Source: Bacteroidota bacterium
GTDB taxonomy: Bacteria > Bacteroidota > Bacteroidia > 2-12-FULL-35-15
Reading direction: 5' to 3'
DNA length: 64,000 nt
NCBI GenBank assembly: GCA_003151815.1
Contig: PLYN01000045.1
Location: 190,511-254,510 of the forward strand
Position 1 is the stretch's first letter. Each line of letters starts with the position of its first letter. Made by a program: the position numbers and the translations under genes. The notes under the pieces are model-generated. The model was not told the DNA's origin. It saw nothing but the letters and a program-made list of their open reading frames with translations, and did not search any database. Below, one piece after another: positions 1 through 64,000 of this stretch.

Positions 1-621
1 TTGCTTTTTTGCATCATCCCAGGTTTCGCCGGTTAACATTGTTGGCATTATTTTTTTATCTGCCATTTCATTAAGTTGTAATGCTTCTATCATTAATCTG
101 TCAGACATTGATTCATTTGGATACTTCTCCTTGTATAAATCAATCATCCTTTCCAAAGTAAATTCCTTCATTAAATTTGCTATGTCTATATAATCCTTCT
201 TTTCATAACGCGCATATTCAGCACTACATAAAAATGTATTAAATTTCATCGGTATTATATCCTCTTTATTTGCCATTCTAATGGTGGAATCAATAAATGG
301 CGGACGAATAAATTTAATATTCCAATCTAAAATATCAGTCTTAACATCATTTAAAAACACTGCAACTCCCTTTCCTAGTGGACTATTTATATTTCTCGCT
401 TTCTCGAATTGCTTTCCAAACTTTTCAGAAAGCTCCTGTAGTATCTCTTCATAATTGTTTTTTTGGTCAGAAAATAAATCTATATCCACTGAAATCCTAT
501 GACCTATTTGAAGGGATAGAGCTGTCCCCCCAACTAAACGATGTGTTTTGATGGTTTTCATTTCCATCAGCACAGCAAGGTTTTCTAATAATAGAGTACA
601 AACGGTTTCTTTTCTGAGCAT
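1..621 (-). CDS. Nucleotidyltransferase of the AbiEii/type IV TA toxin family, C-terminus cut by window edge
   Basis: Read directly from the minus strand; the frame is open to the window edge. The protein starts MLRKETVCTLLLENLAVLME and continues with the AbiEii signature G-G-T-A-L near residues 34-38 followed by G-H-R-x-S-x-D-x-D-L-F, the nucleotidyltransferase core with two metal-binding aspartates. AbiEii enzymes act as toxins by nucleotidylating tRNA or other targets. I chose the ATG at 621 because it sits just before the conserved hydrophobic helix and overlaps the upstream small gene by 37 bases, which suggests translational coupling. Family assignment is firm; the C-terminal part is outside the window. 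Confidence 0.85.
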   Translation of the reverse strand, partial: MLRKETVCTLLLENLAVLMEMKTIKTHRLVGGTALSLQIGHRISVDIDLFSDQKNNYEEILQELSEKFGKQFEKARNINSPLGKGVAVFLNDVKTDILDWNIKFIRPPFIDSTIRMANKEDIIPMKFNTFLCSAEYARYEKKDYIDIANLMKEFTLERMIDLYKEKYPNESMSDRLMIEALQLNEMADKKIMPTMLTGETWDDAKKQ

Positions 622-875
622 TTAAAATCAGTATAGTTTAGTTTAAAAATTGCCCGAGCCAGCAATATAGTGTGATTTGGTAAATTGTCAGTAGTTGTTT
701 GTAATATCCGCTTAACAAAATCAAATCCATAATAATTAATTATCATTAAAACCTCAGCTAATGTACCTCTATCAAACACCCTCGTTATTACCCATTCATA
801 AGAATTTTTTAAATCATTTTCAGAAATATCAACATCCCAAAAAGTTCTTTTAGATATATCAGGTATGGTGTTCAT
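585..875 (-). CDS. DUF6922-like small protein, putative partner/antitoxin of the AbiEii gene
   Basis: A 96-residue protein with the pattern K-R-T-F-W-D-V near residues 9-15 and R-G-T near 36-38. From memory this matches the small DUF6922 proteins found immediately upstream of AbiEii nucleotidyltransferases in Bacteroidota. Its 3' end overlaps the AbiEii start, so the pair is one transcript. By position it is the expected antitoxin, but no DNA-binding motif is evident and its biochemical role is unknown. Ends in TAG, showing that TAG is a normal stop here. Confidence 0.7.
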   Translation of the reverse strand: MNTIPDISKRTFWDVDISENDLKNSYEWVITRVFDRGTLAEVLMIINYYGFDFVKRILQTTTDNLPNHTILLARAIFKLNYTDFKCSEKKPFVLYY

Positions 876-999
876 AATTATATACAGGTAAGGTTTCGTT
901 TTTTTATGTAGTTAATAGCGAATGGTTAATTTTAATAGCTTTATTGCCATATTGACGGTTTTTTTCTATTCGTATTGGAGTTTTCCTCTTAAATAAAAA

Positions 1000-1344
1000 T
1001 CATTTCATTTCTTTTAGCAATTCCTCAATTTGTTCTTTCAAGATTGGCAAATCTGCTTTAACTGTTTGATAAATTGTTACAGAAGAAACTCCAAAATATT
1101 CGTGAATTAATTTGTTTCGCATATCTTTCATTAAACCCCATTCTATATTGGATGATTGATTTTTCAACGGAGTACTTATTTTTGATGCCGCCTCGCCAAT
1201 AATTTCAAACCTCCTGATAACAGCATCGTGAACTAAAAGATTCGATGAAAACTCAAACTCTGTCAGATTACCAATAAAATCGCCTATAATACTGATAGAT
1301 TCTAATATGTCATTTAAATAAACTCTATCATCTCGCTGTTTCAT
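1000..1344 (-). CDS. hepT: HEPN-domain toxin HepT (DUF86 family)
   Basis: A 114-residue all-alpha HEPN protein. The catalytic RNase motif R-x4-H is visible as RNKLIHEYFG near residues 76-85, and EIIGEAA near 48-54 is typical of HepT. In MntA-HepT modules the HEPN protein is the toxin and is neutralised by AMP addition catalysed by MntA. Its start overlaps the mntA stop by four bases (ATGA), so it is translationally coupled to the antitoxin. It looks intact and is the better preserved of the two HepT genes in the window. Confidence 0.88.
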   Translation of the reverse strand: MKQRDDRVYLNDILESISIIGDFIGNLTEFEFSSNLLVHDAVIRRFEIIGEAASKISTPLKNQSSNIEWGLMKDMRNKLIHEYFGVSSVTIYQTVKADLPILKEQIEELLKEMK

Positions 1345-1622
1345 AAAATAGGTATTGCTTCATTCAATATATTTTGTTTGATAGATTGTTTGATTGCTGA
1401 ATATTCCACAATATCTATTTTCCGTTTAGTGATTTGCCCTAATTCTTTCTCCATTTTTAAAATTACAAACATAGAAACAGGCTTACTTGTTTCAATTAAA
1501 ATATCAATATCGCTGTTTTTGTTTTCTTCCCCTCTTGCAAAAGAGCCAAAAATAGCAGCTTTAGAAATGGGATACTTCTTTAAAATATCCTTTATCTGAT
1601 TTGTTAAATTATCTAATAACAT
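1341..1622 (-). CDS. mntA: MntA-type minimal nucleotidyltransferase antitoxin
   Basis: Minimal nucleotidyltransferase with the full motif G-S-F-A-R-G-E followed about ten residues later by D-I-D-I-L. It is the antitoxin that adenylylates the adjacent HepT toxin. The reading frame is open further upstream to 1679, but the first ATG that fits the family N-terminus (MLLDNLTNQIK) is at 1622. It lies first in the operon, with hepT following through an ATGA overlap. A truncated second copy of this gene lies at 13278-13481. Confidence 0.85.
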   Translation of the reverse strand: MLLDNLTNQIKDILKKYPISKAAIFGSFARGEENKNSDIDILIETSKPVSMFVILKMEKELGQITKRKIDIVEYSAIKQSIKQNILNEAIPIL

Positions 1623-1795
1623 TAGGGGTGTTTTTACTATTAAATTCAAACTATAAAACTTTAAACAAAAATAAACCAAAAAAGCATGCCTCCTTCCATT
1701 TTTATAAACAAATTTTATTGATTCATCATTGTTTCTATGCGGCTTGTAAGTATTAACGAAATTGAAATGGATCAGGTTGCGTTTGTTAATAAAAA
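1431..1795. repeat. Segmental duplication, copy 1 (partner at about 13298-13655)
   Basis: The 5' part of mntA and about 170 bases upstream of it recur near 13298-13655 in the same orientation with scattered substitutions. The similarity covers the sequence around TTGTAAGTATTAACGAAATT. It stops inside mntA at the codons for GQIT. Conservation extends beyond mntA on its upstream side, so the copied unit was not a tidy gene. Confidence 0.75.
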
Positions 1796-1824
1796 TTGGA
1801 AGGGGACGAATGTGTGGGAGTATT

Positions 1825-1859
1825 TTTGTTATTAATTAATAATGAAATGTATATATTTG
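1825..1859 (+). promoter_or_regulatory. Bacteroidota-type promoter for the PIN toxin operon
   Basis: TTTG at 1825-1828 and TATATTTG at 1852-1859, fitting the Bacteroidota -33 (TTTG) and -7 (TAnnTTTG) elements with a 23-base spacer, slightly longer than usual. Transcription would start close to 1865, essentially at the ATG at 1866. This argues for a leaderless message and against the upstream ATG at 1842, which lies inside the promoter. Confidence 0.65.
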
Positions 1860-1865
1860 CAAACT

Positions 1866-2315
1866 ATGCGCATATATTTAGACACATCAGTTATTGGCGG
1901 CGTTTTTGCGAAAGTGTTCTCGGTCGACACAAAACCGATGTTTGACCGAGTAATCAATAAGGAAGCTACTATTCTCGTTTCAACTCTTCTTGAAGCAGAA
2001 TTATTACGAGCCCCTATTCATGTTAAGAATTATTTGCAATCGTTACCAAAGTCTCAAATTGAAAGACTTGAGTTGACAAGTGAAGCACTTAAATTGGCGG
2101 ACACATATATTTCCGAAAAGGTGGTTGGAAAGACTAGTCTAATCGATTGTCAACATATTGCGATAGCAACAATTTGTCGGGCAGACGTTCTTGCAAGTTG
2201 GAATTTTAAACATATTGTAAATCTGGAACGAATTCGCGGATATAATTCCATTAATCTTCGACATGGTTATCCACTACTTGAAATAAGAACACCAAAAGAA
2301 ATATTTGCAACATGA
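1866..2315 (+). CDS. PIN-domain toxin (VapC-like)
   Basis: About 149 residues, starting MRIYLDTSVIGG. The acidic pattern of a PIN ribonuclease is visible: D in LDTS near the N-terminus, E in LLEAELLRA, D in LIDCQHIA and the late ASWNFKHIVN signature. PIN toxins cleave tRNA or rRNA. Start chosen at 1866 because the promoter overlaps the earlier in-frame ATG. The downstream antitoxin gene overlaps its stop (ATGA), so the order is toxin first, which is less common for VapBC. Confidence 0.85.
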   Translation: MRIYLDTSVIGGVFAKVFSVDTKPMFDRVINKEATILVSTLLEAELLRAPIHVKNYLQSLPKSQIERLELTSEALKLADTYISEKVVGKTSLIDCQHIAIATICRADVLASWNFKHIVNLERIRGYNSINLRHGYPLLEIRTPKEIFAT

Positions 2316-2467
2316 AAACACAAACAAAGAAAAAAAAAACTGAAGTCACAGACTTCGATCCTGTAAAAATGATGCGAGACATCCGCGCTAAACTTACAAA
2401 GGAAATTTTAGGAATGACCTATGAACAAGAAAAAGAATATCTAAAAAAATTACTTGCGAAAGGTTAA
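2312..2467 (+). CDS. Small antitoxin partner of the PIN toxin
   Basis: A 51-residue basic/acidic protein reading MKTQTKKKKTEVTDFDPVK and containing MMRDIRAKLTKEI then a lysine-rich helix. This charged helical layout is typical of the C-terminal toxin-neutralising part of PIN antitoxins in Bacteroidota. It overlaps the PIN stop by four bases and is therefore co-translated. No separate DNA-binding domain is visible, so autoregulation may depend on the complex or be absent. Function is inferred from context and sequence style. Confidence 0.65.
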   Translation: MKTQTKKKKTEVTDFDPVKMMRDIRAKLTKEILGMTYEQEKEYLKKLLAKG

Positions 2468-2498
2468 CATCAAAAAATTAAGAGGAAGTAGGCTGGGT

Positions 2499-2669
2499 TT
2501 AGATAAACAACTCTGTCCTCGTAGATAATATACGTGTAGATTCTATAATCCGGGTTCTTACTATTTTTGCATTTTTTTCAGAGTCTTTTTTGATGTATTT
2601 GTAAGCTTCTTTCAATTGCCATTTAGCCATATCTGACCAAACAATCTGATACATTTTCTTTTTTACCAT
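2499..2669 (-). pseudogene. ParE/RelE-type toxin remnant
   Basis: Starts like a ParE toxin (MVKKKMYQIVWSDMAKWQLK, then a Y-I-K-K-D-S helix region) but reads out of frame after about 45 codons. In another frame the same stretch gives NPDYRIYTYIIYEDRVVYLN, which resembles the beta-strand region of ParE. A deletion has therefore joined the N-terminal and C-terminal parts out of frame, and the end of the gene is missing. Its start overlaps the end of the antitoxin remnant upstream. Almost certainly non-functional. Confidence 0.7.
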
Positions 2670-2893
2670 CCTTTCACTTCTTTTTCCAAGTCTTCTTGAG
2701 TTGTAAAAGCGCCACGAGATATTTGTTTTTCTGATTCTGCAATTTCTTTATTATATTGCTTTACAGTTATGCGCTGGCTGGAAGTATCTATATGTAAAAT
2801 GCTTTTTGCCATTTCCAACAACAACTCTTGTTGTTTTGTTGTTAATAAAGGTAAATAGGTTTTTAGCTACTTTTTTATTGCTGTATTTTTCAT
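2663..2893 (-). pseudogene. Antitoxin gene interrupted by one in-frame TAG
   Basis: From ATG at 2893 the frame reads MKNTAIKK, then a TAG codon at 2867-2869. It then continues without shift as LKTYLPLLTTKQQELLLEMA and, further on, SILHIDTSSQRITVKQYN, ending in EDLEKEVKGW. This is a typical Bacteroidota ParD-like antitoxin of about 76 residues. Reinitiation at the internal ATG before AKSILHID could still make a shorter C-terminal peptide. The adjacent toxin is also broken, so the module is probably dead. Confidence 0.72.
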
Positions 2894-2964
2894 TGTATTT
2901 TCAGACTTACAGATTATATATTAAGCGATTGAGAGTTAACTGATGCCTAGCGGGTAAGGTTTGA

Positions 2965-3222
2965 TTAATAATGACCTTTCAAAGAATAAACATAAAGAGT
3001 TTGATTTTCAATTGAATAGATCAGTCTGTTTTCTCTATCAATTCTTCTCGACCATTTTCCAGAAAGTTGATATTTAAGAGGCTCAGGCTTACCAATGCCA
3101 TCGAAAGGGTTTTCAACAATAGAATTTAGCAATTCTTTAATGCGTTTCAAAACTTTGGAGTTTCCAGTTTTTTGCCAATATTCCAAATCCTTTTTAGCAT
3201 GTTTGGTTAACTCTATTTCCAT
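2965..3222 (-). CDS. yoeB: Txe/YoeB-family toxin
   Basis: 85 residues with the YoeB layout: an N-terminal helix (HAKKDLEYWQKTG), then KRIKELLNSI, the P-F-D-G-I-G-K-P-E-P-L-K segment, W-S-R-R-I-D-R-E-N-R-L-I-Y-S, and the C-terminal SLKGHY ending in the catalytic His-Tyr. YoeB is a ribosome-dependent mRNA interferase. The length matches the family. The start overlaps the upstream antitoxin by ten bases, so the pair is one operon. Appears intact. Confidence 0.92.
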   Translation of the reverse strand: MEIELTKHAKKDLEYWQKTGNSKVLKRIKELLNSIVENPFDGIGKPEPLKYQLSGKWSRRIDRENRLIYSIENQTLYVYSLKGHY

Positions 3223-3422
3223 ATATCGTTAACCTTTATTTTGGTAGTTTTACCGGCTTTTATATCTTCATCCCCTTGTAAAATTTTGGCAACAAATTCA
3301 GGATTGTAATTATCTTCCTTTGTTATTTCAAATTTTATTTTCAATGCCTTCATAAAAGCCTTTAAAGCTTCGAATTTATCATCACTACCAGGATGAGCAA
3401 TTATTATGTCAGATGTTTTCAT
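3213..3422 (-). CDS. Antitoxin for the YoeB toxin (DUF2683-like)
   Basis: About 69 residues from MKTSDIIIAHPG, containing FEALKAFMKALKIKFEITKE and ending KIKVNDIWK. This is the small antitoxin that precedes YoeB in many Bacteroidota and is often labelled DUF2683. A GTG at 3443 is in frame, but the promoter at 3448-3480 would start transcription almost on it, so the ATG at 3422 is preferred. Overlap with yoeB is ten bases. Partner assignment is from context and remembered family similarity. Confidence 0.75.
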   Translation of the reverse strand: MKTSDIIIAHPGSDDKFEALKAFMKALKIKFEITKEDNYNPEFVAKILQGDEDIKAGKTTKIKVNDIWK

Positions 3423-3447
3423 TTGTAGATAATTTTTTTTCACGATA

Positions 3448-3480
3448 CAAAGGTAATGTCATTACACGACAAATAGCAAA
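3448..3480 (-). promoter_or_regulatory. Promoter of the antitoxin-yoeB operon
   Basis: On the minus strand, TTTG (3477-3480), a 21-base spacer, and TACCTTTG (3448-3455). This is an excellent match to the Bacteroidota -33/-7 consensus and spacing. The predicted message would start around 3443, giving a leader of about 20 bases. Confidence 0.75.
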
Positions 3481-3504
3481 TAAATTAAAGGAATTCGGCT
3501 AAAG

Positions 3505-3633
3505 GATGGTATAATATAGTATCGGCTTTCCATCATTTTATTTAGAAAGTATCAATTTCGCTGCTTTCGCTATTTCTTCACGACTTTTTCCTTTAACTTT
3601 GCCAGATTCGAAATCCTTCGCTCTGCGATGCAT
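3505..3633 (-). pseudogene. Remnant of a second antitoxin/ParE pair
   Basis: The minus strand encodes MHRRAKDFESGKVKGKSREE and then IAKAAKLILSK with a stop at 3538-3540, followed by a toxin start MMESRY that dies after about ten codons. Both pieces closely match the C-terminus and the junction of the intact pair at 6957-7503, including the bases between the genes. It is a copy truncated at both ends. Its upstream break at about 3641 coincides with the first bases of the repeat also found at 4328 and 14319. Confidence 0.75.
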
Positions 3634-3676
3634 TTCCTTTTTGCCTTTGTGGTGTTATTAGGAGCATGAAGATGGC

Positions 3677-4023
3677 TTAATCGATTAAATTAAATATATC
3701 TGAAATTTTTTCTTTTAGATCAGGTAGGTCGCTATTTATAATTTCCCATACCAAACTTGAATCTATCCCAAAATATTCATGAACAAATACGTTTCTCATT
3801 CCAATAATTTGAAACCATGCAACACTGGAAATTTTCGATTTAGTATCGTCAGATATATGATTACTCGCTTCTCCTATAATCTCCATTTGTTTAATACATG
3901 CAAATTTCATCATTGAATTTGCTATAAAACCAGACAAATCAGTTCCTATAACATAGCCTTCTATTTCATTGATTGCATCCAGATATGCTGTAACCTAACC
4001 TTATCGCCTAATTTACCTCGCAT
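3677..4023 (-). pseudogene. HepT HEPN toxin with a one-base frameshift
   Basis: The C-terminal three quarters are intact (IEIIGEAS-like segment, and the catalytic R-x4-H as RNVFVHEYFG). The N-terminus is in another frame: ATG at 4023 gives MRGKLGDKVRLQHI, and the continuation LDAINEIEGYVIGTDLSGF is in the next frame. One base appears missing near 3979-3985. The start overlaps the end of mntA by 11 bases, as expected for this module. Either natural decay or a sequence error; the site is not a homopolymer, which favours decay. Confidence 0.72.
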
Positions 4024-4306
4024 ATATCAATTGTTTTTCATTATCTACCAAATGTTTTATGTATTTTGATAAACCATTAGATGAAACAATATCCACTTTT
4101 TTATTTAATAATTTTTCCAAATCAAATTTCATTTGAATAAACTGTAAACCTATCTTTTGAGAATAATCTAAATCAACAAGAATATCAATATCACTTTCGC
4201 TATCAGCTTCACCACGTACATAGGATCCAAACAAATAGGCTTTCAAAACAGGTCGTGTTTGGAAATATTTTCTTATTGTCTCTATTTTATTGCTATCCAT
4301 TTTCAT
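4013..4306 (-). CDS. mntA: MntA-type nucleotidyltransferase antitoxin (second copy)
   Basis: About 97 residues with G-S-Y-V-R-G-E, then S-D-I-D-I-L-V-D-L-D, the intact nucleotidyltransferase motif, and VDIVSS downstream. It is only distantly similar to the MntA at 1341-1622, so this is a different module rather than a local duplicate. It precedes a frameshifted hepT and appears intact itself, so it may now be an orphan antitoxin. ATG codons at 4306 and 4300 are both possible. The first lies five bases after a TACATTTG box, so the message may be almost leaderless. Confidence 0.82.
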   Translation of the reverse strand: MKMDSNKIETIRKYFQTRPVLKAYLFGSYVRGEADSESDIDILVDLDYSQKIGLQFIQMKFDLEKLLNKKVDIVSSNGLSKYIKHLVDNEKQLIYAR

Positions 4307-4310
4307 AAAA

Positions 4311-4318
4311 CAAATGTA
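4311..4318 (-). promoter_or_regulatory. Promoter -7 box for mntA-hepT
   Basis: TACATTTG on the minus strand, matching TAnnTTTG, five bases before the ATG at 4306. No TTTG is present at the normal distance upstream, so the -33 element is weak or different. Confidence 0.45.
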
Positions 4319-4327
4319 CACTATTTT

Positions 4328-4443
4328 TTTGCCTTCATTGGTGTTATTTCAGCAACAAAACTCTGAAACAAAATCGTTATTGGTTAAGAACACTCATCTG
4401 CGAAATATATTGCAGGTTAAATAATACCTGCAAAGGTGGAAAT
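4328..4443. repeat. Island repeat R, copy R1
   Basis: About 115 bases beginning TTTGCCTTCATTGGTGTTAT and ending in a hairpin with arms TGCAGGT (4411-4417) and ACCTGCA (4426-4432). A close copy in the same orientation lies at 14319-14434. The first 18 bases recur at about 3641 and the hairpin part recurs near 9129-9175. No coding capacity is evident. Confidence 0.75.
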
Positions 4444-4630
4444 AGTTGAAAAATAGTGACCAAATTAATAAGGAGTTATTTGAATCTGACAATGATTGCA
4501 CTAAAAATTTCTTACATTTATGACATAATTAAAATGAAACAATATGAAAGCAATCGACATAAATACCACGCTGATTAAAGGTTAATGCGACTGAAAACAT
4601 ATATTTTACTCATAAATAAAAATCTGAAAT
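4444..4630 (+). other. Intergenic stretch with a possible antitoxin stub
   Basis: Holds a 13-codon frame at 4544-4585 reading MKAIDINTTLIKG before a stop. It resembles the start of small Bacteroidota antitoxins and follows the box-like sequence TACATTTA. It may be a relic of another TA gene. Nothing else recognisable. Confidence 0.3.
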
Positions 4631-4828
4631 ATGACTTTACATCCTCAATAGATTACTGATACTACAGGAAAAAAACACGCTGTGGTATTACCTATCAAGG
4701 AATATAATCTTTTACTAGATGAATTGGAAGAACTTGAAGACATTAAACTTTACGATTCAGTAAAAGAGAAGAATGAACCTTATCTGCCTTTTGAACAATA
4801 TGTAAAAAAAAGCAAGGCTAGAAAATAA
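4631..4828 (+). pseudogene. RelB/Phd-like antitoxin with an in-frame TAG at codon 7
   Basis: The frame reads MTLHPQ, TAG at 4649-4651, then ITDTTGKKHAVVLPIKEYNL, and further LDELEELEDIKLYD, ending at a TAA that overlaps the toxin ATG (TAATG). Intact relatives have an aromatic residue (MTLHPQ-F/Y-ITD) at the TAG position, so this is a single nonsense mutation in an otherwise perfect antitoxin. Without readthrough or reinitiation no antitoxin is made. This is the second antitoxin here with a lone TAG (see 2663-2893). Confidence 0.75.
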
Positions 4829-5088
4829 TGACAAAGCATTATACTATTTTCCTGACTAAAACGGCTCAAAAACAATTAGATAAACTTTCCAATAACATTG
4901 CTAATCCTATTATAGATGCAATTGCCGTACTTACAAAAAATCCAAGACCGAACGGTTGTAAAAAATTAAAAGGTCGCGATGGTTATAGGATACAGCAAGG
5001 AAACTACTACGAAATTGAAATGAATTTGGTTTTATTTTTTAATAAAAAACAAGCCCCGCCGAAGCAGGGCTTGAATTTACAGCATTAA
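4828..5088 (+). CDS. RelE-family toxin with an aberrant C-terminus
   Basis: 86 residues: IFLTKTAQKQLDKL, then NPRPNGCKKLKGRDGYRI and QQGNYYEIE, which is the RelE core. Normal relatives continue with R-I-I-Y-E-I and a V-x-x-I-x-x-R/H-x-x-V-Y end. Here a few codons are missing after GNY, and the tail NKKQAPPKQGLNLQH is simply the translated terminator of the convergent gene. The last beta strand and catalytic residues are therefore probably lost, which would explain survival beside a broken antitoxin. Confidence 0.7.
   Translation: MTKHYTIFLTKTAQKQLDKLSNNIANPIIDAIAVLTKNPRPNGCKKLKGRDGYRIQQGNYYEIEMNLVLFFNKKQAPPKQGLNLQH
5043..5073 (-). terminator. Rho-independent terminator of the FN3-domain gene
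   Basis: On the minus strand CAAGCCC, a short loop, GGGCTTG, then a run of six T. A classic intrinsic terminator 24 bases after the stop of the gene at 5097-5723. Confidence 0.8.
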
Positions 5089-5096
5089 CAGGCTAT

Positions 5097-5723
5097 TTAT
5101 AGCACAATGATATTTAACACATTGCTCCAGGGTTGCTGCCCATCTTTACTAATACTGGCAACACGAAAATAATACCGCTTGCCACTTATTAATCCATTCT
5201 TTAGCAGTTTTGCCTGTGTTGCCATACCAATTGTTTGCCAATTAGTATCCAGACTGATATCAGTACTCATTTGCCAGTTAAATACCGAACGATTTTCGAA
5301 TTGTGTAACCAATTTAACCTCCCCCGGGTTTTTGGTGTTGATAACAGCAAATTCATGCGCCGTATGCACTCCTGCACTTTTAATATCCATACCTGCGCTA
5401 AACACTATTGGTTCAGCATTGGCTAGATTATTATTTGCTACCATTTGTATATAAGCTGCCAATATAGAAACGTCTCTGTCGAGTATTTCTTCTTTGGCAT
5501 GCATAACGGCTGTTTCATCTTTTCCACCACCCTGCGCTGCTATACTTGCTGTTTCCAGCGCATTAACATCGGTAGTAATAACCGATAATGCAGGGTTAGG
5601 AAGTGGATTAGGTGCAATAAAAAACGCGTTACCGGTCATTGAGGTTACAATGAACCTTGCTTTTGCAATTTTTTGAGGTATTGTTAAACGCGATAGCTTC
5701 AATACCACTACTACTTTTTTCAT
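5097..5723 (-). CDS. Fibronectin type III-like domain protein of Bacteroidota
   Basis: 208 residues. The N-terminal half is helical (IPQKIAKARFIVTSMTGNAF, with TASIAAQGGGKDETAVMHAK), and the C-terminal part is an FN3-like fold recognisable by SGKRYYFRVASISKDGQQPW. This family occurs in several copies in many Bacteroidota genomes. No signal peptide is evident and its role is unknown. It is monocistronic with its own terminator. Two perfect palindromes lie in the upstream region (5758-5825). Family similarity is from memory. Confidence 0.65.
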   Translation of the reverse strand: MKKVVVVLKLSRLTIPQKIAKARFIVTSMTGNAFFIAPNPLPNPALSVITTDVNALETASIAAQGGGKDETAVMHAKEEILDRDVSILAAYIQMVANNNLANAEPIVFSAGMDIKSAGVHTAHEFAVINTKNPGEVKLVTQFENRSVFNWQMSTDISLDTNWQTIGMATQAKLLKNGLISGKRYYFRVASISKDGQQPWSNVLNIIVL

Positions 5724-5757
5724 AATTTATTGTTGTTGCGTTCTGCTTGTTCTTAAA

Positions 5758-5825
5758 AAACAAACATGTTTGTTTATCAGAAAAAACAGAACCGGTTAGG
5801 ACCCAAACAACCTGTCTGCAGACAG
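5758..5825. promoter_or_regulatory. Two perfect palindromes upstream of the FN3 gene
   Basis: AAACAAACATGTTTGTTT (5758-5775, perfect 18-base palindrome) and CTGTCTGCAGACAG (5812-5825, perfect 14-base palindrome), 35 and 89 bases upstream of the start of the 5097-5723 gene. They could be operators or part of the leader; function unknown. Confidence 0.4.
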
Positions 5826-5913
5826 CTATTACTTGAATCTAGTAGTGGTATATCATTTTCAGTTTGAGTTTTTAATTTTATTAATTGCTTTGTAAATATA
5901 AATCTGAACCTTG

Positions 5914-6280
5914 TTATTGTTTCCCTTTAAAAGTAGATTCGGGTAGCTTGTTTACGAACTTCTTTCGGTTTCCTATTAACATCAGTGGCTTGTTCTTAAA
6001 TTCCCCCTCATAGTTTGTGAACTCGTTTCGGTTCTTGATTAAGGTCGGTAACTTATTCTTAAATTCCCTCTCTTTGTTTATGATCTCGCTTCAATTTTCG
6101 TTTAACATCGGTAGCTTATTCTATAACTTACTCGATTTGTTGATGAATTTATTTTGGTTTTTTAATTATTTCAGTAAGTTATTATTGCGCTCTTTTTCTT
6201 TGTTGATGAACTCCCTTCGGTTTTTTATTAACATTGGTAGCTTATGTGTGAACTCCCTCGGTTTGTTTGCAAACATCAGT
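5914..6280 (-). pseudogene. Decayed gene of 22-residue charged repeats
   Basis: The minus strand reads in a single frame through about five 66-base units of the type EFTHKLPMLIKNRREFINKE, interrupted by three in-frame stops (TAA, TAG, TGA) but no frameshift. It ends KLPESTFKGKQ and TAA at 5914. The plus strand is open over 6017-6412 but gives only a Leu/Phe/Asn-rich antisense mirror, so I prefer the minus-strand reading. The unit length is exactly 22 codons. Function of the ancestral repeat protein is unknown. Confidence 0.5.
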
Positions 6281-6472
6281 TGTTATGTTATTTATAGCAA
6301 TAACGACAGTAAAAACTGCTATATTGTAGGATTTAGGAAAATAAACGTGTTAAAAATTGTTAAGGTTGGATCATCTGGAATGGCTGAACATTTCTATAGG
6401 ATAGTTAAATAATGAAATAAGCGAGGATAAAAATTGTAAAATTAGAGTTCCTTATCAGCCAAGCTAAACGTT

Positions 6473-6852
6473 AATAACTTTTTAAAGTAGTTGGAGTAGC
6501 AGGGATAGCCTGTAATGTTTGTATGCCCCCTGCAGTTGTGCTACCTGATTCTGTACCTGCATAGGTAAGATCGCCAGTAACCGTTGCATTACAAGCGATC
6601 ATATTACCGTTTGTTGGTGCAGCAGCAACATCTATTGTTATCCACCTGAACGGTTATATAAAACATCTGATTGGCAGTACTAGAACCCTGATAAAAATAT
6701 TAAATACCTGATATATTACATCATACACCTGAACAGTTATGTTAGAGACTTGATATGTTGCATCAGTTGCCAAACCTGCTGTATCAGAGACCTAAACGGT
6801 AATATCAGAGGCTTGATACATTGCATCAGACAATAGGCCAATTCAGTAAACT
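6473..6852 (-). repeat. Repeat A: copy of the 3' end of the glycine-rich gene plus a degenerate tail
   Basis: 6473-6644 matches the last ~170 bases of the gene at 9188 (encoding a WITIDVAAAPTNGN-like segment and a C-terminus ending near QAIPA). From 6645 the sequence switches abruptly to a degenerate ~40-base repeat built on CCTGAACGGTTATAT and GACTTGATACATTGCATCAG. The same junction and tail occur in repeat B at 7697-8009. Confidence 0.75.
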
Positions 6853-6956
6853 ATGAATTTACTTTTCTATAATAAACGATAGTTTTTAGAGTTGATCAAA
6901 AGGAAAGACAAATATTATTTGCGTGACTATAAAACTTTCGACGCGTTTTTTGTAGA

Positions 6957-7265
6957 TTATCGTTTGTATTTAATACTTGCTTTCCGACTAGTATGAAAAA
7001 CAGATAATACAATTACTTGGTTTTGTTTAGAATTGATTTTGTAAACAATAATATAGGGGAATTTTTTTACAGGGGCTTCACGGTATTTTAGTTTTTTAAT
7101 GGAATACAATAATGGATTGTCTTCTATATGGCTTAACACTTTTTCTATTTCGAAGATAAAGTCAACGCTTAAACCAGTCCTATTCTCTTCGTACCATGAT
7201 ATGGAATCTAAAAACTCTTTTTCGGCTATAGGATGGTAAACAATCTGGTAGCGGCTTTCCATCAT
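6957..7265 (-). CDS. ParE-family toxin
   Basis: 102 residues with the ParE/RelE superfamily layout: YQIVYHPIAEKEF, SISWYEENRTGLSVDFIFEI, NPLLY, YREAPVKKFPYIIVY and ending VLSVFHTSRKASIKY. It is preceded one base away by its antitoxin gene. Two adjacent ATG codons give alternative starts (MM). It looks intact. Direct repeats A and B lie on either side of this TA pair. A truncated second copy of the pair is at 3505-3633. Confidence 0.85.
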   Translation of the reverse strand: MMESRYQIVYHPIAEKEFLDSISWYEENRTGLSVDFIFEIEKVLSHIEDNPLLYSIKKLKYREAPVKKFPYIIVYKINSKQNQVIVLSVFHTSRKASIKYKR

Positions 7266-7266
7266 T

Positions 7267-7503
7267 TTATTTAGAAAGCAGTAATTTCGCTGCCTTCAAT
7301 ACTTCTTCACGGGTTTTTCCTTTAACTTTTCCTGATTCGATATCCTTCGCCCTATGCTGCATTTCCTTTGTAAAAGATTTATTCCATATCTCATGTTTTT
7401 CTTTTATTTCTTCTTCTACTATCGTGTAGATGGCTTTTACTTTTTTTTCGTCGGCAAAACGGATATATTCATAAAGCCAGTGACGTATCTGCGTTGTACT
7501 CAT
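7267..7503 (-). CDS. Antitoxin of the ParE pair
   Basis: 78 residues, mostly helical and charged: YEYIRFADEKKVKAIYTIVE, then KSFTKEMQHRAKDIESGKVK and TREEVLKAAKLLLSK. This is a common Bacteroidota addiction-module component immediately upstream of ParE-like toxins. Spacing to the toxin is one base. Relatives of the C-terminal half are found in the remnant at 3538-3633. A TAnnTTTG box lies about 55 bases upstream. Confidence 0.75.
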   Translation of the reverse strand: MSTTQIRHWLYEYIRFADEKKVKAIYTIVEEEIKEKHEIWNKSFTKEMQHRAKDIESGKVKGKTREEVLKAAKLLLSK

Positions 7504-7555
7504 GGGTATAGATTTTTATTGGAGTAAAAACCAGCATTGTTTTAATGCGGTTGCA

Positions 7556-7563
7556 CAAAGATA
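7556..7563 (-). promoter_or_regulatory. Promoter -7 box for the ParE operon
   Basis: TATCTTTG on the minus strand, matching TAnnTTTG, giving a leader of roughly 45 bases before the antitoxin ATG. A TTTG occurs 14 bases upstream, too close for the usual spacing. Confidence 0.45.
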
Positions 7564-7696
7564 AGAGCATTCTATGCCAAATACCAATTAAATTAAATAG
7601 AAAAACGAAAAAATCATTTTCTGAAGAGGAGCCAATAAAAATATTTGTTGATGTTATTACCGATGAAACAATACCTGCAATGGCTAAAAAAAACCT

Positions 7697-8009
7697 AATG
7701 ACTTTTCATTGAAGTTGGCGCAGCAGGAACAGCCTGTAATGTTTGTATGCCCCCTGCAGTTGTGCTACCTGATTCTGTACCTGCATAGGTAAGATCGCCA
7801 GTAACCGTTGCATTACAAGCGATCATATTACCGTTTATTGGTGCAGCAGCAACATCTATTGTTATCCACCTGAACGGTTATATAAAACATCTGATTGGTA
7901 GTATTATAAACCTGACAAAAATATTAAATACCTGATGTATCAGATACCTGAACGGTTGTATCAGAGACTTGATACATTGCATCAGACAACAGGCCAATTC
8001 AGTAAACTG
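7697..8009 (-). repeat. Repeat B: second copy of the surface-gene 3' end plus tail
   Basis: 7697-7868 is nearly identical to the 3' end of the gene at 9188, including a C-terminus ending SMKSH. 7869-8009 is the same degenerate tail as in repeat A, but shorter by about 70 bases. The switch point is at the same codon (the W of WITID) in A and B. Confidence 0.78.
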
Positions 8010-8021
8010 ACTGATAAAAAA

Positions 8022-8075
8022 CTTTACATTAAATGTAAAGTTTACATATTTTGTAAAGAAATTTTTGTATATTTG
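8022..8075 (+). promoter_or_regulatory. Promoter and likely operator of the acetyltransferase-like/XRE operon
   Basis: CTTTACATTAAATGTAAAG (8022-8040, a near-perfect inverted repeat) is followed by TTTACATATTTTGTAAA (8041-8057, a second one) and a TATATTTG -7 box at 8068-8075. The toxin ATG at 8079 is only four bases after the box, so the message would be leaderless. The paired palindromes overlap the expected polymerase site, fitting autoregulation by the XRE protein encoded second. Confidence 0.65.
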
Positions 8076-8078
8076 CAT

Positions 8079-8543
8079 ATGTTTATTATCGAACAATCAA
8101 CAGGGAAAAAACATAAGGTTATTGTAGAACCTGTTATTAGTGATGATTATAAAACGATTACTAAAAAAAGATATTTTTTTAACTGGAAAACAGAAAAAAA
8201 ATATGAGGTTTATAAATTAAGACGTACAGATAGTGATACTATTTTAGGCTTAATATCATTTATAAACTATGCAGAGGAAAAGCGGATTGAAATAAAACTA
8301 TTGGGTGTTTCAATTGAAAACAGGGGTACAAAAAAACAATATGAAAGGATAGCAGGAACATTGATAGGTTTTGCATGTCGGGAAGCAATGAAGTGTTATG
8401 GAATTGAAGCGTGTGTTTCACTTGTACCAAAAACAGAAATCAAAGCCCATTATATTATTAAGTACGAAATGATGGATGCAGGAAAACAAATTTTTTTAGA
8501 AGGATTACCATTACTAAAAATGTTAAATAATTACGAACTATGA
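8079..8543 (+). CDS. Acetyltransferase-like (GNAT-type) protein, candidate toxin
   Basis: 154 residues from MFIIEQSTGKK. Strands and helices fit a small GNAT fold: ILGLISFINYAEEKRIEIKL, LGVSIENRG, YERIAGTLIGFACREAMKCY and ACVSLVPKTE, then HYIIKYEMMDAG, the last being like the late GNAT strand-helix. Start set at 8079 because the region before it is repeat B and the promoter. The next gene overlaps by four bases and encodes an XRE regulator. The layout is that of a TA operon. GNAT assignment is by pattern only; the acetyl-CoA loop is not clear. Confidence 0.6.
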   Translation: MFIIEQSTGKKHKVIVEPVISDDYKTITKKRYFFNWKTEKKYEVYKLRRTDSDTILGLISFINYAEEKRIEIKLLGVSIENRGTKKQYERIAGTLIGFACREAMKCYGIEACVSLVPKTEIKAHYIIKYEMMDAGKQIFLEGLPLLKMLNNYEL

Positions 8544-9064
8544 AAACAGATAAAATAGTAGACAAATACACTCCAAAAGAGTTGGCAGACTCTTTTGTTT
8601 TCAGAACAAAATTAACTACGAAAGAGAAAAAAGAATCGGATATGCAACTCATCGAGATGCGTAAAAAAATACGGAAAGAGGTTACTCCAAAGCAACTGCT
8701 TTTATCCCGGATCATGCAGTTAAAGTTTCAGATAGAAGATTATTTAAATAATGCTTCGTATGATATTAACCGTTCTTTTGGTTTCTTTCTTAGAGAATAT
8801 CTGAAATCACTGAATAAGAAAAACAAAGACTTTGCAAGTGATTTAGATATTAATGAAACAGAGTTAAGCCAGATACTTAACAAACACCGTACACCAAGCC
8901 AAAAGTTAATGATACGTTTAGAAATCCATTCCAATAAAACTATCCCTGCAATTATATGGTATAGACTTTTAGAAAAAGAAAAAGAACATGAAATTTTAAC
9001 CAACACCGCCACCAGAAAAAATGAAAGCAAACATGTTAAGAACAGATTGCAATTGAGTATTTAA
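8540..9064 (+). CDS. XRE-family helix-turn-helix protein, candidate antitoxin
   Basis: 174 residues. A long charged N-terminal part (residues 1-75) precedes a HigA/XRE-like helix-turn-helix: FLREYLKSLNKKNKDFASDL, then DINETELSQILNKHRTPSQK and LMIRLEIHSNKTIPAIIWYR. The start overlaps the upstream gene by ATGA. It most likely binds the paired palindromes at 8022-8057 and neutralises the upstream protein. The order toxin then XRE antitoxin resembles HigBA, but the toxin is not of the HigB fold. Confidence 0.75.
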   Translation: MKTDKIVDKYTPKELADSFVFRTKLTTKEKKESDMQLIEMRKKIRKEVTPKQLLLSRIMQLKFQIEDYLNNASYDINRSFGFFLREYLKSLNKKNKDFASDLDINETELSQILNKHRTPSQKLMIRLEIHSNKTIPAIIWYRLLEKEKEHEILTNTATRKNESKHVKNRLQLSI

Positions 9065-9128
9065 TCCAAACAAAAATTAGTTAAAAGAATGAAGTCCACA
9101 ATAAAACTCTTATTATTTATTAAAAGTT

Positions 9129-9175
9129 TGCCCTACCAAAGCAGGTGAAATAATACCTGCAATGGCTAAAAGCTA
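9129..9175. repeat. Island repeat R, partial copy R3
   Basis: TTTGCCCTACCAAAG followed by GCAGGTGAAATAATACCTGC, the hairpin end of repeat R, and GGCTAAAAG. A shorter fragment of the same hairpin part occurs at about 7665-7690. Nothing else is seen between the XRE gene and the large gene at 9188. Confidence 0.55.
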
Positions 9176-9187
9176 AGTTAAAAAAAA

Positions 9188-12100
9188 CTAATGACTTTTC
9201 ATTGAAGTAGGGGCGGCAGGGATAGCCTGTAATGTTTGTATGCCCCCTGCAGTTGTGCTACCTGATTTTGTACCTACATAGGTAAGATCGCCAGTAACCG
9301 TTGCATTACAAGCGATGGTATTACCGTTTGTTGGTGCAGCAGCAACATCTATTGTTATCCAAAAATAATATGTTGTTCCTGATGTGAGTGTAGGAGTTGT
9401 AAAAGCAGCGAATGAACGGGTACCTGCGCCACCACCGGCTGTTAGTAAATCAGCACCTACTTGAGTTGCTGTACCGGGAAAAGTATTTGAAGAGCTATAC
9501 CATAATTGATATTTGGTAATGTCTGCCTGTGCATAGCTTCCTGTAGTAGTAAATTGAACATTTGTTAAATTCCCGGTACCAACAGTGATTGCCCCACTGA
9601 AACTTTGAATAGGAACTTTTAAGGTGGATGGCACTTTACAAGCTGCAGATATAGTGTTTGAGGCTAATGTTATTGTTGAACACCCTCCCACCGTAAATGG
9701 ATTAACTTGTGCGGAAACGGAAGCGCAACCAGTTGCGCTTGTGTATGAATAACTTATGATAGAAGTACCGGCTGTTAAACCTGTTATTAATGCTGTAGAG
9801 CCTAAATCTGTTGCGGGTGAAGATGAGTTTGTTTGAGAAGTTACCTGAGCAATTCCCGGTACGCTACTTGTCCAAGTACCGTTAGTAATATCCGGATAAC
9901 TGATAATAACAATACCTGAACCGCCCTTTCCTCCAGAATAACCGGCATCACCACCACCACCGCCGCCGCCAGTATTTGAAGTACCAGCGACTCCGGTGGT
10001 ATTAGTACCACCAGCTCCACCACCCCCTGAACCACCAGCTGCTGCAGAAAGACCGCTTCCAGCATTATAAACACAACCACCTCCACCACCGGCATAAGTA
10101 AGAGAGCCTCCGGATATCGAATAAGCTAATCCATCTCCACCCGCTCCTGCAACATTACCATTTCCGGAAGCACCAACAGCACCTGCACCACCTCCACCGG
10201 AACCTCCCCAACCAAAAGAAGCGCCTTCTGTTCCTCCCACATTACCTTGACCTGCCGGACTAGCCGCTCCACCTGCACCTTTCGTTGTTCCATCAGCGGG
10301 ACTTCCACCACCACCACTACCACCTGCATTTCCAGCAACGCCATAACAAGGAGAACCACAAACTCTTGTTCCTCCTCCGCCACCACCATTTGCTGTAATA
10401 GAACTAAATATTGAATTGCCACCATTTAATCCATTTCCACCAACTGTATTATAAGCGCCACCATTACCACCATCACCAACTGTTACCGTGTAAGGTGTGT
10501 TGGCAGCTACTGCTAAAGCGACATTATATACTAAACCACCTGCACCACCACCACCACCAAATCCACCGCCACCGCCACCACCTGCAACTACTAATACCTC
10601 TACAGTACCAGGGGTAAAACCTAATGGGGTTGTAAAGTTAGTTCCAGATTGGGCTAAAAGAAATGTATGAATTCTTTTGCCACCGCTATAACTAATTGTA
10701 CCTCCGGTTGGAGCCGGTGCTGTTAAAGTTGATGTAGCTGAACATGCAATAGATGTAGTTCCTGTAATAGCTGGTGGAGTAGTTGGAGTAGCATTAACGG
10801 TAACCGCAACGGCACTGCTCACAACTGAACATTGGTTTGAAACTACGCAATCATAACTACCGGCATCTGTAACTGCCGGGTTAGCAATGGTTAATGTTGC
10901 CCCTGTAACACCGCTAAATGTGCCACCATTTGAAAGGTTTACTCCACCTTTTCTCCATTGGTAACTTGTTGCACTTGTAGCCGTTACACTAATATTTTGC
11001 GAACCTGCGCCTGAACAAAAAGCTGAAGGAGCAACGGGTTGCACCGTAATGGTAGGAGTAGTACCTGTAATCGTAATTGCTATAGTATTAGTTGTAGGGC
11101 TTGCTGAACATGGAGTTCCTGTACCATATGTATAGGATATAGTTGTACTTCCACAAGCAACAGGATTAATAGTAACTGTATTCACATTACCACTAATACT
11201 GCCTGCAGCTGAACTTACAGTTGCTACTGCTGTGTTACTACTTACCCAAGTACCAACAAGTACATCCGCATAACGGACAATAACAATTCCGGTACCGCCA
11301 TCTCGTTCGGCACCACCACCACCACCGGTATTGGCACTACCTACACTACTCTCGCCTGATCCACCACCACCATTACCTCCTGCACCACCTGTTAACATAG
11401 CGGCAGTCATACTACAGCAGCATGCTGCAAATCCTGTCCAACCGCCGCCACCGCCACCGGCATAAAACGTTGCGGTTCCAGATATAGAATTAGATAACCC
11501 AACTCCTCCAGTACCCGCCACAGAAGAGTTAGAACTATTAGTAGTTCCAGCACCACCAACTGCTCCAGCACCACCACCACCACCACCTATTGCCCAACAA
11601 CCCTTATCGGTTGTATAACTACCACCTCCATTATTCTTTGATGTACCTGATCCACCAGCAACACCTGCGTTCCATTGCGGCGAAGCAGAACCTCCACCTC
11701 CTCCACCTCCGGAACCTCCTGTTCTACCACCACCACCACCGTCTCTACTAGCACCACCACCACCACCAGTAGAGGTAATAACAGTTCCTGTCCCAAAAAC
11801 TGAAGCTCCACCATCGCTTCCTTGAACTGAGCCGGAGGTAGCAGCAGCACCAAGGTTCCCAACTGTTACTGCATATGTAGTATTAGCAGCGATTGGATAA
11901 TTAGTATTAGTTGTATAAGCACCAGCACCACCTCCACCTCCACCATTCTGACCACCACCACCACCAACAACCAAATACTCAAAATTACTTGGTGTAAAAC
12001 CAGAAGGTGTAATGAATGATGTAGATCCAACAGTTGTAAATTTATGAACTCTGTAACCCGTTGCTGTACCGGGCGAACTACTTATTACATCCCCCCTGAA

Positions 12101-12345
12101 GGAGCAGTTATTGTTAAGTTAATTGTAGACCCAATAGCAACAGAAGTGGACCCACCAATTGGCGGAGCCGTATTACATTGCGCAGATAATTTATTTGATA
12201 TTGTACTAAAAAGTAGGAAAGAAGTAAGAAGAAGTAAATTGAAAATATTTTTTTGGAAAGAATTAGACTTATCTATATAAAGTAGGGAATAGCGAACAGG
12301 TGTAAGTTTAAAGTTTAAAGTTAGAAAGTTTAAAGTTATAGGCAA
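9188..12345 (-). CDS. Large secreted glycine-rich/Ig-like protein, frameshifted at a C6 tract and lacking a sorting domain
   Basis: The body (9188 to about 12090) has two glycine-rich domains with long G runs (GGGGGG), separated by an Ig-like domain (CSGAGSQNISVTATSATSYQ), and ends with a YYFWITIDVAAAP domain and QAIPAAPTSMKSH. The N-terminus is in another frame: 12085-12345 encodes a signal peptide (IFNLLLLTSFLLFST, cut after SAQ) and CNTAPPIGGSTSVAIG. The two are separated by six C at 12091-12096; one extra base restores a single frame. No good ATG precedes the signal peptide; a TTG at 12345 lies in a heptamer repeat. Probably surface-exposed; function unknown. Confidence 0.7.
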
Positions 12346-12455
12346 AAAGCGAATAGGAAATAATGAATTGGCAAAAAGCCCATTAAATAAGCTTTTTAGA
12401 GTATGTATTAATTTATTTAGGTAGTTCTAGTTCAAAGTTTAAAGTTTTAAAGTTC
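12298..12455. repeat. Heptamer-repeat tract (AAAGTTT family)
   Basis: Runs such as AGTTTAAAGTTAGAAAGTTT and AGTTCAAAGTTTAAAG with a 7-base period. The same family recurs at about 21745-21800, 22016-22160, 23130-23160, 23330-23350, 24295-24325, 24410-24440, 27465-27495, 27585-27610, 31778-31815, 63185-63205 and 63252-63280, always between genes. The remaining sequence to 12587 is AT-rich with nothing recognised. Confidence 0.7.
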
Positions 12456-12587
12456 AAAATTTATATACGATGAATGATTTCATCTGCAAATAAATTTTGA
12501 ACTCAATTTTCTAAATCATTTTACGGTAGAAAAGGATAAAGGTTTCAGAGATAAAGGAAAAATTAAAAGGTAAAAGGATTTTTAACT

Positions 12588-12946
12588 TTAAAGTGTACGA
12601 TCTATACCAATTTGAAAACATAAGGCATCAATAATATTGACCTGCATATTTGTGTCACTTATAAATCCGTATTGCAGAGAAAGTCTTTGCTTATCTATAG
12701 TTCTAATTTGATGACAAAGAATTATGGATTCATTAGGTAGCCCAAAATTATTTGCTAAAATTAAAACTTCATTGGGATAAATACACCTACCGGATTTACG
12801 AGATTAAGTGGAATAATATTAACTGTATTTAGCAGACTATTTATTTCATCTTCGCTTATTATCAATACTGGTCTTGATTTTCCTTGTTCAGATCCGATAA
12901 TAGGGTCAAGATTAGCTCGATAAATACTCCATTTTTTTACTTTCAT
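12588..12946 (-). pseudogene. MazF/PemK toxin with a one-base frameshift
   Basis: The N-terminal part reads MKVKKWSIYRANLDPIIGSE, then GKSRPVLIISEDEIN and a run to NIIPL. The family continues with S-R-K-x-G-R-x-I-Y-P-N-E, and this is found in the next frame (SRKSGRCIYPNEVLILANNF, then HQIRTIDKQRL and a C-terminus ending IGIDRTL with stop at 12588). One base is missing near 12814. Total length is right for MazF (about 119 residues). The antitoxin upstream overlaps by ATGA and is intact. Confidence 0.8.
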
Positions 12947-13167
12947 AAATTTTCATAGTCTATGGAGTCAAAATCATTGTGAACCTCCTTTACATCTGCT
13001 AAAAATAAAGGATCGTTAAGCGCCTCCTTGAGTTGTTCCAACTTTTGATTTTTTGTATCAACAAGGTCATCAATCAATACTGTAACGAGCTTTTTATTAC
13101 TAAAGTCGGGAGGCAAAGTAATAATTACTTGATTGTTACTAATTTTACAAACTTGTTTGAAAGTCAT
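12943..13167 (-). CDS. MazE-like antitoxin
   Basis: 74 residues: KQVCKISNNQVIITLPPDFS gives an AbrB/MazE-like DNA-binding N-terminus, then VTVLIDDLVDTKNQKLEQLK, and a C-terminal acidic stretch DPLFLADVKEVHNDFDSIDY that would wrap the toxin. It overlaps mazF by four bases. Its toxin is frameshifted, so it may now be an orphan. A TACATTTG box lies 34 bases upstream. Confidence 0.75.
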   Translation of the reverse strand: MTFKQVCKISNNQVIITLPPDFSNKKLVTVLIDDLVDTKNQKLEQLKEALNDPLFLADVKEVHNDFDSIDYENL

Positions 13168-13200
13168 TTGAATGATTTTTTATAGATGCAAATACATATG

Positions 13201-13208
13201 CAAATGTA
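13201..13208 (-). promoter_or_regulatory. Promoter -7 box for mazEF
   Basis: TACATTTG on the minus strand (TAnnTTTG), giving a leader of about 28 bases. No clear -33 TTTG at the usual distance. Confidence 0.45.
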
Positions 13209-13219
13209 CAATTATTTTT

Positions 13220-13282
13220 TCGGTTTAAAACATCAAAATATTCTGCAAATAATTCATCGGAAATACAAAGTTCAAGTTCATC
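13220..13282 (-). pseudogene. Fragment of a PIN-family toxin
   Basis: About 21 codons reading DELELCISDELFAEYFDVLN then R, which closely resembles the E-x-x-x-Y helix region of PIN toxins annotated as putative TA toxin components. No start or further conserved motifs remain. It abuts the broken end of the truncated mntA copy, so two different TA genes have been joined here by deletion. Confidence 0.45.
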
Positions 13283-13481
13283 GTTGAGTAATTTGCCCTA
13301 ACTCCTTCTCCAACTTTAAAATTACAAACATGGAAACAGGCTTACTCGTTTCAATTAAAATATCAATATCACTGTTTTTAGTTTCTTCTCCTCTTGCAAA
13401 GGAAGCAAAAATAGCAGCTTTAGAAATGGGATACTTCTTTAAAATATCCTTTATCTGATTTTTAAAATTATCTAATAACAT
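13278..13481 (-). pseudogene. Truncated, mutated copy of mntA
   Basis: Copies the first 67 codons of the MntA at 1341-1622, stopping right after GQITQR where the original reads GQITKR and continues for about 26 residues. The signature GSFARGE has become ASFARGE, losing the first conserved glycine. No hepT follows. Both changes suggest a dead gene. It lies within a longer duplicated block (about 13298-13655). Confidence 0.78.
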
Positions 13482-13655
13482 AAGGGGTGTTTTTACTATT
13501 AAATTCAAACTATAAAACTTTCTTTAAACCAAAATAAACCAAAAAAGCATGCCTCCTTCCATTTTTGTCAATAAATTTTATAGGTTCATCATTGTTTCTA
13601 TAAGGCTTGTAAGCATTAACGAAATTGAAATAGATCAGGTTACGATTGTTAATAA
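13298..13655. repeat. Segmental duplication, copy 2 (partner at 1431-1795)
   Basis: Same order and orientation as 1431-1795, with substitutions and a few small insertions or deletions. It covers truncated mntA and the sequence upstream, which on the minus strand reads NLIYFNFVNAYKPYRNNDEP and RRHAFLVYFGLK, conserved against the first copy. That conservation hints at an older coding frame, but no full gene is visible. Confidence 0.7.
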
Positions 13656-13750
13656 AACAGGGGGGATGGATGAGATTTATAAAGTACGCGAATTGAAATT
13701 CATAATGATAAAGTTTAATGGCTTCAACATTGAAAGCCATAAATTTTTCA

Positions 13751-13758
13751 TACCTTTG
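13751..13758 (+). promoter_or_regulatory. Promoter -7 box for the antitoxin-RelE operon
   Basis: TACCTTTG, 19 bases before the ATG at 13778, so the leader would be about 14 bases. An ATTG lies near the expected -33 position. Confidence 0.5.
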
Positions 13759-13777
13759 TGTTACAAAAATAAATAAA

Positions 13778-13984
13778 ATGAAAGTATTATTAGATATACC
13801 GGACAATAAAGCTTCTTCGCTAATGGAAGTTTTAAGAAGCATTTCTTATGTAAAGGCGAAGCAACTTACTGATGCCAAGGCTTTACTAATGGAAGAAATA
13901 AGAGATGCTGTGGAAGAGATGAAACTAATCAGAGCAGGTAAAAAAAAGGCTCGCAATGCCGAAGACTTTTTGAATGAATTATAA
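13778..13984 (+). CDS. Antitoxin of the RelE pair
   Basis: 68 residues from MKVLLDIPDNKASSLMEVLR, then SISYVKAKQLTDAKALLMEE and a C-terminal basic helix ending FLNEL. Start chosen at 13778 because the -7 box at 13751 lies within the longer open frame. This is a common Bacteroidota antitoxin type preceding RelE-like toxins. It overlaps the toxin gene by 11 bases and appears intact. Confidence 0.75.
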   Translation: MKVLLDIPDNKASSLMEVLRSISYVKAKQLTDAKALLMEEIRDAVEEMKLIRAGKKKARNAEDFLNEL

Positions 13985-14303
13985 AGTAAAAACAATTGAT
14001 GTTTTTGAAAAGCAGGCTAAAAGACTTATCAAAAAATATACATCGCTTAAAAAGGAACTTTTAGAACTGGTTCAAGAACTCAAAGAGGATCCCAAACAAG
14101 GTACCACTATTGGCAAAAATTGTTTCAAAATTCGTATTGCAATTGCATCTAAAGGTAAAGGTAAAAGCGGCGGCGCAAGGGTTATTGCTAATTTTGTAGT
14201 TACAGATGCTACTGTTTATCTGTTGTCTATATACGATAAATCCGAAAAAGAAAATCTAACCGACAAGGAACTAGATGAACTATTGCGATCTATTCCTCGA
14301 TAA
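13974..14303 (+). CDS. RelE/HigB-like toxin
   Basis: 109 residues: KVKTIDVFEKQAKRLIKKYT, then LVQELKEDPKQGTTIGKNCF and KIRIAIASKGKGKSGGARVI, then VYLLSIYDKSEKENLTDKEL. The K-I-R-x-A-I-x-S-K-G-x-G-K-S-G-G-A-R-V-I stretch and the LLxIYDKSE strand are typical of this RelE branch, an mRNA interferase. Intact, with an intact antitoxin immediately upstream, making it one of the few functional-looking modules in the island. Confidence 0.85.
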   Translation: MNYKVKTIDVFEKQAKRLIKKYTSLKKELLELVQELKEDPKQGTTIGKNCFKIRIAIASKGKGKSGGARVIANFVVTDATVYLLSIYDKSEKENLTDKELDELLRSIPR

Positions 14304-14318
14304 AAAAACAAGAATTTT

Positions 14319-14434
14319 TTTGCCTTTGTTGGTATTATTTCAGCAACAAAACTCTAAAACGAAATTGTTATTGGTTAAGAACAACATCTGCGAAATAAAT
14401 TGCAGGTGAAAGAACACCTGAAATGGCTGCAAAG
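14319..14434. repeat. Island repeat R, copy R2
   Basis: Close match in the same orientation to 4328-4443, beginning TTTGCCTTTGTTGGTATTAT and including GGTTAAGAACA and the GCAGGT...ACCTG hairpin end. It lies directly after the last TA module of the island. Confidence 0.75.
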
Positions 14435-14459
14435 TTTGCCTGTTTATTGAGTTAGTAAC

Positions 14460-14503
14460 AAAAAAGCACAATAAAGGAACTATCCCGTTTATTGTGCTTT
14501 TTT
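14460..14503. terminator. Bidirectional intrinsic terminator
   Basis: AAAAAAGCACAATAAA (14460-14475), a 12-base loop, and TTTATTGTGCTTTTTT (14488-14503): a perfect 16-base stem with A and T flanks. It sits between the convergent relE gene and the giant gene at 14579 and can serve both. Confidence 0.85.
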
Positions 14504-14578
14504 GTTTAAATTCATTTATGATGAGAAAGCTGACATTGTTCTAAAACATATTTTTCTTTTTCAAATTAGCACATCGAA

Positions 14579-17500
14579 TTAATTCGGATTCCCATTAATT
14601 CCGTTGGGCTGAGCAGGCACAGGCGTAACGGATACAATAACAGGCTGTGCGGAACCAAGGCAACCACCCGGGTTTGATGTAGGCGTTACATTATAGGTTG
14701 TTGGTAATGATGCCGCCGTTACATTGGTTAATATTTCAGTAATTGGATTAGCTGCCGGACTTATACCTGTGCATGTTGGACCACACCCCGGTCCAATATT
14801 TACCGTATTAGTCCTTGTCCAACCATAATCCGAAGGTACATTAGATGTAAACACCAGGGTTCCATTGGTGGCAAGTGATGTTCCAGTACATATGGTAGCT
14901 ACAGCCGCACTGGTCATAACAGGTGTTGGAATCACAGTAACAATTACCGTATTTGGGCTGGCACTGCTGCAACCACTAAAGCTTGTTGTATAAAGGTAAG
15001 GAACATCAATAGGAGAAGTTGTGGTGTTTGTTAGCACTTCGGTTATAGGATTAGCTGTACCTGAATTTGGATCTGTAGCTGCGGTTATACCGGCTAATGA
15101 AGCGCGCGACCATGCAAAAGTAGCCGCACCCGCTCCTGTTGCACTAAGAGCAGTATAAGATACCGCCAAACCGCTACAAATGGTTTTAGCTGCCACACTA
15201 CTTAAAACAGGACGAGGTTTAACAGACACCGCAACGGTTTGAGAAGTATTGCTACAACCATTAGCTGTAGTGGTATATAGATAATTTACGGTAACTGCTC
15301 CGGTAGACGTATTTGTTAACACCTCATTTACAACACCTGCTCCTGAACCTGGAGTAACACCATCATTTATAGAAGCAATGGCAGCACGTGTCCAGGCAAA
15401 AGTAGCACCCGGAGTAGCACTGGTGGGCAGATATGAAAAATCTACAGCTGTTTCACTACACATAGGTGCAGCGGTTAAAGTACTGGATAAAATTGGGATC
15501 GGATTTACCGTTACAACTACATTTTGAGCCGGAGCGGCACAACCATTGGCAGAAGGAGTAATAACATAAATAACATTGATTGGAGCTGTGGTGCCGTTGG
15601 TTAATGTTTCGGTTGCAGCTCCAGTTCCTGAATTTGGATCTGTGCCAGCGGTTATATTTGCAACATGAGCACGTGCCCAGATGAAAGTAGTACCTGTTAC
15701 TCCGCTTATTGGTGTATATGTATTTGAAACACCACTACAAACAGATTGTGTAAGACTACTACTTAATACAGGTGTAGGGTAAACATTTACAATAACATTT
15801 ATTGCAACACCGGCACAACCATTTGTAGTAACTGTATAAACATAAGTAACAGGGATGATGGCAGAGGTAGCATTGGTAAGTGTTTCGCTAACCCCGCCAT
15901 TGCCGGATGTTGCCGGTTCTAAAATGCCCGCCGGCTGATTACGGCTCCACGAATAGGTTGTTGTTCCGGGTGTTGCGGTAGCAGGAGTGTATACGAATGT
16001 AGTTCCACTGCATACGGATGTCGGATTTGCACTGCTCAATGTTGGCAACGGCTCTACAGTTACCACCACATTTTGAGACGAACCCGGACAAGTGGAAGCA
16101 GTTGTTGTATATGAATAGGTAGCATCAATATTTGCGGTAGTGGTATTGGTAAGTACACCGCTAATACTACCGGTACCGGATGTTACAGTTGTGCCAAGCC
16201 CGGGAGCAGAGAGTGTCCATGCAAATGTTGGATTACTGGAGGCACTTGCGGGAGTGTAAGCAGGCGTAGCCGGACTACACAAGGATGCGATATTACCCGT
16301 CATACTGCTCAACACCGGAGCAGGATTGATGGTAACAACTACATTATTGGGCGAGCTGACGCAGCTATTTGCGGGATTGGTGACAGCATAATTGTAAGTA
16401 ACATTGATTGGATCCGGAGTAATATTTGTCAATAATTCATTGATGGGCCCTGACCCGGTTGCTGTTACTGAAGCTTGTGTTATACCAACTACCACCGCCC
16501 TTGACCAGGCGTAGGTTACACCACCGGTTCCACTTCCAGGAGTATAAATAACATTATTACCGCTACACGTTGCCGGGGTAGGTGCCAAAGAAGTGGTAAA
16601 TGTTGGTACAGGGTTTACGGTTAACTTAGCTATCGAACTATACACATTGGAACCACAAGCAGCAAGCATATTCGCCCTAAATCTATACCCGCTGTTTAGC
16701 GTAGAATCCGTATTACTCACCACCAGACTTGGAGAAGTAACCCCATTATAGGTAGGAGCAGGTTCTGACCCGGTAATAGCTGTCCATGGACCAACGGGAT
16801 TATACGTACCGCCATGAGCACCTGTAGTATTTACCTCCCAGCTCCATGTTTGAACACCGGTAGCATTTACAGAAAAAGTAGAGGGCGAATTGGTACAACT
16901 TATCTGATTAGAAGGTGTGGTTGGGTCAGCGCTAATAGCTGCGCTTGTGATGTTAATGGTTGCGGTAGGTACAGCAATTGCAGCCGTGCGAACACATCCA
17001 TTAGCATCGGTAATAGATGTAAGGTTATATGTATAAACTCCTGAAGAAGTGGTAACCGGTGCAGCATTAGGTGCCCATGGCACATTTGTAGTAATAGGAT
17101 TCGGGACTGTTTGTGCGACAACGCTTGGAGTTTGTTGGTTTTCAATCAAAGTAAATGGTCCTGTACCTGCAGTTGACTGAAATGTTAATTGAGGGACATC
17201 GCCGGTAGAGGTACAAACCGTATTACCAAAGAAGATACCATTGGGTAAAGGATTTACAGTTACTACCATATTTATTTGTGTTCCGGAGCAACCTGCATAC
17301 GTTGAAATATATCCGTAAGTAACATTTATTGGTGAAGTAGAGCTATTGGTAAGTGTTTCATTAGGGTTACCGGCACCAGATGTAGGACCTGCAGGGGTGA
17401 TATTGGCTATTGCAGCTCTTGTCCAGGAAAAAGTAGGAGGGCCAGCCGTAGCACTCGCAGGAACATAACTAAAAGCAGTTCCGCTGCAAATTGCAGAGGG

Positions 17501-20500
17501 TGTTAACGTACTATTTATTATTGGCAATGCATTTACGGTTAAGGTTAAATTTTGAACAGCACCGGTACAACCGTTTGCTGTTGTAGTATATTTATATATA
17601 ACAGGAATAGCCGCAGTAGTGGTGTTGTCTAACACTTCACTTATCCCGCCGGTATTGGCTGTCCCTCCTTGTGTGATGCCAACCACCGCAGCACGGCTCC
17701 ATGAAAATGTTGCTCCGGTAGTGGCACTGGTTGGAGTATACGTAAACGTAACCCCGCTACAAACTGCTGCAGTTAATACGCTTATTGCAGGTAATGGATT
17801 TACAGTAACTACCAGCGTTTGTGCAGGACCAACGCAACCGTTGGAAGTTGCTGTATACACATAGTTCACGGTAACTGTGCTGGTTGAACTACTTGTAAGA
17901 ACTTCGGAGATATTAGCTACCCCTGAACCGGCGGCGTTTGCGTTAATGGTGGCAACGGCAGCACGCGTCCATGCATAGGTTATAGGTGAGGTAGCACTGG
18001 TAGGAGTATAACCGAATGTGCTTCCGCTACATACCGCACCCGTTAAGGTACTGTTTAATGTTGGTCCGGGGTTAACAGCAACAACCACATTTTGTGTGTT
18101 GCTGCAACCATTGGCTGTTATTGTATAAACATAGGTAACATTAATGGTAGAAGCTGTTGTATTGGTGAGCGTTTCACTTACAGGGTTTGTTGTTCCTGAT
18201 GACAAAGCTTGAGAAATACCCGCAACGGCTGCCCTGCTCCAGGCAAATGTTGCGCTTCCGTTGGCACTCGTAGCCGTGTATCCAAATGCTGCACCGCTAC
18301 AAATTGCCGGGGGTGTTAATGAACTGCTCAACGTAACTGAGGCTTTAACGGTTATAACAACATTTTGAGTTGAACTCACACAACCATTTGCCGTTGTAGT
18401 GTATGTATACGTAACATTTATCGGAACACCGGTGGTATTGGTAAGCGTTTCAGTTAAAGGATTAGTAGCACCTGATGTTCCTGCTTCTGTAATACCGGCA
18501 ACAGTTGCTCGCGCCCAGGCAAACGTAGCTCCTGTAGTTGCACTGGTGGCTTGATAACCCGATGCAGTACCGCTGCAAATTGTTGCTGTTAAGGCACTGT
18601 TTAATGTTGGTTTAGGGTTTATTGTTACCACCACACTTTCAGCAGCCCCAACACAGGTTTGTGAAGTTGTATGATAAATATACGTAACATTGATGGGACC
18701 GGTAGTTGTATTTATTAATGTTTCATTTATATTTCCTGTACTCGCCGCAGCGCCATTTGAAATACCCGCAACTGCAGCGCGGCTCCATGTAAATGTAGGA
18801 GATGGAAATGTACTGGTAGCTGTATACGTGAATGCTGTACCGCTACAAACTGCTGCCGGTGTTTTACTACTGCTTAATACCGGATAAGGCACCGTAACGG
18901 TTACTGTGGACGTTCCTGAACAATAAGGCGCGAAACTCATATCATCCATGGCAAAGTCATTACCATTTGCAGTAGTGTTCAAATTCACTACGCAAATAGT
19001 ACAAGTAGTACTATTACCAGAGTTCCAATTGGCGAAAAATTGCTGCCAGGGTCCAATTGTGTTTGGCGCAAGAAATGGTGATCCTATCACAATTCCATTG
19101 ATGGAAAACTGAAGTTTTGCAAGAGCGTTTACTGTCCCATCACCCAGGTGTTGAGTAGATACCCATGTTGAAAAAGCGTAATCGCTATTGGGTGCAACAG
19201 TAAATGGTTCGCACCAAACATTGGCACCTGGATTACCGGCACCGTTTACCACCAATTGATTACGTGTAGCACCTCCTGTGTGATCTAAAGTGGTAGAAAA
19301 AAGCGAGTGCACACCCGGACCTGTGGTTGTTGCCGCTGTTGCTTTATGCCCCATGGTCACAATTGAATACCTTCCTTCCGACATATCACCGGTAGTAGTA
19401 ATCGGCCAATTTACATAATCACTAGTAAAACCGGCTGGGGATACAGAATTAAAATTACCATTTATCACCTTTTCTGTACTGGTTCCCCAACCTGTAACGG
19501 TATAAGTAGTGGTAACAGTAGGATTAGCTGTAGTGCTGTATGTAGAAGGGCTTCCCAATCCAAGAGTATTCAACCAGGAATATGTATTTGTATTGCTTCC
19601 GCTTGCAGAAAGATGGGTACTTGATCCGGAGCAAATAGTAACATTGGCACTTGCCACTATAGTAGGAGTTGGGGCAACTTCTATTTGTAAGGTATTACTG
19701 TATGCAGAGCATGAACCCGAGGTTGACACACGTCTATAATACCTAGTTGAGGCAAAACTAGGTGGAGCATAGTTATTAAATACAGCTCCACCCACGGTGG
19801 TAGGAGCAGAAAAAGCGCTTGTTGCATCATATTGCCATGTATATGATAAAGGTGCGCCTGTTCCATCAACTGTTGAGGAAAAAGCAACAGGAGTTTGATT
19901 TCCACAAATGGATTGATTATCAGCAATGGTACCACCGGTTACGTCACTAATGATTACATTATATGAGCCTGAGCCTGCAGACCAACAACCACCGGTAGTC
20001 TTGGTTCTAATATAATACATTCCCGCTACTGTTGTTGCATAAGTACTTGTAGCAGGAAGAGCGGTACTGGTGCCGGCAGCATTTGTTCCTTGCCAATACA
20101 AGGCATTAGGTGCAACCAAACCGGTAGTGTTTTGAGTTAAGGTACCTGTAACAGGATTACATGTCCCAGCAAAAGTTGGATTAGCGGGATCAGCCGGAAT
20201 AGCAACTGTTACAACTGTTATTGTTCCTGAATTCGCGCTGGTACTGCCACATTTATCCGCTCTCACGCGGTAATAATAGGTAGTTCCTGTAGTTAAACCG
20301 GTAACATTATAAGTTAGAACATCTAAAACACTTACATTATTTGCAACCATGCCGGCAGTAAAAGTGGAGACAGTTGAAACATCTAAAAAGTAACCGCTGG
20401 TAGCCGCGGAGGCATTCCAGTTAGCACTAAAAGAAGTACAGGCAACATTGGTTGCTGCGGTTGCCACAGGAGCTGCGGGAGTAGCTCCAACGCCTAATGT

Positions 20501-21742
20501 TTGCGTGCCACTTAAATTACTGAACCCAGTGGGAGTTTGCGCAGCAGTTATGTTTCCAGGAAGTGTGCCTATTGCGAATATCGTATGCCCATTGACAACA
20601 GTTCCGGAAGGCGAAACATCGAATGTTACCCAAAAATAAATGGTTGCATTACCAATAGCTTGGGAAAAAGCAGGAAACGTTTGAGTTGCGAGACTAGAAG
20701 GAGCTGCAATGGTAGCGAGTAAAACAGGTGCAGTAAACGTAGAAGTAGTACCTGTGGTCCATAATTTTAAATTAGCAATATCGGGTCCGGTACCGGTTTG
20801 TTTATAGGTACCTCCCAACATTATACTATAATCTGTGAAAGTTCCGGGGTTATTGGCACCTGTTAAAGAAAAACTATGTAAAGGAACGGTAGTAGTACTT
20901 GGGCAAATATTAGCCGCTGTCACTGCTGCGTTGGTTCCAATAACTAAAGTACCCGGTAGGGAATAAGTAATTCTAACTGTCCCTATCCCACCATTGCCAC
21001 CGGCATGTCCGCCACCACTAAGAAATCCGCCACCGGCACCACCGCCACCACCGCCACCCGGAGAATTACCTACATTGTTAGTACCACCACCACTACCTCC
21101 ACTGGGAGATGAGCCTCCTGTGGTACCTGAACCATTAGCTCCACTCGTCAAAGTAGTTCCTATACCTGAAGCACCGGCTCCACCTGTTCCGGCAGCACCA
21201 CCGGCAACACCGCCATTACCACCCACAGCAGCTACCAACTGAGTTCCTGAAGTTCCGGGCGAACTAAAATAGGAGCTATTTCCAGCAGTTCCGTTATTAT
21301 TAGAGGAGCCGGCGCCACCACCACCACCAACACCAATGTTATAAATGCTACCGGGAACAACCGTTAAATTGGTATATATGGAATAAGCTCCAGAACCACC
21401 ACCACCACCGGCAGGTCCACCTAAAAGACCACCTTTACCACCACCACCACCACCACCGCCACCCCATGCGTAAACTGTTATGGAAGTTACACCGGCAGGT
21501 GCAGTCCATGTAGATAATCCGGTTGTAGTAAAATCAGGTACTGTAATTGTACTTTGAGAAAAAATTTGATTGGAAGTAAATACAAAAAACAACAAAATGC
21601 TGAACAAGGACAAACTGAAATTTTTCCCCACAGAAGATGCAGGAGCAGAATTTCCATATATTAAACTGTTGTGGGTTCCCGGAACATCGCCAACGTTTTT
21701 TTCTCTGAAAAAACACCTGATTTTAGAGTAGGTTGTATTCAT
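14579..21742 (-). CDS. Giant secreted glycine-rich, FN3 and PKD-like repeat protein (2387 aa), no sorting domain
   Basis: Residues about 41-63 form a signal peptide (LSLFSILLFFVFTSNQIFSQ). A glycine-rich domain with G9 runs follows (about 90-260), then a domain ending IYFWVTFDVSPSG, an FN3 domain (ACTSFSANWNASAATSGYFL), Ig/PKD-like units, a jellyroll-like segment (GNDFAMDDMSFAP), and 13 PKD-like repeats of 75-95 residues with the pattern CSG...F-x-Y-T...F-x-W-x-R...L-T-N...V-x-Y-x-Y. It ends abruptly after PAQPNGINGNPN, where relatives begin another repeat, and lacks a T9SS C-terminal domain. Probably an adhesin or matrix protein truncated at its 3' end. Confidence 0.8.
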   Translation of the reverse strand: MNTTYSKIRCFFREKNVGDVPGTHNSLIYGNSAPASSVGKNFSLSLFSILLFFVFTSNQIFSQSTITVPDFTTTGLSTWTAPAGVTSITVYAWGGGGGGGGGKGGLLGGPAGGGGGSGAYSIYTNLTVVPGSIYNIGVGGGGGAGSSNNNGTAGNSSYFSSPGTSGTQLVAAVGGNGGVAGGAAGTGGAGASGIGTTLTSGANGSGTTGGSSPSGGSGGGTNNVGNSPGGGGGGGAGGGFLSGGGHAGGNGGIGTVRITYSLPGTLVIGTNAAVTAANICPSTTTVPLHSFSLTGANNPGTFTDYSIMLGGTYKQTGTGPDIANLKLWTTGTTSTFTAPVLLATIAAPSSLATQTFPAFSQAIGNATIYFWVTFDVSPSGTVVNGHTIFAIGTLPGNITAAQTPTGFSNLSGTQTLGVGATPAAPVATAATNVACTSFSANWNASAATSGYFLDVSTVSTFTAGMVANNVSVLDVLTYNVTGLTTGTTYYYRVRADKCGSTSANSGTITVVTVAIPADPANPTFAGTCNPVTGTLTQNTTGLVAPNALYWQGTNAAGTSTALPATSTYATTVAGMYYIRTKTTGGCWSAGSGSYNVIISDVTGGTIADNQSICGNQTPVAFSSTVDGTGAPLSYTWQYDATSAFSAPTTVGGAVFNNYAPPSFASTRYYRRVSTSGSCSAYSNTLQIEVAPTPTIVASANVTICSGSSTHLSASGSNTNTYSWLNTLGLGSPSTYSTTANPTVTTTYTVTGWGTSTEKVINGNFNSVSPAGFTSDYVNWPITTTGDMSEGRYSIVTMGHKATAATTTGPGVHSLFSTTLDHTGGATRNQLVVNGAGNPGANVWCEPFTVAPNSDYAFSTWVSTQHLGDGTVNALAKLQFSINGIVIGSPFLAPNTIGPWQQFFANWNSGNSTTCTICVVNLNTTANGNDFAMDDMSFAPYCSGTSTVTVTVPYPVLSSSKTPAAVCSGTAFTYTATSTFPSPTFTWSRAAVAGISNGAAASTGNINETLINTTTGPINVTYIYHTTSQTCVGAAESVVVTINPKPTLNSALTATICSGTASGYQATSATTGATFAWARATVAGITEAGTSGATNPLTETLTNTTGVPINVTYTYTTTANGCVSSTQNVVITVKASVTLSSSLTPPAICSGAAFGYTATSANGSATFAWSRAAVAGISQALSSGTTNPVSETLTNTTASTINVTYVYTITANGCSNTQNVVVAVNPGPTLNSTLTGAVCSGSTFGYTPTSATSPITYAWTRAAVATINANAAGSGVANISEVLTSSSTSTVTVNYVYTATSNGCVGPAQTLVVTVNPLPAISVLTAAVCSGVTFTYTPTSATTGATFSWSRAAVVGITQGGTANTGGISEVLDNTTTAAIPVIYKYTTTANGCTGAVQNLTLTVNALPIINSTLTPSAICSGTAFSYVPASATAGPPTFSWTRAAIANITPAGPTSGAGNPNETLTNSSTSPINVTYGYISTYAGCSGTQINMVVTVNPLPNGIFFGNTVCTSTGDVPQLTFQSTAGTGPFTLIENQQTPSVVAQTVPNPITTNVPWAPNAAPVTTSSGVYTYNLTSITDANGCVRTAAIAVPTATINITSAAISADPTTPSNQISCTNSPSTFSVNATGVQTWSWEVNTTGAHGGTYNPVGPWTAITGSEPAPTYNGVTSPSLVVSNTDSTLNSGYRFRANMLAACGSNVYSSIAKLTVNPVPTFTTSLAPTPATCSGNNVIYTPGSGTGGVTYAWSRAVVVGITQASVTATGSGPINELLTNITPDPINVTYNYAVTNPANSCVSSPNNVVVTINPAPVLSSMTGNIASLCSPATPAYTPASASSNPTFAWTLSAPGLGTTVTSGTGSISGVLTNTTTANIDATYSYTTTASTCPGSSQNVVVTVEPLPTLSSANPTSVCSGTTFVYTPATATPGTTTYSWSRNQPAGILEPATSGNGGVSETLTNATSAIIPVTYVYTVTTNGCAGVAINVIVNVYPTPVLSSSLTQSVCSGVSNTYTPISGVTGTTFIWARAHVANITAGTDPNSGTGAATETLTNGTTAPINVIYVITPSANGCAAPAQNVVVTVNPIPILSSTLTAAPMCSETAVDFSYLPTSATPGATFAWTRAAIASINDGVTPGSGAGVVNEVLTNTSTGAVTVNYLYTTTANGCSNTSQTVAVSVKPRPVLSSVAAKTICSGLAVSYTALSATGAGAATFAWSRASLAGITAATDPNSGTANPITEVLTNTTTSPIDVPYLYTTSFSGCSSASPNTVIVTVIPTPVMTSAAVATICTGTSLATNGTLVFTSNVPSDYGWTRTNTVNIGPGCGPTCTGISPAANPITEILTNVTAASLPTTYNVTPTSNPGGCLGSAQPVIVSVTPVPAQPNGINGNPN

Positions 21743-22250
21743 TTTATTGAAGTTTGAAAGTTCAAAGTTTGAAAGTTTAAAGTTTGAGGTTTGAGGTTTA
21801 ATTTGTAAAACTGCATTGCCTTTGAAACTCCAAACTATTTATTATATGGCTTTTTATTAATTTAAAAGTATTTTATTTATTCTGAAGCAGTAGTAAATAT
21901 AAAAAAATTGTGTGATTTTTTACATTTTTTACATTAAATCCAATTGGAATAATTAGTTTTTTTATTAACACAACAATCTTACGTAATAATAACAAATTAG
22001 GTTACATATTTCAGTTTGAAAGTTAAAAGTTGAAAAATTAAATTTATTATGTTGAAATCGTTAAACAGCAATCCAACAATAAGTCGAATGAAAACAGGAA
22101 AAATAACCAGCAGAATTAGTTGCAAATTTTGAACCTTTTAACTTTAAACTTTCTAACTTTGTTTTTTGTAAAACTTTAAATCTCATTATCCGTATACTTA
22201 CAAAAATTTGCAACCTGTTACTAAAAAAAATGGGTTCCTAACAATCATTT
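21743..22250. other. Intergenic region between the giant gene and the acyltransferase
   Basis: Holds heptamer-repeat tracts at 21750-21800 (for example GAAAGTTCAAAGTTTGAAAG) and 22016-22160, AT-rich sequence, and a promoter for the downstream gene at 22128-22161. No gene is visible on either strand. Confidence 0.6.
22128..22161 (+). promoter_or_regulatory. Promoter embedded in heptamer repeats
   Basis: TTTG (22128-22131), 22-base spacer, TAACTTTG (22154-22161). The -7 element is part of the heptamer repeat series (CTTTAAACTTTCTAACTTTG), so the repeat appears to supply the promoter. The leader would be about 85 bases. Confidence 0.5.
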
Positions 22251-23144
22251 ATGAGTCAAGATTCGCATAAATCACATCCTGCTAAAGAGCATAAAAGATT
22301 TATTGATATAGAAAAAGCAATAGGAAATAAAAATCCCCGGTTGTTAAAAATCATGCCCCTCTTTTTGCTGAATTATATAAAAAAAGTGATTCATCAGGAA
22401 GAGTTAAACGATGCTGTTAATTTTCACAGTCATCGTTATCGTTTGGATTTTGCTGATGCTGCCATGGAAGTATTTGGTCCGAATACCAAAGTAAGCGGTG
22501 AAGAAAATATCCCCAAAGATGGTGGTGTAATTATGGTTGCCAATCACCCTTTAGGTGGTTTGGATGGAGTGGCTTTTATTCAAGTGGTTGGGAAGTTTCG
22601 TGCAGACATCCGTTTTTTTGTGAATGATCTGCTGTTGTCGTTCAAGAATTTCGAAGAAATATTTGTTCCTGTCAATACGCTTGGTAAAAACCCGGCTGAA
22701 TATAAAGAAACAATGGAACAGGTTTTTGCCGGCAATGAGTGTTTGTTATTATTTCCGGCAGGTATGGTTTCGAGGCGTCGCAAAGGAGGAGAAGTGAAAG
22801 ATCTTGTTTGGAAAAAAAGTTTTATCGCCAAATCCATTCAATATCAAAAAGATGTGTACCCTGTTTTTATTGAAGCAGAAAACTCAAACTTTTTTTATCA
22901 GCTGGGCTATTGGAGAAAAAAAATAGGTATTAAAACGAATATTGAAATGTTTTACCTGGTGGACGAAATGTATCAACAAAATGGAAAAACAATTTCCTTC
23001 CTATTCGGCAAACCTATTTCATGGGAAACATTTACGACAGACAAACCTGCTGAATACTGGTCGGAAAAGGTGAAAGAACATGTGTATGCGTTGAAATCAG
23101 GTGATAAATTGAAAATGTTACCGGTAAAGGGAGTTCAAAGTTAG
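22251..23144 (+). CDS. Lysophospholipid acyltransferase-family protein (GlsA-like O-acyltransferase)
   Basis: 297 residues of the PlsC/LPLAT family. The acyltransferase motif is NHPLGGLDG near residues 98-106 (H-P-x4-D variant of HX4D) and a second conserved block is LLFPAGMVSRRRKGG near 166-180. It is followed by a GNAT-type N-acyltransferase gene. In Bacteroides such a pair (GlsA and GlsB) makes glycine lipids by N- then O-acylation of glycine, so I infer that role. A general phospholipid acyltransferase remains possible. Ends in TAG. Confidence 0.78.
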   Translation: MSQDSHKSHPAKEHKRFIDIEKAIGNKNPRLLKIMPLFLLNYIKKVIHQEELNDAVNFHSHRYRLDFADAAMEVFGPNTKVSGEENIPKDGGVIMVANHPLGGLDGVAFIQVVGKFRADIRFFVNDLLLSFKNFEEIFVPVNTLGKNPAEYKETMEQVFAGNECLLLFPAGMVSRRRKGGEVKDLVWKKSFIAKSIQYQKDVYPVFIEAENSNFFYQLGYWRKKIGIKTNIEMFYLVDEMYQQNGKTISFLFGKPISWETFTTDKPAEYWSEKVKEHVYALKSGDKLKMLPVKGVQS

Positions 23145-23362
23145 AAAGTTCAAAGTTCAAAGTTTGGGATCTTTGTTACGAAAATCAAATATGGTTAATT
23201 AACAGGCAAAGAAATTAGATAATTAATTCAGGAACAATAAAACAATCCCCATAGCCTTCTTTAAAGTGGGATTCAAAAAAAGAAAAAATTGAAAATTAGT
23301 TTAGAATGTATAGAAAACGGGCGAACTTTAAACTAACAAAACTTTAAACTTTGAACTAAAAT

Positions 23363-24292
23363 ATGGAAGAAAAAATAATAGAACCGATAGCAAAAAGCAT
23401 ATTATTAGCGGAACTTACGCCTGATAAATTTGTGCGTGTTACTAATAATGGAGTGAATGAAATTTACGTCATCACTCATCACGATTCGCCAAATGTGATG
23501 CTGGAAATAGGACGTTTGCGTGAAGTTACTTTTCGTGCTTCCGGTGGCGGAACAGGTCATTCCATTGATATTGATGAATTTGATACTGCGGATGCTCCTT
23601 ACAAACAATTAATTGTATGGAGCCCCGAGGATAATGAAATTGTGGGTGGATACCGCTATATTAAATGTAAAGATGCTCCTATCGATGTCAATGGTATTGT
23701 TCAACTCGCCACTACTGAACTTTTTATATTTTCCGAAAAATTTATGAACGATTATCTGCCTTATACTATTGAATTGGGTCGATCTTTTGTTCAACCAAAA
23801 TTTCAACCTTCACTGGAAAACCGTAAAGGATTATTTTCATTGGATAACTTATGGGATGGCTTGGGGGCACTTATTATAGACAATCCCGACATCCACTATT
23901 TTTTTGGCAAAGTAACTATGTATACTCATTTTAATGTTCATGCCAGAGATATGATTTTGGCATTCATGAAATCCTATTTTCCTGATCCCGAAAATTTAGT
24001 TCGACCAATCATACCTTTGCCAATAACAACAGATGTGTCTGATTTTTTAACTTCTATAAAAGGTTTAAGCTATAAAGACGGGCATCGTATATTAAATAAA
24101 AATGTGCGTGATCTTGGTGAACAAATTCCACCATTAGTAAATTCATATATGAATATTTCTCCTACTATGAAAAGCTTTGGAACATCCAGCAATGCTCATT
24201 TTGGCGATGTAGAAGAGTCCGGTATTATGGTTACGATTAAGGATATTTATGATACCAAGGCGGAACGACATATAGCGACTTATAAGAAATAG
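23363..24292 (+). CDS. GNAT-family acyl-ACP N-acyltransferase (GlsB/OlsB-like)
   Basis: 309 residues. IGRLREVTFRASGGGTGHSI is the signature of ornithine/glycine lipid N-acyltransferases of the OlsB type. It continues with D-E-F-D, IVGGYRYIKC, and YTIELGRSFVQPKFQ, the strand-turn used for acyl transfer. Length fits the Bacteroidota form, which has a C-terminal extension. Placed after the LPLAT gene with a 218-base heptamer-containing gap, so co-function is likely but co-transcription is uncertain. Would N-acylate glycine or ornithine using acyl-ACP at the inner membrane. Confidence 0.78.
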   Translation: MEEKIIEPIAKSILLAELTPDKFVRVTNNGVNEIYVITHHDSPNVMLEIGRLREVTFRASGGGTGHSIDIDEFDTADAPYKQLIVWSPEDNEIVGGYRYIKCKDAPIDVNGIVQLATTELFIFSEKFMNDYLPYTIELGRSFVQPKFQPSLENRKGLFSLDNLWDGLGALIIDNPDIHYFFGKVTMYTHFNVHARDMILAFMKSYFPDPENLVRPIIPLPITTDVSDFLTSIKGLSYKDGHRILNKNVRDLGEQIPPLVNSYMNISPTMKSFGTSSNAHFGDVEESGIMVTIKDIYDTKAERHIATYKK

Positions 24293-24448
24293 TTCAAAGT
24301 TTAAAGTTAGAAAGTTTAAAGTTTTTTTTCAACTAATTTGTCTTTCTCTGAATTGAAAATCATCTTTTTTCTCCCTTCAGTTTTCTGATATTATCTCCTA
24401 TTTTAATTAACTTTAAACTTTCTAACTTTAAACTTTGAACTAATAATA

Positions 24449-25063
24449 ATGGAAATAAAAACAGCACAATTTGTTATCAGTAATACGGAAGTGGCGAAAT
24501 GTCCTGCACCTATTTTACCTGAATATGCCTTTATAGGGCGCTCCAATGTTGGGAAATCATCGCTCATCAATATGTTATGTGCCAGAAAAAATATGGCGAA
24601 AACATCCGGTAAGCCCGGTAAAACACAACTAATCAATCATTTTATCATCAACGAAAATTGGTATTTAGTGGATTTACCCGGTTACGGATATGCACAGGTT
24701 TCGAAAGATCAAAAAGAAAAATGGAACAAATTCATCGAACAATATATTCTGCAACGAGAAAATTTAATGTGCTTGATGGTGCTTTTGGATTCACGCATTC
24801 CACAGCAAAAAGTGGATCTGGATTTTATGGATTGGCTGGGTGAACATGGGATCCCTTTTGTAATGGTTTTTACAAAAATAGATAAGCTTTCAAAAAAACA
24901 ATTCAATGACAGAATAGTCAGCTATAAAGAAGAAATGGGGAAACATTGGGATGAATTGCCACAATGTTTTTATACTTCCGCAGAAAAACAAGATGGCAAG
25001 AAAGAACTGTTGACTTTTATTGAAGATAGTAATAAACTGTTTAAGAAAAAAGTTAAAAGTTAG
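24449..25063 (+). CDS. engB: Ribosome biogenesis GTPase EngB/YsxC
   Basis: 204 residues with G1 GRSNVGKSS at residues 30-38, switch region TSGKPGKTQ, G3 DLPGYG, and G4 FTKIDK. These match YihA/YsxC, needed for 50S subunit assembly. Stop codon is TAG. Start at 24449 fits the family N-terminus. Upstream lies a heptamer-repeat tract. The next gene starts six bases after the stop, so the two are probably one transcript. Confidence 0.95.
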   Translation: MEIKTAQFVISNTEVAKCPAPILPEYAFIGRSNVGKSSLINMLCARKNMAKTSGKPGKTQLINHFIINENWYLVDLPGYGYAQVSKDQKEKWNKFIEQYILQRENLMCLMVLLDSRIPQQKVDLDFMDWLGEHGIPFVMVFTKIDKLSKKQFNDRIVSYKEEMGKHWDELPQCFYTSAEKQDGKKELLTFIEDSNKLFKKKVKS

Positions 25064-25069
25064 AAGGCA

Positions 25070-27004
25070 ATGCCAAGGAATAATGCAACGTTTCCAAATT
25101 CGTATTTAACATTTTTTTTGTTGGCACTTATTATGATTCCTGCTGCCATTTATTTTAAGTCCCTGAATAATCAATTCATATCCTCTTGGGACGATAATGT
25201 GTATGTTACTGAAAACCCTATCATCAAATCCTTTCATGGCGACAGCATACCCTTTAGTATAAATTATTATTTTAGGAATTTTATTGGTGGAAATTACCAT
25301 CCTCTTACTATGCTTAGCTATAGTATAGAATATTCAAAATTTAAACTCAATCCGAAACCATATCATATAACCAATCTTGTTCTACACCTACTGAACACGC
25401 TACTTGTTTTTTGTTTTATTTTTTTGCTGACACGGAAACAATGGGTTGCATTTATCACTGCATTGCTTTTTTCAATTCACCCAATGCATGTTGAATCGGT
25501 TGCCTGGGTTGCGGAACGTAAGGATGTGTTGTATTCATTTTTTTATCTTGCTGCCCTATGTATGTATCTTATTTACCTACAACAAGAAAAAAGAAAATGG
25601 TTATTTTATGCTTTTACTTTTTTACTTTTTGTATTCGCCATTTTATCTAAGGCAATGGCAGTGAGCCTTCCTATAGCTTTTTTTGTTGTTGATTATTTTA
25701 TCGGAAGAAAAATCAGTTTGAAAACTGTTTTTGAAAAAGTGCCTTTCCTTTTGTTATCGGTCATTTTCGGATACGTTGCCATAGAAGCACAAAAGTCTAT
25801 CAACGCATTGCATGAGATGGCGGAATACAATTTTTTCGACCGCTTTCTGTTTGTCTGTTATGGATTGATGATGTATTTATGGAAACTTATTTTGCCAATA
25901 CATTTATCAGCCTTCTATAATTACCCTCCAAAGGGTGAAGGAATGTTTCCCATTATTTTTTATATCGCGCCTATTGTAATTTTTGGTTTGGCATATCTTA
26001 TTCTAAAAAGTAAAGCAAAATATTTCGGGAAAGATGTATGGTTTGGATTTGGATTTTTTATTACCACCATTGCATTGGTGTCACAAGTACTCCCGGTTGG
26101 AGGCACCATTATTTCAGACCGTTATACCTACCTACCCTATATTGGATTGTTTTTTATTTTAGCACAATGGATCGATAATTTATCAGCGAATAAAGCGGAG
26201 AAAATAAAACCCTTAAAAATATTTGCTTTGTCGGGCTTGGTTTTTTTTATTATTTCATGTTGCTTTTTAACATTTCAACGCAGTAAGGTTTGGCACGATG
26301 GTATTCGATTATGGAGTGATGCAATTGAAAAATTTGAGGAACACCCCCGGTCTTATAAAATGAGAGGTGAAGAATATTTTATTGCAAAAAAATACGAAAA
26401 AGCAGTTGAAGATTATGATCATGCATTGGCGCAATATGAATATCCTGATTTGTATTATCATCGCGGATTCGCGAATTATAGTATTGGAAAAAATGAAGCA
26501 TCAATAAAAGATTTCACTGTTGCAATCAAATATAAACCAATTGATGCAAATGCATACCTCAATCGCGGAAACGCTTATTATGCGCTGAATAAATACAGTG
26601 AAGCAATAATCGATTACACTTCTGCGATCAGTAATAGAAAGAAATTTTCAGAGGCATACAATAACCGTGGACTCGCATATTATTATCTTAAAAAATATCA
26701 TGACGCGATAAAAGATTATACATCAGCAATCCAGTTTAATCCAAAATTTTCGGATGCATATTCCAATCGGGGTACTGCCTTTTATGGAAAAGGAAATTAC
26801 GAAATGGCGATCAAAGATTATACTTCTGCAATTTCTTACAGGCCTGATTTTGCAAACGCTTATAACAATAGATCAAGAGCGTATTTCAATATTCAAAAAT
26901 TTCAACTTGCATTGAAAGATGTTCAAAAAGCAAAAGAATTGGGACAAACCATTGATCCGGCTTTTATGGAAGCGGTTCGGGTAAAAATTAATCAGAGGAA
27001 ATAA
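25070..27004 (+). CDS. TMTC-like membrane protein with C-terminal TPR repeats
   Basis: 644 residues. The N-terminal two thirds are polytopic with SWDDNVYVTENP, NYHPLTMLSYSIEYS and the hallmark HPMHVESVAWVAERKDVLYS of TMTC/DUF1736 (PMT-like glycosyltransferase superfamily). After about residue 430 follow five to six TPR units (YYHRGFANYSIGKNEASIKD, AYLNRGNAYYALNKYSEAII and similar). Eukaryotic TMTC proteins O-mannosylate cadherins; in bacteria the substrate is unknown. Likely integral to the inner membrane with periplasmic TPRs. Confidence 0.85.
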   Translation: MPRNNATFPNSYLTFFLLALIMIPAAIYFKSLNNQFISSWDDNVYVTENPIIKSFHGDSIPFSINYYFRNFIGGNYHPLTMLSYSIEYSKFKLNPKPYHITNLVLHLLNTLLVFCFIFLLTRKQWVAFITALLFSIHPMHVESVAWVAERKDVLYSFFYLAALCMYLIYLQQEKRKWLFYAFTFLLFVFAILSKAMAVSLPIAFFVVDYFIGRKISLKTVFEKVPFLLLSVIFGYVAIEAQKSINALHEMAEYNFFDRFLFVCYGLMMYLWKLILPIHLSAFYNYPPKGEGMFPIIFYIAPIVIFGLAYLILKSKAKYFGKDVWFGFGFFITTIALVSQVLPVGGTIISDRYTYLPYIGLFFILAQWIDNLSANKAEKIKPLKIFALSGLVFFIISCCFLTFQRSKVWHDGIRLWSDAIEKFEEHPRSYKMRGEEYFIAKKYEKAVEDYDHALAQYEYPDLYYHRGFANYSIGKNEASIKDFTVAIKYKPIDANAYLNRGNAYYALNKYSEAIIDYTSAISNRKKFSEAYNNRGLAYYYLKKYHDAIKDYTSAIQFNPKFSDAYSNRGTAFYGKGNYEMAIKDYTSAISYRPDFANAYNNRSRAYFNIQKFQLALKDVQKAKELGQTIDPAFMEAVRVKINQRK

Positions 27005-27061
27005 GGAATACAGAATTGAGAATGCTATAGAAGGGTGTACGACAAATCCCCCTTCTTCGTC

Positions 27062-27104
27062 TAAAGCCTCACCCCCAGCCCCTCTCCAAAGGAGAGGGGT
27101 GACT
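27062..27104. repeat. Palindromic intergenic repeat (TPNPSP type)
   Basis: CCTCACCCCCAGCCCCTCTC followed by CAAAGGAGAGGGG. This is a common Bacteroidota dispersed palindrome. A related copy in inverted orientation lies inside hemH at 32303-32337. Confidence 0.7.
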
Positions 27105-27123
27105 GAATGTAAAGCACTTTGTA

Positions 27124-27453
27124 TTACTTTTTCTCTATCAGATTCATTTTTTCTCCGAAATGTTGTGCAAAACCACGCATTTCTTTGGATATTTCTACTT
27201 CACCCGTAGCACGCTCAAACGTATCCGCCATGGATAAAAGACTTTGATGATAAAATTGTTTCATCTCATCAATGATCATGTCTTTGGTCCAGAGATCAAT
27301 ACGCAAAGTATTGTTTTCTTTGGCATCCCACAATGCAATCATTACGGCTTTGCTGGTACTTTCTTCATTTGCATCGGAAGCACTCCAATCGATTTGTTCC
27401 GGCAAATTGTTTTCATCAAGAGAAACAATAAATTTAATTTCAGATTTTTTCAT
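27124..27453 (-). CDS. gldC: Gliding motility protein GldC
   Basis: 109 residues starting MKKSEIKFIVSLDENNLPEQ, with IDWSASDA near residues 21-28, ALWDAKENNTLRIDLWTKDM and QFYHQSLLSMADTFERATGE, all characteristic of GldC. It is a cytoplasmic protein tied to gliding and T9SS; exact role is unclear. It lies downstream of gldB on the same strand with a gap of 155 bases carrying heptamer repeats. Complete. Confidence 0.92.
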   Translation of the reverse strand: MKKSEIKFIVSLDENNLPEQIDWSASDANEESTSKAVMIALWDAKENNTLRIDLWTKDMIIDEMKQFYHQSLLSMADTFERATGEVEISKEMRGFAQHFGEKMNLIEKK

Positions 27454-27608
27454 TTCAATTTAGTTTAAAGTTCAAAGTTATTTAGTTTAAAGTTGGCACA
27501 TCACTGCCGTCTCAATTACAATTTTTATTTACCAAGATCAATTCAAAACAACTATCCCGAAAGTTTATTCGCAAAAAAATTTCAAACTTTGAACCTTCTA
27601 ACTTTGAA

Positions 27609-28625
27609 CTACTTCCGTGGTTTATATTTCGATTTTGCTAAAAGTTGTTGAGCATCCTTTTCCTGCATCAATTGTTCAACAGTAATTTCAGGATTATTTT
27701 TCATGTATTGCCTAACAATTTGCCAGCCTATCCAATATCCGATACGCGGTGGCGACTCTTTACTAAATGCAGAAGTGAATGGACCTTCGCTGGTATATTT
27801 TATTATTTCAGCTTGATTGGTGGTGTATAATAATTTTTGTGACACGAAATAACTCCATATATTAAATTCATTTTGCATACAATACATCATTTGCTTTTGC
27901 GTGTATTGCACCTTCAATGAATCATGAACACCAGTAAGTAAGGCATCGTCAAGATACAAAATTTTACCTATGTAAATGATCTCACTTAAAAAATCACTTT
28001 TATCCATGTGGTAAGAAAATTCTGACAACATCCAGATACGCACTGCATCAGGAGCTATCGTTTCCTTATTCATAAACAAACTTTTATAATGAGGCATGGC
28101 AAGCATCTGGTAAAATTTACTTTTGCTTCCCAAATACATATCGAGTCCAATTGCAAGCGTACTATCAATAAGTACAACGGGGTAATTAAAACCCGACATC
28201 ATGGTGGCGATTTTCGGTAAATTTTTTTCGGGAAAATAAAATTTAAAGTGCTTGAAAATTCCTGTTAATTCATCCTCTAAAAAATTAAGATCGGGATAGA
28301 TTTTTTGACAATCAGCGTAGGCTTCACGCATATCTTTGTCGTTTATAAATTGTTTCATGCGAAACGAATAAGAGGAATCAGTCAGAACGCCATTATTAAT
28401 AACTCCTGAAATATAACCGGAATAAAAATGTCCGTATTTAGTTTGTAATTTTTCTGTAGCTGCTAATATTTGTGAAGTGTCCATCATAAAAACATCCTGC
28501 TCCAACCTATTTATTTTAACATCTCCAACGTTAATATCAGAAACATCAACATTCAACCGATTGCCACCGCATGATGCAAAAAACAATGCCAATACCGCAA
28601 CTGCAAATGCCATGTAATTTTTCAT
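27609..28625 (-). CDS. gldB: Gliding motility lipoprotein GldB
   Basis: 338 residues from MKNYMAFAVAVLALFFASCG; the lipobox F-A-S-C gives a lipidated Cys at residue 19. The body contains KINRLEQDVFMMD, FPEKNLPKIATMMSGFNYPV and LGLDMYLGSKSKFYQMLAMP-like segments typical of GldB. An in-frame ATG at 28640 and an open frame to 28679 exist, but the lipoprotein signal fits the ATG at 28625. GldB is an outer-membrane lipoprotein needed for gliding and T9SS in flavobacteria. Adjacent to gldC as in other genomes. Confidence 0.92.
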   Translation of the reverse strand: MKNYMAFAVAVLALFFASCGGNRLNVDVSDINVGDVKINRLEQDVFMMDTSQILAATEKLQTKYGHFYSGYISGVINNGVLTDSSYSFRMKQFINDKDMREAYADCQKIYPDLNFLEDELTGIFKHFKFYFPEKNLPKIATMMSGFNYPVVLIDSTLAIGLDMYLGSKSKFYQMLAMPHYKSLFMNKETIAPDAVRIWMLSEFSYHMDKSDFLSEIIYIGKILYLDDALLTGVHDSLKVQYTQKQMMYCMQNEFNIWSYFVSQKLLYTTNQAEIIKYTSEGPFTSAFSKESPPRIGYWIGWQIVRQYMKNNPEITVEQLMQEKDAQQLLAKSKYKPRK

Positions 28626-28707
28626 ATAAAAATTATTCATTTTAAAAATAATGGTTAATATTGCATGGCATAATGACAATTATACTCAATAATAAAAATC
28701 CAAATTT

Positions 28708-29556
28708 ATGAAAAATATGAAGAAGATTCTTACAATAACACTTATGGTTTTAATAAGTCATTTCGCATTTGCTCAGGCCGCTAACAACGAACCCGGAAAT
28801 TTTCGATTTGGTTTAAAGATAACACCATCTGTAAATTGGTTTAAACCGGATGGTAAAATTATTGCGCCTAATGGAGCTGCCATGAAATTTGGAGGAGGAT
28901 TGACTTTAGAATATCAGATGGCAAAAGTGGTGTCATTTCAAACAGGATTACAAATTGATATGGGTGGAGGGAAAGTAAAATATAACAATGGAGAAAATCT
29001 AAGCACTCCCAATTCAAATTCAGTTAATTATTTTTATAATGTTCAAGATGATAATATTCCAAAATATGATTCAACGCTTTCGCCGGCATCTAATAATCAT
29101 TACCAGCTAAATAGCCGCAGCTATAATATCACTTATCTTACCATTCCGATTTGTTTTAAAATGAAAACCAAAGAAATCGGCAATTTTATATATTTCGGCC
29201 AATTCGGAATAAATAATTCATTCAGATGGAAAGCATCGGCGAATGATGAAGTACAGCAGATCACTGCGAGTGGTTTAGGAGCTGTCGAAACAAAATCAAA
29301 AATAGACGTTACAAATGATGTTAGTTTTTATACCGCTTCATTAAACATAGGTTTGGGTACGGAAATGAATCTTTCCGGAACCACATCTTTAACTTTCGGA
29401 TTAAATTATTTATCAGGCTTCACCAATGTTGTTAAAAATAATTCAGAATATTTAGGAAGAAAAGCGAATGATGCGAATGGGCATGCTACATTTACTTCTA
29501 TGCCTCAACAAATTAAATCGAATGCAATCGTTTTAACGATAGGGATATTATTTTAA
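28708..29556 (+). CDS. PorT-family outer membrane beta-barrel protein
   Basis: 282 residues with a signal peptide (MKKILTITLMVLISHFAFAQ) and alternating strands (FRFGLKITPSVNWFKPDG, KVVSFQTGLQIDMGGGKVKY, ITYLTIPICFKMKTKEIGNF) ending in a strand finishing TIGILF. This is the small OMP beta-barrel family to which the T9SS component PorT belongs; whether this is PorT itself cannot be decided. It is divergent from gldB and has a strong terminator after it. Confidence 0.75.
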   Translation: MKNMKKILTITLMVLISHFAFAQAANNEPGNFRFGLKITPSVNWFKPDGKIIAPNGAAMKFGGGLTLEYQMAKVVSFQTGLQIDMGGGKVKYNNGENLSTPNSNSVNYFYNVQDDNIPKYDSTLSPASNNHYQLNSRSYNITYLTIPICFKMKTKEIGNFIYFGQFGINNSFRWKASANDEVQQITASGLGAVETKSKIDVTNDVSFYTASLNIGLGTEMNLSGTTSLTFGLNYLSGFTNVVKNNSEYLGRKANDANGHATFTSMPQQIKSNAIVLTIGILF

Positions 29557-29577
29557 AAAATAATATTTAGTATATTT

Positions 29578-29615
29578 AATCCCGATTTCATTTATCTTGA
29601 AATCGGGATTTTTTA
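29578..29615 (+). terminator. Rho-independent terminator after the PorT-family gene
   Basis: AATCCCGATTTCA, a seven-base loop, TGAAATCGGGATT, then TTTTTATT. A perfect 13-base stem plus T-run. Confidence 0.9.
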
Positions 29616-29642
29616 TTTATAAATAGAATCGTAACAAAGTCT

Positions 29643-29674
29643 ATTCCCCCTTTCAAAGGGGGCAAGGGGGATTA
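29643..29674. repeat. Short palindromic repeat upstream of nadE
   Basis: TTCCCCCTTTCAAAGGGGGC followed by AAGGGGGA, a dispersed palindrome of a kind common in Bacteroidota. It ends seven bases before the nadE ATG and would fold at the translation start. Confidence 0.6.
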
Positions 29675-29677
29675 AAA

Positions 29678-30457
29678 ATGAAAAATCAAGAAATAATAAA
29701 TCATATCGTTCAGTGGCTGAATGATTATAGCGAGCAAAGCAAAACAAATGGTTTTGTAATAGGTATTTCCGGAGGTATTGATTCCGCTCTTACATCCACA
29801 CTTTGTGCGAAAACCGGCATGCCTGTTATTTGTTTGAATATGCCTATCCATCAGCACAAAGCTGAATACGACAGGGGACATGAACACATTGATTGGTTAA
29901 AGAAAAATTTCAACAATGTAAGTTCATATGAAGTTGAATTAACAGAAACATTCAAAAGCATTAGTGCTGCATTACCTACGGATATTCAGGATTGGCTGAC
30001 AATGGCAAATACACGATCACGACTAAGAATGATAACCTTATATGCTTTTGCCTGCAATAAAAAAATGCTGGTGACAGGTACAGGGAACAAAGTGGAAGAT
30101 TTCGGCGTTGGATTTTTTACCAAGTATGGTGATGGAGGTATTGATTTAAGCCCGATTGCGGATTTGATGAAATCGGAGGTATTTGCTTTAGCGAAGGAGT
30201 TAGGAATAGTTAACTCCATTCAAATTGCTAAACCAACTGATGGTTTATTTGCTGACAGCAGAAGTGATGAGGACCAAATTGGCGCTTCTTATGATGAATT
30301 GGAGTGGGCGATGATTTTTTTGAGCAATCCCGGAGATTTTACGAAATTGACAGAACGTCAAGAAATTGTATTAGATATTTACAGCCGGATGCATAAAACG
30401 AATCAACATAAAATGAATCCGATTCCGGTATGTGTTATCCCGAAAAACTTTTTATGA
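29678..30457 (+). CDS. nadE: NAD(+) synthase (ammonia-dependent type)
   Basis: 259 residues with the ATP pyrophosphatase P-loop SGGIDS at residues 31-36, TGTGNKVEDFGVGFFTKYGD (substrate loop), and LFADSRSDEDQIGASYDELE. The last step of NAD biosynthesis, converting nicotinic acid adenine dinucleotide to NAD. No glutaminase domain is present, so ammonia or another partner supplies nitrogen. The murF gene overlaps its stop by four bases. nadE next to gldB is a known Bacteroidota arrangement. Confidence 0.95.
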   Translation: MKNQEIINHIVQWLNDYSEQSKTNGFVIGISGGIDSALTSTLCAKTGMPVICLNMPIHQHKAEYDRGHEHIDWLKKNFNNVSSYEVELTETFKSISAALPTDIQDWLTMANTRSRLRMITLYAFACNKKMLVTGTGNKVEDFGVGFFTKYGDGGIDLSPIADLMKSEVFALAKELGIVNSIQIAKPTDGLFADSRSDEDQIGASYDELEWAMIFLSNPGDFTKLTERQEIVLDIYSRMHKTNQHKMNPIPVCVIPKNFL

Positions 30458-31779
30458 TAGAAACATTATATCAACACTTTCTTAAATATCCTGTCATTTG
30501 TACCGATACACGTGATATTAAACCGGGCTCCCTGTTTTTTGCATTAAAAGGCGACAACTTTAATGCCAATCAATTTGCTGAACAGGCATTGAATGCAGGA
30601 TGTTCAATAGCAGTTATCGATGAAGAAAAACACAAAAAACCTGCCCGAACTTCAGGCGGGAATGAACGTTATGTATTGGTGAACGATGTGTTAACGACCT
30701 TACAAGGATTGGCAAATTATCACCGCAAACAGTTATCGATTCCCATCATAAGCATCACAGGGACTAACGGAAAAACCACTTCAAAAGAATTACTTAATGC
30801 AGTGCTGTCACAAAAATACAAGGTGCTTGCCACCAAAGGCAATTTGAATAATCACATTGGTGTGCCGCTTACACTTTTAACTATTAAGCCCGAACATGAA
30901 ATTGCAATTATTGAAATGGGGGCGAATCATCAAGGAGAAATTGCAATGCTTTGCGCGATCGCTGAACCTGATTTCGGGATGATCACCAATATTGGAAAAG
31001 CACACTTGGAGGGATTTGGAGGATTTGAAGGTGTCGTGAAAACGAAGAGTGAAATGTATCATTTCATCAAACAAAAAGGCGGAAAAATTTTTGTAAATAT
31101 CGATAACAAATTATTACAAGAACTTTCGGAAGGTATCGACAAGTTTACTTTTGGAACTTCCTCAACTGTTGATTTTACAGGTAAATTGATAGAAAGCAAT
31201 CCGTTTGTAAAATTAAAATGCAAAGCAAAAAACGATACACAATCGCTCGATGCAAAACCCATCATCAGCACCCAACTGATCGGTAATTATAATTTCGAAA
31301 ATATTTTAGCAGCAGCCTGTATCGGCCATTATTTCAATGTTTCGGAAGAGCAGATAAAAAATGGATTGGAAAATTATGTTCCTTCCAATAACCGTTCGCA
31401 GGTGATGCAAACGCAAAGTAATTTATTATTGTTAGATGCATATAACGCAAACCCTTCCAGCATGAATGCTGCTATAGAAAATTTTGCACAAATGCAACAA
31501 GCAAACAAAATGGTAATATTGGGCGATATGCTTGAACTTGGTTCTGATAGCGCAAAAGAACATGACGCTATTGTTAATCTATTAAAGCAAAAAAATATAA
31601 TTAATGTACTATTAGTTGGTCCGTTTTTTAAAGAATCAGGTAAATTAATAAATGCCAAAACATTTTTGACTGCTGAGGAAGCGGTCGATTATCTGAAACA
31701 AAATCCTATAAAAAACACTGCTATTTTAATAAAAGGTTCAAGAGGAATCAAACTGGAAAAAGTGGTTGAGGTATTATAG
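30454..31779 (+). CDS. murF: UDP-N-acetylmuramoyl-tripeptide--D-alanyl-D-alanine ligase
   Basis: 441 residues from MIETLYQHFLKYPVICTDTR. Mur ligase hallmarks: ATP loop ITGTNGKTTSKELL, then AIIEMGANHQGEIAML, IGKAHLEGFGG and the C-terminal LLLDAYNANPSSMNAAIENF and ILGDMLELG. Adds D-Ala-D-Ala to the peptidoglycan precursor in the cytoplasm. Start set at 30454 because it overlaps the nadE stop (ATGATAG). Near residues 63-71 there is a KPARTSGGN insert encoded by a hairpin-like GC-rich sequence, unlike the AT-rich surroundings. Ends in TAG. Confidence 0.95.
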   Translation: MIETLYQHFLKYPVICTDTRDIKPGSLFFALKGDNFNANQFAEQALNAGCSIAVIDEEKHKKPARTSGGNERYVLVNDVLTTLQGLANYHRKQLSIPIISITGTNGKTTSKELLNAVLSQKYKVLATKGNLNNHIGVPLTLLTIKPEHEIAIIEMGANHQGEIAMLCAIAEPDFGMITNIGKAHLEGFGGFEGVVKTKSEMYHFIKQKGGKIFVNIDNKLLQELSEGIDKFTFGTSSTVDFTGKLIESNPFVKLKCKAKNDTQSLDAKPIISTQLIGNYNFENILAAACIGHYFNVSEEQIKNGLENYVPSNNRSQVMQTQSNLLLLDAYNANPSSMNAAIENFAQMQQANKMVILGDMLELGSDSAKEHDAIVNLLKQKNIINVLLVGPFFKESGKLINAKTFLTAEEAVDYLKQNPIKNTAILIKGSRGIKLEKVVEVL

Positions 31780-31810
31780 TTTGAAAGTTTAAAGTTGGAA
31801 AGTTCAAAGT

Positions 31811-32869
31811 TTAGTTAGCAGCCTTTAACACCATATTTTTCAAGGCTTCTATCCACTTCGGATGATCGTTCAAACTCTCTACCAAAGTAATTTTTTCACC
31901 ACCGTGTTCTCTAAAAATTTCGTTGTATTCTGTTCCGATTTCATAAATTGTTTCTAAACAATCAGCAACAAATGCGGGAGAAAAAACCAGTATTTTCTTT
32001 TTTCCTTCTTTTGCCTTTTGGGCAATCACCTTGTCGCTATAAGGCTTTATCCACTTATCGTCCAGACGTGATTGAAAAGTTGTTTCGTATTTTCCTTCCG
32101 GAATATTTAACTGTTTTACCAATTGCCGGGTGGTCTCAAAACAATTCGCACGATAACAATATTGATTATTTTTTGTGATAGAATCGCAACAAGCCCCCAA
32201 CTTGCAAGAGTTGGAACCATAGTGTGCTGCGCCTTTCATAATGTGCCTTTCGGGCAAACCGTGATAGCTGAATATAATATAATCGTAATCCCAGATCATT
32301 TTGTCCCCCTCTCCATGTGGAGAGGGGTTAGGGGTGAGGTACTTTTTTGCCACAGCAACACAAGCAGAAATAAAATCAGGATTGTCATAAAATTTAGAAA
32401 TCACTTCCACCGATGGTGTTACTTCCCAATGTTGCATTAAACGAATTGCTTCTGCAACTGATGAACCAGTACTGGAAGAAGCGTATTGAGGATACAATGG
32501 AATCATAATTATTTTTTCCACTTGCGCTAATCGCAATTTTTCTAAAGCCGATTCTAAATCTGGACTTTGGTAACGCATGCCCAATTCAACAATAAAATTA
32601 TCACCCAATTCTTTTTGTAACAACACTTTCATTTTATTGCTATTCACCAAAAGTGGTGATCCTTCTTTAGTCCAAATTTTTTCGTACAGTTTTGCTGATT
32701 TAGGTGCACGAAAAGGAACAATGATTCCGTTCACTAATAAAAAACGTCCAACAGGATGGATGTCAATCACACGCGGATCGTTTAAAAATTGTGTTAAATA
32801 TTTTCTTACATCCGATGTTTTTGGACTGTCGGGTGTTCCCAGATTTATAAGTAGTACGCCTGTTTTCAT
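31811..32869 (-). CDS. hemH: Ferrochelatase with an in-frame repeat insertion
   Basis: 352 residues. MKTGVLLINLGTPDSPKTSD is the family start; RYQSPDLESALEKLRL, IPLYPQYASSSTGS, the catalytic-His motif SYHGLPERH (His about 203), the Cys cluster CKLGACCDS and FSPAFVADCLETIYEIG follow. Inserts iron into protoporphyrin IX, inner-membrane associated. At residues 178-190 the sequence LTPNPSPHGEGDK is a translated dispersed palindrome (32303-32337) placed in a surface loop just before the catalytic strand. The gene otherwise looks intact. Confidence 0.95.
   Translation of the reverse strand: MKTGVLLINLGTPDSPKTSDVRKYLTQFLNDPRVIDIHPVGRFLLVNGIIVPFRAPKSAKLYEKIWTKEGSPLLVNSNKMKVLLQKELGDNFIVELGMRYQSPDLESALEKLRLAQVEKIIMIPLYPQYASSSTGSSVAEAIRLMQHWEVTPSVEVISKFYDNPDFISACVAVAKKYLTPNPSPHGEGDKMIWDYDYIIFSYHGLPERHIMKGAAHYGSNSCKLGACCDSITKNNQYCYRANCFETTRQLVKQLNIPEGKYETTFQSRLDDKWIKPYSDKVIAQKAKEGKKKILVFSPAFVADCLETIYEIGTEYNEIFREHGGEKITLVESLNDHPKWIEALKNMVLKAAN
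32303..32337. repeat. Dispersed palindrome inside hemH
   Basis: CCCCCTCTCCATGTGGAGAG then GGGTTAGGGGTGAGG. Inverted relative to the intergenic copy at 27062-27104. It is translated in frame as part of LTPNPSPHGEG. Confidence 0.85.
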
Positions 32870-32880
32870 ATAGTTTTGCG

Positions 32881-33244
32881 CTGTCAGTCTGAGCTTGTCG
32901 AAGACCGTGGGCTGGATTTTGATTTAGATAATTCTGGTAATAAATGAAATTCCCTTTTAATTAAAGCTTCTTCCTTTTTTCTACTCCAACCTTTTATTTT
33001 CTTTTCAAAAATAATTGCCGAATTGGGGTTATTAAACATTTCATAAAAAACAATTTTTAATGGTCGTCTTGTATATGTATAACAATTTCTATTTATACCA
33101 TTTTCATGCTCTTTAAATCGTTTTTCTAAATTATTTGTAACACCAATATAATATGATTTGTCTGAACATTCTAAAATATAAACATACATTGTTTTCATAA
33201 TCCACTCTTTCCATCGCACACTCTTCGACAAGCTCAGAGTGACA
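32881..33244. mobile_element. Candidate mini-element: GIY-YIG gene inside inverted repeats
   Basis: Left end 32881-32907 contains TGTCAGTCTGAGCTTGTCGA then AGACC. Right end 33219-33244 is the inverted equivalent (CACTCTTCGACAAGCTCAGA then GTGACA). Only the GIY-YIG gene lies between them. The right end is itself palindromic (CACTCT...AGAGTG). Target-site duplications were not recognised. Confidence 0.6.
32884..33198 (-). CDS. Solo GIY-YIG nuclease-domain protein
   Basis: 104 residues from MKTMYVYILECSDKSYYIGV; the Y-V-Y...Y-Y-I-G-V-T form of the GIY-YIG motif, then NNLEKRFKEH with the conserved Arg, and AIIFEKKIKGWSRKKEEALI with the catalytic Glu. Single-domain members occur in many copies in Bacteroidota, and their role is unknown. 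The last dozen codons (KSSPRSSTSSD) and the in-frame extension upstream to 33231 are translated repeat sequence, so the start at 33198 is preferred. It has the potential to act on the surrounding repeats. Confidence 0.82.
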   Translation of the reverse strand: MKTMYVYILECSDKSYYIGVTNNLEKRFKEHENGINRNCYTYTRRPLKIVFYEMFNNPNSAIIFEKKIKGWSRKKEEALIKREFHLLPELSKSKSSPRSSTSSD

Positions 33245-33269
33245 TCATACTATACCGAATTAACTATTC

Positions 33270-34673
33270 CTAAATATGCAAAGCTCTTTTACCTGTGGCA
33301 TCCAAACAGGCTTCTTTAAAGGATTCGGTGTATGTAGGGTGTGCGTGGCTCATGCGTGAAATATCTTCAGCACTTGCACGAAATTCCATCGCAACTACCG
33401 CTTCGGCAATCATATCAGCAACTCTGGGACCTATCATGTGAACACCCAATATTTCATCTGTTGCTTCATCAGCCAATACTTTTACAAAACCGTCGGTATC
33501 CATTGATGCACGGGCTCTTCCACTTGCTTTAAATGGAAAATTACCTGTCTTGTATTTTTTACCTTGCTCCTTTAATTGTTCTTCGGTATAGCCAACAGCA
33601 GCTACTTCCGGCCATGTATATACCACACCCGGAATTAGATTATAATTGATATGCGGTTTTTGTCCAGCCATAGTTTCAGCAACATAGGTTCCCTCCTCTT
33701 CTGCTTTATGCGCCAACATTGCACCTTTCACAACATCACCAATTGCGTATATGCCTTGCACATTCGTTTGTAAATGATCGTCCGTTTCAATTCTCCCCTT
33801 GTTATCCAACTTCACTCCTGCTTTATCTAAACCAAGATTATCGGTATATGGCTTACGTCCAACGGAAACTAAACAATAATCTCCTTTCAATTCCAGCTTC
33901 TCTCCTTTTGTATTTTCGGCTGTTACGGTTACTTCTTTTCCTTTTGCAACTGCTCCTGTAACTTTATGATTGAAGTAAAATTCAAATCCCAACTTTTTTA
34001 AACTTTTCTGTAATTCCTTTCCCAATGCGCCATCCATCGTACTAATAATTCCTCCGGTAAATTCAACTACTGAAATTTTTGAACCTAAACGCGCATATAC
34101 TGAACCTAATTCCAAACCAATTACTCCTCCGCCGATAATGATCATGTGCGTTGGAATCTCTGTTAATTCTAATGCTTCAGTTGAAGTGATGACACGTTTT
34201 TTATCAATTTCAATTCCAGGTAATGAAGACGGCTTTGAGCCTGTAGCGATGATTGTTTTTGATGTTTCTACTTGTATTTTTTTTTCATCAGCACCTGCAA
34301 TTTCAATGGTGTTTTTATTTACAAACGAACCATGACCGGTGAAAACAGTGATCTTATTTTTCTTCATCAAAAAATTAATTCCATCACATGTTTGCTTTAC
34401 AACATCTCCTTTTCGCTTGATCATTTGTTTTAAATTCACCTTTAAATCTTTCAGTTCAATTCCGTGTTCAGCAAATTTATGTGTTGCATCGTAATAATGC
34501 TCAGATGAATCCAACAGCGCTTTTGAAGGAATGCATCCAACATTCAGACATGTTCCGCCCAAGGTATTATAACGCTCAATGATTGCCGTTTTCATACCCA
34601 ATTGTGCACAACGGATTGCGGCAACATAACCTCCCGGACCGGAACCGATTATTGTAACATCAAATTTTTCCAT
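33270..34673 (-). CDS. lpdA: Dihydrolipoyl dehydrogenase
   Basis: 467 residues. FAD-binding GSGPGGYVAAIRCAQLG near residue 10, redox disulfide GGTCLNVGCIPSKALLDSSE, NAD-binding IIGGGVIGLELGSVYARLGS, YAIGDVVKGAMLAHKAEEEG, and the catalytic HAHPTYTESFKEA at the dimer interface. The E3 component of 2-oxoacid dehydrogenase complexes and glycine cleavage. No E1/E2 genes are nearby. Complete, with a standard length. Confidence 0.97.
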   Translation of the reverse strand: MEKFDVTIIGSGPGGYVAAIRCAQLGMKTAIIERYNTLGGTCLNVGCIPSKALLDSSEHYYDATHKFAEHGIELKDLKVNLKQMIKRKGDVVKQTCDGINFLMKKNKITVFTGHGSFVNKNTIEIAGADEKKIQVETSKTIIATGSKPSSLPGIEIDKKRVITSTEALELTEIPTHMIIIGGGVIGLELGSVYARLGSKISVVEFTGGIISTMDGALGKELQKSLKKLGFEFYFNHKVTGAVAKGKEVTVTAENTKGEKLELKGDYCLVSVGRKPYTDNLGLDKAGVKLDNKGRIETDDHLQTNVQGIYAIGDVVKGAMLAHKAEEEGTYVAETMAGQKPHINYNLIPGVVYTWPEVAAVGYTEEQLKEQGKKYKTGNFPFKASGRARASMDTDGFVKVLADEATDEILGVHMIGPRVADMIAEAVVAMEFRASAEDISRMSHAHPTYTESFKEACLDATGKRALHI

Positions 34674-34773
34674 AAAATAAAAATATTAAGTTTTGTTTAT
34701 TTTTCACAATGAAACTAAAAAATTGGCAAATTCTAAACAACGAATTTACTATTTTTTTAGCATTCTGTGTTCC

Positions 34774-36015
34774 CTATTTGTATTCTATAAATACATTTTC
34801 AGCTCCGGTTCCTTGCATGGTTGGTGTCTGATCAACTCCATGAATACTGCGGGCATAGTAAGGAACGCCTTCTGTTTTGTCGGAAACATATTCAAAAATT
34901 TCTGTGAAAGATAATTTATCGTCCTTGTTTTTATCGCTCTTATCTTTATCCTGTAAGGCTTTTAAGAAAAAATAGGTGAACATTCCATGCTGTTTTTCAG
35001 TATACCAGGAAGACACTTGTGTACCGGTGCTCGAAGTTAGCACAACGCAATTGTCAGCAACAGCAATAGGATTAGAGATGGTTATGGTAATCGGACTAAT
35101 ATTCTTAAAAATTTCTGCTCCTGAAAAACAAGCGTCCGTTATAACGGTAATACTTTTTGCATTGAGTTTAGAAATATTATTGTAAAATAAATCGAGGGAA
35201 TAACCTCCCTGCTCCACATATTGCGGGTCACAATCAATGGGAACAAAATAACCTTTTTTGTCATTCAGTCCGGGAGCACCATGCCCGGAATAATAAATAA
35301 ACACATCAGAAATTCCTTGCTTCATGTTGTTGAATAATTTTCCTTGCGGATTTTCCTTTGTTCCAAAAAAAGTTTCAAAGGAACTCTTTGTAGCATTTTC
35401 CAGGTAAAAAATATTTCCTTCGCTGTATCCTAACATATTGATTAAATAATTTTTCATTGATTGTGCATCATTTAAAGCGAAAGAAACCTTTTTAGTATGC
35501 TGATAATCTTTGTTTCCAATAATAACCGCGAAAGCATTTGGATTTTTATTTTTTGTTTTGATGTTGTAAAAGTCAATGTCTGATGTATTTTTATTACTAT
35601 TTGAATTTAATGATGTTTTATCAAGTACGAATTCGGTTGGTGTATATTTTGAATTATTAACTGGTTTAAAAACACTTTCTGCCAAAATTTTACAATAAAC
35701 AGTGGCACAAGAGGAGCAGATTTCAACTTTAACCATCCCTCTGATTTTCAAAAACTCTGCCTCAGATAATTCTATTTTTTTCTGGCAGTGTTTTAAATAA
35801 CCATCATTTTTAACCGAGACAATCTCAGCCCCACTTTCATCAACCAATGTAATACTGGTCTGATAAGAGTTGGATAAGTTATTATCAAACTCATTCAAAT
35901 GATAGGAAACATATATGGTATGTTTTTTAACGCTAAAATCCACATTGGTTATGTACTGAGAATAGCTGTGAAAAGAAAATAAAAAGGACAAGAAAATAAT
36001 TAGCTTTATTTTCAT
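34774..36015 (-). CDS. Secreted caspase-family (C14) protease A
   Basis: About 413 residues from MKIKLIIFLSFLFSFHSYSQ (signal peptide). Residues about 21-115 form a module shared with protease B: ITNVDFSVKKHTIYVSY ... LSEAEFLKIRG ... KVEICSSCAT ... ESVFKPVNNSK. The C14 domain follows (AFAVIIGNKDYQHTKKVSFA), with catalytic His245 in YYSGHGAPG and Cys296 in DACFSGAE, and then EKQHGMFTYFFLKAL. A C-terminal DKNKDDKLSFTE looks like an EF-hand type loop. No maturation or target information is visible. The longer frame to 36057 adds no signal-like start. Confidence 0.85.
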   Translation of the reverse strand: MKIKLIIFLSFLFSFHSYSQYITNVDFSVKKHTIYVSYHLNEFDNNLSNSYQTSITLVDESGAEIVSVKNDGYLKHCQKKIELSEAEFLKIRGMVKVEICSSCATVYCKILAESVFKPVNNSKYTPTEFVLDKTSLNSNSNKNTSDIDFYNIKTKNKNPNAFAVIIGNKDYQHTKKVSFALNDAQSMKNYLINMLGYSEGNIFYLENATKSSFETFFGTKENPQGKLFNNMKQGISDVFIYYSGHGAPGLNDKKGYFVPIDCDPQYVEQGGYSLDLFYNNISKLNAKSITVITDACFSGAEIFKNISPITITISNPIAVADNCVVLTSSTGTQVSSWYTEKQHGMFTYFFLKALQDKDKSDKNKDDKLSFTEIFEYVSDKTEGVPYYARSIHGVDQTPTMQGTGAENVFIEYK

Positions 36016-36080
36016 TGAATAATTCTTAAAGTTTAAATACGTTTTAATAGTTTTCAATTTAATTTTGTATGAAGTTTTAT

Positions 36081-36545
36081 TACACTGAGAGCCACCGAGA
36101 ATTCACAGAGAGCCACAGAGTTTAAAGTTTATACCTTTTTAGTCCATTCTTAAGTAATGTTACATTAAAATTTATAAGCAAACCTATCGTCATTTTCGAA
36201 AATTTCATATAGGTTAGAATCTGTGCTTCATGAACAGGATTGAAGGCATCAACTGTTTTTAATTCAATAATTACAGTATTTTCAACTAAAATATCTATTC
36301 TGTAGCCACAATCTAATTTTATTTCTTTGTAAACAACGGGAACGGGTTTCTGTTGTTCAACAATTAAACCGGAATTTCGCATCTCAAATACCAAACACTC
36401 TTCATAAGCAGATTCCAATAATCCTGGTCCAAGACATCTATGTACTTCAATAGCGCATCCTATTATTTTTTCAGTAATTTGGTTTATCTCCATAATTGTT
36501 TTACTCTGTGAAACTCTGTGAATTCTCCGTGAAACTCTGTGTAAC
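36081..36545. mobile_element. Candidate mini-element: GxxExxY gene inside inverted repeats
   Basis: Left end 36081-36120 (TACACTGAGAGCCACCGAGA then ATTCACAGAGAGCCACAGAG) is the inverted counterpart of the right end 36502-36544 (TACTCTGTGAAACTCTGTGA then ATTCTCCGTGAAACTCTGTGTAA). Only the GxxExxY gene is enclosed. It separates the two paralogous caspase genes. A gene-less version of the same repeat is at 52005-52073. Confidence 0.62.
36122..36493 (-). CDS. GxxExxY protein (PD-(D/E)XK nuclease-like)
   Basis: 123 residues. The name-giving motif is LGPGLLESAYEECLVFEMRN. The PD-(D/E)XK-like core is visible as DCGYRIDILVENTVIIELKT (D...E-x-K). The family is widespread, in multiple copies per genome, with no assigned function. 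Complete. The stop codon lies directly against the left inverted repeat and the start is nine bases from the right one. Confidence 0.88.
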   Translation of the reverse strand: MEINQITEKIIGCAIEVHRCLGPGLLESAYEECLVFEMRNSGLIVEQQKPVPVVYKEIKLDCGYRIDILVENTVIIELKTVDAFNPVHEAQILTYMKFSKMTIGLLINFNVTLLKNGLKRYKL

Positions 36546-36582
36546 TATTAATGAATAATCGAAAAAAGCATTGAGTTAAAAA

Positions 36583-38598
36583 TTATTTCAACTTAAAACT
36601 GCCCCATTTATCAATCTCTTCAGGACTGAACAAAACTTGCGGGCTTTGTTTTTTACTATTTGTTCTTATCGATTCCAATCCTACTTTTTCTTTTAAAAAA
36701 GAATCTAATTCTGAAAAAGAAACATCACCTTTCGTCTCTTGAAATTTCTTTAAAAGAAAATAAGTGAACATGCCGTGTTGCTTTTCTTTCCAAGGTAAAG
36801 ATGATTCTTCACCGGAACTTGCTGTAAATACTACAATATTTCCTTTCAGGTAATCTACCTTTGGTGTTATCCTAACCCCTCTGGCTGCTAATAATCCTGC
36901 CTCACGACCACCGCCACTAAAACAAGCATCCATAAAAACAGTTATTTGCTGTGAAGGAAACTCCGTCAGTTTTTGGTATAAAGATGAAAGTTTTATGGCA
37001 GATGAAATATTACTTCCGCTCACATCAACGGGAATTAAATAAGGTTCCTTTGTTGTCTCATCAGGCAGCCCGTGCCCGGCATAATAAACTATCACATTTG
37101 CTTTACCATTCGTAACCTGAATTAATTTATTGATCTTATCAATTGCCTGTGATAATTTACCGGCAGTTGCATTTAATAAACAAGTAATGTTTTTTTCAGG
37201 AACACCAAAAGTCTTCAGGAAATATTCTTTAAAAACCAAGGCATCATTACCGGCAAATTCAACGTTCATTTCGCTTGTAAGGTTTTGTTGAAAGCTTGAA
37301 TAATCTTCATTGCCAATAATTAAAGCAAATTTATTTTCATCCATATTATTATTAACCGGAATATTTTTATCTACATCTGATGTCAATGAAACATTGTCGA
37401 TGCTAATTGGTTTATCGTATTGCGAATTTACATCAATATGTTGAGTTTTAGATAATGTTTGCTCTAAAGACACTGTCAATGTTCTGTTATCACCATATTT
37501 TCTATAGTGTTCCGACATTAATATCCGTATTGGAATATCAGAACCATTATATCTTTTATTGGCAAAAAACTCATAATTAATGACTCTGCTTTCATTAGGT
37601 TTTAGAATAGGAATATTATAGTGTGTTTCGTTTGCAGGAAATACGTTTTCTGGATTTACAAAACCAATGTTAATATCTGAGGCGTCACCTTGACCTTTAT
37701 TTTGTATCACAAGGTTTAACGAAACAGTATTACCTAATTTTATTTTTCCTTCTTCATTGGTAGTAAATTTATAATCGGCAATAACAACATCAGGATGTTT
37801 AAATTCCTGAGTATTCAAAGAAATTTTAAATGGATCGGCATCAAAATGATTTCCTTCCCTAATAGTGATCTGAAATTCAGCTTTGTCGGAACCTAATTGC
37901 ATATTCCCGGAAACAGGGATACATATTGGCATTTCTTTGCCAGGTATCAAATTTCCACAGGTTTGCTCTTTTAAAAACTGAATTCCTCTAACGTTATTTA
38001 CTTCCTCTATTTCCGCAACAAGATTATATGCCTCACCTTTCCCATTATTTAATATAGTGAATTTTATTTCCGCATTTTCATTGGCATCTAACAGTTGATT
38101 GTTATTTCCTTTTTGGTCATTGAATATAATATTTGATACAATTAAATCGGCAGGAGCCGAAGGCTTTGGTATTGTTATTTCTTCAGCTATTTCAGTTTTT
38201 GAATTATTAATTGTTTTAAAAGCACTTTCGGAAAAATGTGTACATACAGGAAGCGTTGCACAAGACGAACAAACTTTAACTTTGATCTTTCCTTTAATTC
38301 GCGAAAACTCGGCTTCAGATAAATCTGTTTTTTTTGTTATGTGTTGCCATTCACCCCCATAATCAACTTCAGTTCCATTATGAATTTCCCTCTTAACTGA
38401 AATTTCAGAACCGTTTTCATCGATAATAGTTACTCTGGATTCAAAACCATTATCACATTTTTTATAATTCCAATTAAAATCATAAGTAACAAATAGTGTA
38501 TGTTTTTCAATGCTAAAATCTACATTACTTATGTCCTGTGAATAACATAGAACAGAAAACGATAAAAAAAACAGAAATAATATTTTTTTAGTTTTCAT
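36583..38598 (-). CDS. Secreted caspase-family (C14) protease B with CARDB-like domains
   Basis: 671 residues: signal peptide (ILFLFFLSFSVLCYSQ); N-terminal module shared with protease A (ISNVDFSIEKHTLFVTY ... LSEAEFSRIKG ... KVKVCSSCAT ... ESAFKTINNSK) to about residue 135; two CARDB/Ig-like domains (LLDANENAEIKFTILNNGKG and KLGNTVSLNLVIQNKGQGDA) to about 380; then the C14 domain (KFALIIGNEDY) with His509 in YYAGHGLPD and Cys559 in DACFSGGG. EKQHGMFTYFLLKKFQ matches protease A, so they are paralogues. It follows the DUF4384 gene by 34 bases and is probably co-transcribed. Confidence 0.88.
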   Translation of the reverse strand: MKTKKILFLFFLSFSVLCYSQDISNVDFSIEKHTLFVTYDFNWNYKKCDNGFESRVTIIDENGSEISVKREIHNGTEVDYGGEWQHITKKTDLSEAEFSRIKGKIKVKVCSSCATLPVCTHFSESAFKTINNSKTEIAEEITIPKPSAPADLIVSNIIFNDQKGNNNQLLDANENAEIKFTILNNGKGEAYNLVAEIEEVNNVRGIQFLKEQTCGNLIPGKEMPICIPVSGNMQLGSDKAEFQITIREGNHFDADPFKISLNTQEFKHPDVVIADYKFTTNEEGKIKLGNTVSLNLVIQNKGQGDASDINIGFVNPENVFPANETHYNIPILKPNESRVINYEFFANKRYNGSDIPIRILMSEHYRKYGDNRTLTVSLEQTLSKTQHIDVNSQYDKPISIDNVSLTSDVDKNIPVNNNMDENKFALIIGNEDYSSFQQNLTSEMNVEFAGNDALVFKEYFLKTFGVPEKNITCLLNATAGKLSQAIDKINKLIQVTNGKANVIVYYAGHGLPDETTKEPYLIPVDVSGSNISSAIKLSSLYQKLTEFPSQQITVFMDACFSGGGREAGLLAARGVRITPKVDYLKGNIVVFTASSGEESSLPWKEKQHGMFTYFLLKKFQETKGDVSFSELDSFLKEKVGLESIRTNSKKQSPQVLFSPEEIDKWGSFKLK

Positions 38599-38632
38599 TG
38601 AAAAAGTTGTTACAGTTAAACACAGAATGTAG

Positions 38633-39487
38633 TTATTTCTGAATAGATAATGTTAAATATTCCACTTTTCGTTGGTCAGGCATAATAGAATAAATCCAAG
38701 TAAAAATGTTTTCGTTCGTTGTCATTTGCTCTTTATCCATTTTAATAAATGGGACAAGCGTTTTCGTAAAAACAAAAATCAAACGGTTGGTTTCCTGCTG
38801 TTTTAATTCGGTATGAAGTGTGTAATCAATTTTTGCAATCGGGTAATTGCATGATTCCAGAGGCTTGCACATTGCCTGTTTCTCATATGCATTCGGATAC
38901 ATTACAAATGCTTCCTTGTCTGTAATATTAAAAATAGTCAGGTAGCAGGCTTGAGTTACTTTAACAGTAAACGTTAATTTATCATCATTGTTGTAAGTAC
39001 CTTTTATACCTTCAATGTTTGCATCAAATGTTATATCAGGCTTGGTTTCATATTTTATTACAGTGGCATCTATCGTAACTTCGTAAATAATTTCAAACTC
39101 ACTTTTGCAATATATCTTTTCGTTTTTTATTTCGTAGGATTGTACGGCTCCCTGTATTTCCGATTGGATATCAGAACTGAAAAATTGGGAGTAATCATTT
39201 TTCTGCTGACTTGTAAAAAGCAATTCATAGGAATTAATATGTTCGCCTATTCCTGCGGCTTTCAAAGCATTTATTTTCGCATCGTTCAATGCCTGCGCTT
39301 TCGCCTGGTTGGGGCTTACATCACCTGCAATGAAAGCTGCGCCATTAATTCCACTTAACGCGATACTTTTTTGTGCAAGTAAATTATTCGCGCTAAGCAG
39401 AATTAAAAAACACAGAAAAAAATTATTGCTCTTTCGACATCTTCTCCATTTCACTGTTGAAGATATCTTCGAATTTCTTTTTATCAT
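38633..39487 (-). CDS. Secreted DUF4384-domain protein with LPP20/FlgT-like N-terminus
   Basis: About 284 residues. A hydrophobic signal (FFLCFLILLSANNLLAQ) follows a long basic N-region. Then comes AKAQALNDAKINALKAAGIG, the alanine-rich pattern of LPP20/FlgT N-domains, and a C-terminal DUF4384 domain (KLTFTVKVTQACYLTIFNIT, then FVMYPNAYEKQA). The coding region overlaps the upstream lipoprotein by 65 bases if the ATG at 39487 is used, an unusually long overlap; there is no later ATG before the signal. DUF4384 is often found with caspase-like proteases; role unknown. Confidence 0.8.
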   Translation of the reverse strand: MIKRNSKISSTVKWRRCRKSNNFFLCFLILLSANNLLAQKSIALSGINGAAFIAGDVSPNQAKAQALNDAKINALKAAGIGEHINSYELLFTSQQKNDYSQFFSSDIQSEIQGAVQSYEIKNEKIYCKSEFEIIYEVTIDATVIKYETKPDITFDANIEGIKGTYNNDDKLTFTVKVTQACYLTIFNITDKEAFVMYPNAYEKQAMCKPLESCNYPIAKIDYTLHTELKQQETNRLIFVFTKTLVPFIKMDKEQMTTNENIFTWIYSIMPDQRKVEYLTLSIQK

Positions 39488-39992
39488 AATCCAACTTAAG
39501 TGCTTCATTTTTTGAAATTTTATCGCTTACTCCATCTAATATGGATTTTTTTGAAATCTCAACAGCTGCCCAATACGTAAAACCTCCATCTGTTTCTTTA
39601 AAGATTTTTTCGTCCATCACTTGTACATCTGTTAATGTTTGTTCAACAACTTCTCGAGATAACTCTTCAAACTTATTTTCAAAATCCTGTTTGTTACTTA
39701 CAGTTCTTTGATTGGTATATTGATCAGTAACTCTTTTAACGAGTGCTTTTATATTACCCGCTGCTTCGGCTTTTGCATTTTGCAACGCAATTTTTTTTGC
39801 TGTTGCCAGATCAGGACTTTTTCCGGATTGTTTTGCTCTGAAATAATCTTTATCCGATTTGTATTTGTTTTCAGAGAAAGGAACGGTAATCTCTTGCGCT
39901 CCTGTAACTTTTTGAATTTTTTTTGTGTGCTTGCATGATGCAAGACCAACAATGGCAGTAAAGCCAATTAGAATAATTCGATTCGATTTCAT
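39423..39992 (-). CDS. LPP20-like outer-membrane lipoprotein
   Basis: 189 residues. Lipobox L-A-S-C at residues 17-20 after IILIGFTAIVG. The body has the LPP20 pattern: DLATAKKIALQNAKAEAAGN, then IKALVKRVTDQYTNQ and EELSREVVEQTLTDVQVMDE, then WAAVEISKKSIL. LPP20 domains occur in surface lipoproteins of unknown role. First gene of the minus-strand cluster leading into DUF4384 and the caspase proteases. Upstream 39993-40285 is an AT-rich divergent promoter region. Confidence 0.82.
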   Translation of the reverse strand: MKSNRIILIGFTAIVGLASCKHTKKIQKVTGAQEITVPFSENKYKSDKDYFRAKQSGKSPDLATAKKIALQNAKAEAAGNIKALVKRVTDQYTNQRTVSNKQDFENKFEELSREVVEQTLTDVQVMDEKIFKETDGGFTYWAAVEISKKSILDGVSDKISKNEALKLDYDKKKFEDIFNSEMEKMSKEQ

Positions 39993-40253
39993 TTTGATTT
40001 GTTTTAGATTGTTTAAAATAAAAATTCTATGTAACTCGCATATAACATAGTTAATTTAACCAATTGCGAATATTATACCAAATATAGTAAATAGTTTGTA
40101 GAGTATTTTATTAATTAAAGTATCGTTATTGGAGTGAAAGTATTGTATTTGTTCAGTAACAAGTGCTCAGAACTCATAAAAATAAATTGATTTGTGAAAC
40201 TGTTAAATTTTGTTAAGCTATTTTTTGCAATTCAGATATTACATTTAAATACC

Positions 40254-40261
40254 TAATTTTG
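40254..40261 (+). promoter_or_regulatory. Promoter -7 box for the Tyr/Trp-rich secreted protein
   Basis: TAATTTTG (TAnnTTTG), 24 bases before the ATG at 40286. The nearest TTTG is 26 bases upstream, outside the ideal spacing. Confidence 0.45.
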
Positions 40262-40285
40262 TAGGTAAGCAATAACAAAAATACA

Positions 40286-41992
40286 ATGAAAAACTTTTTT
40301 AAAATACTCGCCCTTTCAGGAATACTTATTTGTTTGGGTCACAAAGCCTTTGCACAAGAGGATGAAGAAGCGATGCTTCAGCAGCTTGAAAAGGACGATC
40401 AAACGGCGATTGATGCAATTGCCATGTATCCCGCCCAAACCAGGGTTGACATTTTAGAGGCAGCCAAATTTCCGGAAGTGGTTGTTCGTCTGGATGCCAT
40501 GCAGAAAAAAACAAAAGAAAAATTTACTGATCTGTTAGCTCCATACAGCAAAGAGGAACAGGAAAAAATATGGAACATGACCCGCTACCCTTCACTTATA
40601 TCTGATATCGCATTCGATCATCCTAAATCGGAAGCAGAGATAAATACCATTCTTCTTAAATACCCTGAAGAAATACATGCTACCGCCTTAGAAGAAGGGA
40701 TGAAAAATTACGATTTACTTCTTAAGATCGCACAAAAAAACAGACTCTACGAAACTAATTTTGAAGATCTGATGCGCAATTATCCACCGGTTACTGTTAG
40801 CGCTTATCACAATTTGATTGACCAACCAGAGATATTAAATACGCTTTCCGACAATATGCAAATGACAGTGCTTATCGGAGACCTTTACAGAAGTGATCCT
40901 AAATGGGTATTATACAAAACCGATTCTCTGAATCAGGCATTAACTCAGCAAAATGCGCAGGCGGCGACAGATTGGCAAAAAAGTCTGAACGATAATCCTC
41001 AGGCGCTTCAGGAATATACAGACGCAGCGCAGCAATATGCGCAAGACAATAATGTGCAACCCACTGATTATACAACACCTTACAACACAGATATATCAGG
41101 ATACTCAACCTATTCTTATAATTGGTGGTATGGTTATCCTACCTGGTATCCCTATTCCTACTGGGATCCATATCCATATTGGTATGACCTTGGATTTTAT
41201 TATGGTCCGGGTAGAAGACCTGTTTTTTTCGGAATGCCTTCTTCACATTTTATGAATTGGTATTTTTACAATCCTACAAACTGGAGTCGATACCCTGAGT
41301 TTGGAAACCATTGTTATACATACTACGACAATCATCCCGGTTATCGGTATAGCAACAATGTAAGCAGAAGTGTGAACGAATGGCGAGGCAGAAACAGAGA
41401 TGTTGTGAATGATGATTGGAACAGGGACAAAGCAGGTCGCACGCAACGTTTCAGTGAATTCGGAAAAATGGAAACCAACAGGAATAATTACAATTCAAGC
41501 AACCCAAAGCATCCGATGGAACGTTCAGAATTCGTTAATCAGAACAGAAGTAGTTATCCTACCATCAAAGTTGCAGCAGTCTCCAACGAAAGGTCAAGGT
41601 CTGAAATGCATACCCAGAGTGCCAATCCCCGTGTAAATGTTCCGGCTTCACTTCATCAGGAAAGTTCACACTCCAATTCTCAGGAACAAAGAAACACATC
41701 ACAACCCAGAGAAAATCAACAAATGAGGGGAAATCAATCTGACAATAGGATTACGCCATCTCCTTCAGGGGCACAACATTCGAATACAAACCAGTCAAGG
41801 GATGCTCAACATTTTCATCAAAGTACATGGCAACAAGGGCAATCTCAGCAACACAATTCTCAACCTGCTGCTCGTCCAGTCTCTCAACCCAGCCGTTCAC
41901 CAAGTGGTGGTGGAAATATTGGCGGTGGTAATAATGGTGGTGGTAACAGAGGCGGTGATGGAAATGGCGGAGGCGGTGGCAGAAGGAGATAA
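40286..41992 (+). CDS. Secreted protein with helical N-domain, Tyr/Trp-rich centre and Gln/Gly-rich tail
   Basis: 568 residues with a signal peptide (ILALSGILICLGHKAFAQ). Residues 30-250 are helical: AIDAIAMYPAQTRVDILEAA, then KFPEVVVRLDAMQKKTKEKF and WNMTRYPSLIS. Then about 60 residues are extremely rich in Y, W, P and G (NWWYGYPTWYPYSYWDPYPY), followed by a disordered Asn/Gln/Ser-rich region and a C-terminal GGGNGGGNRGG tail ending RRR. Loosely reminiscent of DUF3300 proteins of proteobacteria in its N-domain plus basic low-complexity tail. I do not recognise the family. No sorting domain seen. Confidence 0.65.
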   Translation: MKNFFKILALSGILICLGHKAFAQEDEEAMLQQLEKDDQTAIDAIAMYPAQTRVDILEAAKFPEVVVRLDAMQKKTKEKFTDLLAPYSKEEQEKIWNMTRYPSLISDIAFDHPKSEAEINTILLKYPEEIHATALEEGMKNYDLLLKIAQKNRLYETNFEDLMRNYPPVTVSAYHNLIDQPEILNTLSDNMQMTVLIGDLYRSDPKWVLYKTDSLNQALTQQNAQAATDWQKSLNDNPQALQEYTDAAQQYAQDNNVQPTDYTTPYNTDISGYSTYSYNWWYGYPTWYPYSYWDPYPYWYDLGFYYGPGRRPVFFGMPSSHFMNWYFYNPTNWSRYPEFGNHCYTYYDNHPGYRYSNNVSRSVNEWRGRNRDVVNDDWNRDKAGRTQRFSEFGKMETNRNNYNSSNPKHPMERSEFVNQNRSSYPTIKVAAVSNERSRSEMHTQSANPRVNVPASLHQESSHSNSQEQRNTSQPRENQQMRGNQSDNRITPSPSGAQHSNTNQSRDAQHFHQSTWQQGQSQQHNSQPAARPVSQPSRSPSGGGNIGGGNNGGGNRGGDGNGGGGGRRR

Positions 41993-42026
41993 TTCAATGT
42001 GTATTTGACATCCTACTTTAAGAAAC

Positions 42027-43670
42027 TTATTCGTTATAAGCTCTAATTTTAAAACGAATAAACCAGGAATAGAGAACCAAAATAAAAGATAGATACATCG
42101 CGAAGCGTGCGATATAATCGCCAAATCGCGTATACAACGTCTGTTCGCTATTCAATATTATTTCGCCTTTTATTACAGCCGGAGTCCACCATTGCGTAGG
42201 TTGTTGTATTTCGCCTTTCGGATCAATAATACAAGCAACGCCAACATTTGCAGAACGTACAATGTATCTTCGCGTTTCAATTGCTCTTAATGCACCGTAT
42301 TTTAAAAGTTGCTTGTAGCCGGGAGTATCGCCCCACCAGCCATCATTGGTGATGATGGAAATAAATTGAGCACCATTTTTTACATACCCACTTACATACT
42401 CACCATAAATACTTTCGTAGCAAATTACAGGAGCTGTTTTTATTGCGCTATCCCTTGAAACAAATACGCTGCGTTCATCTTGTATTCCTAAACTTCCAAT
42501 TGTTCCTCCTAAATTAATTGCTAATTTTCCAAAATATTTAAATATAAACGGGAAGGGCATTTTTTCAACACCCGGCACTAATTTCGACTTATGATAAATT
42601 TGAATGATACTGCTGCTATCCAATTGTATTGCGGTATTATAAGCATCATAATAGGCATCGTCATCCGTAAATTTGCGAGCCGTTGATGATAAAGCTTCTC
42701 CTTTTTTATATGCTTTTGCAGTAGATGCTCCAATAATTATTTTAAGTTTTGGAAAGGGTTTTAAAAACTGTTTTAACGTTCTGATGCTGTTACTTTGATA
42801 TAACACATCCTCCCATAAATTTTCTGTTAAAGCTGTTTCAGGAAATACTAAATAGTCGGTACTCGAATCTGTTTTTTCTGCGGCCATTTGCAACATTTTT
42901 TGCAATTGCTCTTCAAATCCGGAAACAAATTTTTCATTATAAGGATCAACATTGGGTTGAACAATCACCACTGTTACTTTTTTTCCTGTTGGATTTTTTA
43001 TAAATGGAAACATTGCAACAGAAATAATTATCGGGAGAATAATTAAAATAATTATAGCAATAATTTTTGTTTTAACCTCAACCCCTTTCTTTGAGGCATC
43101 ATCCTCCTTCGACTTTTTCTCCGAAGGAGAAGGGAAGAGAAAACATGAAAACACCAAACAATTAACAACAAGCACCCATAAGCTGCCACCAAATACTCCC
43201 GTATATTCATACCATTGAATCCAGTCAGGCGTATCTGCAAATGCATTGCCCAATGTAAGCCAGGGCCAGGTTAGATCCCAATCCAAATGTAAAAATTCAA
43301 AAGTGATCCAAAAGCAGATAAAAATAATATTGCCCCATTTTTTACCCAATCGTTTTTTAACTTTATGAAACAATAAAAATACTATTGTCATCAATAAAGA
43401 ATTACATATAATAGCCATAGCAGCTCCACCGAAAGAAGCATTTTTTACCCACCAGGTTGTTAAAACATTCCAGGTAAAAAATGTTAAAAAGCTACAACCA
43501 AAAAGAGTAAGTGTTTTATAATATTGAGGGGTTTTGAATATCGTATGTTCTACTATCAATATAGGAACAAAGGCTATAAATAATAAAGGAACAAAGCCAT
43601 TTGGAAACCATGCTAATGTTAATAGCAATCCGCTTAAAAGAGAGAGTAAAAAAAGTTGATAGGTTTTCAC
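42027..43670 (-). CDS. lnt: Apolipoprotein N-acyltransferase
   Basis: 547 residues. Six or seven N-terminal membrane helices, WPWLTLGNAFADTPDWIQWY, then a carbon-nitrogen hydrolase domain with the catalytic triad Glu278 (VFPETALTE), Lys361 (YHKSKLVPG) and Cys417 (VICYESIYGEY). Third step of lipoprotein maturation in the inner membrane, needed by the many lipoproteins in this window (GldB, LPP20). Residues about 178-197 (FPSPSEKKSKEDDASKKGVE) are encoded by a palindrome-like repeat inserted in frame in a loop. Otherwise intact. Confidence 0.95.
   Translation of the reverse strand: MKTYQLFLLSLLSGLLLTLAWFPNGFVPLLFIAFVPILIVEHTIFKTPQYYKTLTLFGCSFLTFFTWNVLTTWWVKNASFGGAAMAIICNSLLMTIVFLLFHKVKKRLGKKWGNIIFICFWITFEFLHLDWDLTWPWLTLGNAFADTPDWIQWYEYTGVFGGSLWVLVVNCLVFSCFLFPSPSEKKSKEDDASKKGVEVKTKIIAIIILIILPIIISVAMFPFIKNPTGKKVTVVIVQPNVDPYNEKFVSGFEEQLQKMLQMAAEKTDSSTDYLVFPETALTENLWEDVLYQSNSIRTLKQFLKPFPKLKIIIGASTAKAYKKGEALSSTARKFTDDDAYYDAYNTAIQLDSSSIIQIYHKSKLVPGVEKMPFPFIFKYFGKLAINLGGTIGSLGIQDERSVFVSRDSAIKTAPVICYESIYGEYVSGYVKNGAQFISIITNDGWWGDTPGYKQLLKYGALRAIETRRYIVRSANVGVACIIDPKGEIQQPTQWWTPAVIKGEIILNSEQTLYTRFGDYIARFAMYLSFILVLYSWFIRFKIRAYNE
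43081..43137. repeat. Palindrome-like repeat inside lnt
   Basis: CCTCCTTCGACTTTTTCTCC then GAAGGAGAAGGGAAG, with CCCCTTTCTTTGAGG on its left side. It resembles the CTCTCC...GGAGAG dispersed family and is translated in frame as FPSPSEKKSKED and following residues. Confidence 0.55.
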
Positions 43671-43703
43671 ATACTTGATTTAAAAACAAAAATACGAAAG
43701 TTT

Positions 43704-44354
43704 TTAGCCTTCATCAGAACTAACTAAACATTTTGGGATATTCCATTTGCCGTACCAATCCTGTAATCTTATTATTGAACCATCGCAGTTTAAAAAATTT
43801 CCCTGCAAATCTTTTTTTATCATTCGAAGTTTCCCATTATTTAGTGCATCCATAATTATTTTTTGCATTTCTTTTTTAGATGCATTTTTATATTTTGAAA
43901 CCGCTTCTATTCCTTGTTTGTTATTATATAAATCCATCATAGAACTAACAGAGTCAGGCAAACTATTTTCTTCCAACTGATGTTTTTTAAATTGAATTTT
44001 ATTTCTTTTTTCATGAGCAATGCCTAATTTTTCAGCTCTCCTTTTTCCAATTTCAAGAGCTAAAGTTGCCATCCAATAGGCATGTTTGAATGCATCTAAC
44101 TTACCACCATTATTATCATTTCCAATTGTTCCTGCTCTTTTTATTGAGTCCACATCCTGTTGCACATCTTTAGTAATTAAAAATGCTTTTTTAGCTTTGA
44201 AAGGATGTGCAAATACCCAGATTTTTTCGGGTCGGGAGAGTTTAAAAAATTCGTCTGCTATAGAAGATTGTGCAGGTGAATAGAAAAAAGAAAAAAAGAA
44301 AAAAAGAATTATGAAAACAGAACTAATAAATGACTTAATTGACACGAATTTCAC
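43704..44354 (-). CDS. DUF6973-like secreted protein
   Basis: 216 residues with a signal peptide (SSVFIILFFFFSFFYSPAQ). Conserved core NDNNGGKLDAFKHAYWMATL (D-A-F-K-H-A-Y-W), then EEMQ-type helices and LYNNKQGIEA. The D-A-F-R/K-H-A-Y-W signature is how I recognise DUF6973; function unknown, though the His/Asp pattern suggests a hydrolase-like site. The apparent start is a GTG inside a dispersed repeat (44341-44383). Confidence 0.6.
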   Translation of the reverse strand: MKFVSIKSFISSVFIILFFFFSFFYSPAQSSIADEFFKLSRPEKIWVFAHPFKAKKAFLITKDVQQDVDSIKRAGTIGNDNNGGKLDAFKHAYWMATLALEIGKRRAEKLGIAHEKRNKIQFKKHQLEENSLPDSVSSMMDLYNNKQGIEAVSKYKNASKKEMQKIIMDALNNGKLRMIKKDLQGNFLNCDGSIIRLQDWYGKWNIPKCLVSSDEG

Positions 44355-44383
44355 GAATTAAAAATTAAAAATTTGTGTCATGG
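44341..44383. repeat. Inverted repeat at the start of the DUF6973 gene
   Basis: GACACGAATTTCACGAATT, AT spacer, then AAATTTGTGTC: arms GACACGAATTT and AAATTTGTGTC. It supplies the GTG start of the minus-strand gene, whose stop-to-start neighbour porU2 ends at 44391. Confidence 0.55.
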
Positions 44384-44390
44384 TTTTTCA

Positions 44391-47300
44391 CTATCTCATT
44401 AAATACATTTTACCAAATCCTTTTTTGAAATACTGGTCTGCATCCGTTTCGAGTCGGTCAATATTTGAACCTTTTATGGATGTTACAACACGGTACAGAT
44501 AAACACCATTTGCGAGTTGATCGCCAAATTCATCTCTGCCATTCCATGCATATTCCGTTATGTTTCTACCAATATGAATATAACCTAATTCATCCTGTGT
44601 AATTTCACGAACCACCTTACCTGTAATATTTAAGATTTGAATTTTAAAATAAGTAGGAATTTCAGTTCCTGTTATTGTAAATACAAACCGGGTGGAAGTA
44701 GAAAATGGATTCGGATAATTCATCACCTCGGTTATGCTTGATTTATTAATTACGTCAAAGCTCATTTTGTAATCGATAGCTCCTGATTGGTTATTCGATT
44801 TATCCTTTGCCTGAACTATCAATTGATATACACCATCTTTGGCTAAAGTAGGTGCGTAATTTATCTGGCAACTATTATTGGGCAATATAGCAGGCACAAA
44901 TGTCATGTCTTTCCCAAAATAAACTCTCGTTGCCGCAACCGATGTGGGACTCTGAAGAAACACTTGAAAATCGTTAGTATCGTTCAGAGCTAAAAACTTA
45001 TTTTCATCTTTGAGTTTAATTAAAATATTTGGCTTTGCCGATACAATATCTCTATTTAAAATATGAATACCATCATACGTAACATCCAGTAATGGATTGA
45101 TATGATCCGAAGAAATAACAAGTGGTATCCTGGTAATGTTATTGAAATGGAACTGTTCCAATTGCGATTTGGGTTGATTAAGCGGGTTTACCTCCACCCA
45201 CAAGGCATTTATTCCCACGTGACTTGCAGTACTGAGATTTACTGTGTCAATGATTACTTCATTAGGCGCTAATAAATTTTTTTTCGTTTTAGAAAACAAA
45301 GTAGTGTTCGCTCCACTTGCATCCTCACTCCAATAGGAAAACAATAAACTATCCGGAAACGCTATATCACTGATGTTTTGGAAAGGGATGCGTATGATTA
45401 CATTCTGACCTTCCTGCACCGTATCGTTACTTAAATAATAACCAAGTGGAGGATTGATGGCACCTTCCGGAACGGGGTCATAAATTATCTGCCATCTATC
45501 CATTTGCGGTGGTGTATGCAGTGAATCATCATTCATGGATGCCACTAAGCGTATATTCGGATATACTTTCGCATCCACATATGTGCTTAAGTCTAAAACA
45601 TCAATCGAATCTTTCGGAAAAACGGTTAGTGTTTTTTCTGTACCATCCGGTTTAATACCTATTAATTCAATTTCTACACTGTCCCAATTAATCACATGTG
45701 GACCATCTGCACTATGCTGTCTCCAATGAAATGAACCCCAATTTTTAGCTGGTCCGATAACTGGTGACGATATTGTTCCTCTGTCGAAATTAGTTGTAAA
45801 GGTTGTATTCAAATCGATAATATCACTTTGTGAACTTCCCACTACTTCAATTGCAGAGCCAATAGCGGCACCTTTTCTGCCAAATATAATATATGGACGA
45901 TATGCAGAAGATGCAGAAAGGTTTCCTATTTGTGTACTGCCTATACTTTGAAACGCAGTTATCAATGGTGTTTCGAAAGAGGAGAAATTGACCCGATTTA
46001 TTGAATAAGCAAGTACATACGATCCGGGAGGAATGGCCGAACTATTATTTAAAAAGGTAGTCAAAATAGCCCTCTGCCCGAATGTATTCACTAAAAACTC
46101 AAACGTATTCTGAGCATAATCACGACAATGGCACTCTCCATATATTCCATTATTCGCATTAGATGCAGGATTTGCTATAATCGGACTTGTTAAATTTTCA
46201 CCGGTAATAGGACTAATAACTGCCACACTAATGCTAGGATCTGTCCCGTTACAATGCCAGTATGTTTCCTCATAATTATTCAAGAACCATTTGATGGTAT
46301 AATAACCCGCTATATTAAAAAATATACCATCATGACAAGAGACTGTTTTTACATCATTCACAAAATCAAATCTACGTTGCGGTCGGTTAAATTTCACATA
46401 CTCGTATGAATCATTTTTAAACTGAAAAAAATGCGCTTGTTCCCAGCCTGTTTTATTTTTTATATATTGAAACGAGCTTTCTTTCCAATGATAACCGGTA
46501 ATGCTAACCGAATCAGGAGTTACACGCCAATAATAAACAGTGCTATCGGTAAATGTAACCGGAGGTTTCCAGTTTAAAACTCCTCCCCGGACATTGATAG
46601 TAGTGCTTTGCATAAAAGGACTATTATAAGTATCCGTAGTATCAAATTGGAAAATGTAATTTTTAGGACTGGCAAAAGGGTCAATGGTTGTTGCTTTTAA
46701 TGTAATGGTGTCTTTAGGAATAATGGCAAATGGATAAGGGTAAACGGGCATAACTCCGGCTCCTTCAATAAGCACATCAATGTTATCTGTACTATTGTTA
46801 TTTTCATTTAACTCATTTACCTGGTTATATGCATCTAAATTTACTTTCACTTTATTCAATCCAAGTCCTCTTGATTGATCAATAAAAAGTTTAAATGAAA
46901 TGGTATCCCTAAAACCGGGTGCAAGATTATATGTATGATATTCTTCTGTATCACCATTTGGGAAAGTCCGGATTAGTTCAGTAACGATCGAATCATTTGT
47001 TTGTCTGCCAATATTGGTTCTAACAATATACACGGTAAATGAATCTACTGAAGATTTTAAATCGAAATACACTTTATCATCTGTAATTTCATAATCGGGT
47101 TTATTATACATGTTTAATTTTAATGAAGGGTCGCCATGCAAATTCATTTGAAGACACACTTCAGCAATCAATGGGTCGCCAATAGCACCCGGCTGAATAG
47201 TATTAACAAGCCGCTGTATGGTGCTGCCTATACTTTTGTTGTAATTTTTTCGAGCCAGCTGATTATAAAATTCCTGTGAATAAACATTTAATGCATACGG

Positions 47301-49499
47301 AATTCCTAATCCATCGGTCCCCAAATAACCGATCAATCCCTTACCTGCAGTTAGCAAATAGGTTTCACTTGAGCTAATTGCTTCCTCATGAATATCCCCG
47401 ACAAAACACCCATTGGCTAATAAAAACGGGTAGTGTCCGGGTAAAGGATTGTAAGAGTTTATATCATCTATGCTTTGGTCAAAACCGGTAGTTGCACTGG
47501 CATGTCCGAAAAAGGTCATTAATGAAACACCATTGTTTATAAGGGTTTTAAGGTTAGAAGAGGTATTAAGTTGTATAGGTTCCGAACTTGTTTTAAAAAA
47601 CGATGTCACCATTCCACCATAATATATATTTTGAATTGTGTCTTTGTAATTATTTAAATAAATTTTAAAATCACGTTGTTCATAGTCAAAATATCCACCA
47701 CCAAAATGCAAAATATTTTTTTTCCACTCTGCAGGAGGATTATTTACCGGATCTTCATATTCTATAATTTTATCCAGATAAACTGTAACATCAGCATTAT
47801 TTTTTGCTGCTAATCGGCCGGTTGGTATAGCGGGTTCTAAAATGGTTCCGTTTAATCCGGCAGTAAGCAAATTATCACTGGAAAGATTACCGAATGATGG
47901 AACCAGGCAGTTCATATATTGGGTTGGATCCTGACGAAATAATTTCAAGTGCAAGGACTTCCCTAATAAAAATAAATTGTGAGGTTTTGACGGATAGGTA
48001 TGCAATAAATAATTGCAAAAACCTTTAATAGATTGCGGACTTTTTACAATACCAAAAGCAAATTGATCATAGAGTTCGTCAATATCGGCAAGTACCACGT
48101 TATGAAATCCGCCATATATATTAGTGCTTCTGTAATTTTTATAATCGTTGGCTGATGACAATAGCTTTTTATTTGTAACAATAATAAAAGCTGAATCTAC
48201 TGCAAGGGTTGAATAGTCCGTAAATTGCGCTGAAACGGTAACCGGTTGTAATGATATAATTTTCGAAATATGACCTTCTGAAGTTATAAAACATTTTTTT
48301 TCATTCCCGGTATTTGGTACTAATGCATTGAAATTAGCACCATTTGGGATAACATCAATTCGTTTTCCATTGGTTATATCATATAACCTGACTGTTCCGG
48401 ATGACGCAAAATTACTTATATCCAAAAACGATTTTGATTGGGAGGGGTTATCCGGCATATATAATAAAAAACTACTTTGCCCTTCTAAATTAAAGGTGTG
48501 TGGATATTTAATATTTATGTATGAAACAACTGTTCTGTTGGATGTAAAGCCGGCATCCGGAACACTGGTGTAATTAATATTGGTTGAGGTGCTGCCCAAT
48601 AAAGCAGATGCAATAATGTATCTAAACCTGTTTGATTCGTAGCCCTTAAAGAGGGTATCGGATAGCGTTGAAAAAACACTCGAAGAACTTTGTTTATATT
48701 GTATCGTTAGATGATGTTCAGGAATATTTTGGGATATAAAACCTGCATCTTGAGAAGCACCGACAACAACTGTTTCTATTGTTGCATCAGGTCCCGAAGT
48801 ATATACATTTGGAGTATTTACCGAATACTGAAGATTGCCGCCCAAGTTGATAACATTAAAGTCAAACCAACCTTCCGAACGGGTATAACGGCAGTCGGTT
48901 CCTCCGGCAGCATCCGTTTCACCTTCGTAGTAAGCACCGTAAATCCAGTTACTAGGGTTAGCATTAGAACCAGGAGGAGGGTCAATAGGCCATTCTTTTA
49001 CTGATTGGATTTCTTCTTTAAAAAAATAAGTGCTCGGAGCGTAAGAACCAAAAGATACATCGGTTTCGGGTACCATACGTTTATTGCTTATGGAGTTATT
49101 CCATGTCAAAAAATAAACTGCTGTGTCGTTTATTAAACTATAATAGGGGTTAGGAACAAATGCTGTGTTTATATATAATGCTGAATCCGAAACTCCATCA
49201 TTTTTTTGTGCATAAAACTCAATAAAATCAGCATTATTAAACACTCCATCATTTTCACCTTGCACATAGATGTATTGCTCTACTCCTTTATTAAAAAGTT
49301 GAAAATTGCGAGGGTCAATACTATTTGTAATACCGGCAGACACCAACGTAGCAGAATCAATACGAAAAACTCCGTTTTGAGAAATTTTTATTTTATAATA
49401 TTTTTGGGAATAATTTATCCATTCATTACCGAATGGCTGCGCCTTAAGCCCTGTAATAATGAATGTCAACAAGCATATTATAAATAAACGTTTGATCAT
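44391..49499 (-). CDS. porU2: C25 cysteine peptidase, PorU2-like T9SS sortase candidate
   Basis: 1702 residues. Signal peptide (LFIICLLTFIITGLKAQ); N-terminal prodomain-like region (QNGVFRIDSATLVSAGITNS); a gingipain-type C25 domain in the middle with His666 in FFGHASATTGFDQ and Cys698 in LANGCFVGD; several Ig/CARDB-like domains; and a C-terminal FlgD/T9SS-like domain (NYPNPFSTSTRFVF ... NGVYLYRVV). The porV-like gene overlaps its start by four bases. In Bacteroidota a second PorU-PorV pair with this layout is annotated PorU2/PorV2. Cleaves or attaches cargo at the cell surface by inference. Confidence 0.85.
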   Translation of the reverse strand: MIKRLFIICLLTFIITGLKAQPFGNEWINYSQKYYKIKISQNGVFRIDSATLVSAGITNSIDPRNFQLFNKGVEQYIYVQGENDGVFNNADFIEFYAQKNDGVSDSALYINTAFVPNPYYSLINDTAVYFLTWNNSISNKRMVPETDVSFGSYAPSTYFFKEEIQSVKEWPIDPPPGSNANPSNWIYGAYYEGETDAAGGTDCRYTRSEGWFDFNVINLGGNLQYSVNTPNVYTSGPDATIETVVVGASQDAGFISQNIPEHHLTIQYKQSSSSVFSTLSDTLFKGYESNRFRYIIASALLGSTSTNINYTSVPDAGFTSNRTVVSYINIKYPHTFNLEGQSSFLLYMPDNPSQSKSFLDISNFASSGTVRLYDITNGKRIDVIPNGANFNALVPNTGNEKKCFITSEGHISKIISLQPVTVSAQFTDYSTLAVDSAFIIVTNKKLLSSANDYKNYRSTNIYGGFHNVVLADIDELYDQFAFGIVKSPQSIKGFCNYLLHTYPSKPHNLFLLGKSLHLKLFRQDPTQYMNCLVPSFGNLSSDNLLTAGLNGTILEPAIPTGRLAAKNNADVTVYLDKIIEYEDPVNNPPAEWKKNILHFGGGYFDYEQRDFKIYLNNYKDTIQNIYYGGMVTSFFKTSSEPIQLNTSSNLKTLINNGVSLMTFFGHASATTGFDQSIDDINSYNPLPGHYPFLLANGCFVGDIHEEAISSSETYLLTAGKGLIGYLGTDGLGIPYALNVYSQEFYNQLARKNYNKSIGSTIQRLVNTIQPGAIGDPLIAEVCLQMNLHGDPSLKLNMYNKPDYEITDDKVYFDLKSSVDSFTVYIVRTNIGRQTNDSIVTELIRTFPNGDTEEYHTYNLAPGFRDTISFKLFIDQSRGLGLNKVKVNLDAYNQVNELNENNNSTDNIDVLIEGAGVMPVYPYPFAIIPKDTITLKATTIDPFASPKNYIFQFDTTDTYNSPFMQSTTINVRGGVLNWKPPVTFTDSTVYYWRVTPDSVSITGYHWKESSFQYIKNKTGWEQAHFFQFKNDSYEYVKFNRPQRRFDFVNDVKTVSCHDGIFFNIAGYYTIKWFLNNYEETYWHCNGTDPSISVAVISPITGENLTSPIIANPASNANNGIYGECHCRDYAQNTFEFLVNTFGQRAILTTFLNNSSAIPPGSYVLAYSINRVNFSSFETPLITAFQSIGSTQIGNLSASSAYRPYIIFGRKGAAIGSAIEVVGSSQSDIIDLNTTFTTNFDRGTISSPVIGPAKNWGSFHWRQHSADGPHVINWDSVEIELIGIKPDGTEKTLTVFPKDSIDVLDLSTYVDAKVYPNIRLVASMNDDSLHTPPQMDRWQIIYDPVPEGAINPPLGYYLSNDTVQEGQNVIIRIPFQNISDIAFPDSLLFSYWSEDASGANTTLFSKTKKNLLAPNEVIIDTVNLSTASHVGINALWVEVNPLNQPKSQLEQFHFNNITRIPLVISSDHINPLLDVTYDGIHILNRDIVSAKPNILIKLKDENKFLALNDTNDFQVFLQSPTSVAATRVYFGKDMTFVPAILPNNSCQINYAPTLAKDGVYQLIVQAKDKSNNQSGAIDYKMSFDVINKSSITEVMNYPNPFSTSTRFVFTITGTEIPTYFKIQILNITGKVVREITQDELGYIHIGRNITEYAWNGRDEFGDQLANGVYLYRVVTSIKGSNIDRLETDADQYFKKGFGKMYLMR

Positions 49500-50575
49500 C
49501 TTTTGTTTTTATTGATGTCCACTTTAAGCGAAAATACGTTAGAATATAATGCTACTGATTGGTCTCCAATATCGGTTAAAGCATAATCGATGGTAATCGT
49601 TTTTATCCTGACACCAATCCCGATATTTGGCTGAAAAGTTTTAATTTTTTTACCTGTATCATCCGTATACGATTGATAATTCCCTATCCCTGTTCTTAAA
49701 AATACAATATTCATATAGGATGCTTCCAAGCCAAAATGTGGATCCACACTTACCGCTTTCGATTGTATCAGAACGTTGCGTTTGCCATCAAATGTTGCAT
49801 CAAAGTTTACTTCGGCAAGTAAAGATATTTTATTAGTAAAATCGAATTTTCGTGCCGTTCCCAGTAATAATTTAGGAAGAGTAATTTCCACTGAGTTTCC
49901 CGGAATGTCATTGCCTGTCGCAGCAAAAACAGCTTTCATATCATCCGAAAGATTAAATGTCCATGCATTAAATGTGGTTGTAATATCACGTGTCATCGCT
50001 GCAAATTTCCATTTTTTATATGCATATTGCATTCCTGCATCCAATCCGAAACCCCAGGAACCTGCAAAATCACCCACTCTTCTACGAATAATTTTTACAT
50101 TAGTTCCAATACGTAAACCGGGAATTTTTAATTTTTTTGCGTACGAAACTAAAAGAGCAAAATCGGTAGCTGAAAAGGTAGTTATTCGACTGTAATCAAC
50201 GTTTCCATTTGCATTAATTAACTCGGTTGTATTGGGTATGTCATCTACTCCGAAACGAATCATTGTAAAACCTAAAACACTGGTGCTATCTAAACGGGTA
50301 GCATAAGAACCGTAATCATATTTAGCAATACCGGCAAAATATTCGCTATGCATCAACGCTACCTGATGCTGGTTACCAATACCCAACAAACCTGCCGGGT
50401 TCCAATATCCCGCTGTAACATCGTTTACAGATGTTATATACGAATTAGACATCCCCAATGCCCTTGCTCCTACACCAATGTTTAAAAATTCATTGCTGTA
50501 TTTAGGAGCTTGAGCAAAACCGTTTACACAAATGCAAAGTGCGAAAACTATTGCTATACTATATTTTTTACCCAT
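49496..50575 (-). CDS. porV2: PorV/PorQ-family outer membrane protein, PorV2-like
   Basis: 359 residues. Signal peptide (IAIVFALCICVNGFAQA). EFLNIGVGARALGMSNSYIT and AGYWNPAGL near residues 27-65 are the PorV/PorQ (FadL-like barrel) signature. Beta-strand repeats follow to the C-terminus. PorV shuttles T9SS cargo to the sortase PorU at the outer membrane. It is upstream of porU2 with an ATGA-type overlap, so the two are co-translated and very probably partners. Confidence 0.88.
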   Translation of the reverse strand: MGKKYSIAIVFALCICVNGFAQAPKYSNEFLNIGVGARALGMSNSYITSVNDVTAGYWNPAGLLGIGNQHQVALMHSEYFAGIAKYDYGSYATRLDSTSVLGFTMIRFGVDDIPNTTELINANGNVDYSRITTFSATDFALLVSYAKKLKIPGLRIGTNVKIIRRRVGDFAGSWGFGLDAGMQYAYKKWKFAAMTRDITTTFNAWTFNLSDDMKAVFAATGNDIPGNSVEITLPKLLLGTARKFDFTNKISLLAEVNFDATFDGKRNVLIQSKAVSVDPHFGLEASYMNIVFLRTGIGNYQSYTDDTGKKIKTFQPNIGIGVRIKTITIDYALTDIGDQSVALYSNVFSLKVDINKNKR

Positions 50576-50660
50576 AGAAGGCTATAAAATTAAACTAATT
50601 AAAGCAATACACAAAATTTTTTAGAAACGCATTTTGGATCATTTTGTTGCTCCGAAATTT

Positions 50661-51989
50661 TTATTTATCCGATTTTAAAATACGCTGCAAAAAAGGCATT
50701 CTTTTAATCATTTTTTCTTTATCTGATAATAAGATAAAAATAATGGCAAAAAATGGCAAAAGAGGAACCCTGAATCTCACAATAGCGCCTAAAACAGGAC
50801 TAACAAATCCAATGGATAAAGCTAGGGTTAAAACAAAAAATACACTTGTGTATAATAATGGAAGACTCTCTTTATCCGGTTTTTTAAAAAACAAAAAACT
50901 TGTAAAAATCAAAATTATTAGAAACATATTTTCTAAGGCAGACAATAACATAAAAAATGTTTTCGATTCAAAAAGATGAGGTCTGAATAAAGTGTTAACA
51001 ATTGCTTCCGGAGCATTTTTGATCAGACTAATTATATTTGGGTGGAATGGAAGCGTATTGGTTTCAATTAAACTCCCGGCATGCCACCTTTTTGCGATTA
51101 CCGTAAAAATCCATTGCTTATACTGCAAAGCATCGAGCATATCCCATTTCGCATTTACTCTATACATATTCACCGCCAAAATAAAAACCAGCAAATGAAC
51201 TCCTAAAAATTTTAGAAAAATATGTTTATTACCTGTCCATTTCAATAAAATCAAAGAAAGAAAAGAAGGAACAATCGCAACAAACACATATATTTTAGTT
51301 TGGGAAAGAACAATCGAACTAAAAATAATCCAGAAAAAACCAGTTAAAGAAATTTTACAAAAAAGGAATTGATAAAAACTATAAATTAACATCCCTAACC
51401 CAAATAGTATAATGCCTTCTTTTAATATTCCTGAACCCCAAAATAATACTGAAGGTATCAGGAACACCGCAAATGCAAGTTCTTTGATTTTATTTTTCAT
51501 AAGCGGGATAAACGTTTTATAAATACTGGTTAATCCTATCAGGGATATAAAGCACATAAATACGGTATGTACGTTATAATAACCAAATGAAAAAAGATAT
51601 ACGAAAGCATTAAATTGTATGAGTATTCGATTGTTATGAAACATAGCTGCGGCAGATGGTTGATTCCAATTACTCATCTGATTGTAATAAGGTTTCAGGT
51701 AAGGTGCATCGGAATTGATACCTGAAACCATCTGAAAATAATGCATAGGATGGTGGTGAATGACGCTATACATAGTTGCGGCATCGTCAAATAAATTAAA
51801 AATATCATTAAAAGATCTGGTGGTATAATAAAACGTATAAACCCACCAGACAGCCAGTCCGAATAAAATCTTAATTATAAAAAAAATGGATATTGTTTTC
51901 CGGGAAAGCCCTTCAACATCAAAAAAACTCATCTTATAAATTAAAAAGATGAAAATGGCAGTATAGAGAAGTGAAAGAAATATTTCCAA
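50661..51989 (-). CDS. Polytopic inner-membrane protein of unknown function
   Basis: 442 residues with about ten to twelve membrane helices (IFLSLLYTAIFIFLIYKMSF at the start; VFFVLTLALSIGFVSPVLG late) and a charged loop NQPSAAAMFHNNRILIQFNA. IVRFRVPLLPFFAIIFILLS near the C-terminus resembles the R-x-R-x-P...P loop seen in glycosyltransferase-C/EpsG-like membrane proteins, but I cannot name a family. Lies between porV2 and a SPOR-domain gene on the same strand without clear operon spacing. Confidence 0.6.
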   Translation of the reverse strand: MEIFLSLLYTAIFIFLIYKMSFFDVEGLSRKTISIFFIIKILFGLAVWWVYTFYYTTRSFNDIFNLFDDAATMYSVIHHHPMHYFQMVSGINSDAPYLKPYYNQMSNWNQPSAAAMFHNNRILIQFNAFVYLFSFGYYNVHTVFMCFISLIGLTSIYKTFIPLMKNKIKELAFAVFLIPSVLFWGSGILKEGIILFGLGMLIYSFYQFLFCKISLTGFFWIIFSSIVLSQTKIYVFVAIVPSFLSLILLKWTGNKHIFLKFLGVHLLVFILAVNMYRVNAKWDMLDALQYKQWIFTVIAKRWHAGSLIETNTLPFHPNIISLIKNAPEAIVNTLFRPHLFESKTFFMLLSALENMFLIILIFTSFLFFKKPDKESLPLLYTSVFFVLTLALSIGFVSPVLGAIVRFRVPLLPFFAIIFILLSDKEKMIKRMPFLQRILKSDK

Positions 51990-52004
51990 TTTGTTATTTT
52001 TTTA

Positions 52005-52073
52005 CCAAAGAGTTCACGGAGTTTCACAGAGTATTTTTCTCCGTGTTCCCTAATGTGTTCTCTCTGTTAATGT
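52005..52073. repeat. Gene-less copy of the GxxExxY-flanking inverted repeat
   Basis: AGTTCACGGAGTTTCACAGA then GTA, a five-T loop, CTCCGTGTTCCC, and TGTGTTCTCTCTG. The two halves face each other as in the ends at 36081-36120 and 36502-36544 but enclose no gene. Confidence 0.5.
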
Positions 52074-52107
52074 GGGATAGTTTTTTATTCCTGTTTTTGA
52101 AGATAAA

Positions 52108-53736
52108 TTATTTCACAGGTTCTCCATTTTCAAATGTAACAATGAAAGCATCTTTAAATCCTTTTTCAATCATTTCATTTTTAAGATTAACAGCTTCATC
52201 ACGTATTGAAAAATTACCAACAGTATAAATAGTAAAACCCCTGTTGTCTTTCATGTTTTTTACTCCTTTCGCGGCAATTTTTAAAAACTTATTGGCCGTT
52301 TCCAATGGCACCTCCTCTTTAAATGCACCCAGTTGTACTCGGTACGATTTATTTAATGATGAGGAAATTGTATTAACGGGTACTTTGGAATTTGCAATAA
52401 CTTCTTTCGAAATTGCTTTTGTTTCGATTTTAACCGGTAAAGCAGCGACAGGCGGATTGTTTACTATCGGTTCTTTGTCTTTAATTGTGACTGGCTCTGC
52501 GCCTGTATTATTTGACGGTATCGCCTTGGTTATTATGATTGTTTGAGAAGTCGGATCTGAATTATTAATTTGACCTGTTGTTTCAGCTATTTTATTTTTC
52601 ATTGAAGAATTGGAAATTTTATTTGTTGGAAATGCAACAATAAAGGCTCCTTGAAATCCTTTTTCAAGCATCTCCTTTTTAAGATTAATGGCTTCATCAT
52701 GCGTTTTAAAATTACCAACAGTAAAAGTTGTAAACCCATTGTTGTCTTTAAAATTTTTTATTCCTCTTGCCGAAATTTTTAAAAATTTATTGGCTAATTC
52801 TAAAGGCACATCCTCCTTAAAGGTGCCAAGTTGCACACAATAGGATAATTCACCGGTGGCAGGTTCTTCCTTGATTTTAGTTGTGTTTGGTAGTTTTTCA
52901 GTAGTTGTATCTGTTAAGGCAGCTTTACCTGGTATTGCTTTACTCAGGGTTGCCGCAGTTGAAATTGGCAATGTATCTTTTATTGCTATTTCCTTGGTTA
53001 TATTGTTTAAGATCGTCAGCGCCACTGTATCTTTGATTGGCGCTGCTTTGATTATTGGAGCAATAAGGTTATTTTTGACGGGTTCTGCTTTTGTTATTGA
53101 ATTTGTATCAGAAACAGCTATGGTGTCTTTCGGTTGAACTGCTTTTGTTAATATATTTGTTGCAGAGGAAGCAGAAGTAATATGTAATACTGTTGTATCA
53201 GTTGTTGTAATAACTAATGTGTTGGTAAGAGTTGACTCAACATTTTTTAAAGGCGGACTATTTGATGAAATTGAATCAAGAACTTTTTTTGGCGGTGTTG
53301 AAACTATCAAATCTTTTGCGGTACCAATGGTGATGTACTTTTTTTCAAAATTAAAAACTTCGCGATTGGTATTAAAAAAATAATAAATTTTCCCGCCAAT
53401 TTTTTTCAGCCCCGAAGCATCTTTAGGAACACTCACTTTATAGGAAAATATAAGTTCATTATTAGCCGGAGGGAAAAACCAAACAATTCTGATTATGCTA
53501 TCCTCAAAAGTAAAATCCCCTCCCTTCGAATCAATTTCTGTTGCCTTAAAATGTGGAGGTAGTTTCTGCGAAAATTTTATATAACTATTTATTTCGCCTT
53601 TTGTGATTGTTATTTCTACAACATAATCATCCCCCGGAGCGACTAGTTCGGGCATTTTTAGCGTAGCTGATAAATCCTGCGCGAAGGAACATTCTATAGC
53701 AAAAAGAAAAATAACAAACGTAAAATATTTAAGCAT
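52108..53736 (-). CDS. Secreted protein with two SPOR domains
   Basis: 542 residues. Signal peptide MLKYFTFVIFLFAIECSFAQ; an N-terminal beta domain (LVAPGDDYVVEITITKGEIN, residues 25-130); a Thr/Ile/Lys-rich linker; SPOR domain 1 (SYCVQLGTFKEDVPLELANK); a second linker; SPOR domain 2 (SYRVQLGAFKEEVPLETANK) at the C-terminus. The two SPOR domains are about 75 percent identical by eye, so recently duplicated. SPOR domains bind glycan strands lacking stem peptides at the septum. A TAACTTTG promoter box lies about 23 bases upstream. Confidence 0.85.
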   Translation of the reverse strand: MLKYFTFVIFLFAIECSFAQDLSATLKMPELVAPGDDYVVEITITKGEINSYIKFSQKLPPHFKATEIDSKGGDFTFEDSIIRIVWFFPPANNELIFSYKVSVPKDASGLKKIGGKIYYFFNTNREVFNFEKKYITIGTAKDLIVSTPPKKVLDSISSNSPPLKNVESTLTNTLVITTTDTTVLHITSASSATNILTKAVQPKDTIAVSDTNSITKAEPVKNNLIAPIIKAAPIKDTVALTILNNITKEIAIKDTLPISTAATLSKAIPGKAALTDTTTEKLPNTTKIKEEPATGELSYCVQLGTFKEDVPLELANKFLKISARGIKNFKDNNGFTTFTVGNFKTHDEAINLKKEMLEKGFQGAFIVAFPTNKISNSSMKNKIAETTGQINNSDPTSQTIIITKAIPSNNTGAEPVTIKDKEPIVNNPPVAALPVKIETKAISKEVIANSKVPVNTISSSLNKSYRVQLGAFKEEVPLETANKFLKIAAKGVKNMKDNRGFTIYTVGNFSIRDEAVNLKNEMIEKGFKDAFIVTFENGEPVK

Positions 53737-53758
53737 AGATGTGAATTATGTTATCAAA

Positions 53759-53766
53759 CAAAGTTA
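53759..53766 (-). promoter_or_regulatory. Promoter -7 box for the SPOR gene
   Basis: TAACTTTG on the minus strand (TAnnTTTG), 22 bases before the ATG at 53736; leader of about 15-18 bases. Confidence 0.5.
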
Positions 53767-53913
53767 ATAAAAATGATTCATTAGAGGATGAATTTAATCT
53801 CGCAGACAAAAAATGTATTAACAATTAATAGTTAGGAAGTGCAGGTTTGAAATTCGAAAATATTAAATTTAAACAGTATTTTAGCACTTCTTTAGCTGCA
53901 AAATAATTTACAA

Positions 53914-54648
53914 ATGAAGTTTAAAAAAAACATACCCAACATCATCACCTGTGGAAATTTGTTTTGCGGATGTCTGGCGATTGTTAATGCTTTTAACGGT
54001 AATTTAATTTATGCAGCTTACCTGGTTGGCATTGCAGCTATCCTGGATTTTTTTGACGGGTTTGTAGCACGTTTGCTAAAGGTTCATTCCGAAATTGGCA
54101 AACAATTGGATTCATTAGCAGATATGGTTACTTTCGGAGTGGTGCCGGGCATCGTTCTTTTTATGATGATGTCGAATGCAATCGATTATCATCACTTATA
54201 TACATTGAATTATCGGTTATCTTATGTTGCATTTTTAATACCCATTTTTTCTGCTATTCGCCTCGCTAAATTCAATACCGACAGCCGACAAAATGATTCT
54301 TTTATCGGCGTTCCTACACCGGCCTCCAGTATTTTAATTTGTTCATTACCTCTCATTGAAAAGTTTCAGCCTCAAATAGGCAATTATAATATGATTGAAT
54401 TTATAGAAAATCCGTGGTTTTTATTGGGTCTCACAATTCTGCTCTCCTATTTAATGGTTGCCGAAATTCCGCTGTTCGCGCTTAAATTCAAAAATTTTGA
54501 ATGGAACAATAATAAATTGCGCTATTCTTTTTTAATAATTTCAATACTATTGTTAATACTATTTCAGTTCATTGCAATACCTTTTAATCTATTTTTGTAC
54601 ATCGTTTTATCCTTAATAGTAAACAAGCGAATAATAAATAGGGAATAG
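53914..54648 (+). CDS. pssA: CDP-diacylglycerol--serine O-phosphatidyltransferase
   Basis: 244 residues with the CDP-alcohol phosphatidyltransferase motif D-G-x2-A-R-x8-G-x3-D-x3-D, seen as FFDGFVARLLKVHSEIGKQL then DSLAD (residues about 47-71). About six to eight membrane helices. NIITCGNLFCGCLAIVNAFN is the usual start. Makes phosphatidylserine, the precursor of phosphatidylethanolamine, in the inner membrane. Complete, followed by purS after about 100 bases. Confidence 0.95.
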   Translation: MKFKKNIPNIITCGNLFCGCLAIVNAFNGNLIYAAYLVGIAAILDFFDGFVARLLKVHSEIGKQLDSLADMVTFGVVPGIVLFMMMSNAIDYHHLYTLNYRLSYVAFLIPIFSAIRLAKFNTDSRQNDSFIGVPTPASSILICSLPLIEKFQPQIGNYNMIEFIENPWFLLGLTILLSYLMVAEIPLFALKFKNFEWNNNKLRYSFLIISILLLILFQFIAIPFNLFLYIVLSLIVNKRIINRE

Positions 54649-54749
54649 TGTTTACCTTACTATAAATTCGCTAATCGCAAATAAAAAACAGCACAGTCCT
54701 ATTTACCATTAACTAATAACTATTCGCTAATAACTAATTAATAATTAAT

Positions 54750-55001
54750 ATGAAATTCAGAGCAGAAATTGATGTGATGCCTCTAAAAGCATTACTAGAC
54801 CCTCAAGGGAAAGCCGTTACAGGAAGCATGAAAAATCTTGGATTATCCGAAATCGAAAATGTTCGTATTGGTAAACACATTACTTTAGAGATTGATGCCG
54901 CTTCTAAAGATGCTGCATCCACTAAGGTTGATGAAGCCTGCAAAAAATTGTTGGCAAATCAAATTATGGAATTTTACGAATTCGAAATTTTTGAAAATTA
55001 A
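54750..55001 (+). CDS. purS: Phosphoribosylformylglycinamidine synthase subunit PurS
   Basis: 83 residues: MKFRAEIDVMPLKALLDPQG, KAVTGSMKNLGLSEIENVRI and GKHITLEIDA then CKKLLANQIMEFYEFEI, the full PurS fold. PurS forms a complex with PurL and PurQ in purine synthesis; neither is in the window. The DinB gene starts within its stop codon (TAATG), so the two are co-translated, an unusual pairing. Confidence 0.93.
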   Translation: MKFRAEIDVMPLKALLDPQGKAVTGSMKNLGLSEIENVRIGKHITLEIDAASKDAASTKVDEACKKLLANQIMEFYEFEIFEN

Positions 55002-55513
55002 TGAGCTTGCAAGAAAAAATACATGCCAATACTCTATATTTATTAAAGTCCTTTCATACCTTAAGTCAAGAGGAGGTTGAATTAAAATCTTCTAAAGATA
55101 GTTGGTCCATACTGGAAATATTGGAGCATATTTTTCTGATAAATAAAGCTGTACTAAAAGTTCTTGCCACGCCTCCTCCAACAGAAAAAACAGAAAATAC
55201 GCTGAACGAATTAGTTGGTGAACAAAAAATAAACAAGCTTTTAATAATTAACCGAAGCTTTAAAGTAACTGCCCCTGATTTTTCGAATCCAAAAAGTAAT
55301 TTTACAACTACTACAGATGCCAGCGAAAAAATAAATTCCATCATTGATAAAATTGTTAATCATATTGATATCAATAAAATTGAGGAAGAAACTCATACAA
55401 TAAAACATCCTATGTTAGGAGAAATGACGAAGGTTGATTGGATCCATTTTATGATCGCTCATACCAATCGACACATTTTACAAATAGGGGAAGTGAAGGA
55501 ACAAAAATATTGA
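55001..55513 (+). CDS. DinB-superfamily four-helix protein
   Basis: 170 residues. DinB-like fold with WSILEILEHIFLINKAVLKV (first His) and the C-terminal WIHFMIAHTNRHILQIGEV supplying the other metal-ligand histidines. Members bind a divalent metal and some are thiol-dependent transferases such as bacillithiol transferases. Specific substrate unknown. Translationally coupled to purS by TAATG. Confidence 0.82.
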   Translation: MSLQEKIHANTLYLLKSFHTLSQEEVELKSSKDSWSILEILEHIFLINKAVLKVLATPPPTEKTENTLNELVGEQKINKLLIINRSFKVTAPDFSNPKSNFTTTTDASEKINSIIDKIVNHIDINKIEEETHTIKHPMLGEMTKVDWIHFMIAHTNRHILQIGEVKEQKY

Positions 55514-55559
55514 CGGGTTACGAATAATGATTATCGAATTTTTGTACTTCATAAATTTT

Positions 55560-56306
55560 TTATTCTGTTTCCGATTTTTTAGTCGGTCTTAACTCAAAAT
55601 TCTGACCCAAATAAACTCTTCGCACCTGTTCGTCATTGGCTAATTCCTCTGCTGTTCCTGCTTTTAAAATACTGCCTTCAAAAAGTAAATAAGCGCGATC
55701 AGTTATCTGCAATGTTTCCTGCACATTATGATCGGTGATCAACATGCCAATATTTCTTTGTTTTAGTTTTGCAACAATGGCTTGAATATCTTCAACAGCA
55801 ATAGGATCAACACCTGCAAAGGGTTCGTCTAACAAAATAAATTTAGGATCGGCTGCAAGACATCGTGCAATTTCTGTACGTCTTCGTTCGCCTCCCGACA
55901 ATCTATCACCTAAATTTTTCCGGATATGTTGTAAATGGAATTCTTCTAATAATTCTTCTAATTTTTCGGCTTGTTGTTGTTTAGAAAGTTTCGTCATTTC
56001 AAGAATGGCGCGTATATTATCCTCTATACTCAATTTCCTGAAAACCGATGCTTCCTGCGGTAAATAACCGATTCCAAGCTGTGCTCTTTTATACATCGGT
56101 TCATCAGTAATATCTTTGTCATCTAAAAATATTTTACCGGAATTTGGTTTTACCATTCCTACTATCATATAGAAGGATGTAGTTTTTCCGGCACCGTTAG
56201 GCCCCAACAGCCCCACAATTTCTCCCTGTTTCACCTCAACAGTAACATTTTTTGCTACGGTGCGACTCTTATATTTCTTAACTAAATTTTCTGTTCGTAA
56301 AATCAT
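55560..56306 (-). CDS. lptB: LPS export ABC transporter ATP-binding protein
   Basis: 248 residues. Walker [21 protein letters not shown]-loop region [18 protein letters not shown], signature [16 protein letters not shown], Walker [21 protein letters not shown], and the H-loop in [10 protein letters not shown]. Matches LptB, which drives lipopolysaccharide transport to the outer membrane with LptFG. Next gene upstream is tatC, as in other Bacteroidota. Complete. Confidence 0.96.
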
Positions 56307-56386
56307 ATTGTTTGTATTAAAAATGTGAACTGCAGCAATCCCTTTATATTAAATCGGATTTCTTTTGGACTATAGAAAAACACCTC

Positions 56387-57220
56387 TTATTGAGCTTTCT
56401 GTTTTACCACAAAGGCGGAAACAAATATACTGGCTTCATACAAAAAATACAATGGAAAGGCAACCAACATCTGTGAAGTAACATCCGGAGAAGGTGTAAT
56501 AATACCAGCCGCAACCAATATTACAACAATGGCATGTTTACGATATTTACGCATAAAATCAGGTGTTACCAAACCAAATTTACTTAAAAAATAAACAATG
56601 ATCGGCAACTCAAAAACAATACCTGAAGCAAGTGTAAGTGTTGTTACAAGTGAGATGTAAGAATCCATAGTGAAATTATTTTCTACCATTTCACTTACTT
56701 TGTAATTACCCAAGAAATTAATGGAAAGCGGAACAATAATGAAATAGCTAAAAAATACGCCTATCAAAAAAAGAAAAGTAGATGAAATAATAAAGCCGGC
56801 GGATGCTTTTTTTTCTTTATCATGCAAAGCCGGTTTTATAAAACGAAATAACTCCCACAATAAATAAGGTGCCCCAATAATTAATCCTCCTAAAAAAGCG
56901 ATCCACATTTGAGAGGTAAATTGGTCGGCTAAACCAAGACTTTGAAGCTTAAACGTATAATGACCAAAACATAATTGATCGCCTAAATTAAGCTGATGCG
57001 ATAATTTACAAAATACACGATAGGTAATAAAATCACTTTTTATGGGACCAAAAATGATGGTATCAAATATAAACTCAGGATAACAAAACAAAATAGTACC
57101 TAACACCAATACTACGATCACCGAACGAATAATATGACCGCGCAGTGCTTCAATATGTCCCCAAAAGGACATTTCCCCAGATGTGTTTTTTGAATTATTT
57201 AAAAGTCCGAATAATGCCAT
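56387..57220 (-). CDS. tatC: Sec-independent protein translocase TatC
   Basis: 277 residues. GEMSFWGHIEALRGHIIRSV is the TatC N-terminus with the conserved Glu and Arg; then six membrane helices, IGAPYLLWELFRFIKPAL with the conserved P-x-x-x-x-x-x-F pattern, and FELPIIVYFLSKFGLV followed by RKYRKHAIVVILVAAGIITP then SPD. The core of the twin-arginine pathway. Bacteroidota TatC has a longer N-terminal insertion (residues 50-80), as here. Complete. Confidence 0.95.
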   Translation of the reverse strand: MALFGLLNNSKNTSGEMSFWGHIEALRGHIIRSVIVVLVLGTILFCYPEFIFDTIIFGPIKSDFITYRVFCKLSHQLNLGDQLCFGHYTFKLQSLGLADQFTSQMWIAFLGGLIIGAPYLLWELFRFIKPALHDKEKKASAGFIISSTFLFLIGVFFSYFIIVPLSINFLGNYKVSEMVENNFTMDSYISLVTTLTLASGIVFELPIIVYFLSKFGLVTPDFMRKYRKHAIVVILVAAGIITPSPDVTSQMLVAFPLYFLYEASIFVSAFVVKQKAQ

Positions 57221-57292
57221 TAATATGGGCGCAAAGTTAATTTAAAAAAATTTAAGAATTACGATTAATGATTGACGAATTTCATATCAATA

Positions 57293-57326
57293 AAAATGCC
57301 CGGACATTTTATTGTCCGAGCATTTT
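57293..57326 (-). terminator. Intrinsic terminator after the type B T9SS gene
   Basis: AAAATGCTCGGACA, loop ATAAAA, TGTCCGGGCATTTTT on the minus strand, 23 bases after the stop at 57349. One G-T pair in the stem. Confidence 0.8.
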
Positions 57327-57348
57327 CTCTAAGATATTATTTTATTAA

Positions 57349-60300
57349 TTACCTCACTAATGTAATGTTTCCAAGATATTTCTTCTCTTTTCCAAAATTA
57401 TCTACCACTAGTATCGTATATACATAAACATCCTGTTGGCAGGGAGCTCCTTTGAAAGTACCGTCCCACAATCCACTTATGTCATTTGTATAGTACATTT
57501 GCTCACCCCAACGATCAAAGATGCGGAATTCAAAGCCTTTAGAAGTTAATCCTGAATTTTTAAAACCAAAACCATCATTCAAGCCATCGCCATCAGGTGT
57601 AAATGCATTTGGTATATAAACTAAAAGATCAGGAATAATAATTATGTCTTTACAAATACTACCGACACAACCACCATTCGAAACAACGTTCAGGCAAATA
57701 TTGAACAATCCTGTATCAGCATAAATGTGTTGCGGATTTTGCAATATAGAGGTTGTGGAATCTCCGAAATTCCATAACCATGCTTTTATGATTGCGTTGG
57801 TAGATTCTTTATCACTGAAAGTTAAATTTGCCTCACTCAACGTTATCTTTTGCGGAGCATCGAAACCGGGACTAGGGTTCGGGAAAACCGTAATGGCTCC
57901 TGTTCCTGTTGCTGTACAACTTGAAGTAGTGGTTGCGGTTACCGTATAAGTGGTAGATGACTGTAGGGAAACTGTAATTGAATCGGCAATTGAACCGCCT
58001 GGAATCCAAGTATAAGTCACACCTCCACCCGATGGGCTGGCTATTAATGTTGCTAATACCCCTGCGCAAACACTTGTAGAACTAACGGTAAACGTCGGCA
58101 ACGGGTTAACAGCAACATTTGTAACAGCTGTGTTAGAGCAGTTGGCTAGAGTACCGGTAACAGTGTAAGAATTATTTGATCCTACCGGAGGAGTTACATC
58201 GCCTGTCGCTCCTATATTAGGGGACCAAACATAGGTTTGAGCACCACTTGCAGTAATGTTTGCGGTTCCGCCCTGACAAATAGTTTGTGGTGGAGTTACG
58301 GTAACAAGTGGTATCGGATTAACAGTTATAGTACCAGTTTGAGTTCCGGTGCAACCTGTTGCAGTTATCGTTCCTGTAACCGTGTATACAGTTGATCCTA
58401 ATGGTGCAACAACAGTTAAAGGGTTTAATGCAGAACCTCCGGGTAACCATGAATAAGCGGTTGCGGCACCTGTTGCTGTTAATGTGCTGGTCTGTCCTAA
58501 ACAAACATCTGGTGAAGACGTTACAGTAACAACCGGATTAGGATTAACAAAAATTGTTGCAATAGCGGTGTCAATACAAGCAGGGTTAGCTCCTGTCACT
58601 GTTACAGTGTAAGTGTTTGCACCTAATGCACCCGGATTTTTAGTAATAGAAAAAACGGCAGTTTCACCAGATGACCAAGTTATCGAAGTTTGATTTACAG
58701 CAGTAGCTGTTAATGTTGCAGGAAAACCAAGACAAGTAGCCGAGTTGGTAACTGTAACCGATGGGCTAGGGGTAACTGTAATGATACCTTGTGAGGTACT
58801 TGAACAACCATTTGTTGTACCTGTAGCAACATAAGTAGTTGATGGAACTAAGGGACTATCTGTTAAATTTTGATTTCCGGGTCCTCCCGGTACCGGCGCT
58901 ACTCCACCTGTCCAGGTATAGCTTGTAGCCCCGGTTGCAGTTATCGTTTGTGGTATTCCGGCACAATCCGCATGGCTGGTAACAGTAAAGGTTGGAAGCG
59001 AATTAACGTAAATAGTTCCTGATCCTGTTGAAGAACAACCATTTGTTGTACCCGTAGCAGTATAGGTAGTTTGTAATCCAGGACTATCTGATAATGTTGC
59101 ACCTGCAGGAGTTCCTCCGCCTGCCCATGTATAGGTTGTAGCACCTGTAGCAGTTATTGTTACTGCCGGAGCTCCTAAACAAAGGGTATTACTGGTAACA
59201 CTTACAACAGGTATAGGATTTATGGTAACAGTAGTAGTTTTGTTAGTTGCCGGACAACCTCCACCAGCAGCAATGAAATTAGTGACCGTATATGGACCTG
59301 CCGCTGGAGCGCTTGCTGTCAAATCAATTTGACCTGTAGTTGGACTTACAAAAACTAAACCTACCGGTGTCACAGAAAAAGTTCCGGGAGTAGATCCACC
59401 GGGTTGTGTTATTACCGGATTAGGGGTCCCGTTTTTACAATACGCAGGTAAAGGGTAACTAAATGTAGCATCGGGAATACCAACAACAGTAACCGTTACC
59501 GTATATGTATTCGTGCAATTTGTAGTAGATGTGTACATTATTTTATAAGGTCCGAGAGCGGTAGCTGTGGTAATATTTATGGTACCATCGGCAGCATTTA
59601 AAGCTAAACTTCCGGCAGGCGAAATGGTATAAGAACCCGTTCCGGCAACCGTTAAAGTAGGTGTATAGGTACCTGCTACGTTACAAAAAGTAGCACTTGA
59701 ATAGTGAAATGAAGCATCATCTAAAGGATTAACCGTAACTGCTGCAGTTTGAGTTCCTGTACATCCATTGGCATCGCCTACAACAGTATAGGTTGTAGTT
59801 ACAGTTGGGGTTGAGGTAGGACTAGCACCTGTAACTGCAGATAGAAAATCAGGAGGTGACCAATTATAATTAGTAGCACCAGCAGCAGTCAGGGTATTAG
59901 ATCCTCCAATACATACACCTGTATTACCACTAACGGTAATTGATAAACCCGCTTGAATGGTAACATTGGCTTGAGCGGTAGCAGAACATCCACTCGCATT
60001 GCTTCCTGTAACGGTATAAGAAGCGGGCGCACTTAAGGCAGGCGTAATAAAAGGATTAGCAGTTGAGCCATCTGACCAAACATAAGAAACTCCTCCCGAG
60101 GCTAATAAAGAAGCTGTAAGTCCGGTACAAATACTTGAACTATTAACAGTTATTGTAGGCGTCGGACTAAGAGTAACAAGAGAAGTTGCTGTACCCGTAC
60201 ATCCACTGACACTTCCGGTAACCGTATAGGTAGTGGCGACTCCGGGAGTAGCAGTAACTGATGCACCCGTAGTAGCGGAAAGTGCCGTATTTGGCGCCCA

Positions 60301-62511
60301 GGTATACGTATTGGCACCGGAGGCTGTAAGTATGGCGCTTTGCCCCGGACAGACTACTCCGGCATTAACCGAAATAGGAGTAGCACCCTGGGTGACGACA
60401 GTTGTTGTTGATGCCTTACAACCCGGAAATGTTCCACCTCGTCCAATTGTAGCGACGACGGTATAGGTTTGTGGCCCGGCAGGATGGGCCGCGACACTGG
60501 TACCGGTTGCCGGCGTTAAAGATGCTGATGGGGTCCAGGCATATTCGGGTGGAACAGTATATGTACTTGTACTGGAAACAGTTAAAGTTGTAGTAGTAAC
60601 TCCCGTACAAATAGCACCCGGAGTTGCCGTAATGGTAAAGGGATAAGGAATAACTGTCACCTTCGCTACGTCATAGCCACTGGCACCTGCAGTAGCCGTT
60701 ACCGTATATGTTGAAGTGACAGAAGGAGTTACCGTTATAGAAGCGGTAGTTTCGCCTGTTGCCCACTCATAGCCAGTTGCATAGGATCCGGTAAGAACCG
60801 CAGATTGTCCCTGACAAATAGTGGCATCACTGACTTGTACACCATGTAAACTGGGTGAATCATTCACCTCAAAACTAAAGTCACAAATTGCATTTTGGTC
60901 TCCGGTAAAAACTCCATAATATCTACATGAATACGCACTGGGATCCCAACCTACATTGGTTGACCAGTCGTTGTGTCCTGCAGAACTAGGAACATTAGCC
61001 GTTGGAGTATTTATATCATAACATCCATTACCTGAAGCGCATGGGTCTGCAGTACCAAGAGTGGGTCCAAGAGCAACAATAAGGTCGGTACCGCGAGTTG
61101 CAGGGCCACCTGTACAATTTTTGTTCCACATCTGAAAAAATGCCGACGCCGGACTCGTCACAGTAGCCGGTACATCCCAATAAAACCATACATTATTACC
61201 AACGCCACAACTACCCGCGGAACCATCCATAGTTGTATTATACGTGTTTGTTTGATATGGCTGCTTTTGCGTTATTCCATAAGCCTTTGAGCAAAGGTCT
61301 GTATTTACAGTACCACCTGCACCTGCAACACCTCCTACATTTTTTTGAGTTGGCGGGTGGAAAGCAACTACATTATTTGTAACACACAAATCAGTAGTAA
61401 ATTCTGCAGTTAAATCGCCTGTTGGTAAGGTAGTTAAAATGTAATAGGTAGTGCCTGTATTATGGCCACCCGGAGTAAGACCTGTAAAAGTAGTGCTGGC
61501 ACCTGAGGCAACTGATGCGAATGTCATACAAGTTAAATGAAGGCAAGTTGTACTGGAGAAAAATGTATAAACCCTGGTCCCACTAGTATTATTTGTTACT
61601 GTTATAGAAGTAGCTGAACTGTCGTTAACAAAATCAGTCCATGTTCCGTATTGACCCGGAGCATTACCACCGCAATAACTTTGCCCAAGTGGAACATATG
61701 CATTCGGCTGTACTCCGTTAACAACAGCTGTTGTTGATGAGGTTGAATTAATTACCGAGTTGCCGGCACTCATACCGCAAGCTGAACTATTCGGATGAAC
61801 ATTTTGGGGTTCGCATTGTCTAGATCCGGGCGTATAGGTATCGAAAGCGGAGATACAATAATTTCCGCCGGTAGCTCCTCCTCCGGCTCCCTGAATTCGA
61901 ATAAAATAAATAGAACCGGGAGTTAAGCCGGTTATTTCTATAACTGCTTGCTTTGGATTTGAAAAATTAGCTGTAAGAGGAACGTTGGTAGCAGCATTTA
62001 TTCCCGAATTTTGATCGCAAGCCATATAAGTAAGCGGATCGGCGCAATTACCCTTACCGTCCGGAGTTGAATAAAGCGCAAGTTCAGAGTTAAAAAGACC
62101 ATAACCAGAGCCTTCACTTCCGCCAAGATTAAATAATAAAGCATCTGTACTTATGGTCATATCCTGAGCACTCGCCGTAAAAGTCAACCATTGATCCCTA
62201 TTTGCTGCACTCCAACATGCAGGTACAGGTGGTGCAGCAGATGCAGTTGCGGTATCAATAGAATACTGAGTACAAGAAAGTCCTGTTTTAAGATAAGTTG
62301 CCGTACAAGGCTCATCTCCGGCTTTAGGATAAATTTTACCTGGACCGGTAAATAAAGTCGGAACTCCACCTCCACCACTTCCATCACAACCCAACAAACC
62401 TCCGAGTTGAGCAAAGGTTGAAAACTGAATAAATACAAGAAGTATTAATGCCGTCGCTTTTAATACGTATTTTTTTTCTGTCGCTTTTAAGTAGTTTTTG
62501 TAGTTTCTCAT
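57349..62511 (-). CDS. Giant secreted PKD/Ig-repeat protein with type B T9SS sorting domain
   Basis: 1720 residues. Signal peptide (ALILLVFIQFSTFAQLGG). N-terminal unique region (to about 560) with DQWLTFTASAQDMTISTDAL, like a pre-peptidase C-type domain. Then about 13 PKD/Ig-like repeats with the pattern C-x-G...T-x-T-A-x-G-A...Y-x-W...Y-T-V-T-G. At the C-terminus a PKD domain (WNFGDSTTSILQNPQHIY) is followed by the type B gliding/T9SS CTD (PNAFTPDGDGLNDGFGFKNS, then FDRWGEQMYY and YLGNITLVR). Exported by T9SS and displayed on the surface, function unknown. It splits the usual kdsD-tatC neighbourhood. Confidence 0.88.
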   Translation of the reverse strand: MRNYKNYLKATEKKYVLKATALILLVFIQFSTFAQLGGLLGCDGSGGGGVPTLFTGPGKIYPKAGDEPCTATYLKTGLSCTQYSIDTATASAAPPVPACWSAANRDQWLTFTASAQDMTISTDALLFNLGGSEGSGYGLFNSELALYSTPDGKGNCADPLTYMACDQNSGINAATNVPLTANFSNPKQAVIEITGLTPGSIYFIRIQGAGGGATGGNYCISAFDTYTPGSRQCEPQNVHPNSSACGMSAGNSVINSTSSTTAVVNGVQPNAYVPLGQSYCGGNAPGQYGTWTDFVNDSSATSITVTNNTSGTRVYTFFSSTTCLHLTCMTFASVASGASTTFTGLTPGGHNTGTTYYILTTLPTGDLTAEFTTDLCVTNNVVAFHPPTQKNVGGVAGAGGTVNTDLCSKAYGITQKQPYQTNTYNTTMDGSAGSCGVGNNVWFYWDVPATVTSPASAFFQMWNKNCTGGPATRGTDLIVALGPTLGTADPCASGNGCYDINTPTANVPSSAGHNDWSTNVGWDPSAYSCRYYGVFTGDQNAICDFSFEVNDSPSLHGVQVSDATICQGQSAVLTGSYATGYEWATGETTASITVTPSVTSTYTVTATAGASGYDVAKVTVIPYPFTITATPGAICTGVTTTTLTVSSTSTYTVPPEYAWTPSASLTPATGTSVAAHPAGPQTYTVVATIGRGGTFPGCKASTTTVVTQGATPISVNAGVVCPGQSAILTASGANTYTWAPNTALSATTGASVTATPGVATTYTVTGSVSGCTGTATSLVTLSPTPTITVNSSSICTGLTASLLASGGVSYVWSDGSTANPFITPALSAPASYTVTGSNASGCSATAQANVTIQAGLSITVSGNTGVCIGGSNTLTAAGATNYNWSPPDFLSAVTGASPTSTPTVTTTYTVVGDANGCTGTQTAAVTVNPLDDASFHYSSATFCNVAGTYTPTLTVAGTGSYTISPAGSLALNAADGTINITTATALGPYKIMYTSTTNCTNTYTVTVTVVGIPDATFSYPLPAYCKNGTPNPVITQPGGSTPGTFSVTPVGLVFVSPTTGQIDLTASAPAAGPYTVTNFIAAGGGCPATNKTTTVTINPIPVVSVTSNTLCLGAPAVTITATGATTYTWAGGGTPAGATLSDSPGLQTTYTATGTTNGCSSTGSGTIYVNSLPTFTVTSHADCAGIPQTITATGATSYTWTGGVAPVPGGPGNQNLTDSPLVPSTTYVATGTTNGCSSTSQGIITVTPSPSVTVTNSATCLGFPATLTATAVNQTSITWSSGETAVFSITKNPGALGANTYTVTVTGANPACIDTAIATIFVNPNPVVTVTSSPDVCLGQTSTLTATGAATAYSWLPGGSALNPLTVVAPLGSTVYTVTGTITATGCTGTQTGTITVNPIPLVTVTPPQTICQGGTANITASGAQTYVWSPNIGATGDVTPPVGSNNSYTVTGTLANCSNTAVTNVAVNPLPTFTVSSTSVCAGVLATLIASPSGGGVTYTWIPGGSIADSITVSLQSSTTYTVTATTTSSCTATGTGAITVFPNPSPGFDAPQKITLSEANLTFSDKESTNAIIKAWLWNFGDSTTSILQNPQHIYADTGLFNICLNVVSNGGCVGSICKDIIIIPDLLVYIPNAFTPDGDGLNDGFGFKNSGLTSKGFEFRIFDRWGEQMYYTNDISGLWDGTFKGAPCQQDVYVYTILVVDNFGKEKKYLGNITLVR

Positions 62512-63281
62512 AGCTAATGGTATTTTATCAATAAAATTTGGTAGATTCTAATACTTGAGATGCAACAGCTTTCAAAAAGGTTGCATCCAATTTAATTATT
62601 TTTTTTATTACTCTTTCAAAATAATACAAATTGCTCATAATCAATAAATTTCACAAAAATCATTGATAATAAAATTTCTTAACAAAACAAGATTTTAACA
62701 ATTTAAAAACGATAAATTTATTCCGAAAATGAATATGTATTTTATCATTAAATCCAATTACAATGATAATCAGACGGGCAAACTTACAAAATAATCATTG
62801 AAATATTGCAAAATAATTTTTGAGTTTATTAAGAGCCTGTTTAAATTTTATTCAAAAATAATTTCTTATTAGAAGTTTTATTAATACAGAGTTTCATTTA
62901 GTATGTCATGCTGACGATTAGGGATAAAGCGTTTAAAAAATGATAAAAACTATTTATCTTCGTTGACAAGGAGAAATCATTTAATGTATAATTTAGAACA
63001 CTAAGTTGGTATGAGATTGATAAAAAAGAACTAAAAAAGCATGACCATTTAAAGTTGTCTTCGAAAAAGTTTAATGAAACTTTAAAGATTTTAGTTTCTT
63101 CCAGTCCTGCAAAATAAAGCCTTCAAAATAAGCGGAAAATTAACTCTCATCTTTTTAGGTTACAATAATGTGTTATTGCCTTAAAAAGTTTAAAGTTTAA
63201 AGTTGGAAGTTGGCTAATTGAATACTCATAAACATCTTCGTACAATAAATTGAACTTTAAAACTTTGAACTTTAAACTGAT
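62512..63281. other. Long AT-rich intergenic region before kdsD
   Basis: 770 bases without a convincing gene. It contains a promoter region for the 57349 gene (no clear TAnnTTTG box found), a degenerate stretch around 62890-62930 resembling a dispersed GTCATGCTGACGA repeat, and heptamer-repeat tracts at 63185-63205 and 63252-63280 next to the kdsD stop. Nothing else recognised on either strand. Confidence 0.5.
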
Positions 63282-64000
63282 TTATATAATTCCTTCCTTC
63301 AGCAAATCATGCAAATGGACAAAGCCCTGATATTTTCCTTTATCAGTAACAACAAGTTGTGTAATACTATATTGTTCCAACAATCGCATTGCATTTAAAG
63401 CCAACTCACCCGCTTCTATTTTTTTAGGATCTTTATTCATAATGTCGGATGCTTTTAAAGACGCAATAGAATCAGCACTTTCCAACATTCTACGCAAATC
63501 GCCATCGGTAATTACACCTACTAAAATATCATTTTCTATAACAGCAGTAGCTCCCAAACGTTTGGAAGAGATCTCCATAATAACCGCTTTTATTGAATCA
63601 TCGGGCTTTACTTGTGGTTTTTGATTGTGAATGGAAATATCTGAAACCTTTAAATATAATTTCTTACCCAAGGCTCCGCCGGGATGATATCTTGCAAAGT
63701 CCTTACTGGAAAATCCTCTGTAATCAAGCAAACAAACGGCTAATGCATCTCCCATAGCTAATTGCGCAGTGGTACTTGATGTTGGAGCCAGGTTATTCGG
63801 ACACGCTTCTTTCTCTACCGTACAATTTAAAATATAATCTGCCTGTTGCGCTAAATAAGAATCTATGTTGCCAACCAATGCTATCAATTTATTAACACCT
63901 GTTTTTAATAGCGGCACAAGTACCTTAATTTCCGGTGTGCTGCCACTTTTAGAAATGCAGATCACAGTGTCATTTTGTTGTAGTGTTCCCAGATCTCCGT
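63282..64000 (-). CDS. kdsD: Arabinose-5-phosphate isomerase KdsD/KpsF, N-terminus beyond window
   Basis: About 239 residues visible and the frame is open to the window edge (GDLGTLQQNDTVICISKSGS). The SIS domain shows ISKSGSTPEIKVLVPLLKTG, SYLAQQADYILN and CPNNLAPTSSTTAQLAMGDA. Two CBS domains follow (HNQKPQVKPDDSIKAVIMEI and MNKDPKKIEAGELALNAMRL). Converts ribulose-5-phosphate to arabinose-5-phosphate for Kdo and LPS, consistent with nearby lptB. About 80 N-terminal residues are expected outside the window. Confidence 0.93.
   Translation of the reverse strand, partial: GDLGTLQQNDTVICISKSGSTPEIKVLVPLLKTGVNKLIALVGNIDSYLAQQADYILNCTVEKEACPNNLAPTSSTTAQLAMGDALAVCLLDYRGFSSKDFARYHPGGALGKKLYLKVSDISIHNQKPQVKPDDSIKAVIMEISSKRLGATAVIENDILVGVITDGDLRRMLESADSIASLKASDIMNKDPKKIEAGELALNAMRLLEQYSITQLVVTDKGKYQGFVHLHDLLKEGII

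Follow-up and report, generated by a model that had tools for sequence, protein, structure and literature searches.

The question raised by this locus is whether a small nuclease gene, enclosed by inverted repeats and situated between the lpd and hemH genes, is a mobile unit, and to which known type of element such a unit would be closest. The earlier note had described a 364-base block with the same core in inverted orientation at both ends and a GIY-YIG gene as its only content, and our examination of the window (the whole 64-kb stretch of DNA analysed) bore this out. The sequence TCTGAGCTTGTCGAAGA is present in exactly two copies in the window, at 32888-32904 (+) and 33222-33238 (-), as compared with 0.01 expected from shuffles. 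The full inverted arms span 32882-32916 and 33210-33244 (35 nt, 86% complementary), and the sole ORF between them codes for a protein with a GIY-YIG domain (match to PF01541, E=5.5e-19). The context is a solo GIY-YIG gene between two inverted 24-nt repeats, with the following features.

31811..32869, minus strand: hemH (ferrochelatase; PF00762), the downstream neighbour
32882..32905, plus strand: left REP-like repeat TGTCAGTCTGAGCTTGTCGAAGAC, with its GTCA tag outward at 32883-32886, holding the stop codon of the gene
32884..33201, minus strand: gene for a single-domain GIY-YIG nuclease of 105 aa, counted from the ATG at 33201 (MKTMYVYILE...SSTSSD*)
32906..32916, no strand: left inverted arm, extension toward the gene
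33210..33220, no strand: right inverted arm, extension toward the gene
33221..33244, minus strand: right REP-like repeat TGTCACTCTGAGCTTGTCGAAGAG, inverted, with its GTCA tag outward
33270..34673, minus strand: lpd (dihydrolipoamide dehydrogenase-like; PF07992 and PF02852), the upstream neighbour

The end of the element lies 12 bp from the ATG of hemH, and the longest frame of the GIY-YIG gene begins at TTG 33231. In Pfam, the protein gave GIY-YIG matches only, plus a weak match to the related T5orf172. Its nearest solved structures, as judged from sequence matches, are UPF0213 BH0048 (1zg2, 5e-12) and EF2693 (1ywl), and it shares by sequence the single-domain fold of the UPF0213/YhbQ-like proteins. 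The motif residues Y, Y, G, R, H and E are invariant in an alignment of 14 diverse relatives, and the window protein has the catalytic Tyr, Tyr, Arg and Glu of the GIY-YIG superfamily, as represented by PF01541 and these invariant columns. The coding frame does enter the left repeat, as had been claimed: the stop codon TGA is read from TCA at 32884-32886, within the left GTCA tag, and the C-terminal residues SSTSSD are therefore encoded by the repeat. A repeat-encoded tail of the same kind was found in five relatives. Separately, the neighbouring hemH carries, at about 32300-32345 of the window, a further palindromic repeat (CCCCTCTCCATGTGGAGAGGGG...) in frame, adding about 14 residues (LTPNPSPHGEGDKM); the closest relative, G030, has it too, and most of the other genomes compared lack it.

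The flanking repeats are REP-like, with an outer GTCA tag, a covarying stem and many gene-less copies. The 2.53-Mb host genome (G000) contains 20 copies of their 13-nt core and none of a reversed control, and most of the other copies are gene-less and form the close inverted pair TTTCGACAAGCTCAATATGAC-n10-GTCAGTCTGAGCTTGTCGAAGA. This paired form folds strongly (-17.2 kcal/mol, z=-5.0), and the two window repeats taken singly are weak hairpins, whose energies as ssDNA (-0.9 and -3.5 kcal/mol) do not clearly surpass those of shuffles. Across 49 copies of the window subfamily, the outer stem pair was GC in 24, CG in 15, TA in 8 and TG in 2, with no mismatch, and the next pair inward was paired in 48. 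The tag is TGTCA in the window and (C/T)GTCA in relatives; the two members of a pair come from a single subfamily, each with its tag pointing outward, and the inverted match fades about 8-12 nt beyond it. As a side observation, 66-bp tag-outward repeat pairs were seen in G018, G032 (contigs C34, C37 and C44) and G027 (C45), several of them at contig ends, which suggests a further multi-copy sequence that breaks assemblies.

To what extent the association extends beyond this window was assessed by counting enclosed genes. The host genome has five GIY-YIG genes. Three of them are solo, and inverted repeats enclose each of the three; the other two solo genes bear a different repeat subfamily, TGTCAGTTCGAGC...GTCGAGAAC. 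Homologues were found in 48 of the 59 related genomes. When inverted repeats were scored in the 300 bp on each side (score at least 16), 57 of the 94 genes in Bacteroidota relatives were enclosed on both sides, as compared with 3 of 99 other ORFs of the same loci (p=6e-20). Similarly, two-sided enclosure was found for 52/79 genes versus 6/210 other ORFs in Alphaproteobacteria (p=2e-30), and for 21/30 versus 1/33 at loci drawn across Pseudomonadota. The scan of named genomes used a narrower alignment, since that of the 14 diverse proteins was too varied, and it covered 80 loci, all from Alphaproteobacteria. In a plasmid collection, 12 of the 14 records, from alpha, beta and gamma proteobacteria, cyanobacteria and Bacteroidota, had inverted repeats, two of these cases (Planktothrix and Spirosoma) being weaker. 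A clear CGTC-tagged example is S. meliloti, where one of the two repeats is CGTCATCCTCGGGCTTGACCCGAGGATCCA and the opposite one closely resembles it; further ones are Neisseria (dRS3 type), Aeromonas and Azospirillum (in the sufB/sufC gap). For about one gene in three, no two-sided pair could be detected, and the few distant, low-scoring UPF0213/YhbQ-like relatives L053, L071, L085, L089 and L095 showed no GTCA-tagged inverted pair. Overall, enclosure amounted to about 1-4% in controls versus 60-70% for the GIY-YIG genes. The two-sided association of repeat and nuclease is thus beyond chance and beyond this window; the clade is usually enclosed, and the repeats do not flank other genes equally often, so that neither of the signs of random association named in the earlier note was found. 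Chance pairing was rejected on the basis of shuffles and of two control sets, one of arbitrary placements and one of real ORFs.

The repeats and nucleases also diverge together. Repeat similarity followed nuclease similarity with a Mantel r of 0.654, uncorrected for phylogeny, which none of 5000 permutations reached, and among pairs from the same genome (n=23) the correlation was r=0.80. Different nucleases of one genome therefore bear different repeats, and similar nucleases across genomes bear similar repeats; the repeat type tracks the nuclease type and not the host. Presence of the repeats and presence of the nuclease likewise go together. In same-genus genomes, the GTCATCCCGTGC repeat was found in 7/7 genomes with the cognate nuclease clade, defined by at least 70% identity (3-88 copies), versus 4/29 without it, uncorrected for phylogeny. 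Among 299 Pseudomonadota genomes, at least two copies of CGTC-1 repeats were found in 35/84 genomes with the nuclease versus 13/215 without it (p=1e-12; odds ratio 11; phylogeny uncorrected), the highest count being 709 copies. Two REP-rich Pseudomonadota genomes in which no nuclease of the clade was detected, G096 with 152 CGTC-1 copies and G112 with 63, may hold relics of a lost gene or may be counter-examples. In the S. meliloti record, the exact repeat was found only beside the GIY-YIG gene.

The earlier note had proposed that empty sites be sought in close strains, and such sites were found at three gaps, with junctions that are not base-exact. Five same-genus genomes carry the GIY-YIG element in the lpd-hemH gap, the gene being broken in two of these, and the gap is empty in many others, including the closest relative, G030. 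In three other genomes, the same gap holds a GxxExxY nuclease element instead; since it hosts both element types, this gap (window 32870-33269; L124, L125 and L134) looks like an insertion hot spot. The sufB-sufC gap contains the element in Azospirillum lipoferum, and it is absent in five other Azospirillum. In the Sphingobium fnrL-regulator gap, seven plasmids carry the element and two others carry neither element nor palindrome. Sphingobium TomTYG64 (L259, ~1000) has, exactly where its relatives carry the whole element, a single palindrome, CGTCACCCCGGGTCAAGCCCGGGGTGACG, tagged at both ends, which resembles a fusion of the outer halves of both repeats and may be a deletion scar or an ancestral landing site. 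Decaying copies were also observed, with in-frame stops in G019, G015 and G040 and a truncated copy in G031. No base-exact junctions were recovered for the Azospirillum and Sphingobium gaps, because the intergenic gaps have diverged, and the search for near-identical loci with which to compare the Novosphingobium and Rhizobium elements found none. Target-site duplications were absent from 90 elements, in which direct repeats were not clearly in excess at any of the offsets and lengths tested; an IS-like insertion was ruled out on this ground.

The parallel case with a different nuclease fold that had been pointed out proved to be real; it lies 3 kb from the GIY-YIG element. At 36081-36545 of the window, a GxxExxY gene (TIGR04256, PD-(D/E)XK) is enclosed by periodic, CACAGAG-type inverted repeats of an approximately 10-nt unit (TCACAGAGNNN). 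Enclosure of this kind was found at 21/26 related loci versus 0/28 other ORFs, and the family has up to 20 matches per genome, many of them broken. It is a further nuclease-repeat pair, unrelated to the GIY-YIG one. The GxxExxY element is inserted between two genes whose proteins look caspase-like (34774-36057 and 36583-38598; YYSGHG and DACFSG motifs, identified by eye).

Among known systems, the nearest arrangement is the REPtron, in which REPs with a GTAG tag flank a RAYT (TnpA_REP) gene (Nunvar 2010, PMC2817692; Quentin 2018, PMC6006769). In both, a single dedicated gene is bracketed by its own tagged hairpin repeat in inverted copies, further repeats stand elsewhere without a gene, as do inverted pairs, each gene type has its repeat type, and presence is patchy. 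The block has a gene flanked by inverted cognate REPs, but it has neither the HUH/Y1 tyrosine transposase, in place of which stands a GIY-YIG nuclease, nor the GTAG tag, in place of which stands (C/T)GTCA. The second relevant group is that of the CGTC/TGTC-tagged REPs, which include Neisseria dRS3 and Rickettsia RPE-4/RPE-6 and for which the 2013 survey describes no transposase gene flanked by the repeats (Di Nocera 2013, PMC3733652), whereas a dedicated gene is present here. The flanking repeats of the Pseudomonadota relatives share the tag, the stem and the CCA-like tail of this group, and an unpaired tag stands at one end of the repeats both in the window (TGTC) and in these relatives (CGTC). 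The repeats are also multi-copy and dispersed, as the core copies in the host genome show. The stem-loop typical of the group, 8-9 bp with a 4-5 nt loop and a short, mostly CCA tail, was found in relatives (e.g., CGTCATCCTCGGGCTTGACCCGAGGATCCA, with a 9-bp stem and a 5-nt loop) and not in the weakly folding window repeat. The latter represents a divergent family, with a TGTCA tag and a short bulged stem, unlisted in the survey text consulted (PMC3733652), and because of this stem it is not a strict member of CGTC-1 to CGTC-4.

The earlier note had pointed to the homing that GIY-YIG nucleases drive, but intron homing is not the nearest known arrangement. Free-standing GIY-YIG homing endonucleases of the I-TevI and SegA types resemble the element in their catalytic domain, in being small selfish-looking genes and in their filled and empty sites; they differ in that the element has no separate DNA-binding domain, no intron and no conserved-gene target, and has inverted repeats of its own. 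Neither an intron or intein location nor homing into a conserved gene was found, and simple homing into a conserved gene was rejected because the element is intergenic (lpd/hemH) and carries its own repeats. MITEs and insertion sequences are similar in the pairing of autonomous and non-autonomous forms with common inverted ends, but the element has no DDE or HUH transposase and no target-site duplication. A search of open-access PMC full text, with subscription journals and preprints outside its scope, yielded no paper linking GIY-YIG to REP, dRS3 or CGTC repeats, and the RepRanger paper (2025) does not mention nucleases; the novelty of the link is therefore provisional.

Several other explanations were considered. 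The repeats may be spread by a RAYT-type transposase or by replication slippage, the nuclease gene being trapped cargo or using the repeats as safe landing sites. Repeat-rich genomes without a detected nuclease agree with this, and the lone TomTYG64 palindrome could be such a landing site as well as a deletion scar; we nevertheless consider it unlikely, as the subfamily of the repeat goes with that of the nuclease even inside one genome, and the 2013 survey found no transposase gene between CGTC repeats (PMC3733652). An alternative idea is that the nuclease is a domesticated enzyme that resolves REP cruciforms for the host, stays beside its substrate and spreads nothing. Structure-specific nucleases with a GIY-YIG fold, such as Slx1 and UvrC, provide a precedent, and the correlation between REP and nuclease presence would be expected. 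However, patchy presence, broken copies and filled and empty sites look selfish, unlike a maintained host gene, and several different nucleases occur together in a single genome (e.g., seven matches in G018), so that we regard this idea as rather improbable.

It is still less probable, indeed hardly credible, that the repeats are only ordinary transcription terminators or mRNA hairpins bracketing small intergenic genes by happenstance. Unrelated hairpins do lie at the same place in Sphingobium plasmids without the element, but other ORFs of the same loci are not bracketed, and the repeats of a pair share one subfamily, tag outward, that tracks the nuclease. Finally, as REPs lie between genes and are numerous in some genomes, they might have built up around orphan genes by chance. 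The low enclosure in controls and the subfamily matching already contradict this explanation, with which the co-divergence of nuclease and repeat is also hard to reconcile, and we give it almost no weight.

Alongside the observed two-sided association, stem covariation, co-divergence, co-occurrence and filled versus empty sites, we propose that the block is probably a REPtron-like element with a GIY-YIG nuclease in place of the RAYT transposase, and that the gene-less repeats, whether single or in close inverted pairs, are its non-autonomous relatives. The minimal self-spreading element suggested earlier is retained in so far as the block acts as a unit, being present or absent between the same genes and recurring elsewhere with cognate repeats that co-diverge; it is not a one-off, and belongs instead to a widespread REP-type system. 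As the most likely mechanism, we infer that the nuclease would recognise the hairpin with its GTCA tag, probably while replication leaves it extruded or single-stranded, and would nick or cut beside it. Through host repair or strand switching, new intergenic sites would then receive a copy of the repeat or of the entire repeat-gene-repeat unit. The lack of target-site duplications fits the fact that cleavage by GIY-YIG enzymes involves no covalent intermediate.

These nucleases are, in addition, strong candidates for the partner of CGTC-tagged REPs. Whether the nucleases of this clade are the dedicated makers and spreaders of CGTC/TGTC REPs in general, including the dRS3-type and rhizobial ones, and thus a second REP system with a chemistry unrelated to RAYT/GTAG, is in our view evenly balanced. 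If the partnership is true, REP-type selfish repeats would have arisen at least twice, with unrelated enzymes. CGTC-tagged REPs are widespread, and the main survey of them, from 2013, left the propagating enzyme, if any, open (PMC3733652); a dedicated nuclease makes this question testable at the bench. It may also provide a biological role for the many proteins whose sole annotation is 'GIY-YIG nuclease' or 'excinuclease ABC subunit C'.
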